Shown one piece after another: positions 1 through 64,000 of a stretch of 64,000 bases of DNA. Under the pieces are notes generated by a model. That model saw only the letters and a program-made list of their open reading frames with translations. It was not told the origin of the DNA and did no database searches. The DNA comes from Sphingobacteriales bacterium. Lineage in GTDB: Bacteria > Bacteroidota > Bacteroidia > Chitinophagales > Chitinophagaceae. The stretch is from positions 1 to 64,000 of the forward strand of contig SEFT01000020.1 in assembly GCA_004144175.1 (NCBI GenBank). The letters run 5' to 3'. The first letter of the stretch is position 1; every line of letters starts with the position of its first letter. The translations under genes and the position numbers were made by a program.

Positions 1-108
1 CATAAAGAAACAAACCTATATATAAATAAATCTATATCGTTTGTTCAGAAATTCCGCTTTATATCAACGAAAAATGAAAAATTAAATAGGTGAAATAGTT
101 TTAAGTAG

Positions 109-116
109 TATTTTTG
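109..116 (+). promoter_or_regulatory. Putative -7 promoter element of pckA
   Basis: TATTTTTG matches the Bacteroidota -7 consensus TAnnTTTG and ends 30 nt before the ATG at 147. The rest of 1-146 is AT-rich and shows no gene. No convincing -33 element is visible. Confidence 0.5.
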
Positions 117-146
117 CCGTCTAAAATATTTCATAAAAAGAATTCT

Positions 147-1760
147 ATGCAGGAATATGGTAAGAAAAACCCATCTGCTAACCTGGCAGACCTGGGACTT
201 AACGTAGCAACAGCACACTGGAACCTTTCTCCTGAGGAGCTGGTACAAAAAACTCTTGACCTGGGTCAGGGAGAACTGAATGACACAGGCGCTTTGTGTG
301 TGAGCACTGGTAAATTTACCGGCCGCTCTCCTAAAGATAAATTCACTGTAAAAGATGCAATAACTGAGGACAGTGTTGATTGGGGTGATGTGAATATACC
401 TTTTGCACCTGATGCGTTCGACAAACTTTATGACAGAGTTTGCGCGTATATGGAAGGCAAAGAAGTATGGGTGCGTGATGCATATGCGTGCGCTGATCCT
501 GAATACCGCCTGAATGTGCGCGTGGTAAACGAAACACCATGGGCTAACCTGTTCTGCAACGACCTGTTCCTGCGCCCTACAGACCAGGAGATCCAATCTC
601 AAAATACAGACTGGCTCATACTGCAAGCTCCGGGCTTCCAGGCTGACCCTGCTATAGATGGTACACGCCAGGCCAACTTTACGATTGTAAACTTTACCCG
701 CAAGATCATCCTGATCGGTGGTTCGGCTTATACAGGCGAAATGAAGAAAGGTATCTTCGGTGTACTGAACTTCGTACTGCCTCACGACCATAAAGTACTG
801 AGCATGCACTGCTCGGCCAACGAAGGTAAAGACGGCGATGTAGCATTGTTCTTTGGCCTGTCTGGTACAGGTAAGACTACGCTGAGCGCTGACCCTAACC
901 GCGCACTGATCGGTGACGATGAGCACGGATGGGCTAACGGTTCTGTATTCAACTTCGAAGGTGGCTGCTATGCGAAAGTGATAGACCTGAGCGAAGAAAA
1001 AGAGCCTCAGATCTACGCTGCTATCAAGCCAAACGCTATTCTTGAGAACATCAAGTTCAAAGCAGGTACTAAAACTGTAGATTACGTAGACGGTAGCATT
1101 ACGGAGAACACCCGTGCTGCTTATCCTATCTATCATATACCTAACGCGAAGGAACCATCTTACGGTGGCGATCCTAAGAACATATTCTTCCTTACCTGCG
1201 ATGCTTTCGGTATCCTTCCTCCGATATCTAAGCTGACCAAAGGCCAGGCTATGTACCACTTCATCAGCGGTTATACTGCGAAAGTTGCAGGTACCGAAGT
1301 TGGTGTTACCGAGCCACAAACTACCTTCTCTGCTTGCTTTGGCCGCGTATTCCTGCCACTGCACCCTACTAAATATGCAGAGCTGCTGGGTAAGAAACTG
1401 GAAGAGCATTCAGACGTGAACGTATGGCTGGTGAATACTGGCTGGAGCGGTGGCGCTTATGGTACAGGTAGCCGTATGAAACTGAGCTACACACGTGCTA
1501 TGATCACTGCAGCTATGAACGGTGAGCTGAACGATGTAGAATTTGAAGCACACCCGGTATTTGGCGTACTGATGCCAAAATCTTGTCCTGGTGTACCTTC
1601 TGAAATACTGGTTCCGCGCAACACATGGGCTGACAAAGAAGCTTACGATAAGAAAGCTAATGAGCTGGCTCAGTTGTTCGTTAAGAACTTTAGCAAATAT
1701 GCATCTCAGGCTAATGAAGAGATCATGGCTGCTGCACCGGTAGTTATGGTTGAACAATAA
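147..1760 (+). CDS. pckA: Phosphoenolpyruvate carboxykinase (ATP)
   Basis: Cytosolic gluconeogenic enzyme that converts oxaloacetate and ATP into phosphoenolpyruvate, CO2 and ADP. The 537-residue product is close to the family's usual 540. Visible motifs are the substrate loop TGRSPKDKF near residue 55, the P-loop GLSGTGKTT at about 237-245, and LIGDDEHGW soon after, which carries the kinase-2/metal-binding aspartates. The frame is open back to a TTG at 114, but that codon lies inside the predicted -7 box (109-116), so the ATG at 147 (MQEYGKKNPSANL) is the better start. The gene is monocistronic: it has its own promoter and a strong terminator directly after the stop. The long open frame antisense to it is a composition artefact. 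Confidence 0.97.
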   Translation: MQEYGKKNPSANLADLGLNVATAHWNLSPEELVQKTLDLGQGELNDTGALCVSTGKFTGRSPKDKFTVKDAITEDSVDWGDVNIPFAPDAFDKLYDRVCAYMEGKEVWVRDAYACADPEYRLNVRVVNETPWANLFCNDLFLRPTDQEIQSQNTDWLILQAPGFQADPAIDGTRQANFTIVNFTRKIILIGGSAYTGEMKKGIFGVLNFVLPHDHKVLSMHCSANEGKDGDVALFFGLSGTGKTTLSADPNRALIGDDEHGWANGSVFNFEGGCYAKVIDLSEEKEPQIYAAIKPNAILENIKFKAGTKTVDYVDGSITENTRAAYPIYHIPNAKEPSYGGDPKNIFFLTCDAFGILPPISKLTKGQAMYHFISGYTAKVAGTEVGVTEPQTTFSACFGRVFLPLHPTKYAELLGKKLEEHSDVNVWLVNTGWSGGAYGTGSRMKLSYTRAMITAAMNGELNDVEFEAHPVFGVLMPKSCPGVPSEILVPRNTWADKEAYDKKANELAQLFVKNFSKYASQANEEIMAAAPVVMVEQ

Positions 1761-1784
1761 TTGAGTAATATATTCATTAATAAA

Positions 1785-1810
1785 TGCCCGGTTTTTAACC
1801 GGGCATTTTT
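1785..1810 (+). terminator. Rho-independent terminator after pckA
   Basis: A perfect 9-bp stem, TGCCCGGTT / AACCGGGCA, with a TTT loop is followed by a T-run. It lies 25 nt past the pckA stop. The -7 box of the next gene begins within the T-run. Confidence 0.9.
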
Positions 1811-1817
1811 ATTTTTG
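1810..1817 (+). promoter_or_regulatory. Putative -7 promoter element of the GT-C-like gene
   Basis: TATTTTTG fits TAnnTTTG. It overlaps the terminator T-run and ends 25 nt before the ATG at 1843. Confidence 0.45.
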
Positions 1818-1842
1818 CCAATCCGTATACTTGTTCCTTAAT

Positions 1843-3339
1843 ATGAGCCTGAACTATAAATCGCTTATACCCTACCTGGTTGTAGCGGTGCTGTGCATTC
1901 CACTTTTTTCTATCAATATCCAAAGCCTTCACAACTGGGGAGACGACTTTGCACAATACATCAAACAGGCTCAAAATATCATTGAGGGCAAGGCATACTA
2001 CGAATCAAAGTACGTCTTCAATCCACACGAGCTGGACTATGCTCCTCCGCAATACCCACCGGGGTTCTCCTTGTTGCTGGCCCCATTCGTAAAGATCTGG
2101 GGTGTCAGCTTTACCCACCTCGAACAGGCTATTACGATATGCCTGGTGTGCCTGGCGCTGGTGCTCTGCTCTTACTACCGCAAATTTACAAACCCGGTAA
2201 CGGCCGTTTGCCTGGCACTTATCTGCGTATATGCCAAGAGTGTACTGGATATAAAGAACGAAGTATTATCGGATATACCCTGCTGGCTATTTGTAATGCT
2301 GTACTTCAATCTCCGGAAGAGCGATACTTTTTCGACAACCCGCATCGCAGTTATTGTCTTAGTCGCACTCGTTGCAGTCTTTATAAGAACACAGGCATTG
2401 ACCATTATTGCCGCAGAAGGTGGTTACCTGTTTTTCATCCTTTTAAAGAAGATAATATCGCAGCGTAAGCTGGCACTCCGCGACATTTATGGCTCGGTCG
2501 GCTTTAAGGTTTCGCTGGCTGTGCTGGTAGCTTTTGTACTGCTAAGTCAGACAGTGCTTCGTGCGCCATCCAGCACGCTCGAGTTTTATAAGCACCTGAT
2601 TACATCTCATAACAGCACATGGTGGGACGCGATAGGCGGCAACACGTACTATTTTCATATACTGATAGAGGGAATGTTTCACTACTACCCCGATGATACT
2701 TTCTGGACGGTTGTCTATTATTTCGTAAAGCATATCATTATCGCCTGCGTATTTATTGGCCTTTTGATGACAGCCAAACGGAGGTTCGAAGTAACCCATG
2801 TATATGTGATAATAACCTGTGTGCTGGTGGTGGTGCTATCGCAACGGCAGGGCATCAGACTGGTACTCTACCTTATGCCATTCTTTATCCTGTATGTACA
2901 TCGTGCTATGCATGCCATCTTCCCGCCACTGTTTTCCATAAAGCCTGTTCGGCTGGCAGTAGTCTTTACCCTTATCTATTTTCTCTTCGGGAAATTTGAC
3001 ATCACAGAGCGTTTCAACAAAATGCCGGGCGATTATATGCCGGCGTCTCAGGATTCCATGGCATTTAATTACATCAGGCAGCACGTGAGCGATAAGGATA
3101 TCATTATCTTCCTGAAGCCGCGGGTATTAAGCTTATATACCGATAAAAGAGCGGCCGTACTTGCATACCGCGTACCGGCCGATACCAACAAAGCATTTAT
3201 AAAGGGATTGGGCGGCACACCCTATCTACTATTGAACGACGCCTTGCAGGACGACACTTACAAAAACTACCTGAATACCCATCATGCATTGGATACTACC
3301 GTAATAGCACCGGGATATACCCTGTATAAGCTTCAATAG
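1843..3339 (+). CDS. Polytopic membrane protein, GT-C/GT39-like glycosyltransferase
   Basis: Integral membrane protein of 498 residues with about ten to twelve hydrophobic segments and a short C-terminal soluble part. The first outside loop holds NWGDDFAQYIKQA, the position where GT-C (ArnT/PMT-like, GT39) enzymes carry acidic catalytic residues, followed by YAPPQYPPGFSLLLAP, a proline-rich loop common in these proteins. Such enzymes transfer a sugar from a polyprenyl-phosphate donor to lipid or protein outside the membrane; the substrate here is unknown. A TTG at 1831 is also in frame, but the ATG at 1843 fits the promoter spacing better. The gene is convergent with the antiporter gene, with only 15 nt between the stops. 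Confidence 0.65.
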   Translation: MSLNYKSLIPYLVVAVLCIPLFSINIQSLHNWGDDFAQYIKQAQNIIEGKAYYESKYVFNPHELDYAPPQYPPGFSLLLAPFVKIWGVSFTHLEQAITICLVCLALVLCSYYRKFTNPVTAVCLALICVYAKSVLDIKNEVLSDIPCWLFVMLYFNLRKSDTFSTTRIAVIVLVALVAVFIRTQALTIIAAEGGYLFFILLKKIISQRKLALRDIYGSVGFKVSLAVLVAFVLLSQTVLRAPSSTLEFYKHLITSHNSTWWDAIGGNTYYFHILIEGMFHYYPDDTFWTVVYYFVKHIIIACVFIGLLMTAKRRFEVTHVYVIITCVLVVVLSQRQGIRLVLYLMPFFILYVHRAMHAIFPPLFSIKPVRLAVVFTLIYFLFGKFDITERFNKMPGDYMPASQDSMAFNYIRQHVSDKDIIIFLKPRVLSLYTDKRAAVLAYRVPADTNKAFIKGLGGTPYLLLNDALQDDTYKNYLNTHHALDTTVIAPGYTLYKLQ

Positions 3340-3354
3340 GCCATCGGTTATAGC

Positions 3355-5601
3355 TTAACTCTTCTGCGATGTTCCGATCCCTTTCACCTTAGCTATTAGC
3401 TCGGCATCGCCTACGATCCATATCCGGTCGCCTTCTTCCATTATCAGGTTCGATTCCGGATTTAGCAGCCTGCGTTTCTTTCTTTCGATACCTACTACGA
3501 TGCCTTTGGTACGTTCACGGATGCTGCTTTCGCGGATGGTCTTGCCCGCCATGAATGAACCTTTTACTACGTCGAGCTTTTTAAGCACCACTTCGTGTGT
3601 GCTATCTTCCGATACTTCCACGCCCTCAGGTGGCTCTATGGTTCTCCGGAACAACTCTATCTGGTCGTCGGTACCTATTACGAATAGTTTATCCCCAGGA
3701 TACAACCTTTCAGTTCGGCTAGGTGCCGATATAGTATAGTGTTCTCCCCTTCGTATCATGGCAATGTTTACACCCGTGCGCTCACGGAGCGCCAGCTCAT
3801 CCAGCGTAATGCCCGTAACGGGCGAACCAAGCGGCACCGGCAACTGCGTAACACGGGCATCCCAGGGAGCCAGTTCGCGGCGGCTGCTAACGGCTTCGGT
3901 TCTTTCTCTATCGTTGAAGTTATAGAAGAACCGCTCTTCGATGCGCAGGTAAAAAGCATGGATGCGCTTTGAGAATATCAGCCCGGTGAGCACCAGAAGT
4001 GCCAGGCCGCCGATGGCGACATTAACCGAGAAAAAGTTGAGGAGCAATATGGTGATGTACAAGATAGCCAGGCCGCCCTGCAATACCCGCAGGAACATCA
4101 GCGGCGCACGGTATGCTTTAATGCTCCAAAGATTGGCATAGGCTACAGGCGAGAGCTTCCTCATTACCAGTGCCCACAAGAACGGTGATATCGTAAGCAG
4201 ACATATGCCAGCAGTTACTGCGCTGCCTATGTTGCCATTGATGACAGTCCTGGCCACCCATGGCTGGGCATACCTTGAAAAGAGAAAGATAACTCCAAGA
4301 ATAATCAGGGAAAATATAGCACAATGCACCACATAGCCTTGTAATACCTGCCGCCAGTCGCTGGTGGTCTTTACCGATTGCGCGCCGGCACTATAACGGT
4401 TGAGTGCCTTTCGCCAAGTAGGCGGCAACTTTTCGTCGAGTATATTATAGAGCGGTCCCGCAAGCTTTATCATATACGGGGTGGTAAAGGTGGTAATGGC
4501 CGATATGGCAACCGCTATGGGATACAGAAAGCTGCTGGTCACCTTTAGCGTGATACCCAACGTAGCTATGATGAAAGAGAACTCGCCAATCTGCGCCATG
4601 CTCATACCGGCATTTACAGAGGTCTTTAGCGGCTGGCCTGCAACAAGTGCTCCGATGGTTACATTCAGCACTTTAAAGGAAACAAAGACAACTGTAATGA
4701 TAAGGATTGGCCAGATGTATTCGCTCATTACCGATAGGTCGATAAGCATACCAACCGATATAAAGAACACCGCGCCAAACAAGTCTTTAATAGGCGATAT
4801 GATGTGTTCGATACGCTCTGCCTGGAGTGTCTCGGCCAGGACGGACCCCATAATGAAAGCACCCAACGCAGGCGAAAACCCGGCAGCAGATGCCAATATC
4901 ACCATCATGAGGCACAGACCTATGGATACAACCAGCAGTGTCTCATCATTAAGCCATTTAGAGATACGGCGCAGGAAGGTGGGGATGAAAAAGATACCGG
5001 ATATGAACCAGAGCATCAGAAAAAATGCCAGCTTCAGTATGGATATCAACATATCGCTGCCGGCAAACTGACGGCTTACTGCAATTGTTGACAGCAATAC
5101 CAGCAATACTACTGCTACTATATCTTCGATGATAAGCACACCAAATACCAACTGAGCAAACCTCTTTTCCTTCACCCTCAGCTCATCGAAAGCCCGCAGG
5201 ATAATGGTAGTGGAAGATATGGATAGGATACCGCCCAGGAATATACTATCCATTAGCGACCAGCCCATGACCTGCCCAATGGTAAAACCGAGCAATAACA
5301 TAATGGAGACCTCTATAATGGCCGTAATGGAAGCCGTACCTCCTATGGTCATCAGTTTTTTGAAGCTGAACTCGAGGCCGAGGTTGAATAATAAGATAAT
5401 AACCCCGATATCGGCCCAGATGCGGATATTAGCGCTATCGGTAACATCGGGTAGTATGGGGAATGATGGGCTTACTAGCAGCCCTGCCAGTATATAGCCA
5501 AGCACTACCGGCTGTTTCATTACTTTGAAAATCAGCGTAGTAATGCCTGCAAGTATCAGTATAAGTCCAAGATCGTGTATAAGTGGCGGTAGATGAAGCA
5601 T
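3355..5601 (-). CDS. KefB-type cation:proton antiporter (CPA2) with two RCK-C domains
   Basis: Inner-membrane monovalent cation/proton antiporter of 748 residues. The N-terminal 380 residues form a Na+/H+ exchanger-type membrane domain (hydrophobic helices starting LIHDLGLILILAGI, conserved GYILAGLLVSP, LGAFIMG). Roughly 400-530 adds further membrane helices. The cytoplasmic C-terminus carries two TrkA-C (RCK-C) modules, near 585-655 and 665-745, each ending in a GD-[KR]-[LI] strand (YPGDKLFVIG, EEGDRIWIVG). There is no TrkA-N (Rossmann) domain, so control is probably through a ligand of the RCK-C domains rather than NAD(H). It probably works in K+ or Na+ homeostasis or pH tolerance; ion specificity cannot be read from the sequence. 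Confidence 0.87.
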   Translation of the reverse strand: MLHLPPLIHDLGLILILAGITTLIFKVMKQPVVLGYILAGLLVSPSFPILPDVTDSANIRIWADIGVIILLFNLGLEFSFKKLMTIGGTASITAIIEVSIMLLLGFTIGQVMGWSLMDSIFLGGILSISSTTIILRAFDELRVKEKRFAQLVFGVLIIEDIVAVVLLVLLSTIAVSRQFAGSDMLISILKLAFFLMLWFISGIFFIPTFLRRISKWLNDETLLVVSIGLCLMMVILASAAGFSPALGAFIMGSVLAETLQAERIEHIISPIKDLFGAVFFISVGMLIDLSVMSEYIWPILIITVVFVSFKVLNVTIGALVAGQPLKTSVNAGMSMAQIGEFSFIIATLGITLKVTSSFLYPIAVAISAITTFTTPYMIKLAGPLYNILDEKLPPTWRKALNRYSAGAQSVKTTSDWRQVLQGYVVHCAIFSLIILGVIFLFSRYAQPWVARTVINGNIGSAVTAGICLLTISPFLWALVMRKLSPVAYANLWSIKAYRAPLMFLRVLQGGLAILYITILLLNFFSVNVAIGGLALLVLTGLIFSKRIHAFYLRIEERFFYNFNDRERTEAVSSRRELAPWDARVTQLPVPLGSPVTGITLDELALRERTGVNIAMIRRGEHYTISAPSRTERLYPGDKLFVIGTDDQIELFRRTIEPPEGVEVSEDSTHEVVLKKLDVVKGSFMAGKTIRESSIRERTKGIVVGIERKKRRLLNPESNLIMEEGDRIWIVGDAELIAKVKGIGTSQKS

Positions 5602-5692
5602 AAGTCCCGGTTAAAAATAGGATATTCACGTGACTTGAATTTGAGCAAGGTTGCAGTTTAAGTATTAATTTTACAACTCATACAATGCTATC

Positions 5693-6118
5693 ATGAGATA
5701 CTTATCGCCCTTTCTTCTTTTACTCGTAGCTTTTGGGTGTAGCAAAGCACCTAAGTCAGGACCTGTTATTACTCAGCCGACAATAGATACCCCCGAAACA
5801 AGAATATTTAGAGGGGAATACGTGATGTTTGATAGTGTGATCTATTGGGGAACAACTACTTACCCGACAACATCCGGTAAGGAAGAGTATCAAACTAACC
5901 GGGTGGTGAAAATAGAAATCGATTCGGTAAATGATAGAATCATATTCGGTTACGATACATTTCGAAGAGAATCACCGGCTAGTTCAAAATATGCCCGCAA
6001 ATGGGGGGCACCGAGTTATTGGTACGTTACAGATGATTCCACAACCTTTTATTTTTGGGATTCGAAGCCAGGCCATACACAAGTCAACACATATGTAAGA
6101 GGCTACCGAAAAAGGTAG
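5693..6118 (+). CDS. Small lipoprotein of unknown function
   Basis: 141 residues. The N-terminus MRYLSPFLLLLVAFGCSK is a lipoprotein signal peptide with lipobox VAFGC, so the mature protein should start at Cys16 and be anchored to a membrane. The rest is mostly beta-strand-like, rich in Tyr, Thr and Ser, ending in a basic GYRKR tail. I do not recognise a family. The gene stands alone, divergent from the antiporter gene and convergent with the glycosylase gene. Codon use resembles that of neighbouring secreted proteins, which supports a real gene. Confidence 0.6.
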   Translation: MRYLSPFLLLLVAFGCSKAPKSGPVITQPTIDTPETRIFRGEYVMFDSVIYWGTTTYPTTSGKEEYQTNRVVKIEIDSVNDRIIFGYDTFRRESPASSKYARKWGAPSYWYVTDDSTTFYFWDSKPGHTQVNTYVRGYRKR

Positions 6119-6119
6119 C
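6102..6119. terminator. Weak hairpin between convergent genes
   Basis: GCTACC / GGTAGC arms around GAAAAA overlap the lipoprotein stop codon and lie 2 nt from the stop of the glycosylase gene on the other strand. The stem is only 6 bp with no long T-run, so function is uncertain. Confidence 0.3.
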
Positions 6120-6121
6120 GT

Positions 6122-6745
6122 TTATTGCGTAGCGGCGGGCGTATCCTTGTACCGCCACAGGTGCAGGCAGGCGTAGGTACGGTAAGGAGACCACTTTGCC
6201 GATAGCTTCAGCATCTTTTCGCGGAGCGCCTTCTTGTCTGTAGCATCCAGCTTGTATATTTTTATCATGGCCTGCTGTATGCCCAGGTCTTCGGGTGCAA
6301 AAACATCTTCGCGGCCGAGGGTAAACATTAGCAGCATCTCCACCGTCCACCGGCCTACACCCTTTATGGGCAGCAGGAACTCTAAAACTTCTTCATTAGA
6401 CATTTTATACAGTTTCTTATCATCCATACCGTGGGCAATGGCGTATTCAGCCACATTCCGCACATAATTGGCCTTGGCGTTCGACAACCCTATGCCTCTC
6501 AGTATTTCGAAAGGTGTATCGAGTATTTGCTGCGGCGTGGGTTCGTTGCCGTCGTATAATTCCAGAAAACGTTTAAAGATAACTTCCGCCACCTTTACCG
6601 ATAACTGCTGGCTCATGATGGAGGCGCAGAGCCGGAGGCAGATGTTCTTTTTCTTTTTGAGCGCAATGGGTTCCTGCTGGTTTAGTAAAACTGCCAGCCT
6701 TTTGTCTTTCGACAGATGTTCGATGTATGTTGCGTCTTGTTTCAT
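6122..6745 (-). CDS. DNA-3-methyladenine glycosylase II family (HhH-GPD, AlkA-like)
   Basis: Base-excision-repair glycosylase that removes alkylated purines from DNA. The 207-residue protein contains the helix-hairpin-helix with its GPD-type loop, LLPIKGVGRWTVEM, at about residues 124-137. The catalytic aspartate is Asp153 in FAPEDLGIQQ, which aligns with the AlkA active-site Asp. No FeS-cluster cysteines are present at the C-terminus, which separates it from endonuclease III and MutY. It lacks the N-terminal domain of E. coli AlkA, as is usual for short bacterial and yeast MAG-type enzymes. The gene is monocistronic. Confidence 0.88.
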   Translation of the reverse strand: MKQDATYIEHLSKDKRLAVLLNQQEPIALKKKKNICLRLCASIMSQQLSVKVAEVIFKRFLELYDGNEPTPQQILDTPFEILRGIGLSNAKANYVRNVAEYAIAHGMDDKKLYKMSNEEVLEFLLPIKGVGRWTVEMLLMFTLGREDVFAPEDLGIQQAMIKIYKLDATDKKALREKMLKLSAKWSPYRTYACLHLWRYKDTPAATQ

Positions 6746-6820
6746 GATCCAGTTGCGATATTATAAATAAACATTTGCTTAACGATAGGTAAAGTAAATT
6801 CATCATGCAATTCGTAGCTT

Positions 6821-7438
6821 ATGAAATACTGCTTGCTGATTTTTGTTTTCGTCTGCCTCAGTGTAGCTAAAAGCTATGCCCAATATGACACTACCCTTGC
6901 CCGGCAGATAACTGAAATGGCAAAAGCAGATCAGTGGGCACGCCACCTGCTCGATAGTATACGGACGCACCACTATAGCCCGCAAAAGGAGGAAATCGTA
7001 TGGGATGTAATATATGCTATGGACAAAAAGCACAATGTTCATCTGTGGGAGATCATTAACCGCCTTCAATCGTACCCCGATAATATACTGGTAGGCAATA
7101 AGGCCGCTCAGGACTTTTGGCTGCTGGCGCAGCATCAGGACTATGATACGGCTTTACAGAAAGAAGTACTGAAACACATGAAATGGGCGGTTGACCGGCA
7201 ACAGGCGCCGGCCATACCCTATGCCTTCCTGGTAGACCGTGTGCGGCTAAATACCGGGCAAAAGCAGCTATACGGCACCCAGTACTGGAAGGCCGCGGAT
7301 GGCAAAATGTACATACCACGCCCGCTGGAAGATTCGCTAAATGTGAACGCCCGCAGAGCTACTCTTGGCATGAAGCCCATAGAGGAGGAGCTACAGCAAA
7401 TGAACGAGCGGTACAGGAACCGCCTGAACCAAAAATAA
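6821..7438 (+). CDS. Exported DUF6624-type protein
   Basis: 205 residues with an N-terminal signal peptide (MKYCLLIFVFVCLSVAKSYA, cleavage after YA-Q). The mature part is mostly helical. Near residues 125-150 it has PYAFLVDRVRLNTGQKQLYGTQ, the hallmark of the DUF6624 family of Bacteroidota, whose function is unknown. The C-terminus is a charged helix (EEELQQMNERYRNRLNQK). It has no lipobox, so it is predicted to be periplasmic. It precedes gcvT on the same strand, but gcvT has its own -7 box, so the pair is probably not an operon. Confidence 0.75.
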   Translation: MKYCLLIFVFVCLSVAKSYAQYDTTLARQITEMAKADQWARHLLDSIRTHHYSPQKEEIVWDVIYAMDKKHNVHLWEIINRLQSYPDNILVGNKAAQDFWLLAQHQDYDTALQKEVLKHMKWAVDRQQAPAIPYAFLVDRVRLNTGQKQLYGTQYWKAADGKMYIPRPLEDSLNVNARRATLGMKPIEEELQQMNERYRNRLNQK

Positions 7439-7489
7439 ACCTGTGGCTATATTTCCCAATTTCCCGCTGCAACAAATTGCAGTAACGAC

Positions 7490-7497
7490 TATCTTTG
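7490..7497 (+). promoter_or_regulatory. Putative -7 promoter element of gcvT
   Basis: TATCTTTG fits TAnnTTTG and ends only 7 nt before the ATG at 7505, so the transcript would be leaderless or nearly so. Confidence 0.55.
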
Positions 7498-7504
7498 CCC
7501 CTCT

Positions 7505-8614
7505 ATGGAAAGCAATACACAAACGATGGTAAAGAACACTCCCTTTACCCAGAAGCATATAGCACTTGGCGCCAAGATGGCCGAATTTGCAGGTTACAAC
7601 ATGCCTATCTCTTACTCGGGCATCAATGACGAGCACCATACTGTACGCCAGAACGCAGGCGTATTTGATGTAAGCCATATGGGCGAGTTCATACTGAAAG
7701 GGCCAAAAGCGCTTGACCTGATACAGCGCGTGACTAGCAACGATGCCAGCAAGCTGACTGCCGGTAAAGCACAATACTCTTGCCTGCCAAACAACGAAGG
7801 CGGTATAGTGGATGACCTGATCGTGTATTGCATAGAAGAGAATGCTACCTATATGCTGGTAGTAAATGCATCGAACATAGAGAAAGACTGGAACTGGATC
7901 AGCAGCTTTAATACGGAAGATGTGGAGATGCACAACATATCTGACAAGACAGGCCTGTTGGCGGTACAAGGCCCTAAGGCTGTGCAGTACATGCAGCAAC
8001 TGACGGATATGGACATCACCAACCTGAAGTACTACACCTTCGTAAAAGGAACCTTTGCAGGTGTGCCTAATGTAATAGTGAGCGCTACCGGCTACACCGG
8101 TGCAGGTGGTGTAGAGATATACTTTGAAGATACTGATGGTGCAGGTGAAAAAATATGGGATGAAGTGTTCCGTATAGGAGGCCCGCAAGGCATGAAGGCC
8201 ATAGGCCTCGGTGCGCGCGATACATTGCGCCTGGAAATGGGATATTGCCTGTATGGTAACGACATAGACGACACAACCTCGCCACTAGAAGCGGGCCTTG
8301 GCTGGATCACTAAATTCACCAAAGACTTTACTGCGCGCCCGATACTGGAGCAACAAAAAGCAGAAGGTATCAAGCGCAAGCTGGTAGGCATGGAAATGAT
8401 AGACAAAGGCATACCGCGCCATGGCTATAAAGTACAAAATGCCGAAGGCGAAGAGGTAGGCTACATCACATCGGGCACGCAATCGCCAAGCCTGGGTAAA
8501 GCTATAGGTATCGCTTACATCCGCAAAGACCTTGCGGTAGAAGGGCAAGATCTATTTGTAATGATACGCGACAAAGGCGTAAAGGCACAGATCGTGAAGA
8601 TGCCATTTGCGTAA
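7505..8614 (+). CDS. gcvT: Glycine cleavage system T protein (aminomethyltransferase)
   Basis: T protein of the glycine cleavage complex. It releases ammonia from the aminomethyl group on lipoyl-H protein and passes the one-carbon unit to tetrahydrofolate. Length 369 is typical. Recognisable blocks are [18 protein letters not shown] near the N-terminus, [10 protein letters not shown] at about 53-62, [13 protein letters not shown] at about 196-208, [20 protein letters not shown] near 237-256, and the C-terminal [22 protein letters not shown] second in-frame ATG at 7526 is possible. gcvP lies 42 kb away on the other strand and no gcvH is visible in the window. Confidence 0.97.
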
Positions 8615-8627
8615 CCGCATTATAACT

Positions 8628-8673
8628 ACAAATAGAAAGCGCCAACAGCCTACTGTTGGCGCTTTCTATTTGT
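8628..8673. terminator. Bidirectional terminator between gcvT and the membrane protein gene
   Basis: A perfect 21-bp inverted repeat (8628-8648 with 8653-8673) around a CCTA loop sits between two convergent genes. T- and A-rich ends on both sides allow it to terminate both transcripts. Confidence 0.85.
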
Positions 8674-8693
8674 GGCCTGATAGGACTCAACTA

Positions 8694-10067
8694 TCATTTG
8701 ACTAACTCATACGATTGAATGGTGTCTGTAAATTTGAAATAGCGCTTATCAAGGTCGTGGTAGGAAAATAGCCCCCATGTGGTGGCAAATGCATCCCTTG
8801 GCTCCCGCATCCAGTTTATATGCTCAAGGTCGGGATGGATGATGATAGAGGCCGAATTGCCTGTTTCGATCGTAGAAAGCAGCCAGAACTCGTAGGGTGA
8901 TCCCCAGGACATCAGCAGCGTACCTTTAGGCGTTGTCTTTTCATCTATCATCACCTTTTTACCCGTATAGGTTACATAGGTATGCCGCAGCCAGTCTATA
9001 CGATCTTTGTATGGCTTACGCATGCTGTATATCCTAACCATGCCGGTGAGCACGACAGTCGACAATAATACCCATGACACCGCAGGCTTGTCAAAATACG
9101 ACAGCACATCATATACCAGCGGTAGCGATATCAGAAAGCCCAAAGGCAGGTATAGGTTCTCAATATAGAACTCGTATACATCGCTGCTGAAGTATGAGAT
9201 ATTTATCAGCATCAGGAAACCCGGAATGTACAGCAGGTATAATCCTAATTGTTTCCATTTGGCCTGCTTTACGTATACAAATACGGTAAGCAGAAAACAG
9301 ATAGGTATCCAGTAGTATTTAGTAAGGCAGTTACGCAGAAAAACCTTGTTGGAATGCAGGCGGATATAATCAGGAAAGAGGTTCTTTACATTGTTGATGC
9401 TCTGCATCGATTGGCTATCGTATGCTTCTTTTACGAACAGCATTTTAGCTGCCGTCAATACAACAAAGCTAACACCCACTGTGATGTACAATTGCCGCTC
9501 TGCCTTTGTACTGGCACGCAGCAGGAGGAACAACAGCCCGAAGCTGACCGGAAACAACATAAGCGGATGCGCAAATACCAGCGTGATAAGTACCGCAATG
9601 ATAATAAGCCAGCGGCCAACACCAACCTGCTTTACCTCTTTGCCCTCCAGATAAGCCAGTAAAGGTATCAGCATAGCTACACCCTGCGTAAGCTCAGAGA
9701 GCATCCAGTAAAAGGCATGACTGACAAAAAGTATGTTGAACAGTAACAGTACAAGCGCCATACGAGGGTTGCGGAATACAGTGCCTGTAACGAAATAGCA
9801 AAGCGCATAATAGATAACAAACCCGGCCGAATAGGCAACCGCTACGCTCTTTAAACTAAGTGAAAGCTTGCTGGCCAATAATGGGAATACCTCGGTAAAT
9901 ACAGCAATAAAGCGATAGTGCTCTATAGAAAAGTTGCCCTTGAGCAGGATGTTGAAAGTATATAACGAATCGTCGAGCAATACTATACGTTCCTTATAAA
10001 ATAGCACAGCCATTACCAGCAGTAACAGGTAAACCAGAAAACCGAGCTTGTATATTGTTTTAGACAC
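8694..10067 (-). CDS. Polytopic inner-membrane protein of unknown function
   Basis: 457 residues with roughly ten to twelve transmembrane segments and a soluble C-terminal part of about 90 residues. The first outside loop contains LLDDSLYTFN, reminiscent of the acidic loop of GT-C glycosyltransferases, but no signature is strong enough for a function. The start is a GTG at 10067; an in-frame stop lies 9 nt upstream of it and no ATG is available before the first membrane helix. The gene is divergent from pyrH. It has the same general design as the membrane protein at 1843-3339 but no obvious sequence identity. Confidence 0.6.
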   Translation of the reverse strand: MSKTIYKLGFLVYLLLLVMAVLFYKERIVLLDDSLYTFNILLKGNFSIEHYRFIAVFTEVFPLLASKLSLSLKSVAVAYSAGFVIYYALCYFVTGTVFRNPRMALVLLLFNILFVSHAFYWMLSELTQGVAMLIPLLAYLEGKEVKQVGVGRWLIIIAVLITLVFAHPLMLFPVSFGLLFLLLRASTKAERQLYITVGVSFVVLTAAKMLFVKEAYDSQSMQSINNVKNLFPDYIRLHSNKVFLRNCLTKYYWIPICFLLTVFVYVKQAKWKQLGLYLLYIPGFLMLINISYFSSDVYEFYIENLYLPLGFLISLPLVYDVLSYFDKPAVSWVLLSTVVLTGMVRIYSMRKPYKDRIDWLRHTYVTYTGKKVMIDEKTTPKGTLLMSWGSPYEFWLLSTIETGNSASIIIHPDLEHINWMREPRDAFATTWGLFSYHDLDKRYFKFTDTIQSYELVK

Positions 10068-10219
10068 CAGTATTATTTATAAAAAATCAATAAAATAACT
10101 AATATCAGCGTATTAACGCTGAGCCGGGTTGCGATATTGTAATAGCTATATCCAAAAAGAAAAACGGCCCGACAACCGACAATTTTTTCTTTCTTTGCAG
10201 TCGCAAATCTCTATATAAA

Positions 10220-10930
10220 ATGCTGCCTAAATATAATAGAATACTTCTGAAATTGTCCGGCGAATCGTTGATGGGTGACCGTAGCTTCGGCCTTGACCCG
10301 CGTATGCTGGAACAGTATGCTACCGACATCAAAGCTATTACCGACCTTGGGGTACAGGTAGCAGTAGTAATAGGTGGAGGAAACATCTACAGAGGTATGA
10401 ACGAAGCCGAAACGGGCATCGAACGTGCGCAGGGTGACTATATGGGTATGCTGGCTACAGTTATCAACGGCATGGCGCTACAGGCATCGCTGGAAAAGAT
10501 AGGCGTGAAGACCCGCCTGCAGAGCGCTATTAAGATGGAGCAGATAGCAGAGCCATATATACGCCGCCGTGCTATACGCCACCTAGAAAAAGGCCGTGTA
10601 GTGATCTTTGGTGCCGGTACGGGTAACCCTTACTTTACTACCGATACAGCAGGTTCGCTGCGTGCTATAGAGATAAACGCCGCAGTGATATTGAAAGGTA
10701 CGCGCGTAGATGGCATCTACACCGCTGACCCGGAGAAAGACAAGACCGCTACGAAGTACGACAAGGTGACCTTTAGCGAAGTGATCAGTAAGAGCCTGAA
10801 GGTAATGGATATGACTGCATTTACGCTTTGCCAGGAGAATAACCTGCCAATCATCGTATTTGACATGAACACTACCGGCAACCTGCTGAATGTGGTAACC
10901 GGTAAGTCGGTAGGTACATTGGTGCACTAA
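10220..10930 (+). CDS. pyrH: UMP kinase
   Basis: Cytosolic hexameric kinase that phosphorylates UMP to UDP in pyrimidine nucleotide synthesis. The 236-residue protein shows the amino-acid-kinase fold motifs [11 protein letters not shown] (phosphate loop), [11 protein letters not shown] near residues 53-63, [16 protein letters not shown] in the UMP-binding region, [20 protein letters not shown] near 136-155, and [13 protein letters not shown]-like [15 protein letters not shown] near 163-177. The ATG at 10220 is preceded by an AT-rich leader. A degenerate TTTCTTTG sits about 25 nt upstream. pyrH is often next to frr or tsf, but here it is alone and followed by a terminator. Confidence 0.97.
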
Positions 10931-10955
10931 TCCTCAAGAACGACATTATATTTTT

Positions 10956-10985
10956 AGAGCGCCCTTAAGCAGGCGCTCTTTTTTA
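10956..10985. terminator. Terminator after pyrH
   Basis: AGAGCGCC / GGCGCTCT, an 8-bp stem with an 8-nt loop, followed by a T-run on the plus strand. It lies directly beside the stop of the small minus-strand gene and may also serve it. Confidence 0.8.
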
Positions 10986-11210
10986 TTTTGGAGGTGCTAT
11001 CTTAAAAATCAAAAAATTAAACGCCCGATACAAGCCATATAGCAGAGCGTATATGATAGCAGTATAGATACTGCCAACGACAATAATGTCATAAACATAT
11101 TGTTCTGTAGTCATTGGCACAGGGTTGTAGTCGTACTTATAGTCGTGCAGGAACATTAGCGATACAAGCAATACTGAACAGAGTAACAATATGGTATATT
11201 GTCGCTTCAT
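10983..11210 (-). CDS. Small two-helix membrane protein
   Basis: 75 residues with two hydrophobic stretches (about residues 6-22 and 42-66) separated by an acidic, tyrosine-rich loop containing HDYKYDYNPVPMTTEQ. The positive end MKRQ suggests that the N-terminus stays in the cytoplasm, which gives an N-in/C-in hairpin. I do not recognise a family. The gene is convergent with pyrH and its stop codon lies in the T-run of the pyrH terminator. It starts 57 nt before the stop of the VWA-protein gene on the same strand and may be co-transcribed with it. Confidence 0.5.
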   Translation of the reverse strand: MKRQYTILLLCSVLLVSLMFLHDYKYDYNPVPMTTEQYVYDIIVVGSIYTAIIYALLYGLYRAFNFLIFKIAPPK

Positions 11211-11266
11211 AATGCTGGTTTAGAAAGCTTAAACGATTACTCTGGTTATTTATTGCCATCCACTCG

Positions 11267-12361
11267 TTACCTCATTCGCTTGCGCTTATTGCGCTCATAA
11301 TCTTCGAAAATGAACTGGCCGAGGCCGTCCAGTGACGAGTAGAATGCCTTCCCATTATTAACCTGCGTAAACTCGCGTACAAATTGTTGCAGGTAAGGGT
11401 CTGATGCGATCATAAAGGTTATCACCGGTATCTTTAGCCTCCTCAACTGCCCGGCAAGGTTCAGGGTGCGGTTCAGTATCTTGCTATCTATGCCGAAGCT
11501 GTTCTTATAATATTTGTTGCCCACCTTCAGGCAAGTAGGCTTGCCATCGGTTATCATAAATATTTGCTTATTAGGGCTCTTCCTGCGGCGCAGCAGGTCC
11601 ATCGCCAGCTCCAGCCCCGCTACGGTATTGGTATGGTATGGGCCTACCTGCAGGTAAGGCAGGTCTTTCATTTCAATCTGCCAGGCATCGTTACCAAATA
11701 CCACTATATCCAGCGTGTCCTTAGGGTAGCGTGTGGTTATCAGCTCACTCAGTGCCATGGCTACTTTCTTGGCCGGGGTTATACGGTCCTCGCCGTAGAG
11801 TATCATCGAGTGCGATATATCGATCATCAATACGGTGGAGGTCTGAGACTTGAAATCCATCTCATGTATCTCCAGGTCATCCTGCTTCATGGTCAGCTGG
11901 TCCACACCATGGTTGATGAACGAGTTCTTCAGGCTACCCGTATAGTCTATTGCCTCCAGTGCATCGCCAAACTCGTAAGGGCGTGTCTCCGGGTTCATCT
12001 CATCACCCTGTCCGCTCTTAAAGGTATGATGATTACCACGCTTAGCTTTCTTCAGCTTGCCAAATATTTCATCGAGCGAGCGTTTGCGTATTGTCTGTTC
12101 CGATTTTGAGGTTAGCTTATAACTACCTTCCTGCTCACCGTCCTGAAGGTATCCCTGCTGCTTCAGGTCTTCTATAAAATCACCTATGCCGTATTCATCA
12201 TTAGTCAGGCCATATTTCCTGTCGAGCTGCGTAAGCCAATCCAGCGCTTCCATGGCATCGCCGCTGGTATATTGCAGCAACTCCATAAAAAGATCCATCA
12301 GCCGTTGATACGGCGGTCTGTCGTCCTGTTCTGTAAACTTCGTAAATAATATACCTTTCAT
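11267..12361 (-). CDS. VWA-domain protein
   Basis: 364 residues. The N-terminal half (about 1-165) is helical and charged, and the C-terminal half is a von Willebrand factor A domain. The metal-ion-dependent adhesion site is intact: DISHS (Asp181, Ser183, Ser185), a threonine in PYHTNTVAGLELA, and ITDGKPT. Proteins of this kind usually act with a MoxR-type AAA ATPase as a chaperone pair that remodels or metal-loads a target. No ATPase gene is adjacent; the only MoxR gene in the window is at 56.5 kb. There is no signal peptide, so it is predicted cytosolic. Confidence 0.8.
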   Translation of the reverse strand: MKGILFTKFTEQDDRPPYQRLMDLFMELLQYTSGDAMEALDWLTQLDRKYGLTNDEYGIGDFIEDLKQQGYLQDGEQEGSYKLTSKSEQTIRKRSLDEIFGKLKKAKRGNHHTFKSGQGDEMNPETRPYEFGDALEAIDYTGSLKNSFINHGVDQLTMKQDDLEIHEMDFKSQTSTVLMIDISHSMILYGEDRITPAKKVAMALSELITTRYPKDTLDIVVFGNDAWQIEMKDLPYLQVGPYHTNTVAGLELAMDLLRRRKSPNKQIFMITDGKPTCLKVGNKYYKNSFGIDSKILNRTLNLAGQLRRLKIPVITFMIASDPYLQQFVREFTQVNNGKAFYSSLDGLGQFIFEDYERNKRKRMR

Positions 12362-12472
12362 ACCTTTCCCTGTTATCGAAGTTACAGCCTTTAAAGTACC
12401 TGCACATCAGTTTTCCTAATACTGGCATTTAGCCTTTGGCAAACAAATAGCAGCACTCATTGTTATAAAAAC

Positions 12473-12934
12473 ATGGCAGTACATAAGCTAGTCCGCAAGC
12501 AGTTGATAAATAGACCAATAGAAGAGGTATGGGCATTTTTTTCCAACCCCGGCAACCTTGCCACCCTTACACCAGACTACATGAACTTTCGCGTAACATC
12601 AGAAACCGATATTGAGCATATATACGCTGGGCAGATCATTACCTACAAAGTGTCACCACTGCTGGGCATACCACTCTTCTGGATGACAGAGATAACACAA
12701 GTACGGGAATTACAGTTCTTTATAGACGAGCAACGAAGAGGCCCATACCGCCTGTGGCACCATCAACACCATTTCAGCAGGCAAGATGGGAAAACACTAA
12801 TGACAGATATCGTTCATTATCAATTGCCTCTGTATATCCTCGGTAATATTGCCCATGCAGTTTTCGTAAAAAAGCAATTACATGATATATTTGACTACCG
12901 ACATCGCACAATAGAGTCGCTTTTCAACAAATAG
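12473..12934 (+). CDS. SRPBCC-fold ligand-binding protein
   Basis: 153 residues of the START/SRPBCC (coenzyme Q-binding, polyketide cyclase-like) superfamily. It shows the typical opening QLINRPIEEVWAFFSNPGNLATLTP and a basic middle segment RRGPYRLWHHQHHF. This fold makes a hydrophobic pocket for a lipid-like ligand. It lies 60 nt upstream of the CarH-like regulator and the carotenoid genes. From memory, SRPBCC genes recur in this position in related genomes, which suggests a role in carotenoid handling or sensing, but no enzymatic function can be claimed. Confidence 0.75.
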   Translation: MAVHKLVRKQLINRPIEEVWAFFSNPGNLATLTPDYMNFRVTSETDIEHIYAGQIITYKVSPLLGIPLFWMTEITQVRELQFFIDEQRRGPYRLWHHQHHFSRQDGKTLMTDIVHYQLPLYILGNIAHAVFVKKQLHDIFDYRHRTIESLFNK

Positions 12935-12994
12935 CGAACATTTTCGTAATTAAGATTGTTGTGAGAAAAAGATGTAGTGGCAGCTAAAGGTGAT

Positions 12995-13876
12995 ATGAAT
13001 CGTTTCAGTATCAAAGATATTGAGAATCTGACAGGTATAAGGGCGCATACAATACGCATATGGGAGCAGCGGTATGGTATACTGCAGCCCAAGCGTACGG
13101 CTACTAATATACGCTACTACGATGCCCTGGACCTGAAACTAGCCCTTCGCATAGCCCTTCTCAACAGCTACGGATATAAGATATCACGCATCCACCAAAT
13201 GACCGACGGGGATATGAATGCGCTGATACAGAAGATAAATGACAATGAGTTTAAGCTGCAAATGCTGGTAAACGAGCTGCTCGACCTGATGCTGACTATG
13301 CAGATAGACGAGTTTGAGGAGCGCGTAAATGACTACATAAAGCAGCACGGTATAGAGCATACCGTAGAGCAGCTACTTTTCCAGTTTCTCGAGAAGATCG
13401 GCATTATGTGGATGACCGACCGTATATACCCGGCGCAGGAACACTTGGTATGCAATGTGATATACAGGAAGCTCGCTTTGGGCATCGAACATTTACCCAA
13501 GAAATCGCCTGACGCCGGACCACAAGTTGTTTTATTCCTTCCCGAAGGAGAAGTACATGATATAGGACTGATGTACGTAAACTTCATACTGCGCAAGTAT
13601 GGTAAATCACCTATTTACCTAGGTCCGAACACTCCGCTTGAGGATGTACGCGTGGTATGTGAGCAAAAAAATCCCGAATACCTGTATTTGCACCTTACAT
13701 CGGTTGCTCATGAGTTTGATGCACCCAAATATTTTCAAAAGTTACACGCAATTTGCCCCGGCTCTAAAATCCTGGTGTCCGGCGGGCTGCTAAAACACTC
13801 CAAACACGCTGTACTACCGAATATGCGCTACCTGAGCAATCTACAGGAAGCAAAATCGGTGTTGATTTCTGTGTAG
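12995..13876 (+). CDS. MerR-family regulator with B12-binding domain (CarH/LitR-like)
   Basis: 293 residues. Residues 1-70 are a MerR winged helix (FSIKDIENLTGIRAHTIRIWEQRYG). Residues 80-165 form the helical cobalamin cap with W139, E149 and H150, an exact Wx9EH signature of CarH photoreceptors. Residues 175-293 form the Rossmann B12 domain, with EVHDIG (E186, H188, G191) supplying the lower axial histidine and a later VSGG. In CarH, adenosylcobalamin in the dark promotes a DNA-bound tetramer, and light breaks the Co-C bond and releases repression of carotenoid genes. The ATG at 12995 is chosen over the GTG at 12977 because AAAGG precedes it and homologues begin MNRFSIKDIE-like. Confidence 0.87.
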   Translation: MNRFSIKDIENLTGIRAHTIRIWEQRYGILQPKRTATNIRYYDALDLKLALRIALLNSYGYKISRIHQMTDGDMNALIQKINDNEFKLQMLVNELLDLMLTMQIDEFEERVNDYIKQHGIEHTVEQLLFQFLEKIGIMWMTDRIYPAQEHLVCNVIYRKLALGIEHLPKKSPDAGPQVVLFLPEGEVHDIGLMYVNFILRKYGKSPIYLGPNTPLEDVRVVCEQKNPEYLYLHLTSVAHEFDAPKYFQKLHAICPGSKILVSGGLLKHSKHAVLPNMRYLSNLQEAKSVLISV

Positions 13877-13941
13877 CTATCCTCCCAGTTTAGTTAAGCA
13901 AAATGCGTGAACGACTGACGTTTATTCAGTTGCGCGTATTT

Positions 13942-14014
13942 ACTATGGTACGATTTTGTTTTGTTTAAGAATACTCGTCAGTACTATAAACAAAAACTAT
14001 AAGTACGGATTTTT
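13942..14014. promoter_or_regulatory. Candidate operator repeats upstream of the sigma factor
   Basis: Two similar blocks, ACTATGGTACGATTTT (13942-13957) and ACTATAAGTACGGATTTTT (13996-14014), flank a third ACTATAA at 13983. GTACTATA at 13981 and TATAAGTAC at 13999 form an imperfect palindrome. All sit just upstream of the -7 box at 14023, where a repressor could act. The CarH-like protein is the natural candidate; this is inference. Confidence 0.35.
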
Positions 14015-14022
14015 ATACTGTT

Positions 14023-14030
14023 TAACTTTG
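14023..14030 (+). promoter_or_regulatory. Putative -7 promoter element of the carotenoid operon
   Basis: TAACTTTG fits TAnnTTTG and ends 19 nt before the sigma-factor ATG at 14050. It is the only such box seen ahead of the sigma-crtI-crtB-idi run. Confidence 0.55.
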
Positions 14031-14049
14031 ACACAAGAAACATTAAACA

Positions 14050-14544
14050 ATGACAGCAGCCGATTTTAATCATCTTGTTGTAAGACATAGCGATTATCTG
14101 CGACCGTACGCCATATCTCTTACACAGAATTACGAAGATGCGCGTGACCTGTACCAGGAAACGATGCTGCGTGCACTGCTGAATAAAGAAAAGTATCAGT
14201 TTGGTACTAACCTGAAGGCATGGTTATATACTATTATGCGCAATATCTTCATTAATGCATACCGCCGTAACAAGAAGCTGATAAAGGTCTCAAGCGATAG
14301 CAGCGAAGAGCTGCCACTTACGGCAGACTATGTGGCGCATAATGAAGGATGGACCAACATAAGGATGGGAGAAATAAAAAAAGCGATAGATGGATTGCCC
14401 AGTGTATTCAGACTATCGTTTGAGCTGCATTATACCGGCTATAAGTATCAGGAAATAGCAGACCTGCTGCACGAGCCTTTGGGCACTATAAAAAGCCGTA
14501 TACACTTTGCCAGAAAAATGCTGGTGACACAACTGGAACGATAA
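14050..14544 (+). CDS. ECF-type RNA polymerase sigma factor in the carotenoid operon
   Basis: 164 residues. Region 2 spans about 8-75, with DARDLYQETMLRAL and LKAWLYTIMRNIFINAYRR, the -10 recognition and core-binding helices. Region 4 spans about 105-160, with LPSVFRLSFELHYTGYKYQEIADLL and LGTIKSRIHFARKML, the helix-turn-helix that reads the -35 site. No anti-sigma gene is adjacent, so control is probably transcriptional, through the upstream B12-type repressor. It starts the sigma-crtI-crtB-idi operon with a 14-nt gap to crtI, and probably drives expression of light-response or carotenoid promoters. Confidence 0.9.
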   Translation: MTAADFNHLVVRHSDYLRPYAISLTQNYEDARDLYQETMLRALLNKEKYQFGTNLKAWLYTIMRNIFINAYRRNKKLIKVSSDSSEELPLTADYVAHNEGWTNIRMGEIKKAIDGLPSVFRLSFELHYTGYKYQEIADLLHEPLGTIKSRIHFARKMLVTQLER

Positions 14545-14558
14545 AAACCGAACATCAT

Positions 14559-16043
14559 TTGAAAGTAACCATCATAGGAAGTGGCTTTGCGGGGCTATCT
14601 GCTGCATGTTACCTGGCTAAAGAAGGGGCAGAGGTAACTGTAATAGAAAAGAACCAAAGCGCCGGAGGCAGAGCCCGAGTATTCTCCGAAGGGGGATTTA
14701 CTTACGATATGGGACCCAGCTGGTACTGGATGCCCGATGTGTTTGAAAAGTTCTTTGGCTATTTCGGCAAAACACCGCAAGACTATTATGAACTGAAAAG
14801 GCTTGATCCGTCGTACCAGGTGTTTTGGGAAGACGAGGTAATACAAATACCTGCGAGCTATGATGAACTGAAAGCATTGTTTGAAAGTATAGAACCGGGA
14901 GCGGGAAACAACCTTGATAAATTTCTGGGTGAAGCAGCCTATAAGTATGATGTAGGCATCAACAAGCTGGTCTACCAGCCGGGCTTGTCACTTACTGAGT
15001 TTATGCAGTGGGATGTAATGAAGTCATTCTTCCGCATCGACCTGCTAAATTCTATGCACAAGCACGTGCGCCAATACTTTAGCCACCCTAAGCTATTGCA
15101 GTTGGCGGAGTTCCCGATTCTGTTCCTGGGTGCATTGCCCGAAAACACACCTGCACTCTACAGCCTGATGAACTATGCAGACATGAAACTGGGTACGTGG
15201 TACCCGATGGGCGGCATGGGCAAAGTAGTAGAGGCCATGTATAAACTTGCCGAAAGCCTCGGTGTTGGTTTTAAGTTTAATGAAGCAGTGACCGATGTGC
15301 TGGCCATAGGCAATGAGGTACAGAAAGTAACGACCACTACAGATAGCTATACAGCCGATGCGGTAGTGGTGGCCTGCGATTATCATCACGCAGAGCAGAG
15401 CATCATACCAGAGCAATATCGCAACTATGATAAAGCATATTGGGAGTCGAGAGATCTTGCACCATCGTGCATTATCTACTACCTGGGGCTAAACAAAAAG
15501 CTGGACGGATTGCAGCACCATAACCTGTTCTTCGACGCGCCCTTTAACGAACACGCGCAGGCGCTGTACAGCAATCCTCATTGGCCATCTAATCCGTTGA
15601 TGTATGTATGCTGCCCATCGAAGACAGATGCCACTGTAGCGCCTGCTGACTGCGAAAATCTTTTTGTGCTAATACCGGTAGCACCGGGTTTAAAGGACAC
15701 AGAAGAAATACGAGCGCAGTATTATGACATAGTGATGCGGCGACTGGAGCAGCGACTAGGGATATCGGTTCGCGATGCCGTGGTATATAAACGTAGCTAT
15801 GCGCATCACGACTTTGTGGTCGACTATAATGCTTATAAGGGTAATGCCTATGGCCTTGCCAATACACTGAAGCAGACGGCTATATTGAAGCCATCTATTA
15901 AAAATAAGAAGCTGCACAATCTGTTTTATACCGGGCAGCTGACCGTACCGGGACCGGGCGTACCTCCCTCGCTTATATCCGGAAAAATTGTTGCAACACA
16001 GGTACAAAAAAACTTCACCCGTAAAAACCAGCCGGAAGTATGA
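14559..16043 (+). CDS. crtI: Phytoene desaturase
   Basis: FAD-dependent CrtI-type desaturase that converts phytoene towards lycopene through successive dehydrogenations; membrane-associated. The 494-residue protein opens with the dinucleotide-binding motif KVTIIGSGFAGLSAACYLA and VIEKNQSAGGRA, and closes with the family signature YTGQLTVPGPGVPPSLISGK at about residues 453-472. The only plausible start is a TTG at 14559, right before the conserved beta-strand; no ATG is available after the sigma-factor stop. Its stop overlaps the crtB start (ATGA), which implies translational coupling. The number of desaturation steps cannot be read from the sequence. Confidence 0.93.
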   Translation: MKVTIIGSGFAGLSAACYLAKEGAEVTVIEKNQSAGGRARVFSEGGFTYDMGPSWYWMPDVFEKFFGYFGKTPQDYYELKRLDPSYQVFWEDEVIQIPASYDELKALFESIEPGAGNNLDKFLGEAAYKYDVGINKLVYQPGLSLTEFMQWDVMKSFFRIDLLNSMHKHVRQYFSHPKLLQLAEFPILFLGALPENTPALYSLMNYADMKLGTWYPMGGMGKVVEAMYKLAESLGVGFKFNEAVTDVLAIGNEVQKVTTTTDSYTADAVVVACDYHHAEQSIIPEQYRNYDKAYWESRDLAPSCIIYYLGLNKKLDGLQHHNLFFDAPFNEHAQALYSNPHWPSNPLMYVCCPSKTDATVAPADCENLFVLIPVAPGLKDTEEIRAQYYDIVMRRLEQRLGISVRDAVVYKRSYAHHDFVVDYNAYKGNAYGLANTLKQTAILKPSIKNKKLHNLFYTGQLTVPGPGVPPSLISGKIVATQVQKNFTRKNQPEV

Positions 16044-16879
16044 TCTCACTATTTCACCAGGTAGGGCATCAATGTAGTAAAGTTACTACCGATGCATACA
16101 GCACATCATTCTCAAGCGCTATCAGGCTACTGCATAAAGACATCAGGCAGCCTATATATGATATCTACGGCTTCGTACGATTTGCCGATGAAATTGTGGA
16201 TACCTTTCATGACTATGATAAATCGATACTACTGGAAGAATACCGTGAAGATACCTGGAAGGCCATCAGCAACGGCATCAGCCTCAACCCGATACTACAT
16301 AGCTTTCAGCATGTGGTGCGCAAGTATAATATACCGCACGAGTTAGTAGAGGCTTTCTTGCACAGCATGGAGATGGACCTGGAGAAGGCAGAATATCATA
16401 GCGCTGAAGAATTGGATGAATACATCTATGGCTCGGCTGAAGTGGTAGGCCTCATGTGCCTTTGTGTGTTTTGCGAAGGTGATATGGAGCTGTATGCAAA
16501 ATTAAAAGGCCCTGCAAGAAAGTTGGGAGCAGCTTTCCAGAAGATCAATTTCCTGAGAGATATTCAGGCCGATTATTTGGCTTTAAGTCGCACATACTTT
16601 CCGGGGTTTAACTTTCACCAGTTTGATGAAGAAAGTAAACGGAAAATAGAAGAAGATATACGTGCTGATTTTGATGCGGCATTGGAAGGCATTCGCGGAC
16701 TGCCCTGGAAGGCTAAGTTTGGGGTGTATACTGCTTATAAGTATTACAACACACTATTTGCCAAGATATGCAAGATGCAGCCCCGCAAAGTGCTCAAGCA
16801 GCGCGTGCGTGTACCGGATATTCAGAAAGCATTCATCGTGCTATCGGCCAGTTGTTACAACAAGCTCAATCTGATTTAA
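16040..16879 (+). CDS. crtB: Phytoene synthase
   Basis: Condenses two geranylgeranyl diphosphates to phytoene, the first committed carotenoid step. The 279-residue protein carries both magnesium-binding aspartate motifs of the squalene/phytoene synthase family: D50-EIV-D54 in YGFVRFADEIVDTF and D174-IQA-D178 in KINFLRDIQADY. It starts with ATG overlapping the crtI stop by 4 nt and ends 9 nt before idi, so the three are almost certainly one transcript. A squalene synthase role is less likely given the crtI neighbour. Confidence 0.93.
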   Translation: MISLFHQVGHQCSKVTTDAYSTSFSSAIRLLHKDIRQPIYDIYGFVRFADEIVDTFHDYDKSILLEEYREDTWKAISNGISLNPILHSFQHVVRKYNIPHELVEAFLHSMEMDLEKAEYHSAEELDEYIYGSAEVVGLMCLCVFCEGDMELYAKLKGPARKLGAAFQKINFLRDIQADYLALSRTYFPGFNFHQFDEESKRKIEEDIRADFDAALEGIRGLPWKAKFGVYTAYKYYNTLFAKICKMQPRKVLKQRVRVPDIQKAFIVLSASCYNKLNLI

Positions 16880-16888
16880 CTTAGCAGC

Positions 16889-17422
16889 ATGACAGAGATA
16901 GAGCGCGGCCAGGTAATAACGGTAAACGAGCAGGATGCCTGGACGGGCACCATGGAAAAATTGCAGGCGCATAAAGAGGGCGTGCTGCATCGTGCATTCT
17001 CGGTATTTGTACTGAATGATAAGAATGAGATGCTCCTACAGCAGCGCGCGTTGGACAAATACCACTCCGGTGGCTTATGGACCAATGCCTGCTGCTCGCA
17101 CCCAGCACCGGGAGAAGGTACTATAGCCGCGGCGCACCGAAGGCTGATGGAAGAAATGGGCTTTGATTGTGACTTGCAACCTTTGTTTGAACTAAAGTAT
17201 AAAGCCGACGTAGGCGGTGGCTTGACAGAACATGAGTATGATCATATCTATATGGGCGTGTACAGCGGCGAGGTGACACCTAACGCTGAGGAAGTGGCAG
17301 ACTACCGCTACATTGCCATGGATGATTTGTTGCTATGGCTGAAAGAAAAGCCGCAAGATTTTACTACCTGGTTCAACCTGGCAATGCCACGCTTTATAGA
17401 ACTTACAAAGGCTAGTAGCTAG
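16889..17422 (+). CDS. idi: Isopentenyl-diphosphate delta-isomerase, type 1
   Basis: Interconverts isopentenyl and dimethylallyl diphosphate, feeding prenyl precursors to CrtB. The 177-residue Nudix-fold protein has the catalytic cysteine in TNACCSHP (Cys69 aligns with E. coli Cys67), the Nudix-like helix AAAHRRLMEEMGF, and the catalytic glutamates in LTEHEYDHIYMG (Glu115/Glu117). It is the last gene of the carotenoid operon; a lipoprotein gene on the other strand ends 3 nt after its stop. Lycopene cyclase and hydroxylase genes are not in the window, so the final carotenoid is unknown. Confidence 0.95.
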   Translation: MTEIERGQVITVNEQDAWTGTMEKLQAHKEGVLHRAFSVFVLNDKNEMLLQQRALDKYHSGGLWTNACCSHPAPGEGTIAAAHRRLMEEMGFDCDLQPLFELKYKADVGGGLTEHEYDHIYMGVYSGEVTPNAEEVADYRYIAMDDLLLWLKEKPQDFTTWFNLAMPRFIELTKASS

Positions 17423-17425
17423 CCG

Positions 17426-18853
17426 TTACCTGAATTCATAACAGCCCATATCCGGATTTGCATCTCTGCTTTTGCCGTCAAGGTCGGTAGTGAGATCTGT
17501 TGATATGCCGGCGTTTATCGCAGGCGATCCTGATTTAAGGCGATAATTCCAGCTTTGGTAGTTTTCAAAAAGAGGGTCTTCGTTGCGTTTATTGTTGTTT
17601 TCGACAATGCCTATGTCAGTCGGCAGTGTTTCTTTCCTTTTGTAGATACAGTTAGATATCTCCAGGTCGAATGTAACTTCATTACTATTCAGTTTAGAAC
17701 AATGCAGCTCGGTTTCTATGCCACCCCATATAATGCTGTTGCGCATCCTTGACCCCTTGAGTAATGAGCCTGCGTATACCGTTTCACCGGCTTTGAAGAA
17801 GTTCTGTATAGCCACTGCGGGGTTATCTACGTGCTTCAACCCACTAATGCCACCTATGCTGTGCAGCGCAAACGTACAGTGATTGATGTCGAACAGTCCA
17901 CCCTGTAGAACTGCTAAAGCCTGCGCACCACAACTATGTATCAGGCAATTCTCCATTACAAAACCGCCACCGAATGAAAGCAGCCCATGGCCGATAGAGT
18001 TGTAAATTACCGAGTTGCTCATGCTCAGTGTAGCATTGGGATCCAGCTGTATGGCAGCAGGGGTTGCACCGAATGCTCCGTTACCACAATTCTTTATCAC
18101 TGCATGATCTATCACATTGTCTTTGCTCGATGAAAAGAAATAGAGCCCACCCCACTCGCCTGCGAAGTCTTTGTTGGCAAAATAATCCCGGTCAAGCCGG
18201 TCGCCCCTGAATAGCACACTGTCTGTTTTTGTACCGAGCACCTTAAGGGTACCAAACACAAACAGACGGGAGTCGCCATGCATATAAACCCTGCAACCTG
18301 CAGGTATGGTCAGTGTTTGGTTAGAGTCAACCTGGGCACTGCTTACTACTACGTACGGCTTATCCGTTTTCCAGGTTTGTGTATTCAGGCGTTGGTTGAT
18401 GATGTAGTATGCATTTTGACCAAAGGCACGGAACGGCACCGAATACTCTTTGCCATTCATAGTAATGATCATGCGGTCCTCTACTACAAATGGATTGTTC
18501 TCATTCGTGGGATCTATATTGACAGTTGCAAATACGTAGAGGCTATCTTTTGCAGCAAGTTCCATGTTCTGCACATTACTGCCCGATATGCCATTTACAT
18601 TTACTTTGAAGAACGAGTTGTCACCCTTCTCCAGCCTTATGGAACTGATATTTACCTTTTGGTTCTGCGGATTGTATATCTTGAATTCGGTGGTGAAGCT
18701 GGCGAATTGAGTGAACACCGTATCAAAGGAGAGGGTGTCAACCGAGAACGTCAGTTCCCCGCCGGTGGTAAGTAATTTTTCCTTTTTGCATGCCGACAGG
18801 GAAAAGGTAAATGCTATTGCTGATGCTATAATGAGTATGATCCTGAATTTCAT
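17426..18853 (-). CDS. Surface lipoprotein with right-handed beta-helix repeats
   Basis: 475 residues. The signal peptide MKFRIILIIASAIAFTFSLSACKK ends in lipobox LSAC. Residues about 30-140 look like an Ig-like or choice-of-anchor domain (FDTVFTQFASFTTEFKIYNP). Residues about 190-440 show short beta-helix rungs rich in N, G and I (NVIDHAVIKNCGNGAFG, LSMSNSVIYNSIGHGLLS, MENCLIHSCGAQALAV). The C-terminus ends DANPDMGCYEF, a common end of choice-of-anchor Q proteins. The gene is probably involved in surface binding or polysaccharide contact. A GTG at 18859 is an alternative start. TAACTTTA, a near-match to the -7 consensus, lies at 18881-18888 on this strand. Confidence 0.78.
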   Translation of the reverse strand: MKFRIILIIASAIAFTFSLSACKKEKLLTTGGELTFSVDTLSFDTVFTQFASFTTEFKIYNPQNQKVNISSIRLEKGDNSFFKVNVNGISGSNVQNMELAAKDSLYVFATVNIDPTNENNPFVVEDRMIITMNGKEYSVPFRAFGQNAYYIINQRLNTQTWKTDKPYVVVSSAQVDSNQTLTIPAGCRVYMHGDSRLFVFGTLKVLGTKTDSVLFRGDRLDRDYFANKDFAGEWGGLYFFSSSKDNVIDHAVIKNCGNGAFGATPAAIQLDPNATLSMSNSVIYNSIGHGLLSFGGGFVMENCLIHSCGAQALAVLQGGLFDINHCTFALHSIGGISGLKHVDNPAVAIQNFFKAGETVYAGSLLKGSRMRNSIIWGGIETELHCSKLNSNEVTFDLEISNCIYKRKETLPTDIGIVENNNKRNEDPLFENYQSWNYRLKSGSPAINAGISTDLTTDLDGKSRDANPDMGCYEFR

Positions 18854-18994
18854 GAACACGTTCTAAAATGTGCAGTTAGGTAAAGTTATTACAACTGATA
18901 CTATAACGCGTGCTGCAAAAAAATATTTCACTATTTTACTGCAAACAACCGTTTTAAAATGCCCTGCCTGCTTTATTATGATGCATTTGCAGAG

Positions 18995-19002
18995 TACTTT
19001 TG
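18995..19002 (+). promoter_or_regulatory. Putative -7 promoter element of the SAM hydrolase-family gene
   Basis: TACTTTTG fits TAnnTTTG and ends 9 nt before the ATG at 19012, which predicts a leader of only a few nucleotides. Confidence 0.5.
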
Positions 19003-19011
19003 TCGTTTACA

Positions 19012-19806
19012 ATGAATTGCATCACATTATTATCCGACTTTGGGCTGCAGGACTCTTCGGTGGCTGCCGCCAAGGGTATTTTGATGCAATATAACCCCGA
19101 TGCAAGGCTGGTTGATATCTCTCATTTGATAGAGCCTTTTCATCTACAGCAGGCCGCTTATATACTTGCTGCTGCATATGAGCATTTCCCTAAGGGTACT
19201 TGTCACTTATTGCTGTTTGACATCTTTTATGGTGATACACCGAGGCTGGTGCTTTGCGAGAAAAATGGCTACTATTTTCTTGCCCCAGATAACGGAATTT
19301 TACCGCTCGCCTTTGGAAATGATTATGGCAAGGTTTGGAAGTATTTTGAGCTGACCGCACCATTTGTATTTAAAGACTGGATACATGCCGCGGCGAAGGT
19401 TTGCAATGAGTTAAAAAGTAAAAAAACGGAGCAACTAGAGCTGGAGCCGTATGAGCTGAAAAATGCGCCGCAACACTGCCAGGCGCGAGTTGACGGGAAT
19501 ACGGTTGAATGCCATGTGATACACATCGACAGGTTCGAGAATGTGATCATCAATATGACAAAGGAGCAGTTTGAAACGGTAGGTAAAGGCCGCCCTTTCC
19601 GTATCGAATTTATGCGTGATGAGCAGTTGACGGAGCTTAGTGATAACTACCTGGTGGTAAAGGAAGGAGAAAAACTTTGCCGCTTTAACAGCACCGGTTA
19701 TCTTGAGATAGCAATCAACAGAGGCAGGGCGGCCAGCTTGTTTGGCCTGAAGCTGTTCAAAGAGCGGCACCTCATCTACAATACTATTAAAATCTATTTT
19801 GAATGA
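19012..19806 (+). CDS. SAM hydroxide adenosyltransferase family (DUF62)
   Basis: 264 residues of the family that cleaves S-adenosylmethionine to adenosine and methionine with water as nucleophile (relatives are the fluorinase and chlorinase). Seen: ITLLSDFGLQDSSVAAAKGIL at the N-terminus, NPDARLVDISHLIEPFHLQQAAYIL near residues 27-52, APDNGILPL near 91-99, and a C-terminal beta-barrel-like domain. The usual VVDPGVGT.R loop reads LFDIFYGDTPR, and the usual FHGRD segment reads FVFKDW, so the catalytic histidine of the Asp-Arg-His triad is not apparent. The next gene overlaps its stop by 4 nt, which implies coupling. Confidence 0.78.
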   Translation: MNCITLLSDFGLQDSSVAAAKGILMQYNPDARLVDISHLIEPFHLQQAAYILAAAYEHFPKGTCHLLLFDIFYGDTPRLVLCEKNGYYFLAPDNGILPLAFGNDYGKVWKYFELTAPFVFKDWIHAAAKVCNELKSKKTEQLELEPYELKNAPQHCQARVDGNTVECHVIHIDRFENVIINMTKEQFETVGKGRPFRIEFMRDEQLTELSDNYLVVKEGEKLCRFNSTGYLEIAINRGRAASLFGLKLFKERHLIYNTIKIYFE

Positions 19807-20099
19807 TCATAAGGATCGTGCGGATGACCTTTGAGCCACAGCAGGTAGAGAACTTTCGAAAGCTGTTTGACGAGCGAAAAGAACTGATACGCGGCTTTGG
19901 AGGATGCATGCATCTGGAACTGTGGCAGGATGCTCATGCATCAAATGTATTTCTTACTTACAGCCATTGGGAAAGCGAGAAACACCTGGATCATTACCGG
20001 TTCTCCGAGCTGTTTAAAGATACCTGGGCTAAAACTAAGGCATTATTTAGCGATAAGCCGATAGCATGGAGTGTAATGCAGCAAGTAGTTTTATCATAA
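19803..20099 (+). CDS. Antibiotic biosynthesis monooxygenase-domain protein
   Basis: 98 residues of the ABM/dimeric alpha-beta barrel superfamily: an opening strand IIRIVRMTF, GFGGCMHLELWQD, VFLTYSHWESEKHLDHYRFSELF, and a C-terminal strand. These small dimers include quinol monooxygenases and haem-degrading enzymes; the SHWES block is typical of the general family. No haem ligand can be assigned. Its ATG overlaps the stop of the SAM hydrolase-like gene (ATGA), so the two are co-translated. A terminator follows immediately. Confidence 0.8.
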   Translation: MIIRIVRMTFEPQQVENFRKLFDERKELIRGFGGCMHLELWQDAHASNVFLTYSHWESEKHLDHYRFSELFKDTWAKTKALFSDKPIAWSVMQQVVLS

Positions 20100-20132
20100 A
20101 TGAAAAAGAGGGCAATGCCCTCTTTTTCATTT
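20098..20132. terminator. Bidirectional terminator between the ABM and HIT genes
   Basis: A 15-bp stem (20098-20112 with 20118-20132) around CAATG. A- and T-tracts inside both arms allow termination of both convergent transcripts. It overlaps the ABM stop and reaches the HIT stop. Confidence 0.85.
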
Positions 20133-20532
20133 AATCGTTATGTAAGTGACTATGTATCCTGTATTGAATATCTATGAACTGCTGCTCGGTAAGTTCTAGC
20201 TTCGGGTTATTAAAGTTCATGTCGTTGCCCGAGTTGATCGGTATCAGGTGCATATGGGCATGGGGCACTTCGAGGCCTACAACCACCATACCGCATCTAT
20301 TACACGGAAACTCTCTTTCTATAGCACGGGCTATAGGCTTGGCAAACAGCAACCACTCTCTCAGCAGCTCATCATCTGCATCAAAAAATTTGTCTACTTC
20401 TTTTTTCGGCACTATCAATACATGCCCTTCTTGTATCGGGTGTATGTCGAGAAAAGCAAAAAAATTGTCATCTTCGGCCACTTTATAAGATGGAATTTCG
20501 CCGGCAATGATTTTAGAAAAAATAGTTTCCAT
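20131..20532 (-). CDS. HIT-family hydrolase
   Basis: 133 residues of the histidine triad family, which hydrolyses purine nucleoside phosphoramidates or related nucleotidyl bonds. The catalytic triad is PHAHMHL near residues 90-96, and the N-terminal block IFSKIIAGEIPSYKVAEDD and PIQEGHVLIVPKK are standard. The gene begins 5 nt after the stop of greA, so they form an operon. Physiological substrate is unknown, as for most bacterial HIT proteins. Confidence 0.93.
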   Translation of the reverse strand: METIFSKIIAGEIPSYKVAEDDNFFAFLDIHPIQEGHVLIVPKKEVDKFFDADDELLREWLLFAKPIARAIEREFPCNRCGMVVVGLEVPHAHMHLIPINSGNDMNFNNPKLELTEQQFIDIQYRIHSHLHND

Positions 20533-20537
20533 AATAT

Positions 20538-21011
20538 TTATAGTGCGATGTTTTCGATCTTAAATTTCAATGTGCCCGCCGGAGCTGTTATCTCAGCCAC
20601 ATCACCCACCTTCTTACCTAACAATCCCTTGCCAATAGGCGAAGTAACAGATATTTTACCCGCCTTCAGGTCAGCTTCCTGCTCCGACACGATCTGGTAT
20701 TCTACCTTCTTCTTGGTATTCATATTCGTAAGCGACACCTTGCTAAGTATTGATACTTTGCTAGCATCCAAATCTTTAGCATCGATGATTCGGGCGCTAG
20801 CTACAGCAGCTTCCAATTGGGCTACTTTAGCCTCGTGCATGCCCTGTGCTTCTTTTGCCGCGTCATATTCAGCATTCTCCTTAAGGTCACCTTTTTCTCT
20901 CGCTTCCTTTATAGCTTCTGCTATCTCGGCCCTGCCAACCGTTTTCATATGGTTGAGCTCTTCCCTCATATGGTCCAACGTCTCCTTCGTTACATAAGTT
21001 ACTCCCGACAT
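20538..21011 (-). CDS. greA: Transcription elongation factor GreA
   Basis: Rescues backtracked RNA polymerase by stimulating cleavage of the transcript 3' end. The 157-residue protein has the N-terminal coiled coil (about 10-75, including HMKTVGRAEIAEAIKEA and GDLKENAEYDAAKEAQG, whose acidic tip DLKENAEYDAAK inserts into the secondary channel) and a C-terminal FKBP-like domain ending SPIGKGLLGKKVGDVAEI. It is the first gene of the greA-HIT operon. No TAnnTTTG box is visible directly upstream. Confidence 0.97.
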   Translation of the reverse strand: MSGVTYVTKETLDHMREELNHMKTVGRAEIAEAIKEAREKGDLKENAEYDAAKEAQGMHEAKVAQLEAAVASARIIDAKDLDASKVSILSKVSLTNMNTKKKVEYQIVSEQEADLKAGKISVTSPIGKGLLGKKVGDVAEITAPAGTLKFKIENIAL

Positions 21012-21044
21012 ATGCTTGATCTTTATTGATTTTTTTAAAAAAAT

Positions 21045-21074
21045 ACAACGCTTCTGTTCGTGCAGAAGCGTTGT
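21045..21074 (-). terminator. Terminator of the receptor/giant-protein/barrel operon
   Basis: A 12-bp stem (21045-21056 with 21063-21074) and a 6-nt loop, followed on the minus strand by a long T-run. It lies 27 nt past the stop of the PorV/PorQ-family gene and upstream of greA. Confidence 0.85.
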
Positions 21075-21100
21075 TAACCAAAAATAGTACTTTTTATGAA

Positions 21101-22183
21101 TTATCTCATAAACCTGAGCGAAAACGTGTGCGTGCCATTGTTAGGACGTACAGTTGGCCTGTATGAGTAGTCAATACCGAAAGTAGGACCGTTGTCACCT
21201 ATCTTTTGCTGGATAGTTGCACCTGCTGAGAAACCCGTGTAGAATGTAGAAGATATTGCATCGTCAAAGATGTCTCTTTCATAACGGAAGCCACCTCTTA
21301 CCATGAACATTTCCCTGAAGGCATACTCCACACCAGCACCCAGATAGTCGTTCTGGAATGAGTTAGAAGTAAATGCAGCCATTACGGTTGCCCTGTGCTT
21401 AGGCTTATCATCAGCGTTCTGAAGTCTCTTCTCATCGAGATAGAAATCGTATGCTGCACCGAAGTTGAGGTATGTAGGCATTTCAAACCTTTCGGTAGGG
21501 AACTGCTGATTGATACGCTCACCCCTTGCTGCCGGCGACTCCGCATCAATGGTAAATCCATTACCGCTGAAGCGCATAGTGGTACCCAGGTTGCGCAGGG
21601 TAATTCCGAAATGGAAATTATCTCTTTTACCGGTAGTGTACTGGATGCCTGCTTCGAAAGCAGCGCCGCCCGCCTTAATGTTAGACACCTGTTCGTTTAC
21701 AAATGTAGCAGCGACGCCCGCTTTGATAGCGTTTGAAAACTCTTTGCTGAAACCTACCTGCACGTTGAAGAACTGAGGCGTAAACGTACCTATACCACCT
21801 TCAGGATTGTCAACAGTCTGGATCGGAATTTCTCCGAAACCAAAGGCCATTAAGTTAGCTCCAATAACACCGAAGTTACCCAGGCGCTGTGCTATGGCGA
21901 GGTTGTTGATGCCAATTTTTGAACCGCTGAGGTACATAGTATGTGCTACGCCAATTTCTGTTTTTTCAACAGAAGACAGGCCGGCAATATTAGTCTTTAG
22001 GGCGTCAACGCCTTTTACGTTGGCCGTATTCATACCGAATACGCCTGTGCTTTGCCCCCAGGGATTGAGCAGCAGTTCAGAAGCGCCCGACTGACCAATC
22101 CTATCCCTATTTCCTGCAAAAGCCTGAGTTGTGACTCCGAGAGCGCAAACAACCAGAGCGGCTTTGGTAGATAAATTTCTCAT
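21101..22183 (-). CDS. PorV/PorQ-family outer-membrane beta-barrel
   Basis: 360 residues with signal peptide MRNLSTKAALVVCALGVTTQAFAG. The mature part begins RIGQSGASELLLNPWGQSTG, the small-residue-rich opening typical of the PorV/PorQ family, then alternates short amphipathic strands to a C-terminal aromatic-basic end (HTFSLRFMR). PorV shuttles T9SS cargo from the translocon to the attachment complex. This copy is not beside porU, so it may be a dedicated paralogue for the secreted protein encoded just upstream in the same operon. It is the last of three genes, 62 nt after the previous stop. Confidence 0.8.
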   Translation of the reverse strand: MRNLSTKAALVVCALGVTTQAFAGNRDRIGQSGASELLLNPWGQSTGVFGMNTANVKGVDALKTNIAGLSSVEKTEIGVAHTMYLSGSKIGINNLAIAQRLGNFGVIGANLMAFGFGEIPIQTVDNPEGGIGTFTPQFFNVQVGFSKEFSNAIKAGVAATFVNEQVSNIKAGGAAFEAGIQYTTGKRDNFHFGITLRNLGTTMRFSGNGFTIDAESPAARGERINQQFPTERFEMPTYLNFGAAYDFYLDEKRLQNADDKPKHRATVMAAFTSNSFQNDYLGAGVEYAFREMFMVRGGFRYERDIFDDAISSTFYTGFSAGATIQQKIGDNGPTFGIDYSYRPTVRPNNGTHTFSLRFMR

Positions 22184-22245
22184 AAAGTAGAAATAATATG
22201 TTTATTATACCGGGCCAGCAACACCGGCCCGATACAAATTGGTTT

Positions 22246-25200
22246 TTAATATTGAACGATATCTATTGGACGTAACGCACCAAACCAGCGCAATACAGTT
22301 TCACCTACGCCTTCGGCATTTACATGTATCAGATACATACCGCTACCAACGGTGAGGCCCCTTGCATTACGAAGATCCCAGTCGATGAATGATTGGTTTG
22401 GATTGTCTTTTTCCAACCTGCGTACAAGCGCACCGTCCAGCGTATAGATATTGATCACCGCACGTTTAGGAAGGTTGATCACACGTACACGTGTATCCAG
22501 CCTGTTGCGCTCATAACCAGAGAATGCATAGTAAGGGTTTGGTGTTACACCGATCCTTTCCAGCAGACGGTCTTTATCAGCTCCGGGATTATCAGCCAGC
22601 GCGCGGGGCTCCAGTCCTTTTGTAGTAAACTCATACATTGGATAACCACCGTTGCGCAATGTTGCAGCAGAATCCGGCACGTAGCGTGCATACGGACGTT
22701 CTACTCTGAAACGAAGCCTGGTTTCGGTTGGTATCAGCCCATCTGCGAGAGAGTTAAAATTCGAGTTAGGTGCCAGAAGTGGCATACCCGTCCATACAAC
22801 TCTTCTGTAGGTGCTATTTACGATGATATCGCTCGAGTTAAGAATACCTTCCTTGAAAGACTTGCCTTCATCGTACTTGGTATTAACAATATACACATAG
22901 TGCCTTCCACCGAATACTTTCAGTACGTCAGATACGTTACCCGAAGCCACCAACGACTCTCTAACCGGGTTCCAGATCATATCTGCACCATTGTAGCTCT
23001 TCAACCACGAGTCTTCGCCGAATACGATGTTGAGGCGCTCACCTGTTTCCTGATTGATAGCATAACCCGGGAACCATGACATACCGCGATCTGAAGGATC
23101 ACTAGAGTATACCGGACGGCCGTTAGCATCCAGGTCACCATTCCACCCTGCATGTTGCCTAGGCTTGAACTTCTCACCTTTTCCTTCTGCCAGATCCCTT
23201 GAGTCTTGTGTCTCTACGACAACGCATCTTGTCCATTTACTCTTATCAGACGTAAACACAAGGTCTACACTCGGTAATGAGTAAAGCAGCGGAGCAGAAC
23301 TTGGCTTAGTGATACCAAAACCGCAGGCAGGTCTGTTCTCCTCGGCACCGAGCGCGTAAGGTGCCCATGTAGCCCTTGTTGAAGTATACTGAGGGAACAT
23401 GCTTTCGTATGCCTGAGTAGCTGTATCGTAACCCGGACCGATCTTATCGTTGAAGTTACAAGTAGTAGAGGTATCGTTGCCGAGACCACCGCTACGTATC
23501 CAGTTTCTGAAGTCGCGCGATTCTGCATCGTTTACACCTGACAGCCATGGTTTGGTAGCATCAGCAAACAATATAGTTGAATTGATATACCCGTTATTTT
23601 CATTCTGATTATAGCCCGGATTTTTCACCTGCTGCATAGTTAGAGATATACCGTAGTCTTCCAGTATTTGCTCATTAGCTACCAGCATCGTTTTTTCGCT
23701 CATAATGGTGCGGCCGTTTGTCACGTCAACGAGTTTCCATGTAGCACTTGAATCTTTGATACCTGTAGAGTTATCAGCAATAGTCGGGTTGTCTGTTTCA
23801 GTGCCCATCACATAAAGTTCCCAGTCAGCAGGTTTTACTTTCAGAGGGTCTACCACCTTAAGCGTAACAGGGCCTTCACCTTGTTTGTACCTAGGATACA
23901 GTGACTGATAGCGAGGGCCAGCCAGAGCTTCCAGTTCTGACGAGTCAGAAAGTTGGATTGCATTACCACCGTTACCACGTCCTTCGATACGTTTGATGAT
24001 AACACCGGTTCCATAGTCAGCACCAATAGTTGTACCCATGCTGCCATTAGCTGGGTTTGGCATACCTGATACTATCGGAATTGCCGTACCGCCTTGTCCT
24101 TTTTCACTACCCAGATACACAAGGTCTTGCGTATACTGTAGCGAATCGAGCTTGAATGGTTTGAAGTTGTTGTATGCATAAGCAACAGCTACGAAATAGT
24201 AGTTCTTATAGTTAACCAGTCGTTTATCAAGGCCGGTTGCAAACTGGTCGTTCGCAATTTCGAAACTGTGCTGTATACCGCTATCCCTACCTGTTACTTT
24301 GATGGCTGCATTATAAACGCCTTCAATATCAGGGCTCTTATTGTAGTTAACGATCTGCGTAATACCATTTTTGATATCGCATTGGAATACTTCGATTGCA
24401 AGTGCAGTGTTTACTTCTCCTGTTGGCAGGAACACATCGGCAGCACGCACATTACCATCTTTAAGTTGGAACACGCGGTAACCTTCGAATTTATAAAGCG
24501 AATCGCTTGTGGTATCAGATACTGCCTTAGTGCTCAATGCTTTTACGCGGTAGCGCGCATCGCTCATATTATAACCAAAGCCTTCACCAAAGTTATTGCT
24601 GTTGGGATCGTTTGCCAGATAGAAAACAAGTTTTCTATCCATTTCACGAACTACCACTCTTGGAGCTTCAGGACCTTCGATAGCTTTAAAGTCGTTATCG
24701 AATAGCGCTTGTGCAAGATCATCCGCAGCCTGTATTTTTTTGAAAGATGTATTCGGGCAACCGCCTACATCACTTACCCACACGGCACCAATCGTTACGT
24801 CATTCACCACACCCGGATCGAGTTGGAATGGACCGGCCGAGTGGATAAAACGGCGGTCGTATGGCGGGTTGTTACAAGTACACTCAGACCAGGTAGTTTT
24901 GCTGGCAGGATCGCCAGTGAATATCCACGAGCTAAGCGGACCTTGTCCGAAACCTCTTGAAGTAACGCCAGGGCCCTGGAAGTCGTTAGAAAAACGCTGA
25001 CCGGTACGTGTAGAACCTGTCATATAGAAGTAGATCTGAGCACCGTTTGTAGGGTCACCGATCACACCAGCTCCATTGTTGAAGTAAGTAAATACAGTCA
25101 TATCCATACGACGGCGGATTGTAGTATCCTTACCACCTATCGATGTATCGATGTATCTCCATGGACCTTTAAAGAAGTCGACACCTACCATAGGTACTTC

Positions 25201-26214
25201 GCGGCCATAGCTTGTTATCTCACCATTACCATCTTCACTTCTACCATTGTATAGGATACCAAGACCACGCGGAGTATCGCAGCCAATATAGTCGTCAAAT
25301 GCATAACCAAGATCGGCATCCGTCCAGGTAGCCATGTAACAGCTATCCAGCGTAAGACCTCCACGGTTTACCAAGCGGTAGTTGTAGAAGGTAGCATCGT
25401 TCATCGCATCTTGCCTGGTATAACCAAAGGCGCTTGCCTGAACTTCCATACCTATACCTTCGGTCTGAGATTGAAGCTTTACGTTACCTTTATCGTTAAA
25501 TACCCACCAGATATACTGGTCACCATCGATATCCGGGTAGTCGCCGGCATATGGATCATACCTGTTATCCAGGTCTACGTCGACAAACGGAGCGTAGTCC
25601 TGCGTAGTGCTCACGGTGATCTGCGAACGGTTACGGCCTTCGGCTACAGTAGAACCTTTACCAGGCCATGTACGGATAGCTTCAAAAGCCTCATCGTTGT
25701 CCAGTGCAGTCCTCTTGTCAGACAACTGGCGGAAACGTGCGATATCCGTTGCATTTATTTTCCAGAAACGGTCCCACGCACTACACGTTGCCTCATCCAC
25801 ATTAGCCGTAAGATCCAGCGGACCGGGCCAGTAGTCGTTACCGCTGCTACGGTAGGTTTGAGCACATACTTTCAACTGATTTTGAACGTCGATACCACCA
25901 ACCCATACGGAGCCGGCAAAAAGCGCATTTTTACGGCTGCCTTTGGGCACCTCGTAGCGCGCTTCGCTGGTACCATTGTCCCACCACATATCACCACCTG
26001 TCATCAGGCGTGCACGCACGTTATTGATGTCCAGGTCGATGGACGACTCTGCCGGGCGGCAGGAAGCCGTTGTTTTAAGCTGTCCTTTGTTCTGAGACGC
26101 CGGGCGTTGCCCGCTGGTTTCTACCGTTGGGCGGGCTATTACTTGTGTAGTAGCTCCGACCAGTGCCAGCAGAGACAAAAAGAAAGCATAGCTTTTATTA
26201 TTCTTAACCTTCAT
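22246..26214 (-). CDS. Very large secreted protein with C-terminal FlgD/T9SS-like Ig domain
   Basis: 1,322 residues with signal peptide MKVKNNKSYAFFLSLLALVGATTQVIA. The long middle part is rich in D, N, G, W and Y and looks like an extracellular beta-rich protein; calcium-binding-like runs such as DVDLDNRYDPYAGDYPDIDGD occur near residues 225-245. The last 110 residues (about 1210-1322) resemble the T9SS type A or FlgD-type Ig domain: NPYYAFSGYERN, INIYTLDGALVRRLEKD, WDLRNARGLTVGSGMYLIHV. It continues 20 residues past the final strand, which is unusual for a sorting signal. No enzymatic domain is recognised. It is the middle gene of the three-gene operon. Confidence 0.65.
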   Translation of the reverse strand: MKVKNNKSYAFFLSLLALVGATTQVIARPTVETSGQRPASQNKGQLKTTASCRPAESSIDLDINNVRARLMTGGDMWWDNGTSEARYEVPKGSRKNALFAGSVWVGGIDVQNQLKVCAQTYRSSGNDYWPGPLDLTANVDEATCSAWDRFWKINATDIARFRQLSDKRTALDNDEAFEAIRTWPGKGSTVAEGRNRSQITVSTTQDYAPFVDVDLDNRYDPYAGDYPDIDGDQYIWWVFNDKGNVKLQSQTEGIGMEVQASAFGYTRQDAMNDATFYNYRLVNRGGLTLDSCYMATWTDADLGYAFDDYIGCDTPRGLGILYNGRSEDGNGEITSYGREVPMVGVDFFKGPWRYIDTSIGGKDTTIRRRMDMTVFTYFNNGAGVIGDPTNGAQIYFYMTGSTRTGQRFSNDFQGPGVTSRGFGQGPLSSWIFTGDPASKTTWSECTCNNPPYDRRFIHSAGPFQLDPGVVNDVTIGAVWVSDVGGCPNTSFKKIQAADDLAQALFDNDFKAIEGPEAPRVVVREMDRKLVFYLANDPNSNNFGEGFGYNMSDARYRVKALSTKAVSDTTSDSLYKFEGYRVFQLKDGNVRAADVFLPTGEVNTALAIEVFQCDIKNGITQIVNYNKSPDIEGVYNAAIKVTGRDSGIQHSFEIANDQFATGLDKRLVNYKNYYFVAVAYAYNNFKPFKLDSLQYTQDLVYLGSEKGQGGTAIPIVSGMPNPANGSMGTTIGADYGTGVIIKRIEGRGNGGNAIQLSDSSELEALAGPRYQSLYPRYKQGEGPVTLKVVDPLKVKPADWELYVMGTETDNPTIADNSTGIKDSSATWKLVDVTNGRTIMSEKTMLVANEQILEDYGISLTMQQVKNPGYNQNENNGYINSTILFADATKPWLSGVNDAESRDFRNWIRSGGLGNDTSTTCNFNDKIGPGYDTATQAYESMFPQYTSTRATWAPYALGAEENRPACGFGITKPSSAPLLYSLPSVDLVFTSDKSKWTRCVVVETQDSRDLAEGKGEKFKPRQHAGWNGDLDANGRPVYSSDPSDRGMSWFPGYAINQETGERLNIVFGEDSWLKSYNGADMIWNPVRESLVASGNVSDVLKVFGGRHYVYIVNTKYDEGKSFKEGILNSSDIIVNSTYRRVVWTGMPLLAPNSNFNSLADGLIPTETRLRFRVERPYARYVPDSAATLRNGGYPMYEFTTKGLEPRALADNPGADKDRLLERIGVTPNPYYAFSGYERNRLDTRVRVINLPKRAVINIYTLDGALVRRLEKDNPNQSFIDWDLRNARGLTVGSGMYLIHVNAEGVGETVLRWFGALRPIDIVQY

Positions 26215-26246
26215 AACTTAATCAAGTTATTAATCACTAATTGTTT

Positions 26247-29200
26247 TTAGAAGCTAAAGTTTAGACCCACGTTAATTCTTCTCGGAAGGGAGAGGTTATT
26301 AGGATTCATCTGGTTGATCGTATACAGGTCTATATAAGACTGCGGATCAACCTGCGTTCTTGTTTCCTGAACACCGATCGGGTGAGACAGGAAGCCATTA
26401 TCGTCAGGAGAGCTAGTGTAACCATTAACATTGTTGATATTGCGTGTATTCAACAGGTTGTTGATAAGTACGAAAGCATTAACAACGAAATCAGCTCTTT
26501 TAGCTTCACCTTCTTTGTCTTTCCTGAGCATTTTCGAGAGATTGAAGTCTTTGTCAATTCTCATGTCCAGATTGTAAGTCCATGGCAGACGAGATTGGTT
26601 AGCGCCACCTACAACAAAACGTTGGTTTGGCTGTGCGTATCTTGTATATGGCTGACCACTAACTGTTCTGAAGATAAAGTTAACACCAGCATTCTCCAGT
26701 ATGTGCGATTTGCCTACTACCGGGCCTTCACTTTGACCATAACGGTAGTCTACTGTAGATACGATGTTATGACGTGCATCGTAATCCAGGAATGTTACAT
26801 AACGCATGTTGGGCAGAGATGCACCGATGAAGTTAGACAGCAGACCGCTACCATTGTAGTTCCTGTCGCCACCACCACCATTACCGGAAGTAGCGCTCGA
26901 TCCTGTACCTTCTGCAAACTGAAGTGTATAGGCTACATCCAGTCTCAGGTTACCTGTCCTACGCATGTCATACTTCAGGGTCATACCTTTTGTAGTAGAG
27001 AAGTCACGGTTACCATATGTATAGTATGTACGTGGATAAGCATACAGGTAAGGGCGAACCTGGATCATGTCTTTACGCTCTTTGTAGAACGCAGTAAGCG
27101 TAAGTGCCGAACGCTGGCTCAGCTGCTGCTGGAAACCAACCTCATAGTCGAACAGACGCTGAGGTTTCAGGCCCGGGTTGTTGATCAGATTAGTACCCAG
27201 TGTGCTGAAGTAGTAGTAGTCAGCTGGAGAAGCAAACATTGCCACATCCGGTCTTTGAACCACCACATCGTAGTGCGCATAGAACAACGCTACATCAGAT
27301 ATAGGGAATGAGAACGATACGCGTGGCATTACGTTCACCTGTGGCTTATAATCTGTAAATGAAGTATTGGGATCGTAGTTAGCGTCGTTCATCTGAACGG
27401 TGTTAACCAACAATGGCTGAATATCCCTACCATTATTATAAAGTGTAGAAAGCGTACGCGGATCTTCAATGAATTTACCATTTGGATCGTACCAGTCGTC
27501 GCCCTGACGGTAACCTACTACAGTTCTGTTCTGTGCAGTGTTCGAGTTAACATATACTACATAATCATCGCCAATGTTGCCGGGATGAAGATTTGAACCT
27601 TCACTTGCAGCCTTGCCCAGCGTGGTAGCATAAGTACTGTTTACAAGCGTTACATCGCCACGGCTACGTGCTTCGCCGATGGTGTTCACGCCGTACAGTG
27701 AATACGGATCTTTCAGCATTTTAGTATTCGCGTCGAAGCGGTCAACACGCACACCCACGTTGAACATCAGGTCTTTGAACTGGAAATTATCCATGATGTA
27801 ACCTGCGATGTAGTTGGGACGATAAGAGCCTATCGGACGATTTGCTCTATCGGTAAAGAAGTCGTTGAAGTTAACCTGGCCTTTTTGTCTTGCACCGGTA
27901 TATGTATAGCCTTGGTAGCCAACAAAACCGCTACCACTGTTCAAGAGTTCGTCGGCAGAGAACATATCCAAAGTAAACATTTCCGGATCGTACTCATCAA
28001 CGTTAATGTAATCCGTACTGTTCTTAGCCAGTCCGAGTTTTGATCTCAGGTTAGCATCGAATACAGACTGCGCAGTATCACGGGCAATACGGCTATATAC
28101 GATAGTGTCGTATGGAGACGGTGCAATTACACCATTCCTTACATCATTATAGCTATAGCGTGTACCGCCTACGATAAATACCGGGTTAGAATTATCCAGC
28201 GCAATATGCCTGTTGGTCAGCTGACGCATATATTGCCAGATGTTAGGATTACCAGTTGCGCGCGCTCCGGTTGCACCAAAGCTTCTTTCTATACGCTGCT
28301 GATAGTAAAGACCGAATCCAATTGCGTGTTTAGGTCCTTTAGCAGGCTGAAGGTCGAAAGAGGCATCTACAGTTACTGCAAACTGATCGTTGTTCGCATA
28401 AGAATAACCACCTAATGCACTACCTACGTTATTGAACAGGTTGTAAGAGGTACTAGGCAACTGTCCGTTTACAAGTGCGCTGGTACCTGCAAGTGCAGGG
28501 ATGTCGGTAGTGTATACGCCGTTAAATCCGCCTAAAAAATTTTGAAGTGATGAAGTGTAGTTAGCCAGAACGGGGTTGATCTCCGAACGCTCGAATGTAG
28601 TACGGGTAGGAATACGTTCTGCGAACATTACGATACCAGTCTTTTTAGACAGTGTATCCTGACCAAACTGATAAATCGGCATATAATCAGTGTAGAATTT
28701 ACCTACATAACCATATTTGAACAGATTCCTTTTATGATTTGGATCCTCACGCGTAGTATAGTCTTTCTGATAGTCGAACTGAAGTGTATAGTATGCGTTG
28801 GAGATCAATGGCTTCTTGCCATCGGTTGGCGCGTTACCTTTATTAAAGCGTTGTGTAAGACGTACATAACCCATTGGATTGATCGTCTTCCTTACAGGCT
28901 GTGCATCCGGTGTGAAGTATGACCAGCTGCGTGTCCATTCTGTATAGTCGAGGTAGTTAAGACGGCCACCTGCAGAAATATTTAATTGATCGGTCAGCTT
29001 AAAATCAACACGTGAGTTGAGGCGAATCTCTGCAACTTCCGCATTTTGACGTTTTTTACGTACTTCAAAATCTTCGGCACGTACAAACTCAGTAGCATAT
29101 CTATATTGTACCGCACCGGTAGGCGTTGTAACACCAACGATCGGATTTTGCTCCAGTCTTCTTAATACATCTTCTTTCAGCGCGTAGTTTCCACCATATG

Positions 29201-30065
29201 AAGGGCGACGGTCTTCGTCGTACCATACTTCGGCACCCAGCATGAAACCGATACGCGTATCTTTTTGACCGTTAGAGTCTTTTCTACTATAAATAGGACC
29301 TGACAGGTTAATTGATGCAAGATTGTGGTTGTAACCATCAACGGAATGCTCCAAGGTAACACCGCCTCTCAATTTAGGAGAAGGACCTTTACTGGTTACA
29401 TTGATTACACCACCAAGGGCATCACCGTACCTTGCAGGCAGGCCCGAAGTAAGTACTTGTATTTGATCGACAGTACCTTGTGTAAGCGTATTGGCACCAC
29501 CCCTTACCTGCACACCATCTATTATATATAGTGTACCTTCTGTACGGGCACCTGCAATGCTAAGACCTTCGCCTGTAGAAAGAACGCCCGCTGTAGTTGC
29601 AGCAACGCCTTCTGTACTACGTGTAGGCATCTTTTCAATCTCCTCTGCCGTTCTTACAGTTGATGTACCCGGGCTATAGGGGTCGATCAGTGGTACACGG
29701 TAGGCTATTTTTTCAACTTCTACCAGATCTGTAGAAGGAGACAGTGTAGCATTTACCCTGGTGGTTTTATCAGGGCTGATGATTACACCTGTAGTTGTTT
29801 GCTCCTTGAAGCCTACATATGTTATTTTTACATCATAACGTCCCGGGTCCAGTGGCTTGATTTCGTAGTTACCTTCCTCATCAGTCGTTATACCGGCTTT
29901 GGTGATACCACCTTGTATCGCCTGAACAACGGCGCCGATAACCGCATCATTGTTTTTGTCGGTTACCTTGCCGACGATGGCGCCACCTTGTGCGAACACC
30001 TGCCCGGCAATCCCCACAAACAGCAACACGAATAAATAACGTAATGTACGTGCCATATTCTGCAT
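26247..30065 (-). CDS. TonB-dependent receptor with N-terminal carboxypeptidase-regulatory domain
   Basis: Outer-membrane receptor of 1,272 residues. After the signal peptide (MARTLRYLFVLLFVGIAGQVFA) come a CarboxypepD_reg-like domain at about 25-110 (GAIVGKVTDKNNDAVIGAVV, KPLDPGRYDVKITYVGF), a plug at about 130-240 (YIIDGVQVRGG, SGLPARYGDALGGVINVTSKG) and a 22-strand-type barrel ending in an aromatic C-terminus (INVGLNFSF). It imports or binds a large substrate using TonB energy; the substrate is unknown. No SusD partner follows; instead come the giant secreted protein (32-nt gap) and the PorV/PorQ-family barrel. Alternative start ATG at 30056; the ATG at 30065 has a very AT-rich leader. TAACTTTA, a variant -7 box, lies at 30092-30099. 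Confidence 0.87.
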   Translation of the reverse strand: MQNMARTLRYLFVLLFVGIAGQVFAQGGAIVGKVTDKNNDAVIGAVVQAIQGGITKAGITTDEEGNYEIKPLDPGRYDVKITYVGFKEQTTTGVIISPDKTTRVNATLSPSTDLVEVEKIAYRVPLIDPYSPGTSTVRTAEEIEKMPTRSTEGVAATTAGVLSTGEGLSIAGARTEGTLYIIDGVQVRGGANTLTQGTVDQIQVLTSGLPARYGDALGGVINVTSKGPSPKLRGGVTLEHSVDGYNHNLASINLSGPIYSRKDSNGQKDTRIGFMLGAEVWYDEDRRPSYGGNYALKEDVLRRLEQNPIVGVTTPTGAVQYRYATEFVRAEDFEVRKKRQNAEVAEIRLNSRVDFKLTDQLNISAGGRLNYLDYTEWTRSWSYFTPDAQPVRKTINPMGYVRLTQRFNKGNAPTDGKKPLISNAYYTLQFDYQKDYTTREDPNHKRNLFKYGYVGKFYTDYMPIYQFGQDTLSKKTGIVMFAERIPTRTTFERSEINPVLANYTSSLQNFLGGFNGVYTTDIPALAGTSALVNGQLPSTSYNLFNNVGSALGGYSYANNDQFAVTVDASFDLQPAKGPKHAIGFGLYYQQRIERSFGATGARATGNPNIWQYMRQLTNRHIALDNSNPVFIVGGTRYSYNDVRNGVIAPSPYDTIVYSRIARDTAQSVFDANLRSKLGLAKNSTDYINVDEYDPEMFTLDMFSADELLNSGSGFVGYQGYTYTGARQKGQVNFNDFFTDRANRPIGSYRPNYIAGYIMDNFQFKDLMFNVGVRVDRFDANTKMLKDPYSLYGVNTIGEARSRGDVTLVNSTYATTLGKAASEGSNLHPGNIGDDYVVYVNSNTAQNRTVVGYRQGDDWYDPNGKFIEDPRTLSTLYNNGRDIQPLLVNTVQMNDANYDPNTSFTDYKPQVNVMPRVSFSFPISDVALFYAHYDVVVQRPDVAMFASPADYYYFSTLGTNLINNPGLKPQRLFDYEVGFQQQLSQRSALTLTAFYKERKDMIQVRPYLYAYPRTYYTYGNRDFSTTKGMTLKYDMRRTGNLRLDVAYTLQFAEGTGSSATSGNGGGGDRNYNGSGLLSNFIGASLPNMRYVTFLDYDARHNIVSTVDYRYGQSEGPVVGKSHILENAGVNFIFRTVSGQPYTRYAQPNQRFVVGGANQSRLPWTYNLDMRIDKDFNLSKMLRKDKEGEAKRADFVVNAFVLINNLLNTRNINNVNGYTSSPDDNGFLSHPIGVQETRTQVDPQSYIDLYTINQMNPNNLSLPRRINVGLNFSF

Positions 30066-30187
30066 TAATATATTATTAACCAAATGAACTGTAAAGTTAA
30101 AAACTTCTGTTAAAAGTAGAACGTTTAAAATTATTAATTGTCAACTAACTGTTTGTTTTAGCTATATTATCGCTAATAATATACATC

Positions 30188-31135
30188 TTACTTTAATGTG
30201 ACAATTTTATTTAATAACACGCTGCTCATCTTATATAGAGCCTCATATGAGTAGCCTGCTATATGCGGAGTAACGATGAATTGAGGATATCCTAAACATC
30301 GGTTTAAAATTTCTTTTAATTTGTTATTCATTTGCTCCAGTGGCTCTTCTTCCCAAACATCGAGCGCAGCACCAGATATCTTTCCGGATTGCAGCCCTTG
30401 TAAGAGCGTACTTGAACTTACCACCTTTCCACGCGATGTATTAACGAGGATAAATGCGCGTTCCATATTATCCAAGAAAGCCTCATTGAAATAGTGCAAC
30501 GTATCGGGGCGGAGGGGCACGTGGAAGCTTACTATATCCGCCTCCCGGTATATTGGCTCCATGCTATCGCATTTTTCTGCATAAGACGGAACAGAAACGG
30601 CAGGATCGACATCATAAGCTAATATGCGCATATCAAAGCCCTGCAATTTCTTCGCAAATGCACTGCCGGTATGGCCAAAGCCAATTACCGCTATTGTTTT
30701 CCCTTCTAGTTCGCCCCCCCGGTTTTCATCACGAAGCCATTTATTGTCTTTCACTTCGTTGTAAGAAGTCGCAATTTTCTTCGTAACCGATAGCAATAAG
30801 CCCAGCGCATGTTCTGCAACAGCATTACAGTTGCCTTCGGGGCTGCTGTAGCAGCGTATATTCTTGCTTGCTGCATATGGCACATCTATCACCTCCATAC
30901 CCGAACCCATGCGGCCTATCCATTGAAGCTGTGGTGCCGCGTCCAGCAATTCCTTGTCCAGCTGCAGGCGTGTAGAAGTAATGACACCGGTACAATCCCC
31001 AATGAGATCAAATGCTGCCACCTGTGTTGTCTTCTCTTGAAATATGCATTGATAGCCAGCCGCATTGAGTCCATCAGTAAGTACGGGATGTACAGGTGCG
31101 GCAATAAGTACTTTACCGGATTGTGTTATTGGCAT
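30188..31135 (-). CDS. NAD-dependent 2-hydroxyacid dehydrogenase
   Basis: 315 residues of the D-isomer-specific 2-hydroxyacid dehydrogenase family, related to phosphoglycerate dehydrogenase. The Rossmann motif is TIAVIGFGHTGSAFAKKL at about 147-164. The catalytic triad is the arginine in VNTSRGKVV, the glutamate in DVWEEEPLE and the histidine in VTPHIAGYS. There is no ACT domain, so it lacks the allosteric region of long SerA enzymes. It reduces or oxidises a short 2-keto/2-hydroxy acid; serine synthesis is possible but unproven. Its start overlaps the ksgA stop by 10 nt, so they are co-transcribed. Confidence 0.88.
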   Translation of the reverse strand: MPITQSGKVLIAAPVHPVLTDGLNAAGYQCIFQEKTTQVAAFDLIGDCTGVITSTRLQLDKELLDAAPQLQWIGRMGSGMEVIDVPYAASKNIRCYSSPEGNCNAVAEHALGLLLSVTKKIATSYNEVKDNKWLRDENRGGELEGKTIAVIGFGHTGSAFAKKLQGFDMRILAYDVDPAVSVPSYAEKCDSMEPIYREADIVSFHVPLRPDTLHYFNEAFLDNMERAFILVNTSRGKVVSSSTLLQGLQSGKISGAALDVWEEEPLEQMNNKLKEILNRCLGYPQFIVTPHIAGYSYEALYKMSSVLLNKIVTLK

Positions 31136-31893
31136 TGATATTGCTTGTGTAGTCTTACGAAGTCTGTAACAGATAGTTGCTCTGCCCTTTTATCCATTAT
31201 TGGGTCAATCAGGGCCTCTGGAGGCAGTGTACTCTTCAGTGCATTGCGCAGTGTTTTGCGTCTTTGGTTGAAGGCCGCCTTTATTAGTATGATGAACTTT
31301 CTTTTATCGGTAATATCATGCGGATTACCTAAGTTTTCAAGGCGTATCACCCCACTCTTTACCTTAGGCGGCGGGTTGAAGCAATTTTCATGTACATCGA
31401 AGAGATAAGTGACCTTGAAAAAAGCCTGAATCAGTATGCTGAGTATACCCGAATCCTTAGAACCCGGACCAGCTGCTACACGTTGCGCCACTTCTTTTTG
31501 AAACATGCCGATCACCTCATCTACCTGCGTTTCCCAGTCCAGCACTTTGAACAGGATAGGCGATGAGATATTATAAGGGAAGTTACCAACGATACTAAAC
31601 CTGTCCGCGAATGGCGCATCTGCCTTAAGTATATCCTGCTGTATGATCTTGCCCTGTAAAACAGGATAGGTCTTAGTCAGGTACACCACCTTCTCGTCAT
31701 CTATTTCGATAGCCTTATACTGAACATCCTGCCATTCAATAAGATATTTGGTAATGGCGCCACCGCCCGGCCCTATCTCCAGCAATTGCATACCGGGCTT
31801 ACGGGTTACCTCCGATACTATTTTGCGGCACATATTCTCGTCGTGCAGAAAATGCTGCCCCAGGCTCTTCTTTAGTGTATATGGCTGCGCCAA
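31126..31893 (-). CDS. ksgA: 16S rRNA dimethyladenosine transferase
   Basis: Dimethylates two adjacent adenines near the 3' end of 16S rRNA during small-subunit maturation. The 255-residue protein has KSLGQHFLHDENM at the N-terminus, the SAM-binding LLEIGPGGGAIT at about 37-48, and the catalytic NFPYNISSPI (NLPY-type) at about 103-112. The start codon is a TTG: upstream in-frame codons are ATT, TAC, CAA and ATA before a stop. It is divergent from the M17 peptidase gene; the two predicted -7 boxes lie 33 nt apart. Downstream is the hydroxyacid dehydrogenase with a 10-nt overlap. Confidence 0.96.
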   Translation of the reverse strand: MAQPYTLKKSLGQHFLHDENMCRKIVSEVTRKPGMQLLEIGPGGGAITKYLIEWQDVQYKAIEIDDEKVVYLTKTYPVLQGKIIQQDILKADAPFADRFSIVGNFPYNISSPILFKVLDWETQVDEVIGMFQKEVAQRVAAGPGSKDSGILSILIQAFFKVTYLFDVHENCFNPPPKVKSGVIRLENLGNPHDITDKRKFIILIKAAFNQRRKTLRNALKSTLPPEALIDPIMDKRAEQLSVTDFVRLHKQYQCQ

Positions 31894-31929
31894 AATGTAT
31901 TGTATTAGGTTATATCAACAAATGAAGTG

Positions 31930-31937
31930 CAAAGTTA
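31930..31937 (-). promoter_or_regulatory. Putative -7 promoter element of ksgA
   Basis: CAAAGTTA on the plus strand is TAACTTTG on the minus strand, 36 nt upstream of the ksgA start at 31893. Confidence 0.5.
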
Positions 31938-31970
31938 GCTTTTAACTCATCAACCTATTACCTTGCGGTA

Positions 31971-31978
31971 TAACTTTG
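31971..31978 (+). promoter_or_regulatory. Putative -7 promoter element of the M17 peptidase gene
   Basis: TAACTTTG fits TAnnTTTG and ends 21 nt before the ATG at 32000, which also has AAAAGG just upstream. Confidence 0.55.
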
Positions 31979-31999
31979 CAAACTAAATAAACAAAAGGC

Positions 32000-33436
32000 A
32001 TGGAATTCAAAATTGTTCAGAAACCATCGAAGAAGCACAATCTGTATATTATAGATAATGTAGACCAGCTGCGCCAGATAGAAGATATCAACGAACAGGA
32101 GCGGAGCTTTTCTGAAAATGCTTTTAAGGGTGAACAAAATGCTGTTTCCATCAACCAATATAACCGCTACGTTTTCATCAACTATATAAAGCCTAAGAAA
32201 ACAGACGCACTTACTGCTGAAGCCTGCCGGAAAACAGGCGCAGAGCTTACAGGCTTCCTCAACAGGCAGAAACTTGACGAAGTAACCATCATTAACCTGT
32301 CTACGCGAGCTAACGCTTCTTACCTGTATGCTGAAGGTATGGCATTGGCTAACTACCAGTTTTTGAAATATCGCGGTGAGGCGAAGAAACTAACCAATAC
32401 ATTAAAGACGCTTTCCTTTACCCGTCAATCGATAACGGTAAATGAACTGAACCAGCTGCAGGTAATAACCGATGCTGTATACCGTGCACGTACACTGGTA
32501 AATGAGCCACTGAACTACCTGACTGCTACGCAACTGTCAAAAGAGATAACACTGCTCGGTAAAGAAGCGGGCTTTAAAGTAACTGTGTTGCAAAAGGCAC
32601 AGATAGAAGCTGAAAAAATGGGTGGCCTGCTGGCAGTGAACAGAGGTAGTATTCTACCGCCAACCTTTACGGCAATGGAGTACAAACCTAAAAAGGCGAT
32701 CAATAAAAAGCCGATCGTGCTGGTAGGTAAGGGTGTAGTGTATGACACAGGTGGACTAAGCCTGAAGCCTACACCAGCATCTATGGACCGGATGAAGAGC
32801 GACATGAGCGGAGCGGCGCTAGTAACGGCTGCAATGTTCTCCATCAGCAAACTGCAACTACCACTGCACGTAATAGCGCTGGTACCTGCTACGGATAACC
32901 GTCCCGGTGAGAATGCCTATGTACCGGGCGATGTGATAACCATGTATAGCGGCACTACCGTGGAAGTATTGAATACGGATGCGGAAGGCCGCCTGCTGCT
33001 GGGCGATGCACTGCACTGGGCAAAGCGCTATAATCCAGAGCTGGTACTCGACTTTGCAACACTTACAGGTGCGGCATCGGTAGCGGTAGGTGAGCATGGC
33101 ATTGTGTGCATGGGCACCGCCGATGACAACGTAAAACAAGCATTCCGCGGTAGTGGTGACAGGCAGCACGAGCGCCTGGTAGAGTATCCATTGTGGGATG
33201 AATACGGCGACATGATAAAGTCAGACATTGCAGACCTGAAAAATGTGGGCGGCCCTAGTGGTGGCGCTATTACAGCAGGTAAGTTCCTGGAGCATTTTAC
33301 GGCCTACCCATGGATGCACTTTGATATTGCAGGCGTATCGTTCTCTATGTCGAAGCGTAACTACATTACTACCGGGGGTACCGCGTACGGTATGCGTATG
33401 CTCATGGATTTCCTGATGAATTACGGGAAAGCATAA
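32000..33436 (+). CDS. Leucyl aminopeptidase family (M17)
   Basis: Cytosolic two-metal aminopeptidase that removes N-terminal residues from peptides. The 478-residue protein has the metal and catalytic motifs GKGVVYDTGGLSLKP (catalytic lysine just after, near KPTPASMDRMKSDMSG), and the M17 signature NTDAEGRLLLGDAL near residues 325-338. The N-terminal domain (about 1-150) is poorly conserved, as usual. AAAAGG lies 5 nt before the ATG. The gene heads an operon with pdxA (15-nt gap). Confidence 0.93.
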   Translation: MEFKIVQKPSKKHNLYIIDNVDQLRQIEDINEQERSFSENAFKGEQNAVSINQYNRYVFINYIKPKKTDALTAEACRKTGAELTGFLNRQKLDEVTIINLSTRANASYLYAEGMALANYQFLKYRGEAKKLTNTLKTLSFTRQSITVNELNQLQVITDAVYRARTLVNEPLNYLTATQLSKEITLLGKEAGFKVTVLQKAQIEAEKMGGLLAVNRGSILPPTFTAMEYKPKKAINKKPIVLVGKGVVYDTGGLSLKPTPASMDRMKSDMSGAALVTAAMFSISKLQLPLHVIALVPATDNRPGENAYVPGDVITMYSGTTVEVLNTDAEGRLLLGDALHWAKRYNPELVLDFATLTGAASVAVGEHGIVCMGTADDNVKQAFRGSGDRQHERLVEYPLWDEYGDMIKSDIADLKNVGGPSGGAITAGKFLEHFTAYPWMHFDIAGVSFSMSKRNYITTGGTAYGMRMLMDFLMNYGKA

Positions 33437-33451
33437 ATAAGAAACAACAAC

Positions 33452-34525
33452 ATGCAGCCTAATATAGAAAAACCAATAATAGGAATAACAACAGGTGACC
33501 TGAATGGCATCGGCCTAGAGCTGATCATCAAGACATTCTCAGACAATCGCCTGCTGGAGCTTTGCACACCGGTGGTATTTGCATCGAATAAAGTCATCAA
33601 CTTTTATCGCAAACTGGTACCAACAGAGCATCCGTTCAACTTTACGAATACCAAAGACCTGACGAAGCTAAACCCGAAGCAGGTAAACATATTTAACTGC
33701 TGGGAAGAAGAAGTACCCTTGCAACCCGGTACCCTTACAGAGCATGGAGGCAAATATGCCGTACGCTCACTAATGGTAGCCACACAATGCCTGAAGGATG
33801 GTGAGCTGGATGCATTAGTCACCGCACCTATCCATAAAAGCAATACGCAGCTACCTGACTTCCCTTACACGGGGCATACTCCGTTTCTGAAAGATAAATT
33901 TGGAGCTAAAGATGTTCTGATGTTATTATACCAAGGCAACCTGCGAGTGGCGCTGGTTACAGAACATATACCGGTGGCCAATGTAGCATCGGTACTTACC
34001 AAAGAACTATTGCTATCGAAAATTCAGATGCTGCGTGAGAGCCTGATAAAAGACTTCGGCATTGATAAGCCAAAGATCGCAGTAATGGGCCTCAACCCAC
34101 ATGCAGGCGATGGCGGTAAGATCGGTAATGAAGAGCTGACGGTCATTAAACCTGTGCTGGATCAGTTGCAGCAGCAAGGGCAGTTAGTATTTGGCCCATA
34201 TAGCGCTGATGCTTTCTTTGCAAGGCATAGCTACAACAGCTTTGACGCCGTATTAGCTATGTACCACGACCAGGGGCTGGTGCCGTTCAAGACTATAGCA
34301 CATGGCGAAGGCGTAAACTACACTGCCGGACTACCGGTAATAAGAACATCTCCTGACCATGGTACAGCCTTCGACATAGCCGGTAAGAACGAGGCAGATC
34401 CATCGTCGTTCAGAGAAGCTATATACCAGGCCATAGACCTATTAAGGCAACGGAAGGAGCACGCGCTGTACACGGCTAACCCCATGAGAAGAGGGAAAAT
34501 AGAGAAAGAGCGGGAAAGCAGTTAA
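33452..34525 (+). CDS. pdxA: 4-hydroxythreonine-4-phosphate dehydrogenase
   Basis: NAD-dependent enzyme of the DXP-dependent pyridoxal phosphate pathway; oxidises 4-phosphohydroxythreonine. The 357-residue protein has the opening IGITTGDLNGIGLELIIKTF, the metal/substrate block DFPYTGHTPFLKDKF, GLNPHAGDGGKIGNEE near residues 214-229, and AMYHDQGLVPFKTIA near 269-283, all characteristic of PdxA. Second gene of the M17-pdxA operon, followed by a terminator. A function with PdxJ is expected, but pdxJ is not in the window. Confidence 0.96.
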   Translation: MQPNIEKPIIGITTGDLNGIGLELIIKTFSDNRLLELCTPVVFASNKVINFYRKLVPTEHPFNFTNTKDLTKLNPKQVNIFNCWEEEVPLQPGTLTEHGGKYAVRSLMVATQCLKDGELDALVTAPIHKSNTQLPDFPYTGHTPFLKDKFGAKDVLMLLYQGNLRVALVTEHIPVANVASVLTKELLLSKIQMLRESLIKDFGIDKPKIAVMGLNPHAGDGGKIGNEELTVIKPVLDQLQQQGQLVFGPYSADAFFARHSYNSFDAVLAMYHDQGLVPFKTIAHGEGVNYTAGLPVIRTSPDHGTAFDIAGKNEADPSSFREAIYQAIDLLRQRKEHALYTANPMRRGKIEKERESS

Positions 34526-34548
34526 GTTCCATGCCATTAGATATTTTG

Positions 34549-34575
34549 AAATGCACACCACCCAGTGTGCATTTT
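34549..34575 (+). terminator. Terminator after pdxA
   Basis: A 10-bp stem (34549-34558 with 34565-34574) around CACCCA, followed by T residues. The remaining 185 nt before the next gene show no other feature that I can support. Confidence 0.75.
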
Positions 34576-34761
34576 TACTTAGTTACATGTTTGTATTTTT
34601 ATCCATGTATAAAAAAAATGTTCGTGCGTGTTATCAGCGCTTTACGGGCTGCGAGGCTTGAAAACTGCTACCGTATTGAGTTCTAGCAGCTCAGACGCGC
34701 AGATGTGGCAGTATTTTTTAATAGATGAGGTGGATGGAAATTTTGTAGACAAATCCACTGT

Positions 34762-36291
34762 ATGAAAAGAGATAGTGCTACCAAAAGTATATGGCAGGAA
34801 GGATTAGCGGAGCATCAGTCGGTCAATAGCTGGGATAAGAACGAAGTATACGATGTACTTATTGTTGGCGGAGGCATTACCGGCCTCACTACTGCCCTAT
34901 TGCTACAGGCGCAGGGCAAGAAATGCATACTGGCGGAGGCGCACAATATAGGCTTTGGTACTACGGGCGGCACTACAGCCCACCTGAATACAACACTCGA
35001 CAGCCCTTACGACCAGATAGAGAGCGACTTTGGTGCGAATGGTGCAAAACAGGTAGCATCAGCTACACGCGAAGCACTGGACATCATTGAGGACCTTGTC
35101 ATTACCCACGATATCGATTGCGACCTGCAATACCAGCCGGGCTATCTCTTTGCAGAAACGGATGAAGAAGTAAAGCAGCTTGAAAAAATAAAAACAGCGT
35201 CCAGCAAAGCAGGCGTTGTCGCCAGTTGGACCGACCATGTACCAACCCCTGTAAGCTATATAAAAGCCGTACGCTTTGAAATGCAGGGTATGATACATGC
35301 TACTAAATACATCTACGGCCTTGCAAAAGCTTATGAGCAGCAGGGTGGTATATTGCTACAGCACTGCATTGTAAATAAGCTCGGCAAGAACGAGTACCAC
35401 GAAGCCGATACATCGCTTGGAACTATAAAGGCTAAACTGGTGGTATATGCTACACATATACCACCGGGTATCAATCTGCTACACTTCAGGTGTGCACCAT
35501 ACCGTAGCTATGCTGCGGCTTTTACTGTTAAAGACGGTAAGTATCCTGATGGACTGGTATATGATATGCAAGAACCCTATCATTACTACCGTACACAAAA
35601 GCTGGATGGTAAAGAATACATCATAGCAGGAGGGTGCGACCACAAGACAGGGCACGAGGAAAATACAGAGCAGAAGTTCGTAGAACTAGAAGCATATCTG
35701 GGCAAGTACTACCAAATAGAAAGTACTGATTTTAAGTGGTCGTCGCAATATTTCAACTCATCTGACGGCTTGCCGTATATAGGTTTGCTGCCGGGCTATA
35801 ATGATATATATGTAGGTACAGGATATAGTGGTAACGGTATTACGCTTGGCTCTTTAGCAGGCAAGATTATAGCCGACCTGATCGTGAAAGGAGAAAATGA
35901 ACATGCTGACCTTTTTAAACCTAGCAGGGTAAAACCGGTTGCGGGTTTTATGGACTTTGTGAAGGAGAATGCTGACGTTATCAGCAAGTTCGTGGGCATG
36001 CGCTTTAGCTATGAGAAAATAGCATCATTAATAGAATTAGCGCCCGGCGACGCAGTACTCGCCGATTGGGAAGACAAAAAAGTTGCCCTTTATAAAGACG
36101 AGAACGGACGCGTGCACGCGGTAGACCCCGTATGCCCGCATGCTAAATGCCTGGTAGCATGGAACAATGCTGAGAAAAGCTGGGACTGTCCTTGCCACGG
36201 CTCACGGTTCGCGTGCAACGGAACACTATTGACCGGCCCGGCGCGACGAGGGCTTACGCAAATAAAATGGGAAGATATTGAAGGGGATTGA
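34762..36291 (+). CDS. FAD-dependent oxidoreductase fused to a C-terminal Rieske domain
   Basis: 509 residues. The N-terminal part (about 1-395) is a DadA/glycine-oxidase-like FAD domain: DVLIVGGGITGLTTALLLQ at about 31-49 and FGTTGGTTAHLNTTLDS. The C-terminus (about 430-509) is a Rieske [2Fe-2S] domain with C458-P-H460 and C476-P-C-H479, an intact CxHx15CxxH ligand set. Electrons from the amine or other substrate bound at FAD could pass to the FeS cluster and on to a carrier. This fusion is a known but poorly characterised family. No signal peptide, so cytosolic. The substrate is unknown; the gene is monocistronic, with a terminator at its stop. Confidence 0.88.
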   Translation: MKRDSATKSIWQEGLAEHQSVNSWDKNEVYDVLIVGGGITGLTTALLLQAQGKKCILAEAHNIGFGTTGGTTAHLNTTLDSPYDQIESDFGANGAKQVASATREALDIIEDLVITHDIDCDLQYQPGYLFAETDEEVKQLEKIKTASSKAGVVASWTDHVPTPVSYIKAVRFEMQGMIHATKYIYGLAKAYEQQGGILLQHCIVNKLGKNEYHEADTSLGTIKAKLVVYATHIPPGINLLHFRCAPYRSYAAAFTVKDGKYPDGLVYDMQEPYHYYRTQKLDGKEYIIAGGCDHKTGHEENTEQKFVELEAYLGKYYQIESTDFKWSSQYFNSSDGLPYIGLLPGYNDIYVGTGYSGNGITLGSLAGKIIADLIVKGENEHADLFKPSRVKPVAGFMDFVKENADVISKFVGMRFSYEKIASLIELAPGDAVLADWEDKKVALYKDENGRVHAVDPVCPHAKCLVAWNNAEKSWDCPCHGSRFACNGTLLTGPARRGLTQIKWEDIEGD

Positions 36292-36310
36292 TGCAAATCA
36301 ATCCCTTTTC
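36281..36310 (+). terminator. Terminator overlapping the Rieske-protein stop codon
   Basis: GGGATTGA / TCAATCCC with a TGCAAA loop, extended by A-T and G-T pairs and followed by TTTTC. The left arm contains the stop codon of the oxidoreductase gene. Confidence 0.75.
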
Positions 36311-36340
36311 TTCGCTTACGGACGGTATAGTCCAAACCAC

Positions 36341-36348
36341 TAACTTTG
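36341..36348 (+). promoter_or_regulatory. Putative -7 promoter element of the M16 peptidase gene
   Basis: TAACTTTG fits TAnnTTTG and ends 19 nt before the ATG at 36368. Confidence 0.55.
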
Positions 36349-36367
36349 GCACTGTTAAGTAGGAAAT

Positions 36368-37621
36368 ATGCTACAGTTTGAAAGATTTACGTTAGAGAAC
36401 GGATTACGCGTTTTGGTACATGAAGACCGCACTACCCCCATGGTAGCGGTAAACGTATTGTATGATGTGGGTGCAAGGGACGAAGACCCGGAGCGTACAG
36501 GTTTCGCACACCTTTTTGAGCACCTGATGTTTGGCGGCTCTGAAAATATCCCCTCGTACGACGAGCCATTGCAAATGGCCGGAGGCGAGAACAATGCTTA
36601 TACTACAAACGACATCACCAATTACTATATACAGCTGCCATTGCAGAATATAGAAACGGCACTATGGCTGGAGAGCGACCGTATGAAGGCGCTGGACTTC
36701 AGCGATAAGAGCCTGGATGTGCAGCGCAAGGTGGTAAGCGAAGAATTTAAAGAACACTACATCAATAAGCCATACGGTGATGCCTGGGAGCATATGCGCA
36801 CACTTGCATACACTACGCACCCCTACCGCTGGATGACCATTGGTAAAGAGCTAAAGCATATAGAAGAAGCGCAGCTGGCAGATGTAAAGGCATTCTTCTA
36901 CAAGCACTACACGCCCGTAAATGCCGTACTGTGTATAGCAGGCAATGTGACCGTACCGCAGGTAAAAGAACTGGCAGAAAAATGGTTTGGTGACATACCG
37001 GGCGGCGAAAAGTATACGCGTGTATTGCCAGCCGAGCCTCCGCAGCAGGCAGGAAGAACACGTACTGTATTTGCAGATGTGCCTTTGGATGCGCTGTATA
37101 AAGCATGGCATATTGAAGGCAGGCTTGCATTGCCATATTATGCCAGTGACCTGATCACGGAGATAATGGGTAGCGGCTTTTCATCACGCTTGTATCAGCG
37201 ACTGGTAAAAGAGCAGCAGCTGTTCAGCAATATCAATTGCTACCATACAGGTAGCCTCGACCCGGGGCTGTTGGTAGTAGAGGGGAAGATAGTAGAAGGT
37301 CGAAGCATAGAAGAAGCTGATGCTGCCGTAGAAGCAGAAATGCAAAAACTGGTGAGCGAAGGTGTAACACCCGAAGAGCTGCAAAAGGCAAAAAACAAGA
37401 TAGAGGCTATGATCACCTTTGAGGATATGAGCCTGCTATCGCGCGCTAACAATCTCGCTTTTTATGAGTTGCTGGGCGATGCGCAGATGATAAACGACGA
37501 ATGGAACCGTTACCAGGCTGTAACGGCTAACTTCCTGCAGGAGACTGCCAGAAATATCTTCAGGCCCGACAACTGCAGTACGCTTTTTTATCGTAAGAAA
37601 ACAGATAGCCAGCAATCGTAA
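36368..37621 (+). CDS. M16-family zinc peptidase
   Basis: 417 residues of the pitrilysin/insulinase family. The inverted zinc motif HLFEHLMF (HxxEH, His and Glu near residues 47-51) is intact, and the downstream glutamate sits in VVSEEFKEHY near residue 124. An M16C-type second domain spans about 165-410. There is no signal peptide, so it is probably cytosolic. In many Bacteroidota a second, catalytically inactive M16 partner is encoded next door; here the next gene is a nitronate monooxygenase-like enzyme, so this copy may act as a homodimer. Confidence 0.9.
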   Translation: MLQFERFTLENGLRVLVHEDRTTPMVAVNVLYDVGARDEDPERTGFAHLFEHLMFGGSENIPSYDEPLQMAGGENNAYTTNDITNYYIQLPLQNIETALWLESDRMKALDFSDKSLDVQRKVVSEEFKEHYINKPYGDAWEHMRTLAYTTHPYRWMTIGKELKHIEEAQLADVKAFFYKHYTPVNAVLCIAGNVTVPQVKELAEKWFGDIPGGEKYTRVLPAEPPQQAGRTRTVFADVPLDALYKAWHIEGRLALPYYASDLITEIMGSGFSSRLYQRLVKEQQLFSNINCYHTGSLDPGLLVVEGKIVEGRSIEEADAAVEAEMQKLVSEGVTPEELQKAKNKIEAMITFEDMSLLSRANNLAFYELLGDAQMINDEWNRYQAVTANFLQETARNIFRPDNCSTLFYRKKTDSQQS

Positions 37622-37658
37622 GCACAAGTATATTTAAGGTCTCACACACAACACACAC

Positions 37659-38639
37659 ATGCTTTTTGAAGGAAAGTTTGCCGCTGATGGCGGCTCATTT
37701 GATAACCGTATTACCAAGCTTTTTGACATTCAGTACCCCATAGTACAGGCGGGTATGATATGGGCATCGGGCTGGCGTTTGGCATCTGCGGTGAGCAATG
37801 CCGGCGGACTAGGCCTGATAGGTGCAGGCAGCATGTACCCCGATGTATTGCGCGAGCATATACAGAAGTGTAAACAGGCAACCAACAAGCCGTTTGGCGT
37901 GAACCTGCCCCTGCTCTACCCCGATATAGATAAGCATATAGAAATACTGCTGGAAGAGAAGGTGCCGATAGTATTTACATCGGCGGGTAACCCCAAAACA
38001 TGGACGGGTAAATTAAAGGAGAACGGCATTAAGGTAGTACACGTAGTATCGAGCGCGAAGTTTGCGAAGAAGAGTGAAGATGCAGGTGTAGATGCAGTAG
38101 TGGCTGAGGGCTTTGAAGCAGGCGGCCATAATGGGCGCGAAGAAACAACCACACTATGCCTGATACCATCGGTTAGGCAGGCTATCAGCATTCCGCTGAT
38201 AGCAGCGGGCGGTATTGCAACAGGACGTGCTATGTATGCGATGATGGCGCTGGGTGCTGAGGCTGTGCAAGTGGGCAGCCGCTTTGTATGCAGCCCCGAG
38301 GCATCAAGCCACCAGGCATTTAAAGACACAGTGGTATCCGCCAATGAAGGAGATACGGTGCTTACGCTAAAAAAGCTAACACCGGTAAGGCTTATCAGGA
38401 ACCAGTTCTACAAGCAAGTACAAGAAGCAGAAGACGGCTGCGCTACAACCGATCAACTGGAAGACCTGCTGGGTCGTGCGCGTGCTAAACGAGGCATGTT
38501 TGACGGCGACTTGAACGAAGGGGAATTGGAGATAGGACAAGTGAGCAGCATCATACGAGAAATAAAGCCGGCTGCGGATATCGTTAGTGAACTGTGGAAC
38601 GAATTTAAGCAGACAGCAACTGCACCGTTCGTTTATTAA
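37659..38639 (+). CDS. Nitronate monooxygenase / FabK-like flavoprotein
   Basis: 326 residues with a TIM-barrel FMN fold of the 2-nitropropane dioxygenase family. Seen: FDIQYPIVQAGMIWASGWRLASAVSNAGGLGLIG near the N-terminus, FGVNLPLL, AEGFEAGGHNG near residues 149-159 carrying the conserved glycine-histidine site, and AAGGIATGRAMYAMMALGAEAVQVGSRF for phosphate binding. The family includes nitronate monooxygenases and the enoyl-ACP reductase FabK; since fabI is encoded 4.6 kb downstream, a fatty-acid role is not required. It lies 37 nt after the M16 gene and is probably co-transcribed. A short CA-rich run precedes the ATG. Confidence 0.85.
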   Translation: MLFEGKFAADGGSFDNRITKLFDIQYPIVQAGMIWASGWRLASAVSNAGGLGLIGAGSMYPDVLREHIQKCKQATNKPFGVNLPLLYPDIDKHIEILLEEKVPIVFTSAGNPKTWTGKLKENGIKVVHVVSSAKFAKKSEDAGVDAVVAEGFEAGGHNGREETTTLCLIPSVRQAISIPLIAAGGIATGRAMYAMMALGAEAVQVGSRFVCSPEASSHQAFKDTVVSANEGDTVLTLKKLTPVRLIRNQFYKQVQEAEDGCATTDQLEDLLGRARAKRGMFDGDLNEGELEIGQVSSIIREIKPAADIVSELWNEFKQTATAPFVY

Positions 38640-38682
38640 GTTAAAAGTCAAAAGTGAAAAACTAAAAGAAGATATTTTCAAT

Positions 38683-38724
38683 AATAAAAAGTCCCGGTGC
38701 TGATACGCATCGGGACTTTTTATT
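38683..38724. terminator. Bidirectional terminator after the nitronate monooxygenase-like gene
   Basis: An 18-bp stem (38683-38700 with 38707-38724, one G-T pair) and a 6-nt loop with flanking A- and T-runs. It also lies just downstream of the possible small minus-strand gene. Confidence 0.85.
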
Positions 38725-38741
38725 AATTGGTTACGAATTAT

Positions 38742-38825
38742 TTACGGTTGAATTTCTATCTCGTCTTTTGAATCATTCCACACTTCATAATCTGTCGTCT
38801 CTACTATCTCCTGACTCTCGTTCAT
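38742..38825 (-). CDS. Possible 27-residue acidic peptide gene
   Basis: An ATG-started frame in the 275-nt gap encodes 27 residues, beginning MNESQEIVETTDYEVWNDS and ending EIEIQP, with net negative charge and one tryptophan. Its stop lies 18 nt from the bidirectional terminator at 38683-38724, which would end its transcript. An ACTAG/CTAGT inverted repeat lies just upstream of the ATG. No adjacent modification or export gene is seen. Composition is protein-like, but length alone does not exclude chance. I do not recognise a family. Confidence 0.35.
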   Translation of the reverse strand: MNESQEIVETTDYEVWNDSKDEIEIQP

Positions 38826-38913
38826 AGTTCACTAGTTTTTTACAATAGCTAGTAATAAAAAAGTGTACCCGATAAGCGTGACGAGTAGGGTTTTTCAAGA
38901 TTTTTTAACAGGC

Positions 38914-40164
38914 TTATTCTATCAAATAGCTCGGCTCTTCATTAATGAGGTTCAGGTCTACATTATCCATACCCGATATACCTTCTATAGAACCTTTGAT
39001 ATGCGCTGCGTTCAGCAATACTTTCTCCAGTTGCTTCTCACGTGCTTTCCAGAGTTTTTCCATCTGGTCGCGTTCCCGCTGTATTGACATCTTCATCGAC
39101 ATAAAGCCTTCGCGAATGGCCTTCCATTGCTCGGAAAATTCCTGGCTTGTGAGGTAGTTGTAGAGCAGGGTCATTTTATCACCCTTATTCTCCTGGTTTT
39201 TGGCTGCAACGTGTACACGGATGATAAGATCGCGTAGTACACTGGTAAGCGCCCTTACTTCGCTAAACGAGCATATCCAGACCCCATCCTTTTCACCAAA
39301 GCAGTCCATATCCTTAGGCATAGCCTGCGTTACGATCACTGCTACATCGGCTCCCAGGTTGCGCATATCGGCTTTCAGCTTCTCTATCCATTCGGAGCTA
39401 AAGTCCTTGGTACGCTTGCTTTCGTAGATGATCTTACCACATTCCTGCCCAAAGCTGTTGCGCACCGTTTGTATACAATCGGCACCTCTTACACCCTTGC
39501 CCACCTCATTCACCATATCGAATGGGAAGGAGCTACGGAGTAGGGCTTCCAGCAGTAGTTCCTGTACCTCGCCTTGCAGCTGCATAGAACCCTGCTCGGC
39601 TTTGCGCTTCATTTCTTCGGCCAGCAGGCGCTGGTCTTCCAGTTGTTTCTCCAGCTCCTTTATCTTCATAAAGTGCTCTTGATCTTTCAGCTTACTGCGC
39701 TCGTTTTCTTCTTTTCTTAATATTTCTTGCAGTCTTTCCCGCTCTTCCAGCAGCGAGCGTTTCAGCCTTAGTTCCAGCTCCTGCTCTTGCTGGGCAAGCT
39801 TTTCTTTTATTTCCAGATAGGCTATTTCCAGTTGCTGTGCGGTCTTTATCTTCTCGTCTTTATCGGCCAGCATTCGTTGGAAGTGCTTCAGCTGCGTATC
39901 GTATTCCTCGGCAATATTTTTCTTCAGTTCTGCCGACAGGTTTTGCTCCAGCGTTTTCTTTTCTGCGTCCAACCTCCGTTTTAGTTCGGCATCCAGGTTT
40001 TGCTGTTTTTGCAACAGCACGTCTTCGCGCTGGCGAAACTCATCTTCCTTTTTTTTCTGTGCATCTATCCATTTCTGGCGAAGCTCTTTAGTTATCTCAT
40101 CTCTTATGGCCGATGTAAGTTCGAATTGGGTAGTGCAGCTGGGGCAAACAATGGTAGTACTCAT
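38914..40164 (-). CDS. DUF2130 protein
   Basis: 416 residues. The N-terminus has a single CPSC zinc-knuckle-like pair (VCPSCTTQFEL). A long charged coiled coil covers about 25-215 (heptad-like runs of E, K, L, Q). The C-terminal DUF2130 domain begins near 215 and includes FDMVNEVGKGVRGADCIQ, CGKIIYESKRTKDFS and LGADVAVIVTQAMPKDM. The conserved G-x-D, E and K residues are consistent with a nuclease-like core, and the whole layout recalls RmuC. Function is unknown. The gene is alone; it is divergent from the porE-like gene. Confidence 0.85.
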   Translation of the reverse strand: MSTTIVCPSCTTQFELTSAIRDEITKELRQKWIDAQKKKEDEFRQREDVLLQKQQNLDAELKRRLDAEKKTLEQNLSAELKKNIAEEYDTQLKHFQRMLADKDEKIKTAQQLEIAYLEIKEKLAQQEQELELRLKRSLLEERERLQEILRKEENERSKLKDQEHFMKIKELEKQLEDQRLLAEEMKRKAEQGSMQLQGEVQELLLEALLRSSFPFDMVNEVGKGVRGADCIQTVRNSFGQECGKIIYESKRTKDFSSEWIEKLKADMRNLGADVAVIVTQAMPKDMDCFGEKDGVWICSFSEVRALTSVLRDLIIRVHVAAKNQENKGDKMTLLYNYLTSQEFSEQWKAIREGFMSMKMSIQRERDQMEKLWKAREKQLEKVLLNAAHIKGSIEGISGMDNVDLNLINEEPSYLIE

Positions 40165-40232
40165 ACGCGTCAGAAATCTATATATACCTTAAGATACAAA
40201 GTTCGGATTTATAAGGATATAGCAGCTCTGCG

Positions 40233-40240
40233 TATTTTTG
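40233..40240 (+). promoter_or_regulatory. Putative -7 promoter element of the porE-like gene
   Basis: TATTTTTG fits TAnnTTTG and ends 15 nt before the ATG at 40256. Confidence 0.55.
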
Positions 40241-40255
40241 ATTAGTTTTCCACAC

Positions 40256-42148
40256 ATGCGTACAAAGTACCTGGCACTGCTTTGCGTTATTTTCTCATAT
40301 ATGCCTGCATTTTCGCAGATACCCCTGCGTGCGCAGCAGTGTTTCGAAAGAGCATTGCGCGCCAAGGTAGCCCGCGAGGAAACCAAGGCGATAGAGAACA
40401 TGCTATGCGCCATAGGCGAGTACCACGCCTACACCGAAGCATACAGTATGCTGGGCGAATGGATGGTAGAAAAGCGCAGGTATGCTGAAGCTATACAATT
40501 ATTTACCAATGCTTCGAAAAACTGTCCTAATGGCAATAAAGCATTTGCCAAGCCGCTGGCTAAAAGCCTTATCAACAATCATAACTACAAAGCAGCGCTG
40601 GAGCTGATAAGTACATATAGTACCGCAACAGATAAGGAATGGGAGAAGATGAGGCAGCAGGCCGGTTTCATGGCGCAGGCTATGAGCAAAAAAATAACGG
40701 ACACCATTATCAATTCCGGCATTAGTGTAAACACATCAAAGGCCGAGCTATACCCATGTACCAGCACTGATAGCAATGTACTATTCTTTACAAGGCAAAC
40801 GAATGAACTGGATCATGACTTCTTCCGCACCACGGCAGATAGCTGTGGCGGGTGGTTCTATGCGCGGAATGTTGGTGAGCCTTTGAATACAAATAGCCAG
40901 GAATTTGCGCAGATGATATCGGCCGACGGCCATTATGTATTCTTTACCCGCTGCGAAAACAGGAGTGAGAATGGCTGGGGCCAGGGTGGCTGCGATCTGT
41001 ATATGGCCTACACGCCAGATAGTGGCTGGTCGATACCGCAGAGCTTCGGCGCTACCATTAATACACCCGCCTACGAAGGGCAAGGCTGCCTTTCACCGGA
41101 TAACAGGCAGTTGTTCTTTGCCAGCAACCGCGCAGGTGGGTATGGCGGTATGGATATATGGGTGAGCAAATTTGAAGATGGCATGTGGCACGAGCCGCGC
41201 AACATGGGGCCGCAAATAAATACGGCGGGCGACGAAAGCGCTCCGTTCATCCATACCGATAACAAGACCTTTTATTTCGCCAGCAGCGGCCATCCCGGCA
41301 TGGGTGGGCTGGATCTGTTCATGAGCAAGCGTGTGGACGATTCTGTGTTTAGCAAGCCGGTGAATATGGGCTATCCGGTGAATACTACTGCCAATGAAAC
41401 AAGCTTCTACACCACTATAGATGGCAAGAAGGCTTATTTCGCATCGGACCGGGATAGCATTGAGGGCAATTATGACATCTACGAAATGAAGATGCCGCAG
41501 CAACTACAACCGCAGCAGATAGCGTTTGTAAGAGGCTATGTGTTTGACAGCATTGCCAGAAACAGGCTGAATTATGCCAGCATCTACGTGACCGATGCAG
41601 CAACGGGACAGCAACTTTATCATTTCACCTCTAACAGGGGTGATGGCAGTTTTGCAATAGCCTTGCCGCTGGGCAAGAGTTATTCTTTCCAGGCGGATAG
41701 GATCGGCTACCTGGATATGTCAGATACAGTATCGCTGGTAGCAGGATATAGAACCGGTCAGGAAGTGTATCGCAACATATCGCTGCTGCCGCAAGACTAC
41801 CAAAAGCCCATTGAAGATTCCGTTATAGCCGTTATTCACTTTCCGCTGAATAGCGCATCACTTAGCGACAGTGACAAGACCGTGTTGCAAGAAGCATTAT
41901 CTCCCTGGCTAAGCAAGGAAATACTAGTGATGGTAAACGGCTATACCGACAATACAGGCACGCCCCTCATCAACGAGCAGCTATCTTATACACGTGCAGG
42001 CCTGGTATCGAAAGAACTGCAAAAAATAGGAGCTAATAGTTCGACCGTTCGCGAGCATGGCTGGGGCGAGGCCGACCCTGTAGCAACCAACGATACCGAG
42101 GAAGGCCGCAATATGAACCGGCGTGTAGAGGTGATCGTAAGGTGGTGA
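40256..42148 (+). CDS. PorE-like OmpA-family protein (TPR, PD40 propeller, CRD, OmpA C-terminal)
   Basis: 630 residues. Domain order: signal peptide MRTKYLALLCVIFSYMPAFSQ; TPR-like helices at about 25-150; a WD40-like beta-propeller of PD40 repeats at about 155-425 (LSPDNRQLFFASNRAGGYGGMD, TFYFASSGHPGMGGLDLF, KKAYFASDRDSIEGNYDIYE); a carboxypeptidase-regulatory fold at about 430-500; and an OmpA C-terminal peptidoglycan-binding domain at about 525-630 with NGYTDNTGTPLINEQLSYTRA and GRNMNRRVEVIV. This order equals that of PorE, which tethers the T9SS to peptidoglycan, but Bacteroidota have several such paralogues. A TTG at 40238 is an in-frame alternative; the ATG fits the promoter better. porQ lies two genes downstream. 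Confidence 0.75.
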   Translation: MRTKYLALLCVIFSYMPAFSQIPLRAQQCFERALRAKVAREETKAIENMLCAIGEYHAYTEAYSMLGEWMVEKRRYAEAIQLFTNASKNCPNGNKAFAKPLAKSLINNHNYKAALELISTYSTATDKEWEKMRQQAGFMAQAMSKKITDTIINSGISVNTSKAELYPCTSTDSNVLFFTRQTNELDHDFFRTTADSCGGWFYARNVGEPLNTNSQEFAQMISADGHYVFFTRCENRSENGWGQGGCDLYMAYTPDSGWSIPQSFGATINTPAYEGQGCLSPDNRQLFFASNRAGGYGGMDIWVSKFEDGMWHEPRNMGPQINTAGDESAPFIHTDNKTFYFASSGHPGMGGLDLFMSKRVDDSVFSKPVNMGYPVNTTANETSFYTTIDGKKAYFASDRDSIEGNYDIYEMKMPQQLQPQQIAFVRGYVFDSIARNRLNYASIYVTDAATGQQLYHFTSNRGDGSFAIALPLGKSYSFQADRIGYLDMSDTVSLVAGYRTGQEVYRNISLLPQDYQKPIEDSVIAVIHFPLNSASLSDSDKTVLQEALSPWLSKEILVMVNGYTDNTGTPLINEQLSYTRAGLVSKELQKIGANSSTVREHGWGEADPVATNDTEEGRNMNRRVEVIVRW

Positions 42149-42232
42149 TATAGGTGTTTTGCATATCTGCGGTAGCATGGCTGTTTTTTTCTACTTTTAC
42201 TACTCAAATTCAAATAATAAAAGATATACATA

Positions 42233-43081
42233 ATGGCTCACCAATTGCTAAAAGGAAAGAAAGGAATCATATTTGGTGCACTGGACGAACGCTCAATGGC
42301 ATGGAAAACCGCCCTGCGTGCAGTAGAAGAAGGTGCTGAGATAGTACTGACAAATGCACCTATAGCGCTGCGCATGGGTAAGATAAACGAGCTGGCAAAA
42401 CAATGCAATAATGCACCCGTTATACCTGCCGATGGTACGTCGGTTGCAGATATAGAGAACCTGTTTCAAAAGAGCATGGAGCACTTTGGTGGCAAGATTG
42501 ATTTCGTACTGCACTCTATCGGCATGTCTCCTAACGTGCGCAAGAGCATTAAGTACACAGATACGAACTATGACAACTTCCTGAAGACATTGGATATATC
42601 TGCATTGTCGCTGCACAAAGTATTGCAGACAGCTATGAAGATGGATGCGCTGAATGAATGGTCATCGGTTGTAGCACTGTCGTATATAGCCGCGCAACGC
42701 ACCTTCCCCGGCTACAACGATATGGCCGAGGCTAAAGCGCTGATGGAAAGCATCGCGCGCAGCTTTGGCTACCACTATGGCTTTGCTAAGAAAGTACGTG
42801 TAAATACAGTGTCGCAATCTCCTACCATCACAACTGCAGGTTCGGGTGTATCGGGCTTCGATGCATTCTTCAGCTACGCCGATAAGATGTCGCCACTGGG
42901 CAATGCCAGCGCTGAGGACTGCGCTAACTTCTGCGTAATGCTGTTCAGCGACTATACACGTATGGTAACGATGCAGAACCTCTTCCACGATGGCGGCTTC
43001 TCTAACACAGGCGTAAGCCAGCCGATCATCGAAGAAATGCAAAAAGCAGCAGCTACGGGTGCAGAAACTGCCAATAGCTAA
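42233..43081 (+). CDS. fabI: Enoyl-[acyl-carrier-protein] reductase (NADH)
   Basis: Final reductive step of type II fatty acid elongation. The 282-residue SDR protein has the FabI-type cofactor site KKGIIFGALDERSMAWKTA, LHSIGMSPN near residues 93-101, and the catalytic pair Y161-x6-K168 in YNDMAEAKAL with a preceding Y151. The C-terminus has NLFHDGGFSNTG, typical of FabI. TACTTTTA, one mismatch from the -7 consensus, lies at 42192-42199. It is followed 29 nt later by porQ and may share its transcript. Confidence 0.95.
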   Translation: MAHQLLKGKKGIIFGALDERSMAWKTALRAVEEGAEIVLTNAPIALRMGKINELAKQCNNAPVIPADGTSVADIENLFQKSMEHFGGKIDFVLHSIGMSPNVRKSIKYTDTNYDNFLKTLDISALSLHKVLQTAMKMDALNEWSSVVALSYIAAQRTFPGYNDMAEAKALMESIARSFGYHYGFAKKVRVNTVSQSPTITTAGSGVSGFDAFFSYADKMSPLGNASAEDCANFCVMLFSDYTRMVTMQNLFHDGGFSNTGVSQPIIEEMQKAAATGAETANS

Positions 43082-43110
43082 ACCTGATAAAACAGCAATA
43101 AACTACCTGT

Positions 43111-44238
43111 ATGCCGCGTTTTAAGATGATGCAATGGAGAAAATGGAGCAGCTTATTGCTGCTGGGTATATGCTGCCATACAGCCCAGGCCCAGGTAACC
43201 GGCGGAAGGTTCGCCATGGAATACCTGCGAATGCCTAATTCGCCGCATGTAAGTGCATTGGGCGGCATGAGTGTGGCCAACCCGGGGCAGGATATATCCT
43301 TTGCGTTGCAAAATCCATCGATGATGCGCCCGGGACTGCACAACCAGCTTGGCCTTAACTACAATGCCTATTATGCAGGTGTTGGTGTAGCTAATTTGCA
43401 GTATGGATATCATGTGCCCGACGTAAACACATCCTTTGCGTTGGGTGTTCAATATCTCAACTACGGCAGTTTTACACAAACAGATGCGATAGGCAATGAG
43501 TTTGGCGACTTCCAGGCGCGCGACTATGCTATCACGCTGGCGGCATCAAGACAGTATAAAGAAAAATGGCGCTATGGCGCTGCGCTGAAGTTTGCACATT
43601 CGTCGCTGTACGACAAAAATGCTGCGGGCATACTTGCCGATGTGGGTATTACTTACAACGATACTGCCTCGCTGCTAACGATAGGCGCCGTTGCTAAGAA
43701 CATTGGCTTTATGGTGAACAAGTATAATCCTGCCAATTCATCGGAGCCCCTTCCTTTCGATCTGCAAATAGGTATCTCTAAACGCTTTCAGCATATACCG
43801 TTGCGCCTGATGGCTACGGTGCATCACCTGTACGAGTGGGATGTGCGCTATAATAACCCGGAAGATGTACAGAACACCAACCTGTTTGGCAGCAGCGATA
43901 GTACTACAAGCGAGAAGTCTTATTTCGTAGACAAACTGTTCCGCCACTTTGTGTTTGCAGCTGAGATAACAGTGGCTAAACGCCTTACGGTAACGGCAGC
44001 ATATAATCACCTGCGTCGTGGGGAACTAGCGCTAAAAGAGCGCACTGCTACAGCAGGTTTCTCTTTTGGCCTCGGCCTGAACTTAAACAAATTCCAGGTG
44101 CATTATGCAAGGTCATTCTATCATCTGGCAGGGCCTTACAATGAGATAGGAATAAACATGCAGCTAAATAAGTTATTCAATACCGGTAAGTGGGGCGAAA
44201 GGGTACATTGGAGCGACAGCTACCAGGACTGGCAATAA
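43111..44238 (+). CDS. porQ: Type IX secretion system protein PorQ
   Basis: 375 residues with a signal peptide (WSSLLLLGICCHTAQAQ, preceded by a short basic stretch) and an outer-membrane barrel. The opening GGRFAMEYLRMPNSPHVSALGGMSVANPGQDISFALQNPS is the PorQ signature, seen also in PorV relatives. Short alternating strands follow and the C-terminus ends in WGERVHWSDSYQDWQ-like residues. In Porphyromonas PorQ belongs to the attachment complex with PorU, PorV and PorZ that removes sorting signals and fixes cargo to the surface. Alternative starts are the two ATGs at codons 6 and 7. It follows fabI by 29 nt. Confidence 0.88.
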   Translation: MPRFKMMQWRKWSSLLLLGICCHTAQAQVTGGRFAMEYLRMPNSPHVSALGGMSVANPGQDISFALQNPSMMRPGLHNQLGLNYNAYYAGVGVANLQYGYHVPDVNTSFALGVQYLNYGSFTQTDAIGNEFGDFQARDYAITLAASRQYKEKWRYGAALKFAHSSLYDKNAAGILADVGITYNDTASLLTIGAVAKNIGFMVNKYNPANSSEPLPFDLQIGISKRFQHIPLRLMATVHHLYEWDVRYNNPEDVQNTNLFGSSDSTTSEKSYFVDKLFRHFVFAAEITVAKRLTVTAAYNHLRRGELALKERTATAGFSFGLGLNLNKFQVHYARSFYHLAGPYNEIGINMQLNKLFNTGKWGERVHWSDSYQDWQ

Positions 44239-44256
44239 GCACAAAGAAATAGCTAT

Positions 44257-44292
44257 AAACGAAAAGCGCATCAATGGATGCGCTTTTCGTTT
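44257..44292. terminator. Bidirectional terminator overlapping the terC stop
   Basis: A perfect 16-bp stem (44257-44272 with 44277-44292) around AATG. The terC stop codon (44271-44273) falls at the loop and the last terC codons form one arm. Confidence 0.85.
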
Positions 44293-45152
44293 TCTTCGTC
44301 TATCTCTTTTATTGTATGATGTTTCGGGAAGTCGAATAGTAATGATGTAAGTACCGGAACGAAGAATATACCGATGCTGATCAGGGAGGTAATAATATCG
44401 CCCCATATCATTGGGTGCTCACCAAGCGGCAAATGCTCGCCTTTAGATTCAAGACACGCCTGCGGACCTTCGATGAATAATGCCAGCTCTGAGCAAGGAT
44501 AGAAGTGCGTGTACATGGCTATGGTGAGCTTTAGCCCCAGTATACCAATTACCAAGTAGGCGCAGGTATTCAGGAAAGGATATTTTTCCATCAGCCTGAC
44601 AAAGCCCTGCGCTACAAAACGCATCGCCAATATACCAATGAACACACCCGTCCAAATAAGGATGATGTTATTGGTGTATGCATTGGCTGCTATTACGTTG
44701 TCAATAGAGAAGGCGAGGTCCATGATCTCTACCATAATAACCGTAGCCCAGAAGGGCCCAAACAGTCCAAGCGTTTTTCTGTAGAGCCATCCCTCTTTTT
44801 TCTGTTCCAGTTCTTCGTCGATAGTTTCGTCCGGGTCTTCTTTCTTGCTAAAGAAAAAATGTTTGATAGCCAGTATCAAAAGGTAAATGCCGCCAAGTGG
44901 CTTGAACCACCAAACCTGTATCAACAGCGATGCAAATAACAGGCAAATACCCCGGAACACATAGGCGCCGATAATGCCGTACTTGAGCGCTTTGCGACGC
45001 TGGTCTTTAGGCAGGTCAAGCACCATTGTTGCCAGCACGGCAGCATTATCCACAGAGAGCAGGCTTTCTATAAGAATCAGGTTGACCACTACCGTGAGCG
45101 CCGGGATAGGCTTATCAATTATCTGCTGTAATAAAACCTCTAAATTTTCCAT
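44271..45152 (-). CDS. TerC-family membrane protein
   Basis: 293 residues with about seven to nine transmembrane helices. It carries both family motifs, LIESLLSVDNAAVLATMVL near residues 27-45 and VEIMDLAFSIDNVIAANAY near 140-158, each with the acidic residues (E..SxDN) thought to coordinate a metal in the membrane. TerC relatives have been linked to manganese export and tellurite tolerance; in this clade it is probably an Mn2+ exporter. The middle cytoplasmic loop is acidic and lysine-rich (KKEDPDETIDEELEQKK). The gene is monocistronic. Confidence 0.9.
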   Translation of the reverse strand: MENLEVLLQQIIDKPIPALTVVVNLILIESLLSVDNAAVLATMVLDLPKDQRRKALKYGIIGAYVFRGICLLFASLLIQVWWFKPLGGIYLLILAIKHFFFSKKEDPDETIDEELEQKKEGWLYRKTLGLFGPFWATVIMVEIMDLAFSIDNVIAANAYTNNIILIWTGVFIGILAMRFVAQGFVRLMEKYPFLNTCAYLVIGILGLKLTIAMYTHFYPCSELALFIEGPQACLESKGEHLPLGEHPMIWGDIITSLISIGIFFVPVLTSLLFDFPKHHTIKEIDEENEKRIH

Positions 45153-45199
45153 TGGCTAACTTGTTCTTCGTATACATGCTACGCATGCATCTATCCGTG

Positions 45200-45207
45200 C
45201 AAATATA
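45200..45207 (-). promoter_or_regulatory. Putative -7 promoter element of terC
   Basis: CAAATATA is TATATTTG on the minus strand, 47 nt upstream of the terC ATG. Confidence 0.4.
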
Positions 45208-45275
45208 TCGGCATGCGCAATGCTGGCAAAAACAGTTTTGTGGTAAAAATGAGGCTCACCGGAATATATTATGGT

Positions 45276-47234
45276 CTACTGCTTTAAGAGCTTCACCTGC
45301 TGGGGCTGCATGCCTTTTGCTGAGATGTTCAGGATATAATTGCCCGTGGGCAGCTGCGATGCAGGTATTATTTCCGTAGTACTATCTGCCCGTCCCTTCC
45401 AGATTGTTCTGCCTGATATGTCAATTAGCGTTAGCCTTACGTCAGCCGGCAGGTTGCGTACCTCCCATTGGCTGTCTGCAGGGTTGGGCAGTATTTCAAT
45501 AGTAGATATATCGAACGCTCTTACAGCCAGCTTAGGATCTTTCATTATTGCGCTGCTTCTATTTAGCACATGGTCTTCAGGATCTACCTGTACACCTGTC
45601 ATCGTTCTGTCCCATGCAAAGGTGTAGGTCTGCAAATTGCTGTTGTTATATATCTTAACGACTGTATCCCCTGTAGTCGAACGCAATTTCAACTCCAGCG
45701 GCATTGAAAAAGCGGCTACTGAAGCCGGCTTGCTGGTCGATTGTGTCAGCTGCACATATACTGCATTGCCGCTTTGGTACCATTTACCCCCGTAGGTTGG
45801 GAAGCCTTCTTTATACACCCATTGGTCGAAGAAAGTGTCCAGGTCGTAGCCGTATATCTGCTCCGCTTTATTTTTCAGGTCTTCCGTATTAGCAAAGCCC
45901 ATAGTGTACTGCTGCTGAAACTCTGTAAGAAGTTGGAAGAATTTTGCATCGACAGGTGCCATGTAGCGCAGCATGTGCGCAACTGATGCGCCTTTATCAT
46001 AGGTAAGCCCGCGGTTGAAAACAGCTGAAAGGTTCATTGTATCTGTTACGAACAGAGTGCCCGATACGGTTGCAGCATTAAATGTGCTTGTTCGCAACGC
46101 TTTTTGTTCAGCAGCACCCCGAAAGCGTTCGAGGTAAAGCTGTTCGCAATAGGTGGCAAAACCCTCGCTTAGCCATATATGCTCCCAGGTACCGTAGGTA
46201 ACATTGTTACCAAACCACTGGTGCCCCAGTTCGTGCGCGATAAGCCGGGGATCAGGACTACCAAGTGTAGTCATTGTCTGGTGTTCCATACCACCGCCAA
46301 TCACAGCAAAGCAATGGCCATATTTTTCTTTATAGAAAGGATACTTACCAAATAACTTAGAAAAATAATCGACGATATTGCCTGTACTATCCAGTGCATT
46401 CTTGGCATTAGCCGTCATAAAGCTGGCTGAATCGGTAATGTAATTCTGGATCAGCATGGAGTCGCTGCTACCATCTGTGAAGTGCATGTAATAAGAGTAG
46501 TCAGCATAGGGAGCTACTGCAACCGAAATGAGGTAGTAATCTATAGGATATTTTGTCTTCCACTCAAAGCGGTGCTTATTACCAGCAACCGGGGTTATAT
46601 TTTGAAGCAGGCCATTACTGCCAGCTCTCAGAGTATTATCCACCGTCACCCATATATCTACCGAGTCGATCTTGTCGAGCAATGTTTGCTTGCTGGGCCA
46701 CCAGTCGTCGGCTGTATACATATCGCTCATGGTATGCATTACATGCGTGCCCGATGGGAGCACATTGTGATTGAGCCCGGCACCAAAAAAGCTGGAGCCT
46801 GACGTAGGCTGCCCATGGTAAATTACTTGCGCTGAGAAAATACTGTTCTGCGGAATAGCTGTCGCAAGGCTAACCTTTACTACAGGACCGGTACGCGCGA
46901 TAGATGAAGCAGATATAGTGTTCCCGTTAATCTTTATCTGATCAATAGTAAGCTGGCTATCGAGCTCAAACGCATACAGATTAAAGCCTGCAATCAATAC
47001 CTGCGCAGAAGTAATGACGTCGCCTGTAATAGCAGTAGAGGTATTGGTTAGCCCAAGATCGAACTTTACGTGTTTGATATCGTAGTTAAGCTCTTCAGGA
47101 GTAGCTGTAGTTGATTTTGCAGCGCTTTTATTCTTTTTGTAGTAGTGGCTGCATGGGGTTCCTCCGGCAACTGCATTTGTTGCAACAGTAAGCAGCATCA
47201 GGAGAAAAGTAACTTTCAGGTTCTTGTAATTCAT
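45276..47234 (-). CDS. Secreted M1 zinc aminopeptidase with T9SS type A sorting domain
   Basis: 652 residues. Signal peptide MNYKNLKVTFLLMLLTVATNAVAGG; M1 N-terminal saddle at about 45-245; catalytic domain with GGGMEHQTM near 313-321 (a GxMEN variant with His for Asn), HELGH at 334-338 and the third ligand Glu357 in LSEGFATY. The last 80 residues (from about 570) are a T9SS type A sorting domain: IEILPNPADSQWEVRNL, LTLIDISGRTIWKG, LPTGNYILNI. The protein is therefore exported by T9SS and probably attached to or released from the surface. A TTG at 47270 is in frame but would lie inside the upstream repeat. Its start codon sits in the nested inverted repeat at 47207-47284. Confidence 0.92.
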   Translation of the reverse strand: MNYKNLKVTFLLMLLTVATNAVAGGTPCSHYYKKNKSAAKSTTATPEELNYDIKHVKFDLGLTNTSTAITGDVITSAQVLIAGFNLYAFELDSQLTIDQIKINGNTISASSIARTGPVVKVSLATAIPQNSIFSAQVIYHGQPTSGSSFFGAGLNHNVLPSGTHVMHTMSDMYTADDWWPSKQTLLDKIDSVDIWVTVDNTLRAGSNGLLQNITPVAGNKHRFEWKTKYPIDYYLISVAVAPYADYSYYMHFTDGSSDSMLIQNYITDSASFMTANAKNALDSTGNIVDYFSKLFGKYPFYKEKYGHCFAVIGGGMEHQTMTTLGSPDPRLIAHELGHQWFGNNVTYGTWEHIWLSEGFATYCEQLYLERFRGAAEQKALRTSTFNAATVSGTLFVTDTMNLSAVFNRGLTYDKGASVAHMLRYMAPVDAKFFQLLTEFQQQYTMGFANTEDLKNKAEQIYGYDLDTFFDQWVYKEGFPTYGGKWYQSGNAVYVQLTQSTSKPASVAAFSMPLELKLRSTTGDTVVKIYNNSNLQTYTFAWDRTMTGVQVDPEDHVLNRSSAIMKDPKLAVRAFDISTIEILPNPADSQWEVRNLPADVRLTLIDISGRTIWKGRADSTTEIIPASQLPTGNYILNISAKGMQPQQVKLLKQ

Positions 47235-47284
47235 TGTTATTACAACTTGCGGTGCTTGATACCGCAGCAACCTGAAAGTTACTT
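47207..47284. repeat. Nested inverted-repeat structure around the M1 peptidase start codon
   Basis: A perfect 16-bp inverted repeat, AAGTAACTTTCAGGTT (47207-47222) and its complement (47269-47284), encloses two smaller hairpins: TTGTAAT/ATTACAA (47224-47230 with 47239-47245), whose 8-nt loop holds the start codon, and TGCGGT/ACCGCA (47248-47253 with 47261-47266). Only five bases are unpaired at the junction. On the minus strand the 3'-proximal arm is the first codons of the signal peptide. As RNA this folds to a three-way junction; as DNA it could be paired operators. Confidence 0.6.
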
Positions 47285-47335
47285 CTTTTAAGGACGTAAA
47301 AATACAGCTAAGTAAGCTTTCACTCGGTGATTCTC

Positions 47336-47668
47336 TTACACCGCCGCTGCAGTATAATTTTCAACATAATGACGGTTCTCTGTACCTACAATCTGAAGCG
47401 CGAGGTTGCGGATAGAAGGGAACAGCAATTCGTATACATTCTTCTTGCTAACAGGTACATCTGTTTCTTGCATGCCCAGTATATATATTACTGACTCAGG
47501 CACTTCCAAGGCCTCACACACTCTTTTTATCGTCCGTGTACTTGGTCTTTTAATTCCATTTTCGATCTGTGAAAGGGACGTTTGCGAAATATCGCATCTG
47601 TTTGCCAATTCGTACTGTGTGATGCCCAGTTGTCTTCTGATAGATCTAATTGCAAATCCGATGTTCAT
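47336..47668 (-). CDS. XRE-family helix-turn-helix regulator
   Basis: 110 residues. Residues 5-60 are a Cro/C1-type HTH (IGFAIRSIRRQLGITQYELANRCDIS and QTSLSQIENGIKRPSTRTIKRVCEAL). The C-terminal half (about 75-110) has no recognised domain and may mediate dimerisation. Such small regulators often control a neighbouring gene. The gene is divergent from a short unknown gene, with a 225-nt gap that contains repeats (47717-47859). The target is unknown. Codon use is like that of the neighbours, so there is no sign of recent transfer. Confidence 0.85.
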   Translation of the reverse strand: MNIGFAIRSIRRQLGITQYELANRCDISQTSLSQIENGIKRPSTRTIKRVCEALEVPESVIYILGMQETDVPVSKKNVYELLFPSIRNLALQIVGTENRHYVENYTAAAV

Positions 47669-47716
47669 AATAAATGGTGTTAATTGTTTTCTATTAAATT
47701 TTCGTTTGTGGGGGTA

Positions 47717-47859
47717 AATTCCGTTCGGGCAATCAACCGATTCTGCTTATAAAGACGAGTGAAAGGCGAAAAACGTTGGCTGCTATTGTCATTTAAACGT
47801 TAAATCAGGTTAATACCCCTATGTTCAGAAATTAATTTCAGGCTAATATGAACGGAATT
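47717..47859. repeat. Inverted repeats in the XRE regulator intergenic region
   Basis: AATTCCGTTC at 47717-47726 and GAACGGAATT at 47850-47859 are a perfect 10-bp inverted pair. Between them lies the palindrome ATTTAA-ACG-TTAAAT at 47791-47805. They sit between two divergent genes and could be operator sites for the XRE protein. They are short enough to be chance. Confidence 0.35.
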
Positions 47860-47880
47860 AGTCTTTGCCGAAATCGTATT

Positions 47881-47888
47881 TACCTTTG
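47881..47888 (+). promoter_or_regulatory. Putative -7 promoter element of the 81-residue gene
   Basis: TACCTTTG fits TAnnTTTG and ends 4 nt before the ATG at 47893. The predicted start of transcription falls at or next to the start codon. Confidence 0.5.
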
Positions 47889-47892
47889 CCAA

Positions 47893-48138
47893 ATGGCTGG
47901 AAATTTTTCAAAACGGATATCATTCGACGGGCAGGCAACGCTGGCGGTAATACTACCGCAAATGCGCAAAGACGGCATGTACTATGAAGTAAATATCAAA
48001 GGCTTCCCCAGGTTCTTCATGACCTGGTCGGCAGCTGACAGGTATGATACGGTTGCCCAGGAAGGTCTGAAGCTACCCTATAACCTGGTATTGGCAGTGA
48101 GCGATGCTATAGAAGAAGAAGTGAAGCGTAACAAATGA
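47893..48138 (+). CDS. Small conserved-looking protein of unknown function
   Basis: 81 residues, no signal peptide or membrane segment. The sequence is mixed alpha/beta, with FDGQATLAVILPQMRKDGMYYEVNIKGFPRFFMTWS in the first half and a C-terminal acidic helix (YNLVLAVSDAIEEEVKRNK). I do not recognise a family. An upstream in-frame ATG at 47848 lies in front of the predicted -7 box, so the start at 47893 is preferred. It is divergent from the XRE regulator and ends 19 nt before the stop of the next minus-strand gene. Confidence 0.55.
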   Translation: MAGNFSKRISFDGQATLAVILPQMRKDGMYYEVNIKGFPRFFMTWSAADRYDTVAQEGLKLPYNLVLAVSDAIEEEVKRNK

Positions 48139-48157
48139 CCTGTTTATTGCCCGTGTC

Positions 48158-49774
48158 TTATTTTAAGTGACACCACGCAACATGCATTTCGTACTTATCG
48201 TCTTTACGGTAGCGTATCAGTGCCGCGTACGTTAGAGTCTTATCGTCAAAATCAGCGCTTTCCAGCATCACACTGCGTGATTCATTTTCTTTTTGTTCGC
48301 CAAATAGGGATGTCTTAAGCATTTCTTTTTTCCTTCCCATTCTCTGCAGCACGGCTTCAGTGAATTTATATGAGTAGACTGTATCGATATTGTCCTTAAT
48401 AGTTTTGAATGTGTTGCCTTTAGCATCGTTATATATAAGATAAAGGTTCTTATTTGCCGTGTAGCAATCTATTGAGCTAAACTGTTTTTCATACGCCTTA
48501 TCGTGCTGCCCTGCGAATATGGGTTTTGCCATTCCTCTCATTACATATTCTGCTGGGTAAACGTTGTATTCTACGTAATGGGCCTTCGGCAATACTACAC
48601 CCCATATTTCCTCCCCGCTTTCGTCGAGTTGGGTGATACCAATATGCCCAAGGTACGTGTAGCTGGATTGAATGCCCTTCCAATACGCATTGTTTACATG
48701 CTCCTGAGATATGAGAGTAGTGATTCCATTCTCATTCGTAAACATCTTGACAGGTGCCGGGCGAAAAGGCATTTCCCTGCCCATGAGTTGCTGTCTGTAG
48801 TTACTTCCGCGCCTATAAATAACGGGCTTAGTGACCATATCATTAAGATCAGTTTCGTTGAAAACCAACATATACGGTATATACCATGCCTGAGTAACAG
48901 GACGCAGGCCATCTTTGAGCACAGCCATCTGCTCCGTAGTGACCATTAAGTTCAGCCGTTGTTCAACAGGATTGAAACTATAGTGCGTATAGTATGCTTC
49001 CATCGCGGCACCTAACGACGTTCTTGCGATCACAAATTTATCTGCATCTGCCGGCAGGTAGCAGCTTACCAGGTATTTATCAAGTATATCCGGGTAATAC
49101 TTGATTTTTGAAAGCTGTAAGGCGACAGTAAAAGAGCCGTTATTATCTACATTGGCAGTCACCATTTTGGCGTAGTGCATAGAATCCATACCAAGGTTGG
49201 GAATTGGTATCTCCTTGATGACTTTATGCGCGGAACTATATTTTATCAGTTTCAGTTCCTCTTTGGGAGTTACCTCCAGGTTCTTAAAACAGAATATACT
49301 GTAGCCTTCCACATTTTTGTTGTAAACAACGTAGCAACTGGTTCTATTTTGGAAGGTTGGCGATTGTATAAGTTTTTCCTCCTTTATCAGCTTACCGTCA
49401 TCGGCACTAAAACGCAACCGCACCAATGTTTCCCTGTTTTCGATATATTGTGAGATAAACATTACTGCTTCACCACCAATCTCGTAAACACCTTTTAGCC
49501 ACGATCTTTCCAATGCATTGATGTCAATGACATCGCAGATGTGCTTGAGGCTCGATATTTCTTTTCTTTCTTTATCAAAGGTCTTTACAACGATCCCTTT
49601 CCTTTGTTGCAAATGAATCAGCAGCGTATTACCATTACTCATCAGTAATACTTTGTCCCACCCTAACTGCGGAATATCTACCGGAGCACTCATTTCATGG
49701 CTCACACTATCCTGTGCTGAAACTGATGTTGTATAGAAAACTGCCATAAAAAGCAGGAAGGGCAACCATTTCAT
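48158..49774 (-). CDS. Exported protein of unknown function
   Basis: 538 residues with signal peptide MKWLPFLLFMAVFYTTSVSAQ. There is no lipobox or C-terminal sorting domain, so it is predicted periplasmic or secreted by another route. The mature part looks like a repetitive beta-rich protein with regularly spaced hydrophobic strands, as in a propeller (examples: LLMSNGNTLLIHLQQRKGIVVK, AVMFISQYIENRETLVRL, LYLIYNDAKGNTFKTI). No family is recognised. The frame opens upstream of the ATG at 49774, but the signal peptide fits this start. TATCTTTC, a -7-like variant, lies at 49795-49802. Terminator hairpins are not seen at its stop. Confidence 0.6.
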   Translation of the reverse strand: MKWLPFLLFMAVFYTTSVSAQDSVSHEMSAPVDIPQLGWDKVLLMSNGNTLLIHLQQRKGIVVKTFDKERKEISSLKHICDVIDINALERSWLKGVYEIGGEAVMFISQYIENRETLVRLRFSADDGKLIKEEKLIQSPTFQNRTSCYVVYNKNVEGYSIFCFKNLEVTPKEELKLIKYSSAHKVIKEIPIPNLGMDSMHYAKMVTANVDNNGSFTVALQLSKIKYYPDILDKYLVSCYLPADADKFVIARTSLGAAMEAYYTHYSFNPVEQRLNLMVTTEQMAVLKDGLRPVTQAWYIPYMLVFNETDLNDMVTKPVIYRRGSNYRQQLMGREMPFRPAPVKMFTNENGITTLISQEHVNNAYWKGIQSSYTYLGHIGITQLDESGEEIWGVVLPKAHYVEYNVYPAEYVMRGMAKPIFAGQHDKAYEKQFSSIDCYTANKNLYLIYNDAKGNTFKTIKDNIDTVYSYKFTEAVLQRMGRKKEMLKTSLFGEQKENESRSVMLESADFDDKTLTYAALIRYRKDDKYEMHVAWCHLK

Positions 49775-49838
49775 AATGCGTCTGTTAGGAGCCCGAAAGA
49801 TACAAAACCCTTTACCGGACTGCAATACAACACGAAAA

Positions 49839-49867
49839 AAATCCCGCTCCTTGCGGGAGCGGGATTT
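49839..49867 (-). terminator. Terminator of gcvP
   Basis: AAATCCCGCTCC / GGAGCGGGATTT, a 12-bp stem with a 5-nt loop, followed on the minus strand by a T-run. It lies 24 nt past the gcvP stop. Confidence 0.85.
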
Positions 49868-49890
49868 GATTTTTATTAAGATCTATACTA

Positions 49891-52773
49891 CTACGCTTCT
49901 GCTTCCATATAAGAAGAAACAGGCTCGCAGGTACATATCAGGTTACGGTCGCCGTAGGTGTTATTTACACGGGCTACGCTTGGCCAGAATTTGTTTTGTT
50001 TCACCCAGCTAAGCGGGAATGCTGCCTGCTGACGGCTGTAGCTGCGCGTCCACTCATCGGCAGTTATTACATGCTGTGTATGCGGCGCTTGTTTTAGTGG
50101 GTTATCCACTTTATCAGCCTTACCCTCTTCTATAGCGCGTATCTCGGCACGGATGCTCAGGAGCGCATCGCAGAAGCGGTCCAGTTCAGCTTTGTCCTCG
50201 CTCTCCGTAGGCTCTATCATAATAGTGCCCGGTACCGGGAAGCTCATAGTAGGTGCGTGGAAGCCATAGTCCATCAGGCGTTTTGCAACGTCTTCTGCTT
50301 CTATCTCGGCGCTCTTCTTGAACGGACGCAGATCAACAATGAACTCGTGCGCACAGGTACCACCGGTACCTGTGTACAGTATGTCGAAATCATCTTTCAG
50401 ACGGGCACGCATGTAGTTGGCGTTCAGTATAGCATATTCAGTTGCTTTGCGCAGGCCTTTTGTACCCAGCATACGGATGTATGCGTAAGAAATAAGCAGG
50501 ATGCTCGCAGAACCGAATGGCGCTGCTGATACGGCGTTACCGGCCTTACCATTGCTCTCCTCTACGTGCGAAGGCAGGAATGGCGCCAGATGCGATTTAA
50601 CGCATATAGGGCCCATACCAGGACCGCCACCACCATGCGGTATAGCGAAGGTCTTGTGGAGGTTCAGGTGGCATACGTCGGCACCGATGAGGCCCGGAGC
50701 GGTAAGACCTACCTGGGCGTTCATGTTAGCACCGTCCATATAAACCTGTCCACCATGCTCGTGGACGATCTTAGTGATGTCTTTGATCGTTTCTTCGTAC
50801 ACACCGTAGGTAGATGGATAAGTAACCATGATACCTGCGAGGTTAGCCGCGTGTTGTGTTGCTTTCGCTTTCAGGTCTTCTACGTCGATATACCCGTTCT
50901 CCAGCGCTTTAACCACTACTACTTTGTAGCCAACCATTACTGCTGATGCAGGATTGGTACCGTGAGCAGATATAGGTATCAGCATTACGTTGCGGTGATG
51001 ATCGCCACGGCTTTCGTGGTATGATTTGATGGTAAGCAGACCGGCATACTCGCCTTGCGCACCACTGTTTGGCTGCAGGCTGCAGGCATCGAATGCGGTG
51101 ATCTCACACAGATAGCGTGAAAGCTCTTTTACGATTTGCAGATAACCACCCGCCTGGTCGCGCGGAACGAATGGGTGCATCTTACTCCAGTGGCTCCAGC
51201 TCAGCGGTATCATTTCCGATGCTGCGTTCAGCTTCATCGTGCAAGAGCCCAGGGAGATCATGCTGGTGTTGAGGCTGAGGTCTTTATTTTCCAGCATCTT
51301 GATATAGCGCATCATTTGCGTTTCGCTATGATGGCTGTTGAATACCGGGTGTGTCAAGTACTCTGAAGTACGCGTAAGCGAGGTACCGATATTGGTCAGC
51401 ATCTTGTCATCGTTGATGCTGAAAGAGATCGGCTCTTCGCTCGAGTAGAATACGCTGATGATATCGAACAGGTCGGAAGTAGAAGTAGTCTCATCGATAG
51501 AGATACCTACCATGTTGCTACCTGCAAAGTAGCGGAAGTTGATATGCGCAGCTTCTGCTTTTTCTTTCAGCGTAGCTACATCTGCAACTTCTACAACGAT
51601 GGTATCAAAGAATGATTGAGAAACAATTTTGTAGCCTTGATCTGCTAAAGTTTCAGCCAGCGTTTGCGCCAGTACAGAGATACGCTTAGCAATGGTCTTC
51701 AGTCCATCAGGACCATGGAACACAGCATACATAGCAGCCATGTTGGCCAGCAGTGCCTGTGCAGTACAGATGTTCGAAGTTGCCTTTTCGCGCTTGATGT
51801 GCTGCTCACGTGTTTGCAGTGCCATACGCAATGCACGGTTACCGTTAGCATCCACACTTACACCGATGATGCGGCCGGGGATGTGGCGTTTAAAATCGTC
51901 CTTAGCAGTGAAGAATGCTGCGTGCGGACCACCATAACCAAGAGGCACACCGAAACGCTGCGCAGAACCGAAAGCTACATCGGCACCCAGCTCGCCCGGA
52001 GGCGTCAGGAGCGTCAGCGCCAGCAGGTCGGTACCCATAGCCACGTATGCGCCTACGGCATGTACTTTCTCTACAAAGCTGCGGTAATCTTCTACCGAAC
52101 CTTTGTCATTAGGATATTGTACGATGGCACCGAAGTAAGTATTATCAATAGCAGCCGTGCGGTAGTCGCCGTACACGATGTCGATACACAGCGGCGTACC
52201 GCGTGTAACGATAACATCTTTAGTTTGCGGGAACGTATCGTTGTCAACAAACAGCTTTGGACGATCCGGGTTGTTATGGTCCTTGTTCAATGAAGCAAAG
52301 AACATGCTCATTGCCTCGGCAGCAGCAGTGGCTTCATCCAGCAGCGATGCATTGGCCAGTGGCAGACCTGTAAGGTCGCTTACCATGGTCTGGAAGTTCA
52401 GCAGGCTTTCAAGACGGCCTTGCGAAATTTCAGCCTGGTAAGGCGTGTATTGCGTATACCATCCCGGATTCTCGAAGATGTTGCGCAGGATAACACTTGG
52501 CGTATGGGTATCGTAGTAACCCTGGCCTATGTAGTTCTTATAGGTTTTATTTTTCAGGGAGATATCTTTTAAGATACGCAGGTACTCCGCTTCGCTTACC
52601 GATTCGGGTACGTTGAGCGCATGGTCCATACGGATGGCCTGCGGCACAGTACGCGATATCAGCTCTTCCATTCCGGATACGCCGATGGTTTGCAACATCT
52701 GCTCCGTTTCTTTTTCATCCGGCCCGATATGACGGTGGGTGAATTCCTGATTCTGCAAGGAAAACAAATTCAT
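49891..52773 (-). CDS. gcvP: Glycine dehydrogenase (P protein of the glycine cleavage system)
   Basis: Pyridoxal-phosphate enzyme that decarboxylates glycine and transfers the aminomethyl group to the lipoyl arm of H protein. The 960-residue protein is a full single-chain P protein: N-terminal half with FTHRHIGPDEKE and YIGQGYYDTHTPSVILRNIFENPGWYTQYTPYQAEI, C-terminal half with the PLP-lysine motif LNLHKTFAIPHGGGGPGMG and SLGSCTMKLNAASEM. The leader is only about 35 nt, so there is no room for a glycine riboswitch. It is monocistronic here, between a terminator and a clear -7 box. Confidence 0.97.
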   Translation of the reverse strand: MNLFSLQNQEFTHRHIGPDEKETEQMLQTIGVSGMEELISRTVPQAIRMDHALNVPESVSEAEYLRILKDISLKNKTYKNYIGQGYYDTHTPSVILRNIFENPGWYTQYTPYQAEISQGRLESLLNFQTMVSDLTGLPLANASLLDEATAAAEAMSMFFASLNKDHNNPDRPKLFVDNDTFPQTKDVIVTRGTPLCIDIVYGDYRTAAIDNTYFGAIVQYPNDKGSVEDYRSFVEKVHAVGAYVAMGTDLLALTLLTPPGELGADVAFGSAQRFGVPLGYGGPHAAFFTAKDDFKRHIPGRIIGVSVDANGNRALRMALQTREQHIKREKATSNICTAQALLANMAAMYAVFHGPDGLKTIAKRISVLAQTLAETLADQGYKIVSQSFFDTIVVEVADVATLKEKAEAAHINFRYFAGSNMVGISIDETTSTSDLFDIISVFYSSEEPISFSINDDKMLTNIGTSLTRTSEYLTHPVFNSHHSETQMMRYIKMLENKDLSLNTSMISLGSCTMKLNAASEMIPLSWSHWSKMHPFVPRDQAGGYLQIVKELSRYLCEITAFDACSLQPNSGAQGEYAGLLTIKSYHESRGDHHRNVMLIPISAHGTNPASAVMVGYKVVVVKALENGYIDVEDLKAKATQHAANLAGIMVTYPSTYGVYEETIKDITKIVHEHGGQVYMDGANMNAQVGLTAPGLIGADVCHLNLHKTFAIPHGGGGPGMGPICVKSHLAPFLPSHVEESNGKAGNAVSAAPFGSASILLISYAYIRMLGTKGLRKATEYAILNANYMRARLKDDFDILYTGTGGTCAHEFIVDLRPFKKSAEIEAEDVAKRLMDYGFHAPTMSFPVPGTIMIEPTESEDKAELDRFCDALLSIRAEIRAIEEGKADKVDNPLKQAPHTQHVITADEWTRSYSRQQAAFPLSWVKQNKFWPSVARVNNTYGDRNLICTCEPVSSYMEAEA

Positions 52774-52811
52774 ATTATAAAATATATCTACTTGAAAAGT
52801 AAAAGAATATG

Positions 52812-52819
52812 CAAAGTTA
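52812..52819 (-). promoter_or_regulatory. Putative -7 promoter element of gcvP
   Basis: CAAAGTTA is TAACTTTG on the minus strand, 38 nt upstream of the gcvP ATG. Confidence 0.5.
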
Positions 52820-52903
52820 GCGGTATATAAGAAGATTGCAAAGTGGGATAATGCAGCTTAATAAAGTTGCTTATACACATGTTGATATTATTTATTCTCG
52901 TAC

Positions 52904-54394
52904 TTATCCCATTTTTTCTTGAGACTCTTTCACGGGAATGATGAACCCTAGCAGAAACCCAAAGATCAAACCGGTTGCATTAAGAACGTTATTCGTTTCG
53001 TCCAAGGTAAACCCTAAAACCATATTGAGACTGCCCAGTACTACAAATGCGATCAGATAATACCAGATCTTTTCCTCAAAAGGTATCCTCTTCCGAATTA
53101 AAAGTGAGATGATAATTCCGAAATACCCTAAAACTGCTCCTGAAGCTCCGAAAGTAGCTGCGTCCGGCAGGAATAAGCAACTTGCAGCCGTCGCAGCAGA
53201 ATTTATTAAGAAAAACAATGCAATCATCCATCGCCGTCTAAGGGCAGGCTCCATTAACATGCCCGCAATGGCCAAAGAAATAATGTTGAATAACAGATGA
53301 AAAAAATTAAGGTGTGTAAAATGGAATGCGAAAATGGAAATAACAGGAACTTGAGATAATAGACTGATATAAAACTTACCGAAAGTAATAGGAATTGTAA
53401 AACCTAAAAGAAGGATGTCAATTAAAACCGAAGTTTCAAAATATGGTTCTTTGGGGATAGTAAATCTGATAACCTGGTTCAGGAAGTCATATTTATCAAC
53501 TTTACCTTGCCTATATCTCTCCAGTTTTATTTTATCAATTTTGGCGGCAACCGATACAACCAATGTAAGGACACAGCCGAAACCGAAGGCAATAAGCGCC
53601 GTGATAAGAGACCTGCTGCCTCGCTCGCTAAACGGATTGTCGATAGGTTGCAGTATATATAGCTTATTACCCTCTTCTTGAACTCTTTTTGAAATAGCCC
53701 TTACATAACCGTCGCGGTCATCACCGTTTACTATATTCTCATAATAATCTGTCCGTGGGAAACGATAGTTTAAAAACTCTTGCTTTGAACGTTCCGAAAA
53801 TTCGCTCGTTTTCTCGTCTGCTCCATACCCATATGGAAGAATTGCTGTCTCTTCAAATGAAATGGCATACCAAAAAAGTTGACTCTTGTCGTTAGCGATA
53901 GGCAGGGCGAAATAAGAGTGCATTTGTAATGCCTTCCCATTCTTCCCTGTTACCACACCGCTACTGAAATGCGAAGAACTATCCTTTAGAATCTCCAGGT
54001 GATCTATCTTATAGTATCTGGATGGATTTCTAATATCAATATCGGCAACGGTATTTACATGAATCATCTCGAAATGTTGAGCATAATAATAGTCACGAAA
54101 GCCTAAGGCTGAAAAAATAATACTCAGAAATATCAAAGCCATGATTGCTGTAGGACCATCATATCTGGTGTTTACAGATTTAATGCAGTTAACCCTCTTT
54201 CGCAGAAAAAACAATATACCAGCGCCAGACAGCATTGCAGGTAAGAACATCCCGCCTGCATCCGGATCAACGGTAAGATAGCCAAATTCTCTTTCGGCTA
54301 TCCACGTAAGCAGCACCGTAATTGCAGGAACAGAAACAGCAATAATCAAATAGGGAATAAACAGGAAGCGTAATTGTTGCAGCTTTTCTTTCAT
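52904..54394 (-). CDS. Rhomboid-family membrane protein lacking the catalytic histidine
   Basis: 496 residues. The N-terminal part has two to three membrane helices (about 10-100) and a soluble domain (about 105-260) of unknown fold. The C-terminal rhomboid core covers about 320-485: H366LLFN370 (the HxxxN motif of helix 2), G416ASG419 with nucleophile position Ser418, and N472ATGLIFGFLLG483, where the usual catalytic His of HxxGxxxGxxxG is Asn. With serine but no histidine, proteolysis is unlikely; it resembles a rhomboid pseudoprotease (iRhom/Derlin-type role in binding membrane clients). This is read directly from the frame; a sequencing error cannot be excluded. Confidence 0.8.
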   Translation of the reverse strand: MKEKLQQLRFLFIPYLIIAVSVPAITVLLTWIAEREFGYLTVDPDAGGMFLPAMLSGAGILFFLRKRVNCIKSVNTRYDGPTAIMALIFLSIIFSALGFRDYYYAQHFEMIHVNTVADIDIRNPSRYYKIDHLEILKDSSSHFSSGVVTGKNGKALQMHSYFALPIANDKSQLFWYAISFEETAILPYGYGADEKTSEFSERSKQEFLNYRFPRTDYYENIVNGDDRDGYVRAISKRVQEEGNKLYILQPIDNPFSERGSRSLITALIAFGFGCVLTLVVSVAAKIDKIKLERYRQGKVDKYDFLNQVIRFTIPKEPYFETSVLIDILLLGFTIPITFGKFYISLLSQVPVISIFAFHFTHLNFFHLLFNIISLAIAGMLMEPALRRRWMIALFFLINSAATAASCLFLPDAATFGASGAVLGYFGIIISLLIRKRIPFEEKIWYYLIAFVVLGSLNMVLGFTLDETNNVLNATGLIFGFLLGFIIPVKESQEKMG

Positions 54395-54407
54395 CAGACT
54401 CGGGCAT

Positions 54408-54415
54408 CAAATATA
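54408..54415 (-). promoter_or_regulatory. Putative -7 promoter element of the rhomboid-like gene
   Basis: CAAATATA is TATATTTG on the minus strand, 13 nt upstream of the ATG at 54394, which predicts a very short leader. Confidence 0.45.
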
Positions 54416-54456
54416 GCTACAACACGCTACATCCAGCACCAAAAGGCACACGCCCC

Positions 54457-56475
54457 CTACAATGTAGTACGCTCCGCATCGGTATCGGCAGCAGGCGGCT
54501 TACCGCCTACGCCAAATAATTTATAAGCCAATTGCACGCCGGCTAGCTCGGGCTTTGAGTATGCGAAAGATTGTTTCTCTACTATCGTATTCGTCAATGG
54601 ATCTACTACGTAGTATTCTATACGCTTTTTAGTCCCGGTGCCCGGTAGGAAGTTGACGTAGGCGTCAACGGCAGGCGCACCGCCTCCACTCATCCAGTTG
54701 ATATTGCAGTCTTTCAATCGCTGCACGATGTCTTCACTCGACTGTCCGCTTACATGCAGGCGCATGTTCATTGCCAGGCCTGTATTAGGCAGCAATTGCG
54801 GGTAAGTGATATAGGCGCGGTACACCCATTGATTATATGCGTCTTTATCCTTTCGCTCTTCGGCGCACTCGGCCTGTGCCTGGTACACGCGGGCCAGCAA
54901 AAGCTTTTCATATTCCTTGTCGATGTTCGGGTCCATCAGTATAGCGTCGAGCATACGGCGTGCTTCTTTGTAGTTGCCCTGCTTCATTTGCAGCCTGGCT
55001 ACAAATAGCTGGAAGTACTTGCGGATGTATTTACGCTCATCGGTCTGCAACTCTTTCTGAAACCTGTCAAGGAAGAAGCGCGTGCTAAAGTCTTTCATCA
55101 GATACCACACTTCATCCCAGCTCACGGTGCTTTCCGTAGCAAACAATTTATAGATCACACGATCGCGCTCGGGGTTTTGTGCAAACTGGTTGATGATGAG
55201 GAACTGCTGCATGTATTGCTCACCCCTATAGCCAGCCATAGTGCCCAATACTTTAGGATTGTACCACCAGTTGCGGTGCTCAAATTTCTGCCTTTCAAAC
55301 TGCGATTGCTTGTTCATCAGCTTCACCAGTTGCAGGCTAAAGTCATAGTGCGTTTGCGTGAGTGTAGTACCTATATGCAGCTCTTTGAACTCTGCTGCCT
55401 TATTAAGGTAGCGGTTTGATTCGCCTATCTGCCCGTCGTAGTACATAGCACGGGCAAGGGCAATATTGTACCAGCCAAAGCCCGGTGTAGAGCCACCGGA
55501 GCGTATCATATCTTTCAGCAATTCGGCAGCCATTTTAGGCTCTGCCTTATACAGATTGATGATGGAAGTATAGTATGCCCATTCTTTCAGGCGTTTGTCG
55601 CCACGGTCCTGTGCTGCTTCCATCTGGTATTCCAGCTCGGCTTCTTTAAAGTCGCCGCAAATGGCGCGGAAGGTAGCGTAGTTATTATGTGGAAAGAAGA
55701 CGGTATTGCGCAGCAGGTTGTAGTAGTATGCGGCAGAGTCTATATTGAGACGATAGCTATAATATATGGACTTGTAGTGATATACGCCATACTTTTCATC
55801 GCGCTCGTAGCCTGGCTGAAAAATGCCCTGATTAACAACCTTGTTTCGCTCTATGCGACGAAGTTGTGAATCGAGATATTTATTCGCCAGTTGTTCATTC
55901 TCGTCTATTGAGTTTCTTAAAAATGAATACTTACTGTTGTTGTAATAACGGTTGCGATGCGTTACCCAAAAAAGATAGTTGTAGGTATCGAGATAATAGT
56001 CGCGCTGAAAGTTCCATTTCAATACCCTTCGCAGCAAGGTATACATCTTTTCCGCTTCTTCGGTATTGCTATAGCATTGCACCAGGTAGTAGGCGGTCTG
56101 CGTATAATCCAGGTGGTAGTTATAAGCCGGGAAGTATTGCATCAAGTCGCTGGTGCGTGTTGCCAGTTCTTTACGATAGTCGCGCTCCATTTGGTATAGC
56201 GCGTGCTCCAGCGGTATCGATGCATTCTTGAAGCCAAGGTAGTCGGCAGCATGGTTGAATTTGTACACACCCTCATACATCCAGCCCACATAATAAGAGC
56301 TATCGATCCGCTTAAACTCGCGCGAACGAGGCAGTGCATCATCGCTTTGTATATTGGTGCCGGTACGTTTTGCGTTCACCTCATAACGCAGCCCTGCATT
56401 ACGCGTAGCCAGCGACTGCGCATAACCATGCAGGCTACTCCACAAGAGCAGCACAGCAATGCAAACATATTTCAT
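54457..56475 (-). CDS. Exported TPR-like helical protein of unknown function
   Basis: 672 residues. Signal peptide MKYVCIAVLLLWSSLHGYAQ. The mature part is almost all helical and contains weak tetratricopeptide-like pairs at about 300-420 (LKEWAYYTSIINLYKAEPKMAAEL, WYNIALARAMYYDGQIGESNRYL) and again at about 500-580. No enzymatic motif is recognised. It has no lipobox and is probably periplasmic. An ATG at 56496 (seven codons upstream) is an alternative start. It follows the MoxR gene by about 40 nt and probably shares its transcript, so the ATPase and this protein may act in the same process. Confidence 0.65.
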   Translation of the reverse strand: MKYVCIAVLLLWSSLHGYAQSLATRNAGLRYEVNAKRTGTNIQSDDALPRSREFKRIDSSYYVGWMYEGVYKFNHAADYLGFKNASIPLEHALYQMERDYRKELATRTSDLMQYFPAYNYHLDYTQTAYYLVQCYSNTEEAEKMYTLLRRVLKWNFQRDYYLDTYNYLFWVTHRNRYYNNSKYSFLRNSIDENEQLANKYLDSQLRRIERNKVVNQGIFQPGYERDEKYGVYHYKSIYYSYRLNIDSAAYYYNLLRNTVFFPHNNYATFRAICGDFKEAELEYQMEAAQDRGDKRLKEWAYYTSIINLYKAEPKMAAELLKDMIRSGGSTPGFGWYNIALARAMYYDGQIGESNRYLNKAAEFKELHIGTTLTQTHYDFSLQLVKLMNKQSQFERQKFEHRNWWYNPKVLGTMAGYRGEQYMQQFLIINQFAQNPERDRVIYKLFATESTVSWDEVWYLMKDFSTRFFLDRFQKELQTDERKYIRKYFQLFVARLQMKQGNYKEARRMLDAILMDPNIDKEYEKLLLARVYQAQAECAEERKDKDAYNQWVYRAYITYPQLLPNTGLAMNMRLHVSGQSSEDIVQRLKDCNINWMSGGGAPAVDAYVNFLPGTGTKKRIEYYVVDPLTNTIVEKQSFAYSKPELAGVQLAYKLFGVGGKPPAADTDAERTTL

Positions 56476-56516
56476 TCGGTTACTTCCTTGCATCATTTAT
56501 TCTTCGCGCATCTGTG

Positions 56517-57506
56517 TTACGCATGCAGCTTCAGCCTGGCGAGGCGTTCCATTTCTTTACCTACAATCCCTTCCAATGCTTTCTGACGGCCCTCTTTGTT
56601 GCGGTATATCAGGCGGTGGTCAAGCACTGCGCGTGCTGTATCACGCACGTCGTCTTCTATTACAAACGTGCGGCCACGCACCAGCGCAAATGCACGCAGG
56701 CATCTCAGAAACGCAATACCACTACGGGTAGAGGCACCCAACGCAATATCCTGATGTGCACGTGTGTTGCGTACGATCGTACTTACCGAACGTACTATTT
56801 CATCGTGTACAAACACCTGGCTGGCTTGCTGCTGTAATGATAGTATATCTTCCATGCTCAGCACCTGCTCCAGTTGTACCAGGTTCTGTGCAATATCAAG
56901 GTACTCGCGGTAAATGTTCATTTCTGTTTCTTCATCCACATACCCGAAGTAAATCTTCATAAAGAAGCGGTCGAGCTGCGCGGCGGGCAGTGGGTACGTA
57001 CCTTCCATCTCTACGGGGTTCTGTGTAGCTATGGTAAAGAACATACGCTCCAGCTTCAGTGTAGTATCGCCCGTAGTTATCTGGTGCTCGGCCATGGCTT
57101 CGAGCAGGGCGCTTTGCACCTTTGGTGAAGCACGGTTTATCTCATCGGCCAGTAGCACGTTGCAGAACAATGGACCTTTCTTAAATATAAATTCCTTGGT
57201 ACGGTCGTCGAATATATGTGAGCCGATGAGGTCCATCGGCAGCAGGTCGGGGGTAAACTGAATGCGTTTAAATATAACGTGCTCACCTTTGCCAGCGCCA
57301 CTGATGCACTGCGCCAGTGTACGCGCCAGTACTGTTTTACCGGTACCGGGGTTATCTTCCATCAGGATATGACCGCCTGCCAGCAGACAGGTAACTACAT
57401 ATTCAACTTGCTGGCGTTTACCGCGTATTACTCTCTCTATCTGGCTTATAAGGTGCTGAATGGCATCTGTGGCATTTATCGACAATGGCTCAGAAACAGG
57501 TTCCAT
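56517..57506 (-). CDS. MoxR-family AAA+ ATPase
   Basis: 329 residues, a cytosolic AAA+ chaperone-like ATPase. Walker A is EDNPGTGKTVLARTL near residues 55-69, Walker B is LADEINRASPK near 117-127, and sensor and lid helices follow (PLPAAQLDRFFMKI near 173-186, TRSGIAFLRCLRAFALVRGR). MoxR proteins normally cooperate with a VWA-domain partner to remodel a target. No VWA gene is adjacent; instead an exported TPR-like gene follows. The only VWA gene in the window is at 11.3-12.4 kb. Target and function are unknown. Confidence 0.92.
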   Translation of the reverse strand: MEPVSEPLSINATDAIQHLISQIERVIRGKRQQVEYVVTCLLAGGHILMEDNPGTGKTVLARTLAQCISGAGKGEHVIFKRIQFTPDLLPMDLIGSHIFDDRTKEFIFKKGPLFCNVLLADEINRASPKVQSALLEAMAEHQITTGDTTLKLERMFFTIATQNPVEMEGTYPLPAAQLDRFFMKIYFGYVDEETEMNIYREYLDIAQNLVQLEQVLSMEDILSLQQQASQVFVHDEIVRSVSTIVRNTRAHQDIALGASTRSGIAFLRCLRAFALVRGRTFVIEDDVRDTARAVLDHRLIYRNKEGRQKALEGIVGKEMERLARLKLHA

Positions 57507-57597
57507 ATATGTACTCGTGTGCTTTTTACAATTTTAATGATTAATACCGTGCTGCTGCACCGTACCGGTTATAATTTTTTGTGAAAGAACTAAAGCA

Positions 57598-57627
57598 AAA
57601 GCGCCGTCAAAAATATGCCGGCGCTTT
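57598..57627 (-). terminator. Terminator of porX
   Basis: AAAGCGCCG / CGGCGCTTT, a 9-bp stem with a 12-nt loop. On the minus strand it is followed by TTTTGCTTT. It lies just past the porX stop. Confidence 0.7.
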
Positions 57628-57633
57628 ACTATG

Positions 57634-59187
57634 TTATTTGCTCTGTAGCCTTATCACCGGTACGATCATCTCTTCGAGCGAGATGCCCCCGTGCTGGAAG
57701 GTGTTGCGGTAATAATTCACGTAATGGTTGTAGTTATTGGGGTAGCAAAGGAACACATCTTCTTTTGCAAAGATGAAGGTAGAGCTCACATTAGGCCTTG
57801 GTAGCCCTGCTACTGCGGGGTCCCGAAAGGCCAGTACGTCGCGCTCTTCGTACTGCAGGTTGCGTCCATGCTTATAGCGCAGGTTGGTAGTGGTTTGCCT
57901 GTCACCCACGCATTTGCTTGGTGTTTTTACACGTACCGTACCGTGGTCGGTGGTAATCATGACCTGTATATTCTTATCTGCTATTTTCTTGAGCGCGCGG
58001 TGCAGCGGCGAATGTTCAAACCAGCTAACCGTAAGTGAACGATAAGAAGTTTCGTCCCCTGCCAGCTCTTTCAGTACTTCCATTTCGGTACGCGCATGCG
58101 ACAGCATATCTACGAAGTTGTATACAATAACCGTCAGGTCGTTATTGAGATAGTTGTGTACGTTGTCTTCAAGAATCTTACCATTCTCGTTATTGGTTAT
58201 CTTGATGTACTGTGTTTTCAGATGATCCAGCTTCAGCTGCTTCAGTTGATAGCGCAGGAACACTTCTTCAAACAGGTTCTTACCGCCTTCTTCATCGTCA
58301 TTTTTCCACTCGTTAGGGAATTTCTTCTCGATATCGGCTGGCATCATGCCGGCAAATAAAGCATTACGCGCGTATTGCGTAGCGGTAGGCAATATGCTGT
58401 AGAACATATCTTCTTCCAATACTCGGAATGACTCATTTACAATCGGCTGAAATGCCTTCCACTGATCGTAACGCAAGTTGTCTACTACAATAAGGAAGGT
58501 AGGCTTGCCCTGCTCCAAGTGCGGAGCTACTTTAGTTTTGAACAGTTCATGCGACATCAGCGGTCCGTTACCGTTCTTTATCCAGTTGGCGTAGTTCTTC
58601 GATACATATTTGTAAAACTCCGTGTTGGCTTCAGACTTTTGCGACTGGTGTACTTCCATCATTTCTGTGCTGCCGCTGCGGCTCATTTCCAGCTCCCAAT
58701 ATACCAGCTTACGGTATAGCTCCTTCCATTCCTCATGGTCGGGGTTAGAGCTAAGCGCCATGAACAAGTTGCGAAATTCTTTTTGATATTCCGTTGTGGT
58801 CCTTTCAGATACCAGTCTTTTTGAATCGATGATCTTTTTCAGTGAAAGCAGCACCTGATTAGGGTTTACCGGCTTTATCAGGTAGTCGCTTATCTGGCCA
58901 CCAATGGCCTCATCCATTATGTTCTCTGCCTCATTCTTTGTTACCATCACTACCGGCAGGTTAGGATGTACTTCTTTTATTCTTGAAAGGGTTTCCAGAC
59001 CCGTAAGGCCGGGCATACTCTCATCGAGCAGCACTACGTCTACTACTTTTTCTTTCAACAGCTCCAGTGCATCGTGGCCATTCGATAGGGCTGTTACATC
59101 GTAGCCTTTATTTTTTAAAAACAGTATTTGCGATTTCAACGAATCTATCTCATCATCTACCCACAAAATTTCTCCTTGTGTACTCAT
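57634..59187 (-). CDS. porX: T9SS response regulator PorX (receiver plus PglZ domain)
   Basis: 517 residues. Residues 1-120 are a two-component receiver domain with the acidic pair D11/D12, phospho-acceptor D55 (VVLLDESMPG), T83 and K105. A helical linker follows, and about 215-517 is a PglZ/alkaline-phosphatase-superfamily domain (FLIVVDNLRYDQWKAF, SILPTATQYARNALFAGMMP, ITTDHGTVRV). PorX with the sensor kinase PorY and sigma factor SigP regulates T9SS genes in Porphyromonas, and its PglZ domain is reported as a zinc phosphodiesterase of cyclic oligonucleotides. No kinase gene is adjacent. It is monocistronic here. Confidence 0.93.
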   Translation of the reverse strand: MSTQGEILWVDDEIDSLKSQILFLKNKGYDVTALSNGHDALELLKEKVVDVVLLDESMPGLTGLETLSRIKEVHPNLPVVMVTKNEAENIMDEAIGGQISDYLIKPVNPNQVLLSLKKIIDSKRLVSERTTTEYQKEFRNLFMALSSNPDHEEWKELYRKLVYWELEMSRSGSTEMMEVHQSQKSEANTEFYKYVSKNYANWIKNGNGPLMSHELFKTKVAPHLEQGKPTFLIVVDNLRYDQWKAFQPIVNESFRVLEEDMFYSILPTATQYARNALFAGMMPADIEKKFPNEWKNDDEEGGKNLFEEVFLRYQLKQLKLDHLKTQYIKITNNENGKILEDNVHNYLNNDLTVIVYNFVDMLSHARTEMEVLKELAGDETSYRSLTVSWFEHSPLHRALKKIADKNIQVMITTDHGTVRVKTPSKCVGDRQTTTNLRYKHGRNLQYEERDVLAFRDPAVAGLPRPNVSSTFIFAKEDVFLCYPNNYNHYVNYYRNTFQHGGISLEEMIVPVIRLQSK

Positions 59188-59363
59188 ATTTTTTCCTGTG
59201 TTTCAGTATTATGCTGTGAATTGAATTTGGTAGCAAACTAATGCCAATATTATAAATAAATGTACATCTATATGCCCTACCGTCCTATTGCTTTAACGCA
59301 AGTTTTGCAAGTAGCTCATTTGCAATAACGTATGAGACGGCGTAGTATTGTATCTGTAAACTT

Positions 59364-59834
59364 ATGATGCACACTACTGATCTTAAGAATGTTGTGATAC
59401 GCCGCGCCTTTCGCGAAGATTGCCCCCCAATGATGGAGCTGATAAAGGAGTTGGCTGTATATGAGAAGGCCCCTGACGAAGTCACCGTTACCATGGAGCA
59501 TTTTATAGAAACAGGCTTCGGTGCAAATCCCATATGGTGGGCATTTGTTGCGGAGATGAATGGAAAGGTGGTAGCTTTTGCATTATACTACATCCGCTAC
59601 AGCACGTGGAAGGGTACGCGGATGTACCTGGAGGACATCATTGTGAATGAGCCTTACCGTTGCCATGGACTGGGCAGTATGCTGATGGATGCATTAATAG
59701 AAGAGGCTAAAGAAAAGAAGTTTCACGGCATCAGTTGGCAGGTATTAGACTGGAATACGCCGGCTATAAGGTTCTATGAACACTATAACGTGAAATTCGA
59801 CGGAGAGTGGGTGAACGTAATGCTCAACCTCTAG
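59364..59834 (+). CDS. GNAT-family N-acetyltransferase
   Basis: 156 residues of the GNAT fold, which moves an acetyl group from acetyl-CoA to an amine. The acetyl-CoA loop is the NEPYRCHGLGSMLMDALIEEA block near residues 92-112 (Q/RxxGxG/A form: RCHGLG). The pattern ELAVYEKAPDEVTVT and WQVLDWNTPAIRFYEHYNV is typical of the spermidine/spermine acetyltransferase-like subgroup of bacterial GNATs, so a polyamine or diamine substrate is plausible but unproven. The gene is monocistronic and convergent with the porG candidate; the last 4 nt overlap it. Confidence 0.85.
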   Translation: MMHTTDLKNVVIRRAFREDCPPMMELIKELAVYEKAPDEVTVTMEHFIETGFGANPIWWAFVAEMNGKVVAFALYYIRYSTWKGTRMYLEDIIVNEPYRCHGLGSMLMDALIEEAKEKKFHGISWQVLDWNTPAIRFYEHYNVKFDGEWVNVMLNL

Positions 59835-60691
59835 TACATATAATATCCCTCTTTAAGGAAAGCCGGGCACTTGTATGTCTTCAGCTGTATTGAGATGTTG
59901 AACATGAACATCATGTACTGGTCCTTTGTGTTAGTATTGCCTCTTTGCTTACCTGCGCGGCCCAGTGGAATACCAGTAATCTCAGGCGAGCGATCTTGTA
60001 ATACAAACGCCGGATTGACTATTTGCGGGTCGGTTGGAAAGTTACTAGCACCTACGTAGGTAGTGCTTACATCATCCATATAGTCTGTTAGCGTAAGCCT
60101 GTTGGCTATCTCGAAACCAAAATTAACACCTGGTACTACCCAATATTTAATGCCTGCACCTACCGGGAAACATACACTCACCCGTCCATACTGACGGCCT
60201 TCGTAGCCTTCCAGGTATTGCCCTTCCGTACCCATAGAGCGAAGATTGTATCTGCGCCCAAGGTAGTCGGTATATGGGTTATAGTAAAACGCACCGATAC
60301 CAGCTGTAAGGTAGGGCGTGAACCTGCTGTTAAGCTCACCGGTAGAAAAACGGAAGAAATTAAATTCAGACTGGGCTACGACTTCGATGATATCGCTTTC
60401 AAAACTCAGGTTGCGTGTTTTATTGAAGTAGTTGCTGGAGTATTTATCAGCATAGCCTACATGCGTGTAAGCTACCGAACCCCGGATGGCTATGAAAGGG
60501 TTTATGAGCTTTCTTACAAAAAGACCTCCTGCCGGGCGCACAAATTTGAAACCGTAATTATCATTAATGTCGCCAAAATATTGTGATGCGCCCGCAGAAA
60601 ACCCATACTCTGTTGAAGTATAAAACGTCTGCGCACCGGCGCGAAGCACCAGCGTGGTCAACAGCAATATGATGAAGCTCAGTTTCCTCAT
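59831..60691 (-). CDS. Outer-membrane DUF6089 protein, PorG candidate
   Basis: 286 residues with signal peptide MRKLSFIILLLTTLVLRAGA and a mature region of short alternating strands (FYTSTEYGFSAGASQYFGDIND, GIKYWVVPGVNFGFEIANRL, MFMFNISIQLKTYKCP), i.e. a small beta-barrel. This is the DUF6089 family to which PorG, the outer-membrane partner of the PorK/PorN ring, belongs. The neighbourhood is the expected one for PorG: nadK directly upstream and a BamA-like barrel gene beyond. Identification as PorG rests on family and context, not on experiment. It has its own -7 box between nadK and itself. Confidence 0.65.
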   Translation of the reverse strand: MRKLSFIILLLTTLVLRAGAQTFYTSTEYGFSAGASQYFGDINDNYGFKFVRPAGGLFVRKLINPFIAIRGSVAYTHVGYADKYSSNYFNKTRNLSFESDIIEVVAQSEFNFFRFSTGELNSRFTPYLTAGIGAFYYNPYTDYLGRRYNLRSMGTEGQYLEGYEGRQYGRVSVCFPVGAGIKYWVVPGVNFGFEIANRLTLTDYMDDVSTTYVGASNFPTDPQIVNPAFVLQDRSPEITGIPLGRAGKQRGNTNTKDQYMMFMFNISIQLKTYKCPAFLKEGYYMY

Positions 60692-60709
60692 GCGGGAATG
60701 GTATAACTA

Positions 60710-60717
60710 CAAATCTA
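60710..60717 (-). promoter_or_regulatory. Putative -7 promoter element of the porG candidate
   Basis: CAAATCTA is TAGATTTG on the minus strand, 18 nt upstream of the ATG at 60691. Confidence 0.5.
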
Positions 60718-60739
60718 ATTTTTTTATTGTAGTGGCAAA

Positions 60740-61618
60740 CTAATTTCTCCGGTCGATGCCCCAATATAGCTTCTGCCTTATGGTCTTCAAGAAGTTGTGT
60801 TCATCGGGCCGTACTAACGAAATAGTAAAGTTTTCTTTTTTGACTGCCAGCTGTATGGAACTGGTAATGGTCTCGGTACGTGAGTCGAGCGTACACAGGA
60901 ACTGCTCGGTACGGCCCTCCACCTCAAAGGATATTACATTGTCGTCAGGCACTATAATAGAGCGGACATTCAGGTTGTGGGGAGCAACGGGCGTAATAAC
61001 AAAGCTGGACGTCTGCGGAAATACAACAGGGCCACCGCAGCTAAGCGAATAACCGGTAGAACCCGTAGGCGTGGCCACGATCAGGCCATCGGCCCAGTAT
61101 GTGTTCAAGAACTCCCCGTTTAGATAAGTATGTATCTTGATCATCGAAGAAGTATCCTTACGATGCAGCGTAAATTCATTGAGCGCAAACGGGGCTCCAT
61201 CAAACAGCGGCACGCTTGAATCGAGATGTATCAAAGTACGCTTTTCGATGGTATAAGAACCACGCACCAGCGACAGTATAGCAGCTTCCACTTCCTCTTC
61301 AGGGATAGCAGCCAGAAAGCCAAGCCTGCCCAGATTGATGCCGATAACAGGAATATTACTATTGCCTATAAAGCTGATGGTATCCAGCAGCGTACCGTCG
61401 CCACCCAGGCTAAAGAGCATATCCGTTTGCAAGGGGAGATCGAACTTGCCGGTAAATATCCTTGGGGTATTGCTGAGTGAAAGATGCTCCTTTATACGAT
61501 CGTAAAATTCCTTATAAATGATCAGTTGCAGTTTATGCTCGTCGAGCATCCCGATGATCCGTTGCAATACAGGAATGTCATGTTCATCGAATGTACGGTT
61601 GTACAGCGCTACCAGCAT
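60740..61618 (-). CDS. nadK: NAD kinase
   Basis: Phosphorylates NAD to NADP. The 292-residue protein has the family hallmarks: GGDGT at 72-76 with catalytic Asp74, the NE motif N147-E148 in FALNEFTLHR, and DGLIVATPTGSTGYSLSCGGP near residues 176-196 for nucleotide binding. Length is normal. Upstream lies the terminator of the BamA-like gene, so nadK probably starts its own transcript, with the porG candidate 48 nt downstream. Confidence 0.96.
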   Translation of the reverse strand: MLVALYNRTFDEHDIPVLQRIIGMLDEHKLQLIIYKEFYDRIKEHLSLSNTPRIFTGKFDLPLQTDMLFSLGGDGTLLDTISFIGNSNIPVIGINLGRLGFLAAIPEEEVEAAILSLVRGSYTIEKRTLIHLDSSVPLFDGAPFALNEFTLHRKDTSSMIKIHTYLNGEFLNTYWADGLIVATPTGSTGYSLSCGGPVVFPQTSSFVITPVAPHNLNVRSIIVPDDNVISFEVEGRTEQFLCTLDSRTETITSSIQLAVKKENFTISLVRPDEHNFLKTIRQKLYWGIDRRN

Positions 61619-61633
61619 AGAGTGTAATAAAAC

Positions 61634-61652
61634 GGGAACAGCCAGCGTTCCC
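61634..61652 (-). terminator. Hairpin terminator between the BamA-like gene and nadK
   Basis: GGGAAC / GTTCCC (6 bp, 7-nt loop), followed on the minus strand by GTTTTATT. It fits a weak terminator for the upstream gene. Confidence 0.5.
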
Positions 61653-61684
61653 TTTGTTTAATTTATAATTAGCTCCCGACCTTT

Positions 61685-63124
61685 CTACTCGCTATTGATG
61701 TGTAAAAATAGTCCTTTTTCACCCAAATGATTCCAGGTGTATTCTAACCTTAATTTAAAATCATATGTAGAGACCACATCTAACCCAACTCCTGCCGAAT
61801 AGAGCGGCCTGTTATTCAAAAAGCTATTCAGCGGCCGGATGCTCCTGACATACCCTGCATCTGCAAATACTTTAGGATATAGTCGGATCGGTATTACAGG
61901 AAGATATTTCAATGGCAAGTTGACCAACCTTATATTTAACAACTCATACTTCAGACTGGCCCTGGCAATACCATATTGTGAACCATCTATCACATAATAT
62001 TCATATCCTCGCACATATTCACTCTCCGTACCCAGCCCGTTGCGGAATATATAGGGCTGATCTTCGGGGAATGAAGTTTTTGCCCGCAGTATGCCAGCTG
62101 TATACCACTTGCGGCTTACCTGGTTGAACCGGCTGTATTCGGCAGTAAAGTATTGCTGAAAGTTGAAGCCTTCAATGCCTTTCCGGCTTACCGAATGGCC
62201 TACGAACTTAGTACCTGTAAGCGGATATATCCAGTTGTCTACTTTATTATACTCCAGCTGATACATCAATTCTATCAGCTTCATTTTGTTGCTGCTGTTC
62301 GCAAAATACTCGGTATTTAATTCCAGGACGGTATCATCAATCCGGTAATTGCGATACCGCAACTCGATAAGGTGGCGGCTGGAATAGCGCGGGCGGTAGG
62401 TGTACACAGCAGCAGCGGTAAATTGGCTGATGATATGCCTGCCCGGTGGTGTGCGTACAAAGCGCAGTTTATTGCTGTCGGTTTTATAGTAGGTTTCAAT
62501 GTTGTTAGAGAACGAAAATGAAGCGCCGGCCCCATGCTTCTGCTGGCGGTCTAGATAAGGCTTGAAATACTCAAGGCCAAAACGCTGTGTATATCCTATT
62601 TGGGCGCTTATGCCCAATGATTCCATATTGCCCCGAAAGTTCTTGTGCCTGAGTACAACTCCAAGATTGGCACGGCGTATGTCCCGGTTCTGCTCTGTCC
62701 ACCATACATTAAAGTTTCGGTCGGCCAGTTTAAAGAACAGCTCGGGGAAGATATACCACTGCTCTTTTACCAATACGAAAATATCGACCTCATTGCCGTT
62801 CGCTTTTGCGGCGGTAACGGTAACATCGGTAAATAATGAAAGATTCCAGAGCCGCTTCTTATTCTGGTCGTTTAGCAGGTCGAGCGAATCGCGCAAGACA
62901 GTATCCCCTATTCGTACGCTCATTTCGCGGGTAATTATCTTATCCCGGGTCTTTTTATTGCCGGCTATTATAATGTTGCGTATCCGTACTCTTTCAGGCA
63001 GCGATGTGTCGCCGGTATGCACGACTGGCATGTCTCCTACCTTATCTAAATGATTCGATACCTGTGCGGAACTATATCCGCAGGCAGCCGCCACAAGCAA
63101 CAATAACAGGAACAGGTATTTCAT
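61685..63124 (-). CDS. BamA/TamA-family outer-membrane protein with one POTRA domain
   Basis: 479 residues with signal peptide MKYLFLLLLLVAAACGYSSA. A single POTRA-like domain lies at about 45-130 (VRIRNIIIAGNKKTRDKIITREM, SLFTDVTVTAAKANGNEVDIFVLVKE), then a barrel-like region to the C-terminus (LRLEYTWNHLGEKGLFLHINSE). Full BamA has five POTRAs and about 800 residues, so this is a shorter relative. It lies upstream of nadK and the porG candidate, so a role in outer-membrane insertion or T9SS assembly is plausible. The TTG at 63136 is an alternative start, but the ATG fits the signal peptide. Confidence 0.8.
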   Translation of the reverse strand: MKYLFLLLLLVAAACGYSSAQVSNHLDKVGDMPVVHTGDTSLPERVRIRNIIIAGNKKTRDKIITREMSVRIGDTVLRDSLDLLNDQNKKRLWNLSLFTDVTVTAAKANGNEVDIFVLVKEQWYIFPELFFKLADRNFNVWWTEQNRDIRRANLGVVLRHKNFRGNMESLGISAQIGYTQRFGLEYFKPYLDRQQKHGAGASFSFSNNIETYYKTDSNKLRFVRTPPGRHIISQFTAAAVYTYRPRYSSRHLIELRYRNYRIDDTVLELNTEYFANSSNKMKLIELMYQLEYNKVDNWIYPLTGTKFVGHSVSRKGIEGFNFQQYFTAEYSRFNQVSRKWYTAGILRAKTSFPEDQPYIFRNGLGTESEYVRGYEYYVIDGSQYGIARASLKYELLNIRLVNLPLKYLPVIPIRLYPKVFADAGYVRSIRPLNSFLNNRPLYSAGVGLDVVSTYDFKLRLEYTWNHLGEKGLFLHINSE

Positions 63125-63313
63125 CGAATTTTGCAAGATAGCACGCTGCAGTTACTTTGCAGCATTCTACAAAAGAATAAAATCGCTCCGCCCACACTAT
63201 CTGCTAAAGTTAGCCGTCTTATTAGTCATAGAAATGTCCTGTTTCATCATTGCCGGGGCAGTTCCTATGCCTTATTTTTCGTAACTTCAATGTAGGTACA
63301 AAACCCTTTTAAG

Positions 63314-64000
63314 ATGCGTATCCTTATTCGATTGTCCTTTGTTTTGACTAGCCTGGTTCTGATAAATGCTTGTAAACACAAACCTACTACAACCACACCC
63401 ATAACGGAATACGGAAATTTCCCGGAGCCTGTTGGTAAGATATTCGTGAGCAAATGCGCTACAGCAGGTTGCCACAATGACAAAAGCCAGGAAGCGGACC
63501 TGATCATGAGCAGCTGGGAACATCTTTTTTCGGGTAATGCAGCTAACGGCGCACCTGTAGTACCGTTCAGCACCGATTACAGTTCACTACTTTACTTCAT
63601 CAATCCGGATTCAAGCCTTGGTGTAGTATCAGAGCCACTTATGCCGCGTGATGCACCGCCGCTAAGCCGCGAAGAATATCTGACTATAAGGGACTGGGTG
63701 GCCAAAGGTGCACCGGACAAAAATGGCAATGTGCCGTTTTCATCTAAGCCCGACACACGCCAAAAAATATACCTGACCATGGGCGGTTGCGACCTGATAG
63801 GCGTGATAGATGCCGAAACCAAAACATTGATGAGATACATTAAGGTGGGAAAGGACGATACCCGGACTGAGAATCCGCATAATGTGAAGTTTTCACCCGA
63901 CGGGCGCTATGCTTATGTATGTTTCTCTAACGGCGGCGACTACTTACAAAAAATAGATGCTTCGACCGACCAGGTAGTTGGTGAGGTTAATATCAACTAT
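63314..64000 (+). CDS. Lipoprotein with haem-binding motif and YVTN-type propeller (partial)
   Basis: Reads from an ATG at 63314 to the right edge (229 codons) without a stop, so it is truncated by the window. Signal peptide MRILIRLSFVLTSLVLINACKH has lipobox LINAC. A haem-c-like site KCATAGCHND follows near residue 49: Cys, four residues, Cys-His, an unusual spacing seen in a group of cytochrome-like Bacteroidota proteins. From about residue 150 the sequence becomes a beta-propeller (YLTMGGCDLIGVIDAETKTL, NVKFSPDGRYAYVCFSNGGDY). It is predicted to be a surface or periplasmic redox lipoprotein. Confidence 0.7.
   Translation, partial: MRILIRLSFVLTSLVLINACKHKPTTTTPITEYGNFPEPVGKIFVSKCATAGCHNDKSQEADLIMSSWEHLFSGNAANGAPVVPFSTDYSSLLYFINPDSSLGVVSEPLMPRDAPPLSREEYLTIRDWVAKGAPDKNGNVPFSSKPDTRQKIYLTMGGCDLIGVIDAETKTLMRYIKVGKDDTRTENPHNVKFSPDGRYAYVCFSNGGDYLQKIDASTDQVVGEVNINY

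Follow-up and report, generated by a model that had tools for sequence, protein, structure and literature searches.

The translation start of a secreted M1-family peptidase gene in this genome is enclosed by a perfect 16-bp inverted repeat. The repeat is a single outlier among the gene starts of its own genome and, as far as our searches of other genomes go, appears confined to this species. The reading that we favour, with a probability of about 0.52, is that the repeat originated as a lineage-specific inverted duplication by template switching, and that it constitutively lowers the translation of transcripts containing both arms.

Geometry and predicted fold of the start-enclosing repeat

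The repeat lies at the start of the M1 gene on the minus strand of the window (the whole stretch of 64,000 nt that was analysed), and its two arms are complementary at 16 of 16 positions and stand 46 nt apart (Table 1). In the predicted minus-strand RNA, the 78-nt element folds as a three-way junction made of the 16-bp stem and two hairpins of 6 and 7 bp, with the ATG in the loop of the 7-bp hairpin and five unpaired bases at the junction, which confirms the geometry given in a preliminary description of this DNA. The minimum free energy (MFE) of the element was −32.1 kcal/mol, compared with a mean of −12.33 (sd 2.72) for 200 dinucleotide shuffles, none of which folded as low (z = −7.27). The inner 46 nt by themselves were mildly unusual, as noticed post hoc (z = −2.79, p = 0.013); the exceptional part of the element is the long stem.

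Table 1 Features of the M1 peptidase start region, with positions in the window
Feature	Position	Strand	Description
M1-family peptidase gene	45276–47234	−	652 aa; Pfam Peptidase_M1, 92 bits
Downstream arm	47207–47222	−	AACCTGAAAGTTACTT; codons 5–9 (NLKVT) and one base of codon 10
Inner hairpin 2 (predicted fold)	47224–47245	−	7-bp stem TTGTAAT/ATTACAA; 8-nt loop AACAATGA with the start codon
Start codon of the M1 gene	47234–47232	−	ATG
Inner hairpin 1 (predicted fold)	47248–47266	−	6-bp stem TGCGGT/ACCGCA; 7-nt loop
Upstream arm	47269–47284	−	AAGTAACTTTCAGGTT; leader side, −50 to −35 from the ATG
P2, alternative predicted −7 box	47274–47281	−	TAACTTTC; inside the upstream arm; 3.05 bits; predicted start ~47269
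P1, best predicted −7 box	47297–47304	−	TATTTTTA; 9.5 bits; predicted start ~47292
Xre-type HTH gene	47336–47668	−	Co-directional, 101 nt upstream of the M1 gene

The M1 protein ends in a region resembling a C-terminal sorting domain (Por_Secre_tail, 26.7 bits, just below the Pfam cut-off of 27). Together with the −7 motif described below, this end points to a member of the Bacteroidota. The downstream arm falls in the predicted signal-peptide codons, and by our own reading the signal peptide would still look ordinary without codons 5–9.

The element was compared with a background of 1234 gene starts, crudely called in 1.65 Mb of the 4.34-Mb genome (38%) as ATG-first ORFs of at least 120 aa (at least 150 aa for the sample of 268 upstream regions used for motif counts). 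A strongly folding hairpin is not in itself unusual: 141 of 41,200 plus-strand segments of 78 nt folded as well or better. The M1 start had the lowest MFE of the 1234, by a narrow margin (−31.5, with −30.9 as the runner-up), and values near −30 with the ATG likewise enclosed by pairs occurred at several further starts. The number of predicted pairs enclosing the ATG, 22, was also found at two other starts, with weaker energies. What sets the M1 start apart is the perfect arm: within −80 to +60 it was the only one of the 1234 starts with a perfect ATG-enclosing arm longer than 11 bp, while the arms of the remaining starts, 11 bp or shorter, were distributed as in the shuffles, where the maximum over 4936 starts was 12 bp. 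Wider gaps, of 81 and 109 nt, separate the arms of two 12-bp repeats that likewise bridge called starts. That so much complementarity is unlikely by chance, as the preliminary description held, is therefore borne out, and the element is not explained by chance alone. No class of similar start-enclosing repeats was detected among these starts in the same interval, and the element is a single outlier, not one of a class.

The 16-mer arm had no second exact copy in the 4.34 Mb of the genome and four further sites at one or two mismatches. The element is single-copy in its own genome, which rules out a multi-copy repeat of the REP or MITE kind or a mobile element. Viral contigs contained no exact arm-gap-arm match, and blastn of the 161-nt region against phages and plasmids returned no match.

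Distribution in relatives and ancestry of the two arms

An M1-family match was present in all 59 genomes searched, including that of this species, with many of the matches outside the genus being distant. In the genus, all 14 relatives have the HTH gene ahead of their M1 gene or genes, and TerC lies downstream in six of the seven examined on that side, the contig of the seventh (G001) ending first. Twelve of the 14 relatives carry two adjacent M1 genes. The HTH gene has just one M1 gene beside it in G013, in G001 (whose contig stops within that M1 gene) and in the present species, and the distance between the HTH and M1 genes in these three genomes is 90–101 nt.

The repeat did not accompany this conserved neighbourhood. 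It was absent from all 22 orthologous starts read (L003–L024 of the 29 loci L003–L031, with L025–L031 left out; starts were picked by script), and in the 19 of these that were scored, the longest perfect ATG-enclosing arm was 8 bp and the MFE ranged from −3.7 to −14.5. Some first-M1 starts of the relatives had MFE values down to −26.1 kcal/mol (G014). A covariance model of the element matched only the element itself among 15 genus genomes, with no match in the 14 others. The M1 proteins of the genus, the closest relatives in the comparison, are 51–62% identical to that of this species over the matched stretch, and a scan of contigs for closer ones returned six loci with only 35–39% identity. 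A conserved RNA element is thus ruled out for the relatives compared, and the distribution suggests a restriction to this species.

To trace the arms, we inspected the regions upstream of the first M1 gene in the relatives. All 12 genomes with the tandem pair have a predicted promoter box at this place, either TAACTTTA (eight genomes) or TAATTTTA (four), which we treat as promoters by prediction from sequence. The TAACTTTC of the upstream arm is close to TAACTTTA. The resemblance of part of this arm to a −7 box, noted earlier, holds. The upstream arm and its flank also align with the first-M1 upstream region of G007 (TTAAAAGAAGTAACTTTCAGGTT versus TTTAAATGAGGTAACTTTAGGTT, score 32), with a family-wise p of 0.002 over 14 regions and 10,000 shuffles. 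Against a harder control of 827 unrelated upstream regions from its own genome, five scored as high against the set and one against G007 alone. The arm reached p = 0.05 or weaker with each of the other 13 relatives; the homology is moderate and strong only to G007, and this counts against the proposed origin. The region of the coding arm had no significant match among 28 gene starts of the relatives (best p = 0.29). Since the coding arm has no significant match and the upstream arm resembles the upstream region of a relative, it is more likely that the upstream arm was the source, and the coding arm is probably its inverted copy.

In the eight relatives with TAACTTTA, a further sequence, GGGGGATTT, lies upstream of the box in the form ACCC-N-GGGGGATTT, before the tandem M1 pair. 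The strict pattern from GGGGGATTT to the box occurs once per genome in eight of the 15 genus genomes and has no match in the genome of this species; looser forms occur in four more genomes, which brings the loci concerned to 12 (L165–L171, L065, L067, L068, L070 and L071), and the element is absent from the three genomes with a single M1 gene. This element is possibly a dedicated promoter or operator.

Several of these observations point to a template switch. A single lineage carries the perfect repeat, and its relatives lack it. The presence of one M1 gene here, in G013 and in G001, compared with two in 12 relatives, also argues for this origin, and a lone outlier of 16 bp among starts with at most 11 bp suits a single event better than a gradual build-up. 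The inner hairpins, somewhat stronger than their shuffles as well, argue against one event. According to the available text of PMC8794818, template switching can make perfect stems in one step, and the hairpins described there share with the M1 element a perfect stem that arose in one lineage by inverted copying and has a plausible source nearby. They differ in that the event here is a proposed one and that its target is a translation start. Among the literature matches listed, titles and abstract openings contained no description of this element. Work on quasipalindrome mutation in E. coli is reportedly related to template-switch hairpins.

Predicted promoters and effects on translation

Under the favoured reading, replication template switching would have placed an inverted copy of about 16 nt of the M1-operon promoter in the signal-peptide codons of the operon's own gene. 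A transcript with both arms, initiated at P1 or read through from the HTH gene, would then fold into a stable three-way junction enclosing the start codon, and its translation would be lowered constitutively with no sensor or regulated opening required. We infer in this way the event, its direction, the promoter used and the effect on translation. The phylum lacks Shine-Dalgarno sequences, and in Flavobacterium, structure around the start tunes or lowers initiation (both from the portion of PMC6847099 available). The ATG triplet itself was predicted to be unpaired (0.98–0.99 at 37 °C), and several other called starts also enclose their ATG at an MFE close to that of the M1 start, so that any damping would be of uncertain size.

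Which RNAs carry the fold depends on the promoter. A −7 box model learnt from 827 upstream regions of the genome gave TAnnTTTG, with a terminal A tolerated, which is the known −7 consensus of the phylum in the parts seen of PMC6847099 and PMC9723704; the same two sources, to the same extent, place the box at −12 to −5 relative to the transcription start. The predicted start from P1 is 8 nt before the upstream arm, so the entire fold would be within the P1 mRNA, and that from P2 is just past the upstream arm, leaving the long stem outside the P2 mRNA. P1 was favoured over P2 by about 43 to 1 when box score and position were combined, and an earlier model from 268 regions, with that of the M1 gene left out, ranked them likewise (10.39 and 4.11 bits). 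In 15.5% of the 827 regions the best site scored at least as high as P1, as did 2.2% of the shuffles of this region. A further site at −83 (5.27 bits) would likewise keep the arm in the RNA, and a scan for sigma-70-type promoters found none. The preliminary description had cautioned that the stem would be missing from the mRNA if transcription started near 47269. In favour of this caveat, the box in the arm resembles that of the relatives; against it, the promoter model of the genome prefers P1.

A start at P2 is central to the main rival of constitutive damping, which is on the whole unlikely although it ranks first among the alternatives. Here P2 would produce a stem-free mRNA, read-through or P1 RNA with both arms would be poorly translated, and the repeat would shield the gene from read-through. 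Structures that lock the start are known to give such protection against read-through to IS10 tnpA, from outside transcription, and to T4 gene e (lysozyme). As in these systems, the upstream arm contains a promoter-like box, so that short transcripts would be free of the lock that long ones form over the start; unlike in them, the box here is degenerate, a stronger box lies upstream and the transcripts are predicted. The likeness of the arm to the predicted box region of the relatives is consistent with this reading, as are the co-directional HTH gene upstream, with no terminator-like site on the minus strand between it and the M1 gene, and the enrichment of the 7-mer TAACTTT upstream of genes (18 occurrences in 268 regions, compared with 5 on the opposite strand and 3.6 after shuffling). 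The predicted P2 RNA, lacking the long stem, had a mean unpaired probability over −15 to +15 of 0.50 or 0.46 (for two lengths) at 37 °C, compared with 0.39 for the P1 RNA. However, the P2 RNA is just moderately more open, TAACTTTC ends in C and TAnnTTTC was not enriched in the same regions (16 versus 11 on the other strand and 14.8 in shuffles), P2 scored below both P1 and the site at −83, and the strict GGGGGATTT-box pattern of the relatives is missing here. The effect of the repeat is most likely either constitutive damping of translation or the blocking of read-through transcripts, with damping ranked by us as the default.

If the template-switch origin with damping is true, the M1 start would be a bacterial case of a large RNA structure born in one mutation over a translation start with its source segment still recognisable, as well as a natural test of how far structure alone limits initiation and of how regulatory RNAs may originate. 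It also warns against equating a very strong, very unlikely fold over a start codon with a conserved switch.

Next in rank, and likewise unlikely, is a cis-regulatory RNA of this species, in which the junction would lock the start until opened by a protein, a ligand, a trans RNA or slow co-transcriptional folding. The compact nested fold with the ATG in a loop, its energy being the lowest among the called starts (though narrowly), and the P1 box, from which the mRNA would carry the entire fold at its 5′ end, speak for it. Against it stand the single copy in the genome, the lack of a model match in the 14 other genus genomes, orthologous starts that are not unusually structured, and the fact that no alternative fold was identified. 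The Rfam search of positions 46800–47700 also gave no hit that passed the gathering threshold of its family: the best E was 0.22, and the two miRNA families matched scored far below theirs. The preliminary description, too, had recognised no known riboswitch class. The preliminary description had proposed an RNA switch or thermometer and had named conservation of the arms in orthologues as its check; with the repeat absent from the 22 starts read, the switch fails except if it was born in this one lineage. A sensing switch is possible, the one argument for it being the shape of the predicted fold.

Still more doubtful is the combination of a newborn, species-specific gate with a particular history. 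In it, the −7 box of the promoter would itself be the antisense arm against the first codons, and the choice of promoter would decide translation, with the P2 RNA translatable and the P1 or read-through RNA locked; the gate would have been built in one template switch where the tandem M1 pair collapsed to one gene.

Paired DNA operators 62 bp apart, also put forward earlier, are very improbable. Two 16-bp sites in inverted orientation, some six helical turns from each other and next to an Xre-type HTH gene, would suit a repressor that loops the DNA, for example the product of that gene, but the genome search for the 16-mer, with no other exact copy and just four near matches, gave this reading no support, and the HTH gene is upstream in all 14 relatives, in which the repeat was not found. 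The weakest reading, an RNA thermometer, shares the enclosed start codon with known thermometers and start-sequestering riboswitches and has an A+T-rich inner stem holding the ATG, but it differs in showing no conservation among the orthologues and no Rfam match, and it is rejected by in silico melting, in which the 16-bp helix, predicted to be too stable to melt, kept a paired probability of 0.92 or higher up to 75 °C and the surroundings of the start loosened little, their mean unpaired probability being 0.36 at 15 °C and 0.44 at 55 °C, so that the start region did not open over the physiological range.

Other inverted repeats in the genome

A second perfect inverted repeat, of 15 bp and in a different arrangement, was found in the same genome at G000:C32:196290-196418 (L053:16290-16418). 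The ATG of a 433-aa ORF lies in its upstream arm, which pairs with the ORF's own coding sequence about 100 nt further on, and the encoded protein has only distant matches elsewhere in the genus (at most 32% identity).

Long palindromes that we call REP-like were found at three places of the genome (C4:25153-25300, C4:26886-27007 and C4:39147-39283; GTCCTTAGTT...AACTAAGGAC and GCGAAGTGAAACGA...). Those at C4:25153-25300 and C4:26886-27007 are long perfect inverted repeats like the M1 element; they lie outside called genes, whereas the M1 element occurs once and extends into coding sequence. At L079 (around 1914-2430), the start of an ORF lies within strongly folding, imperfect repeats of roughly 20 nt (GTATCTGATGTCAGTTTCATT-like).
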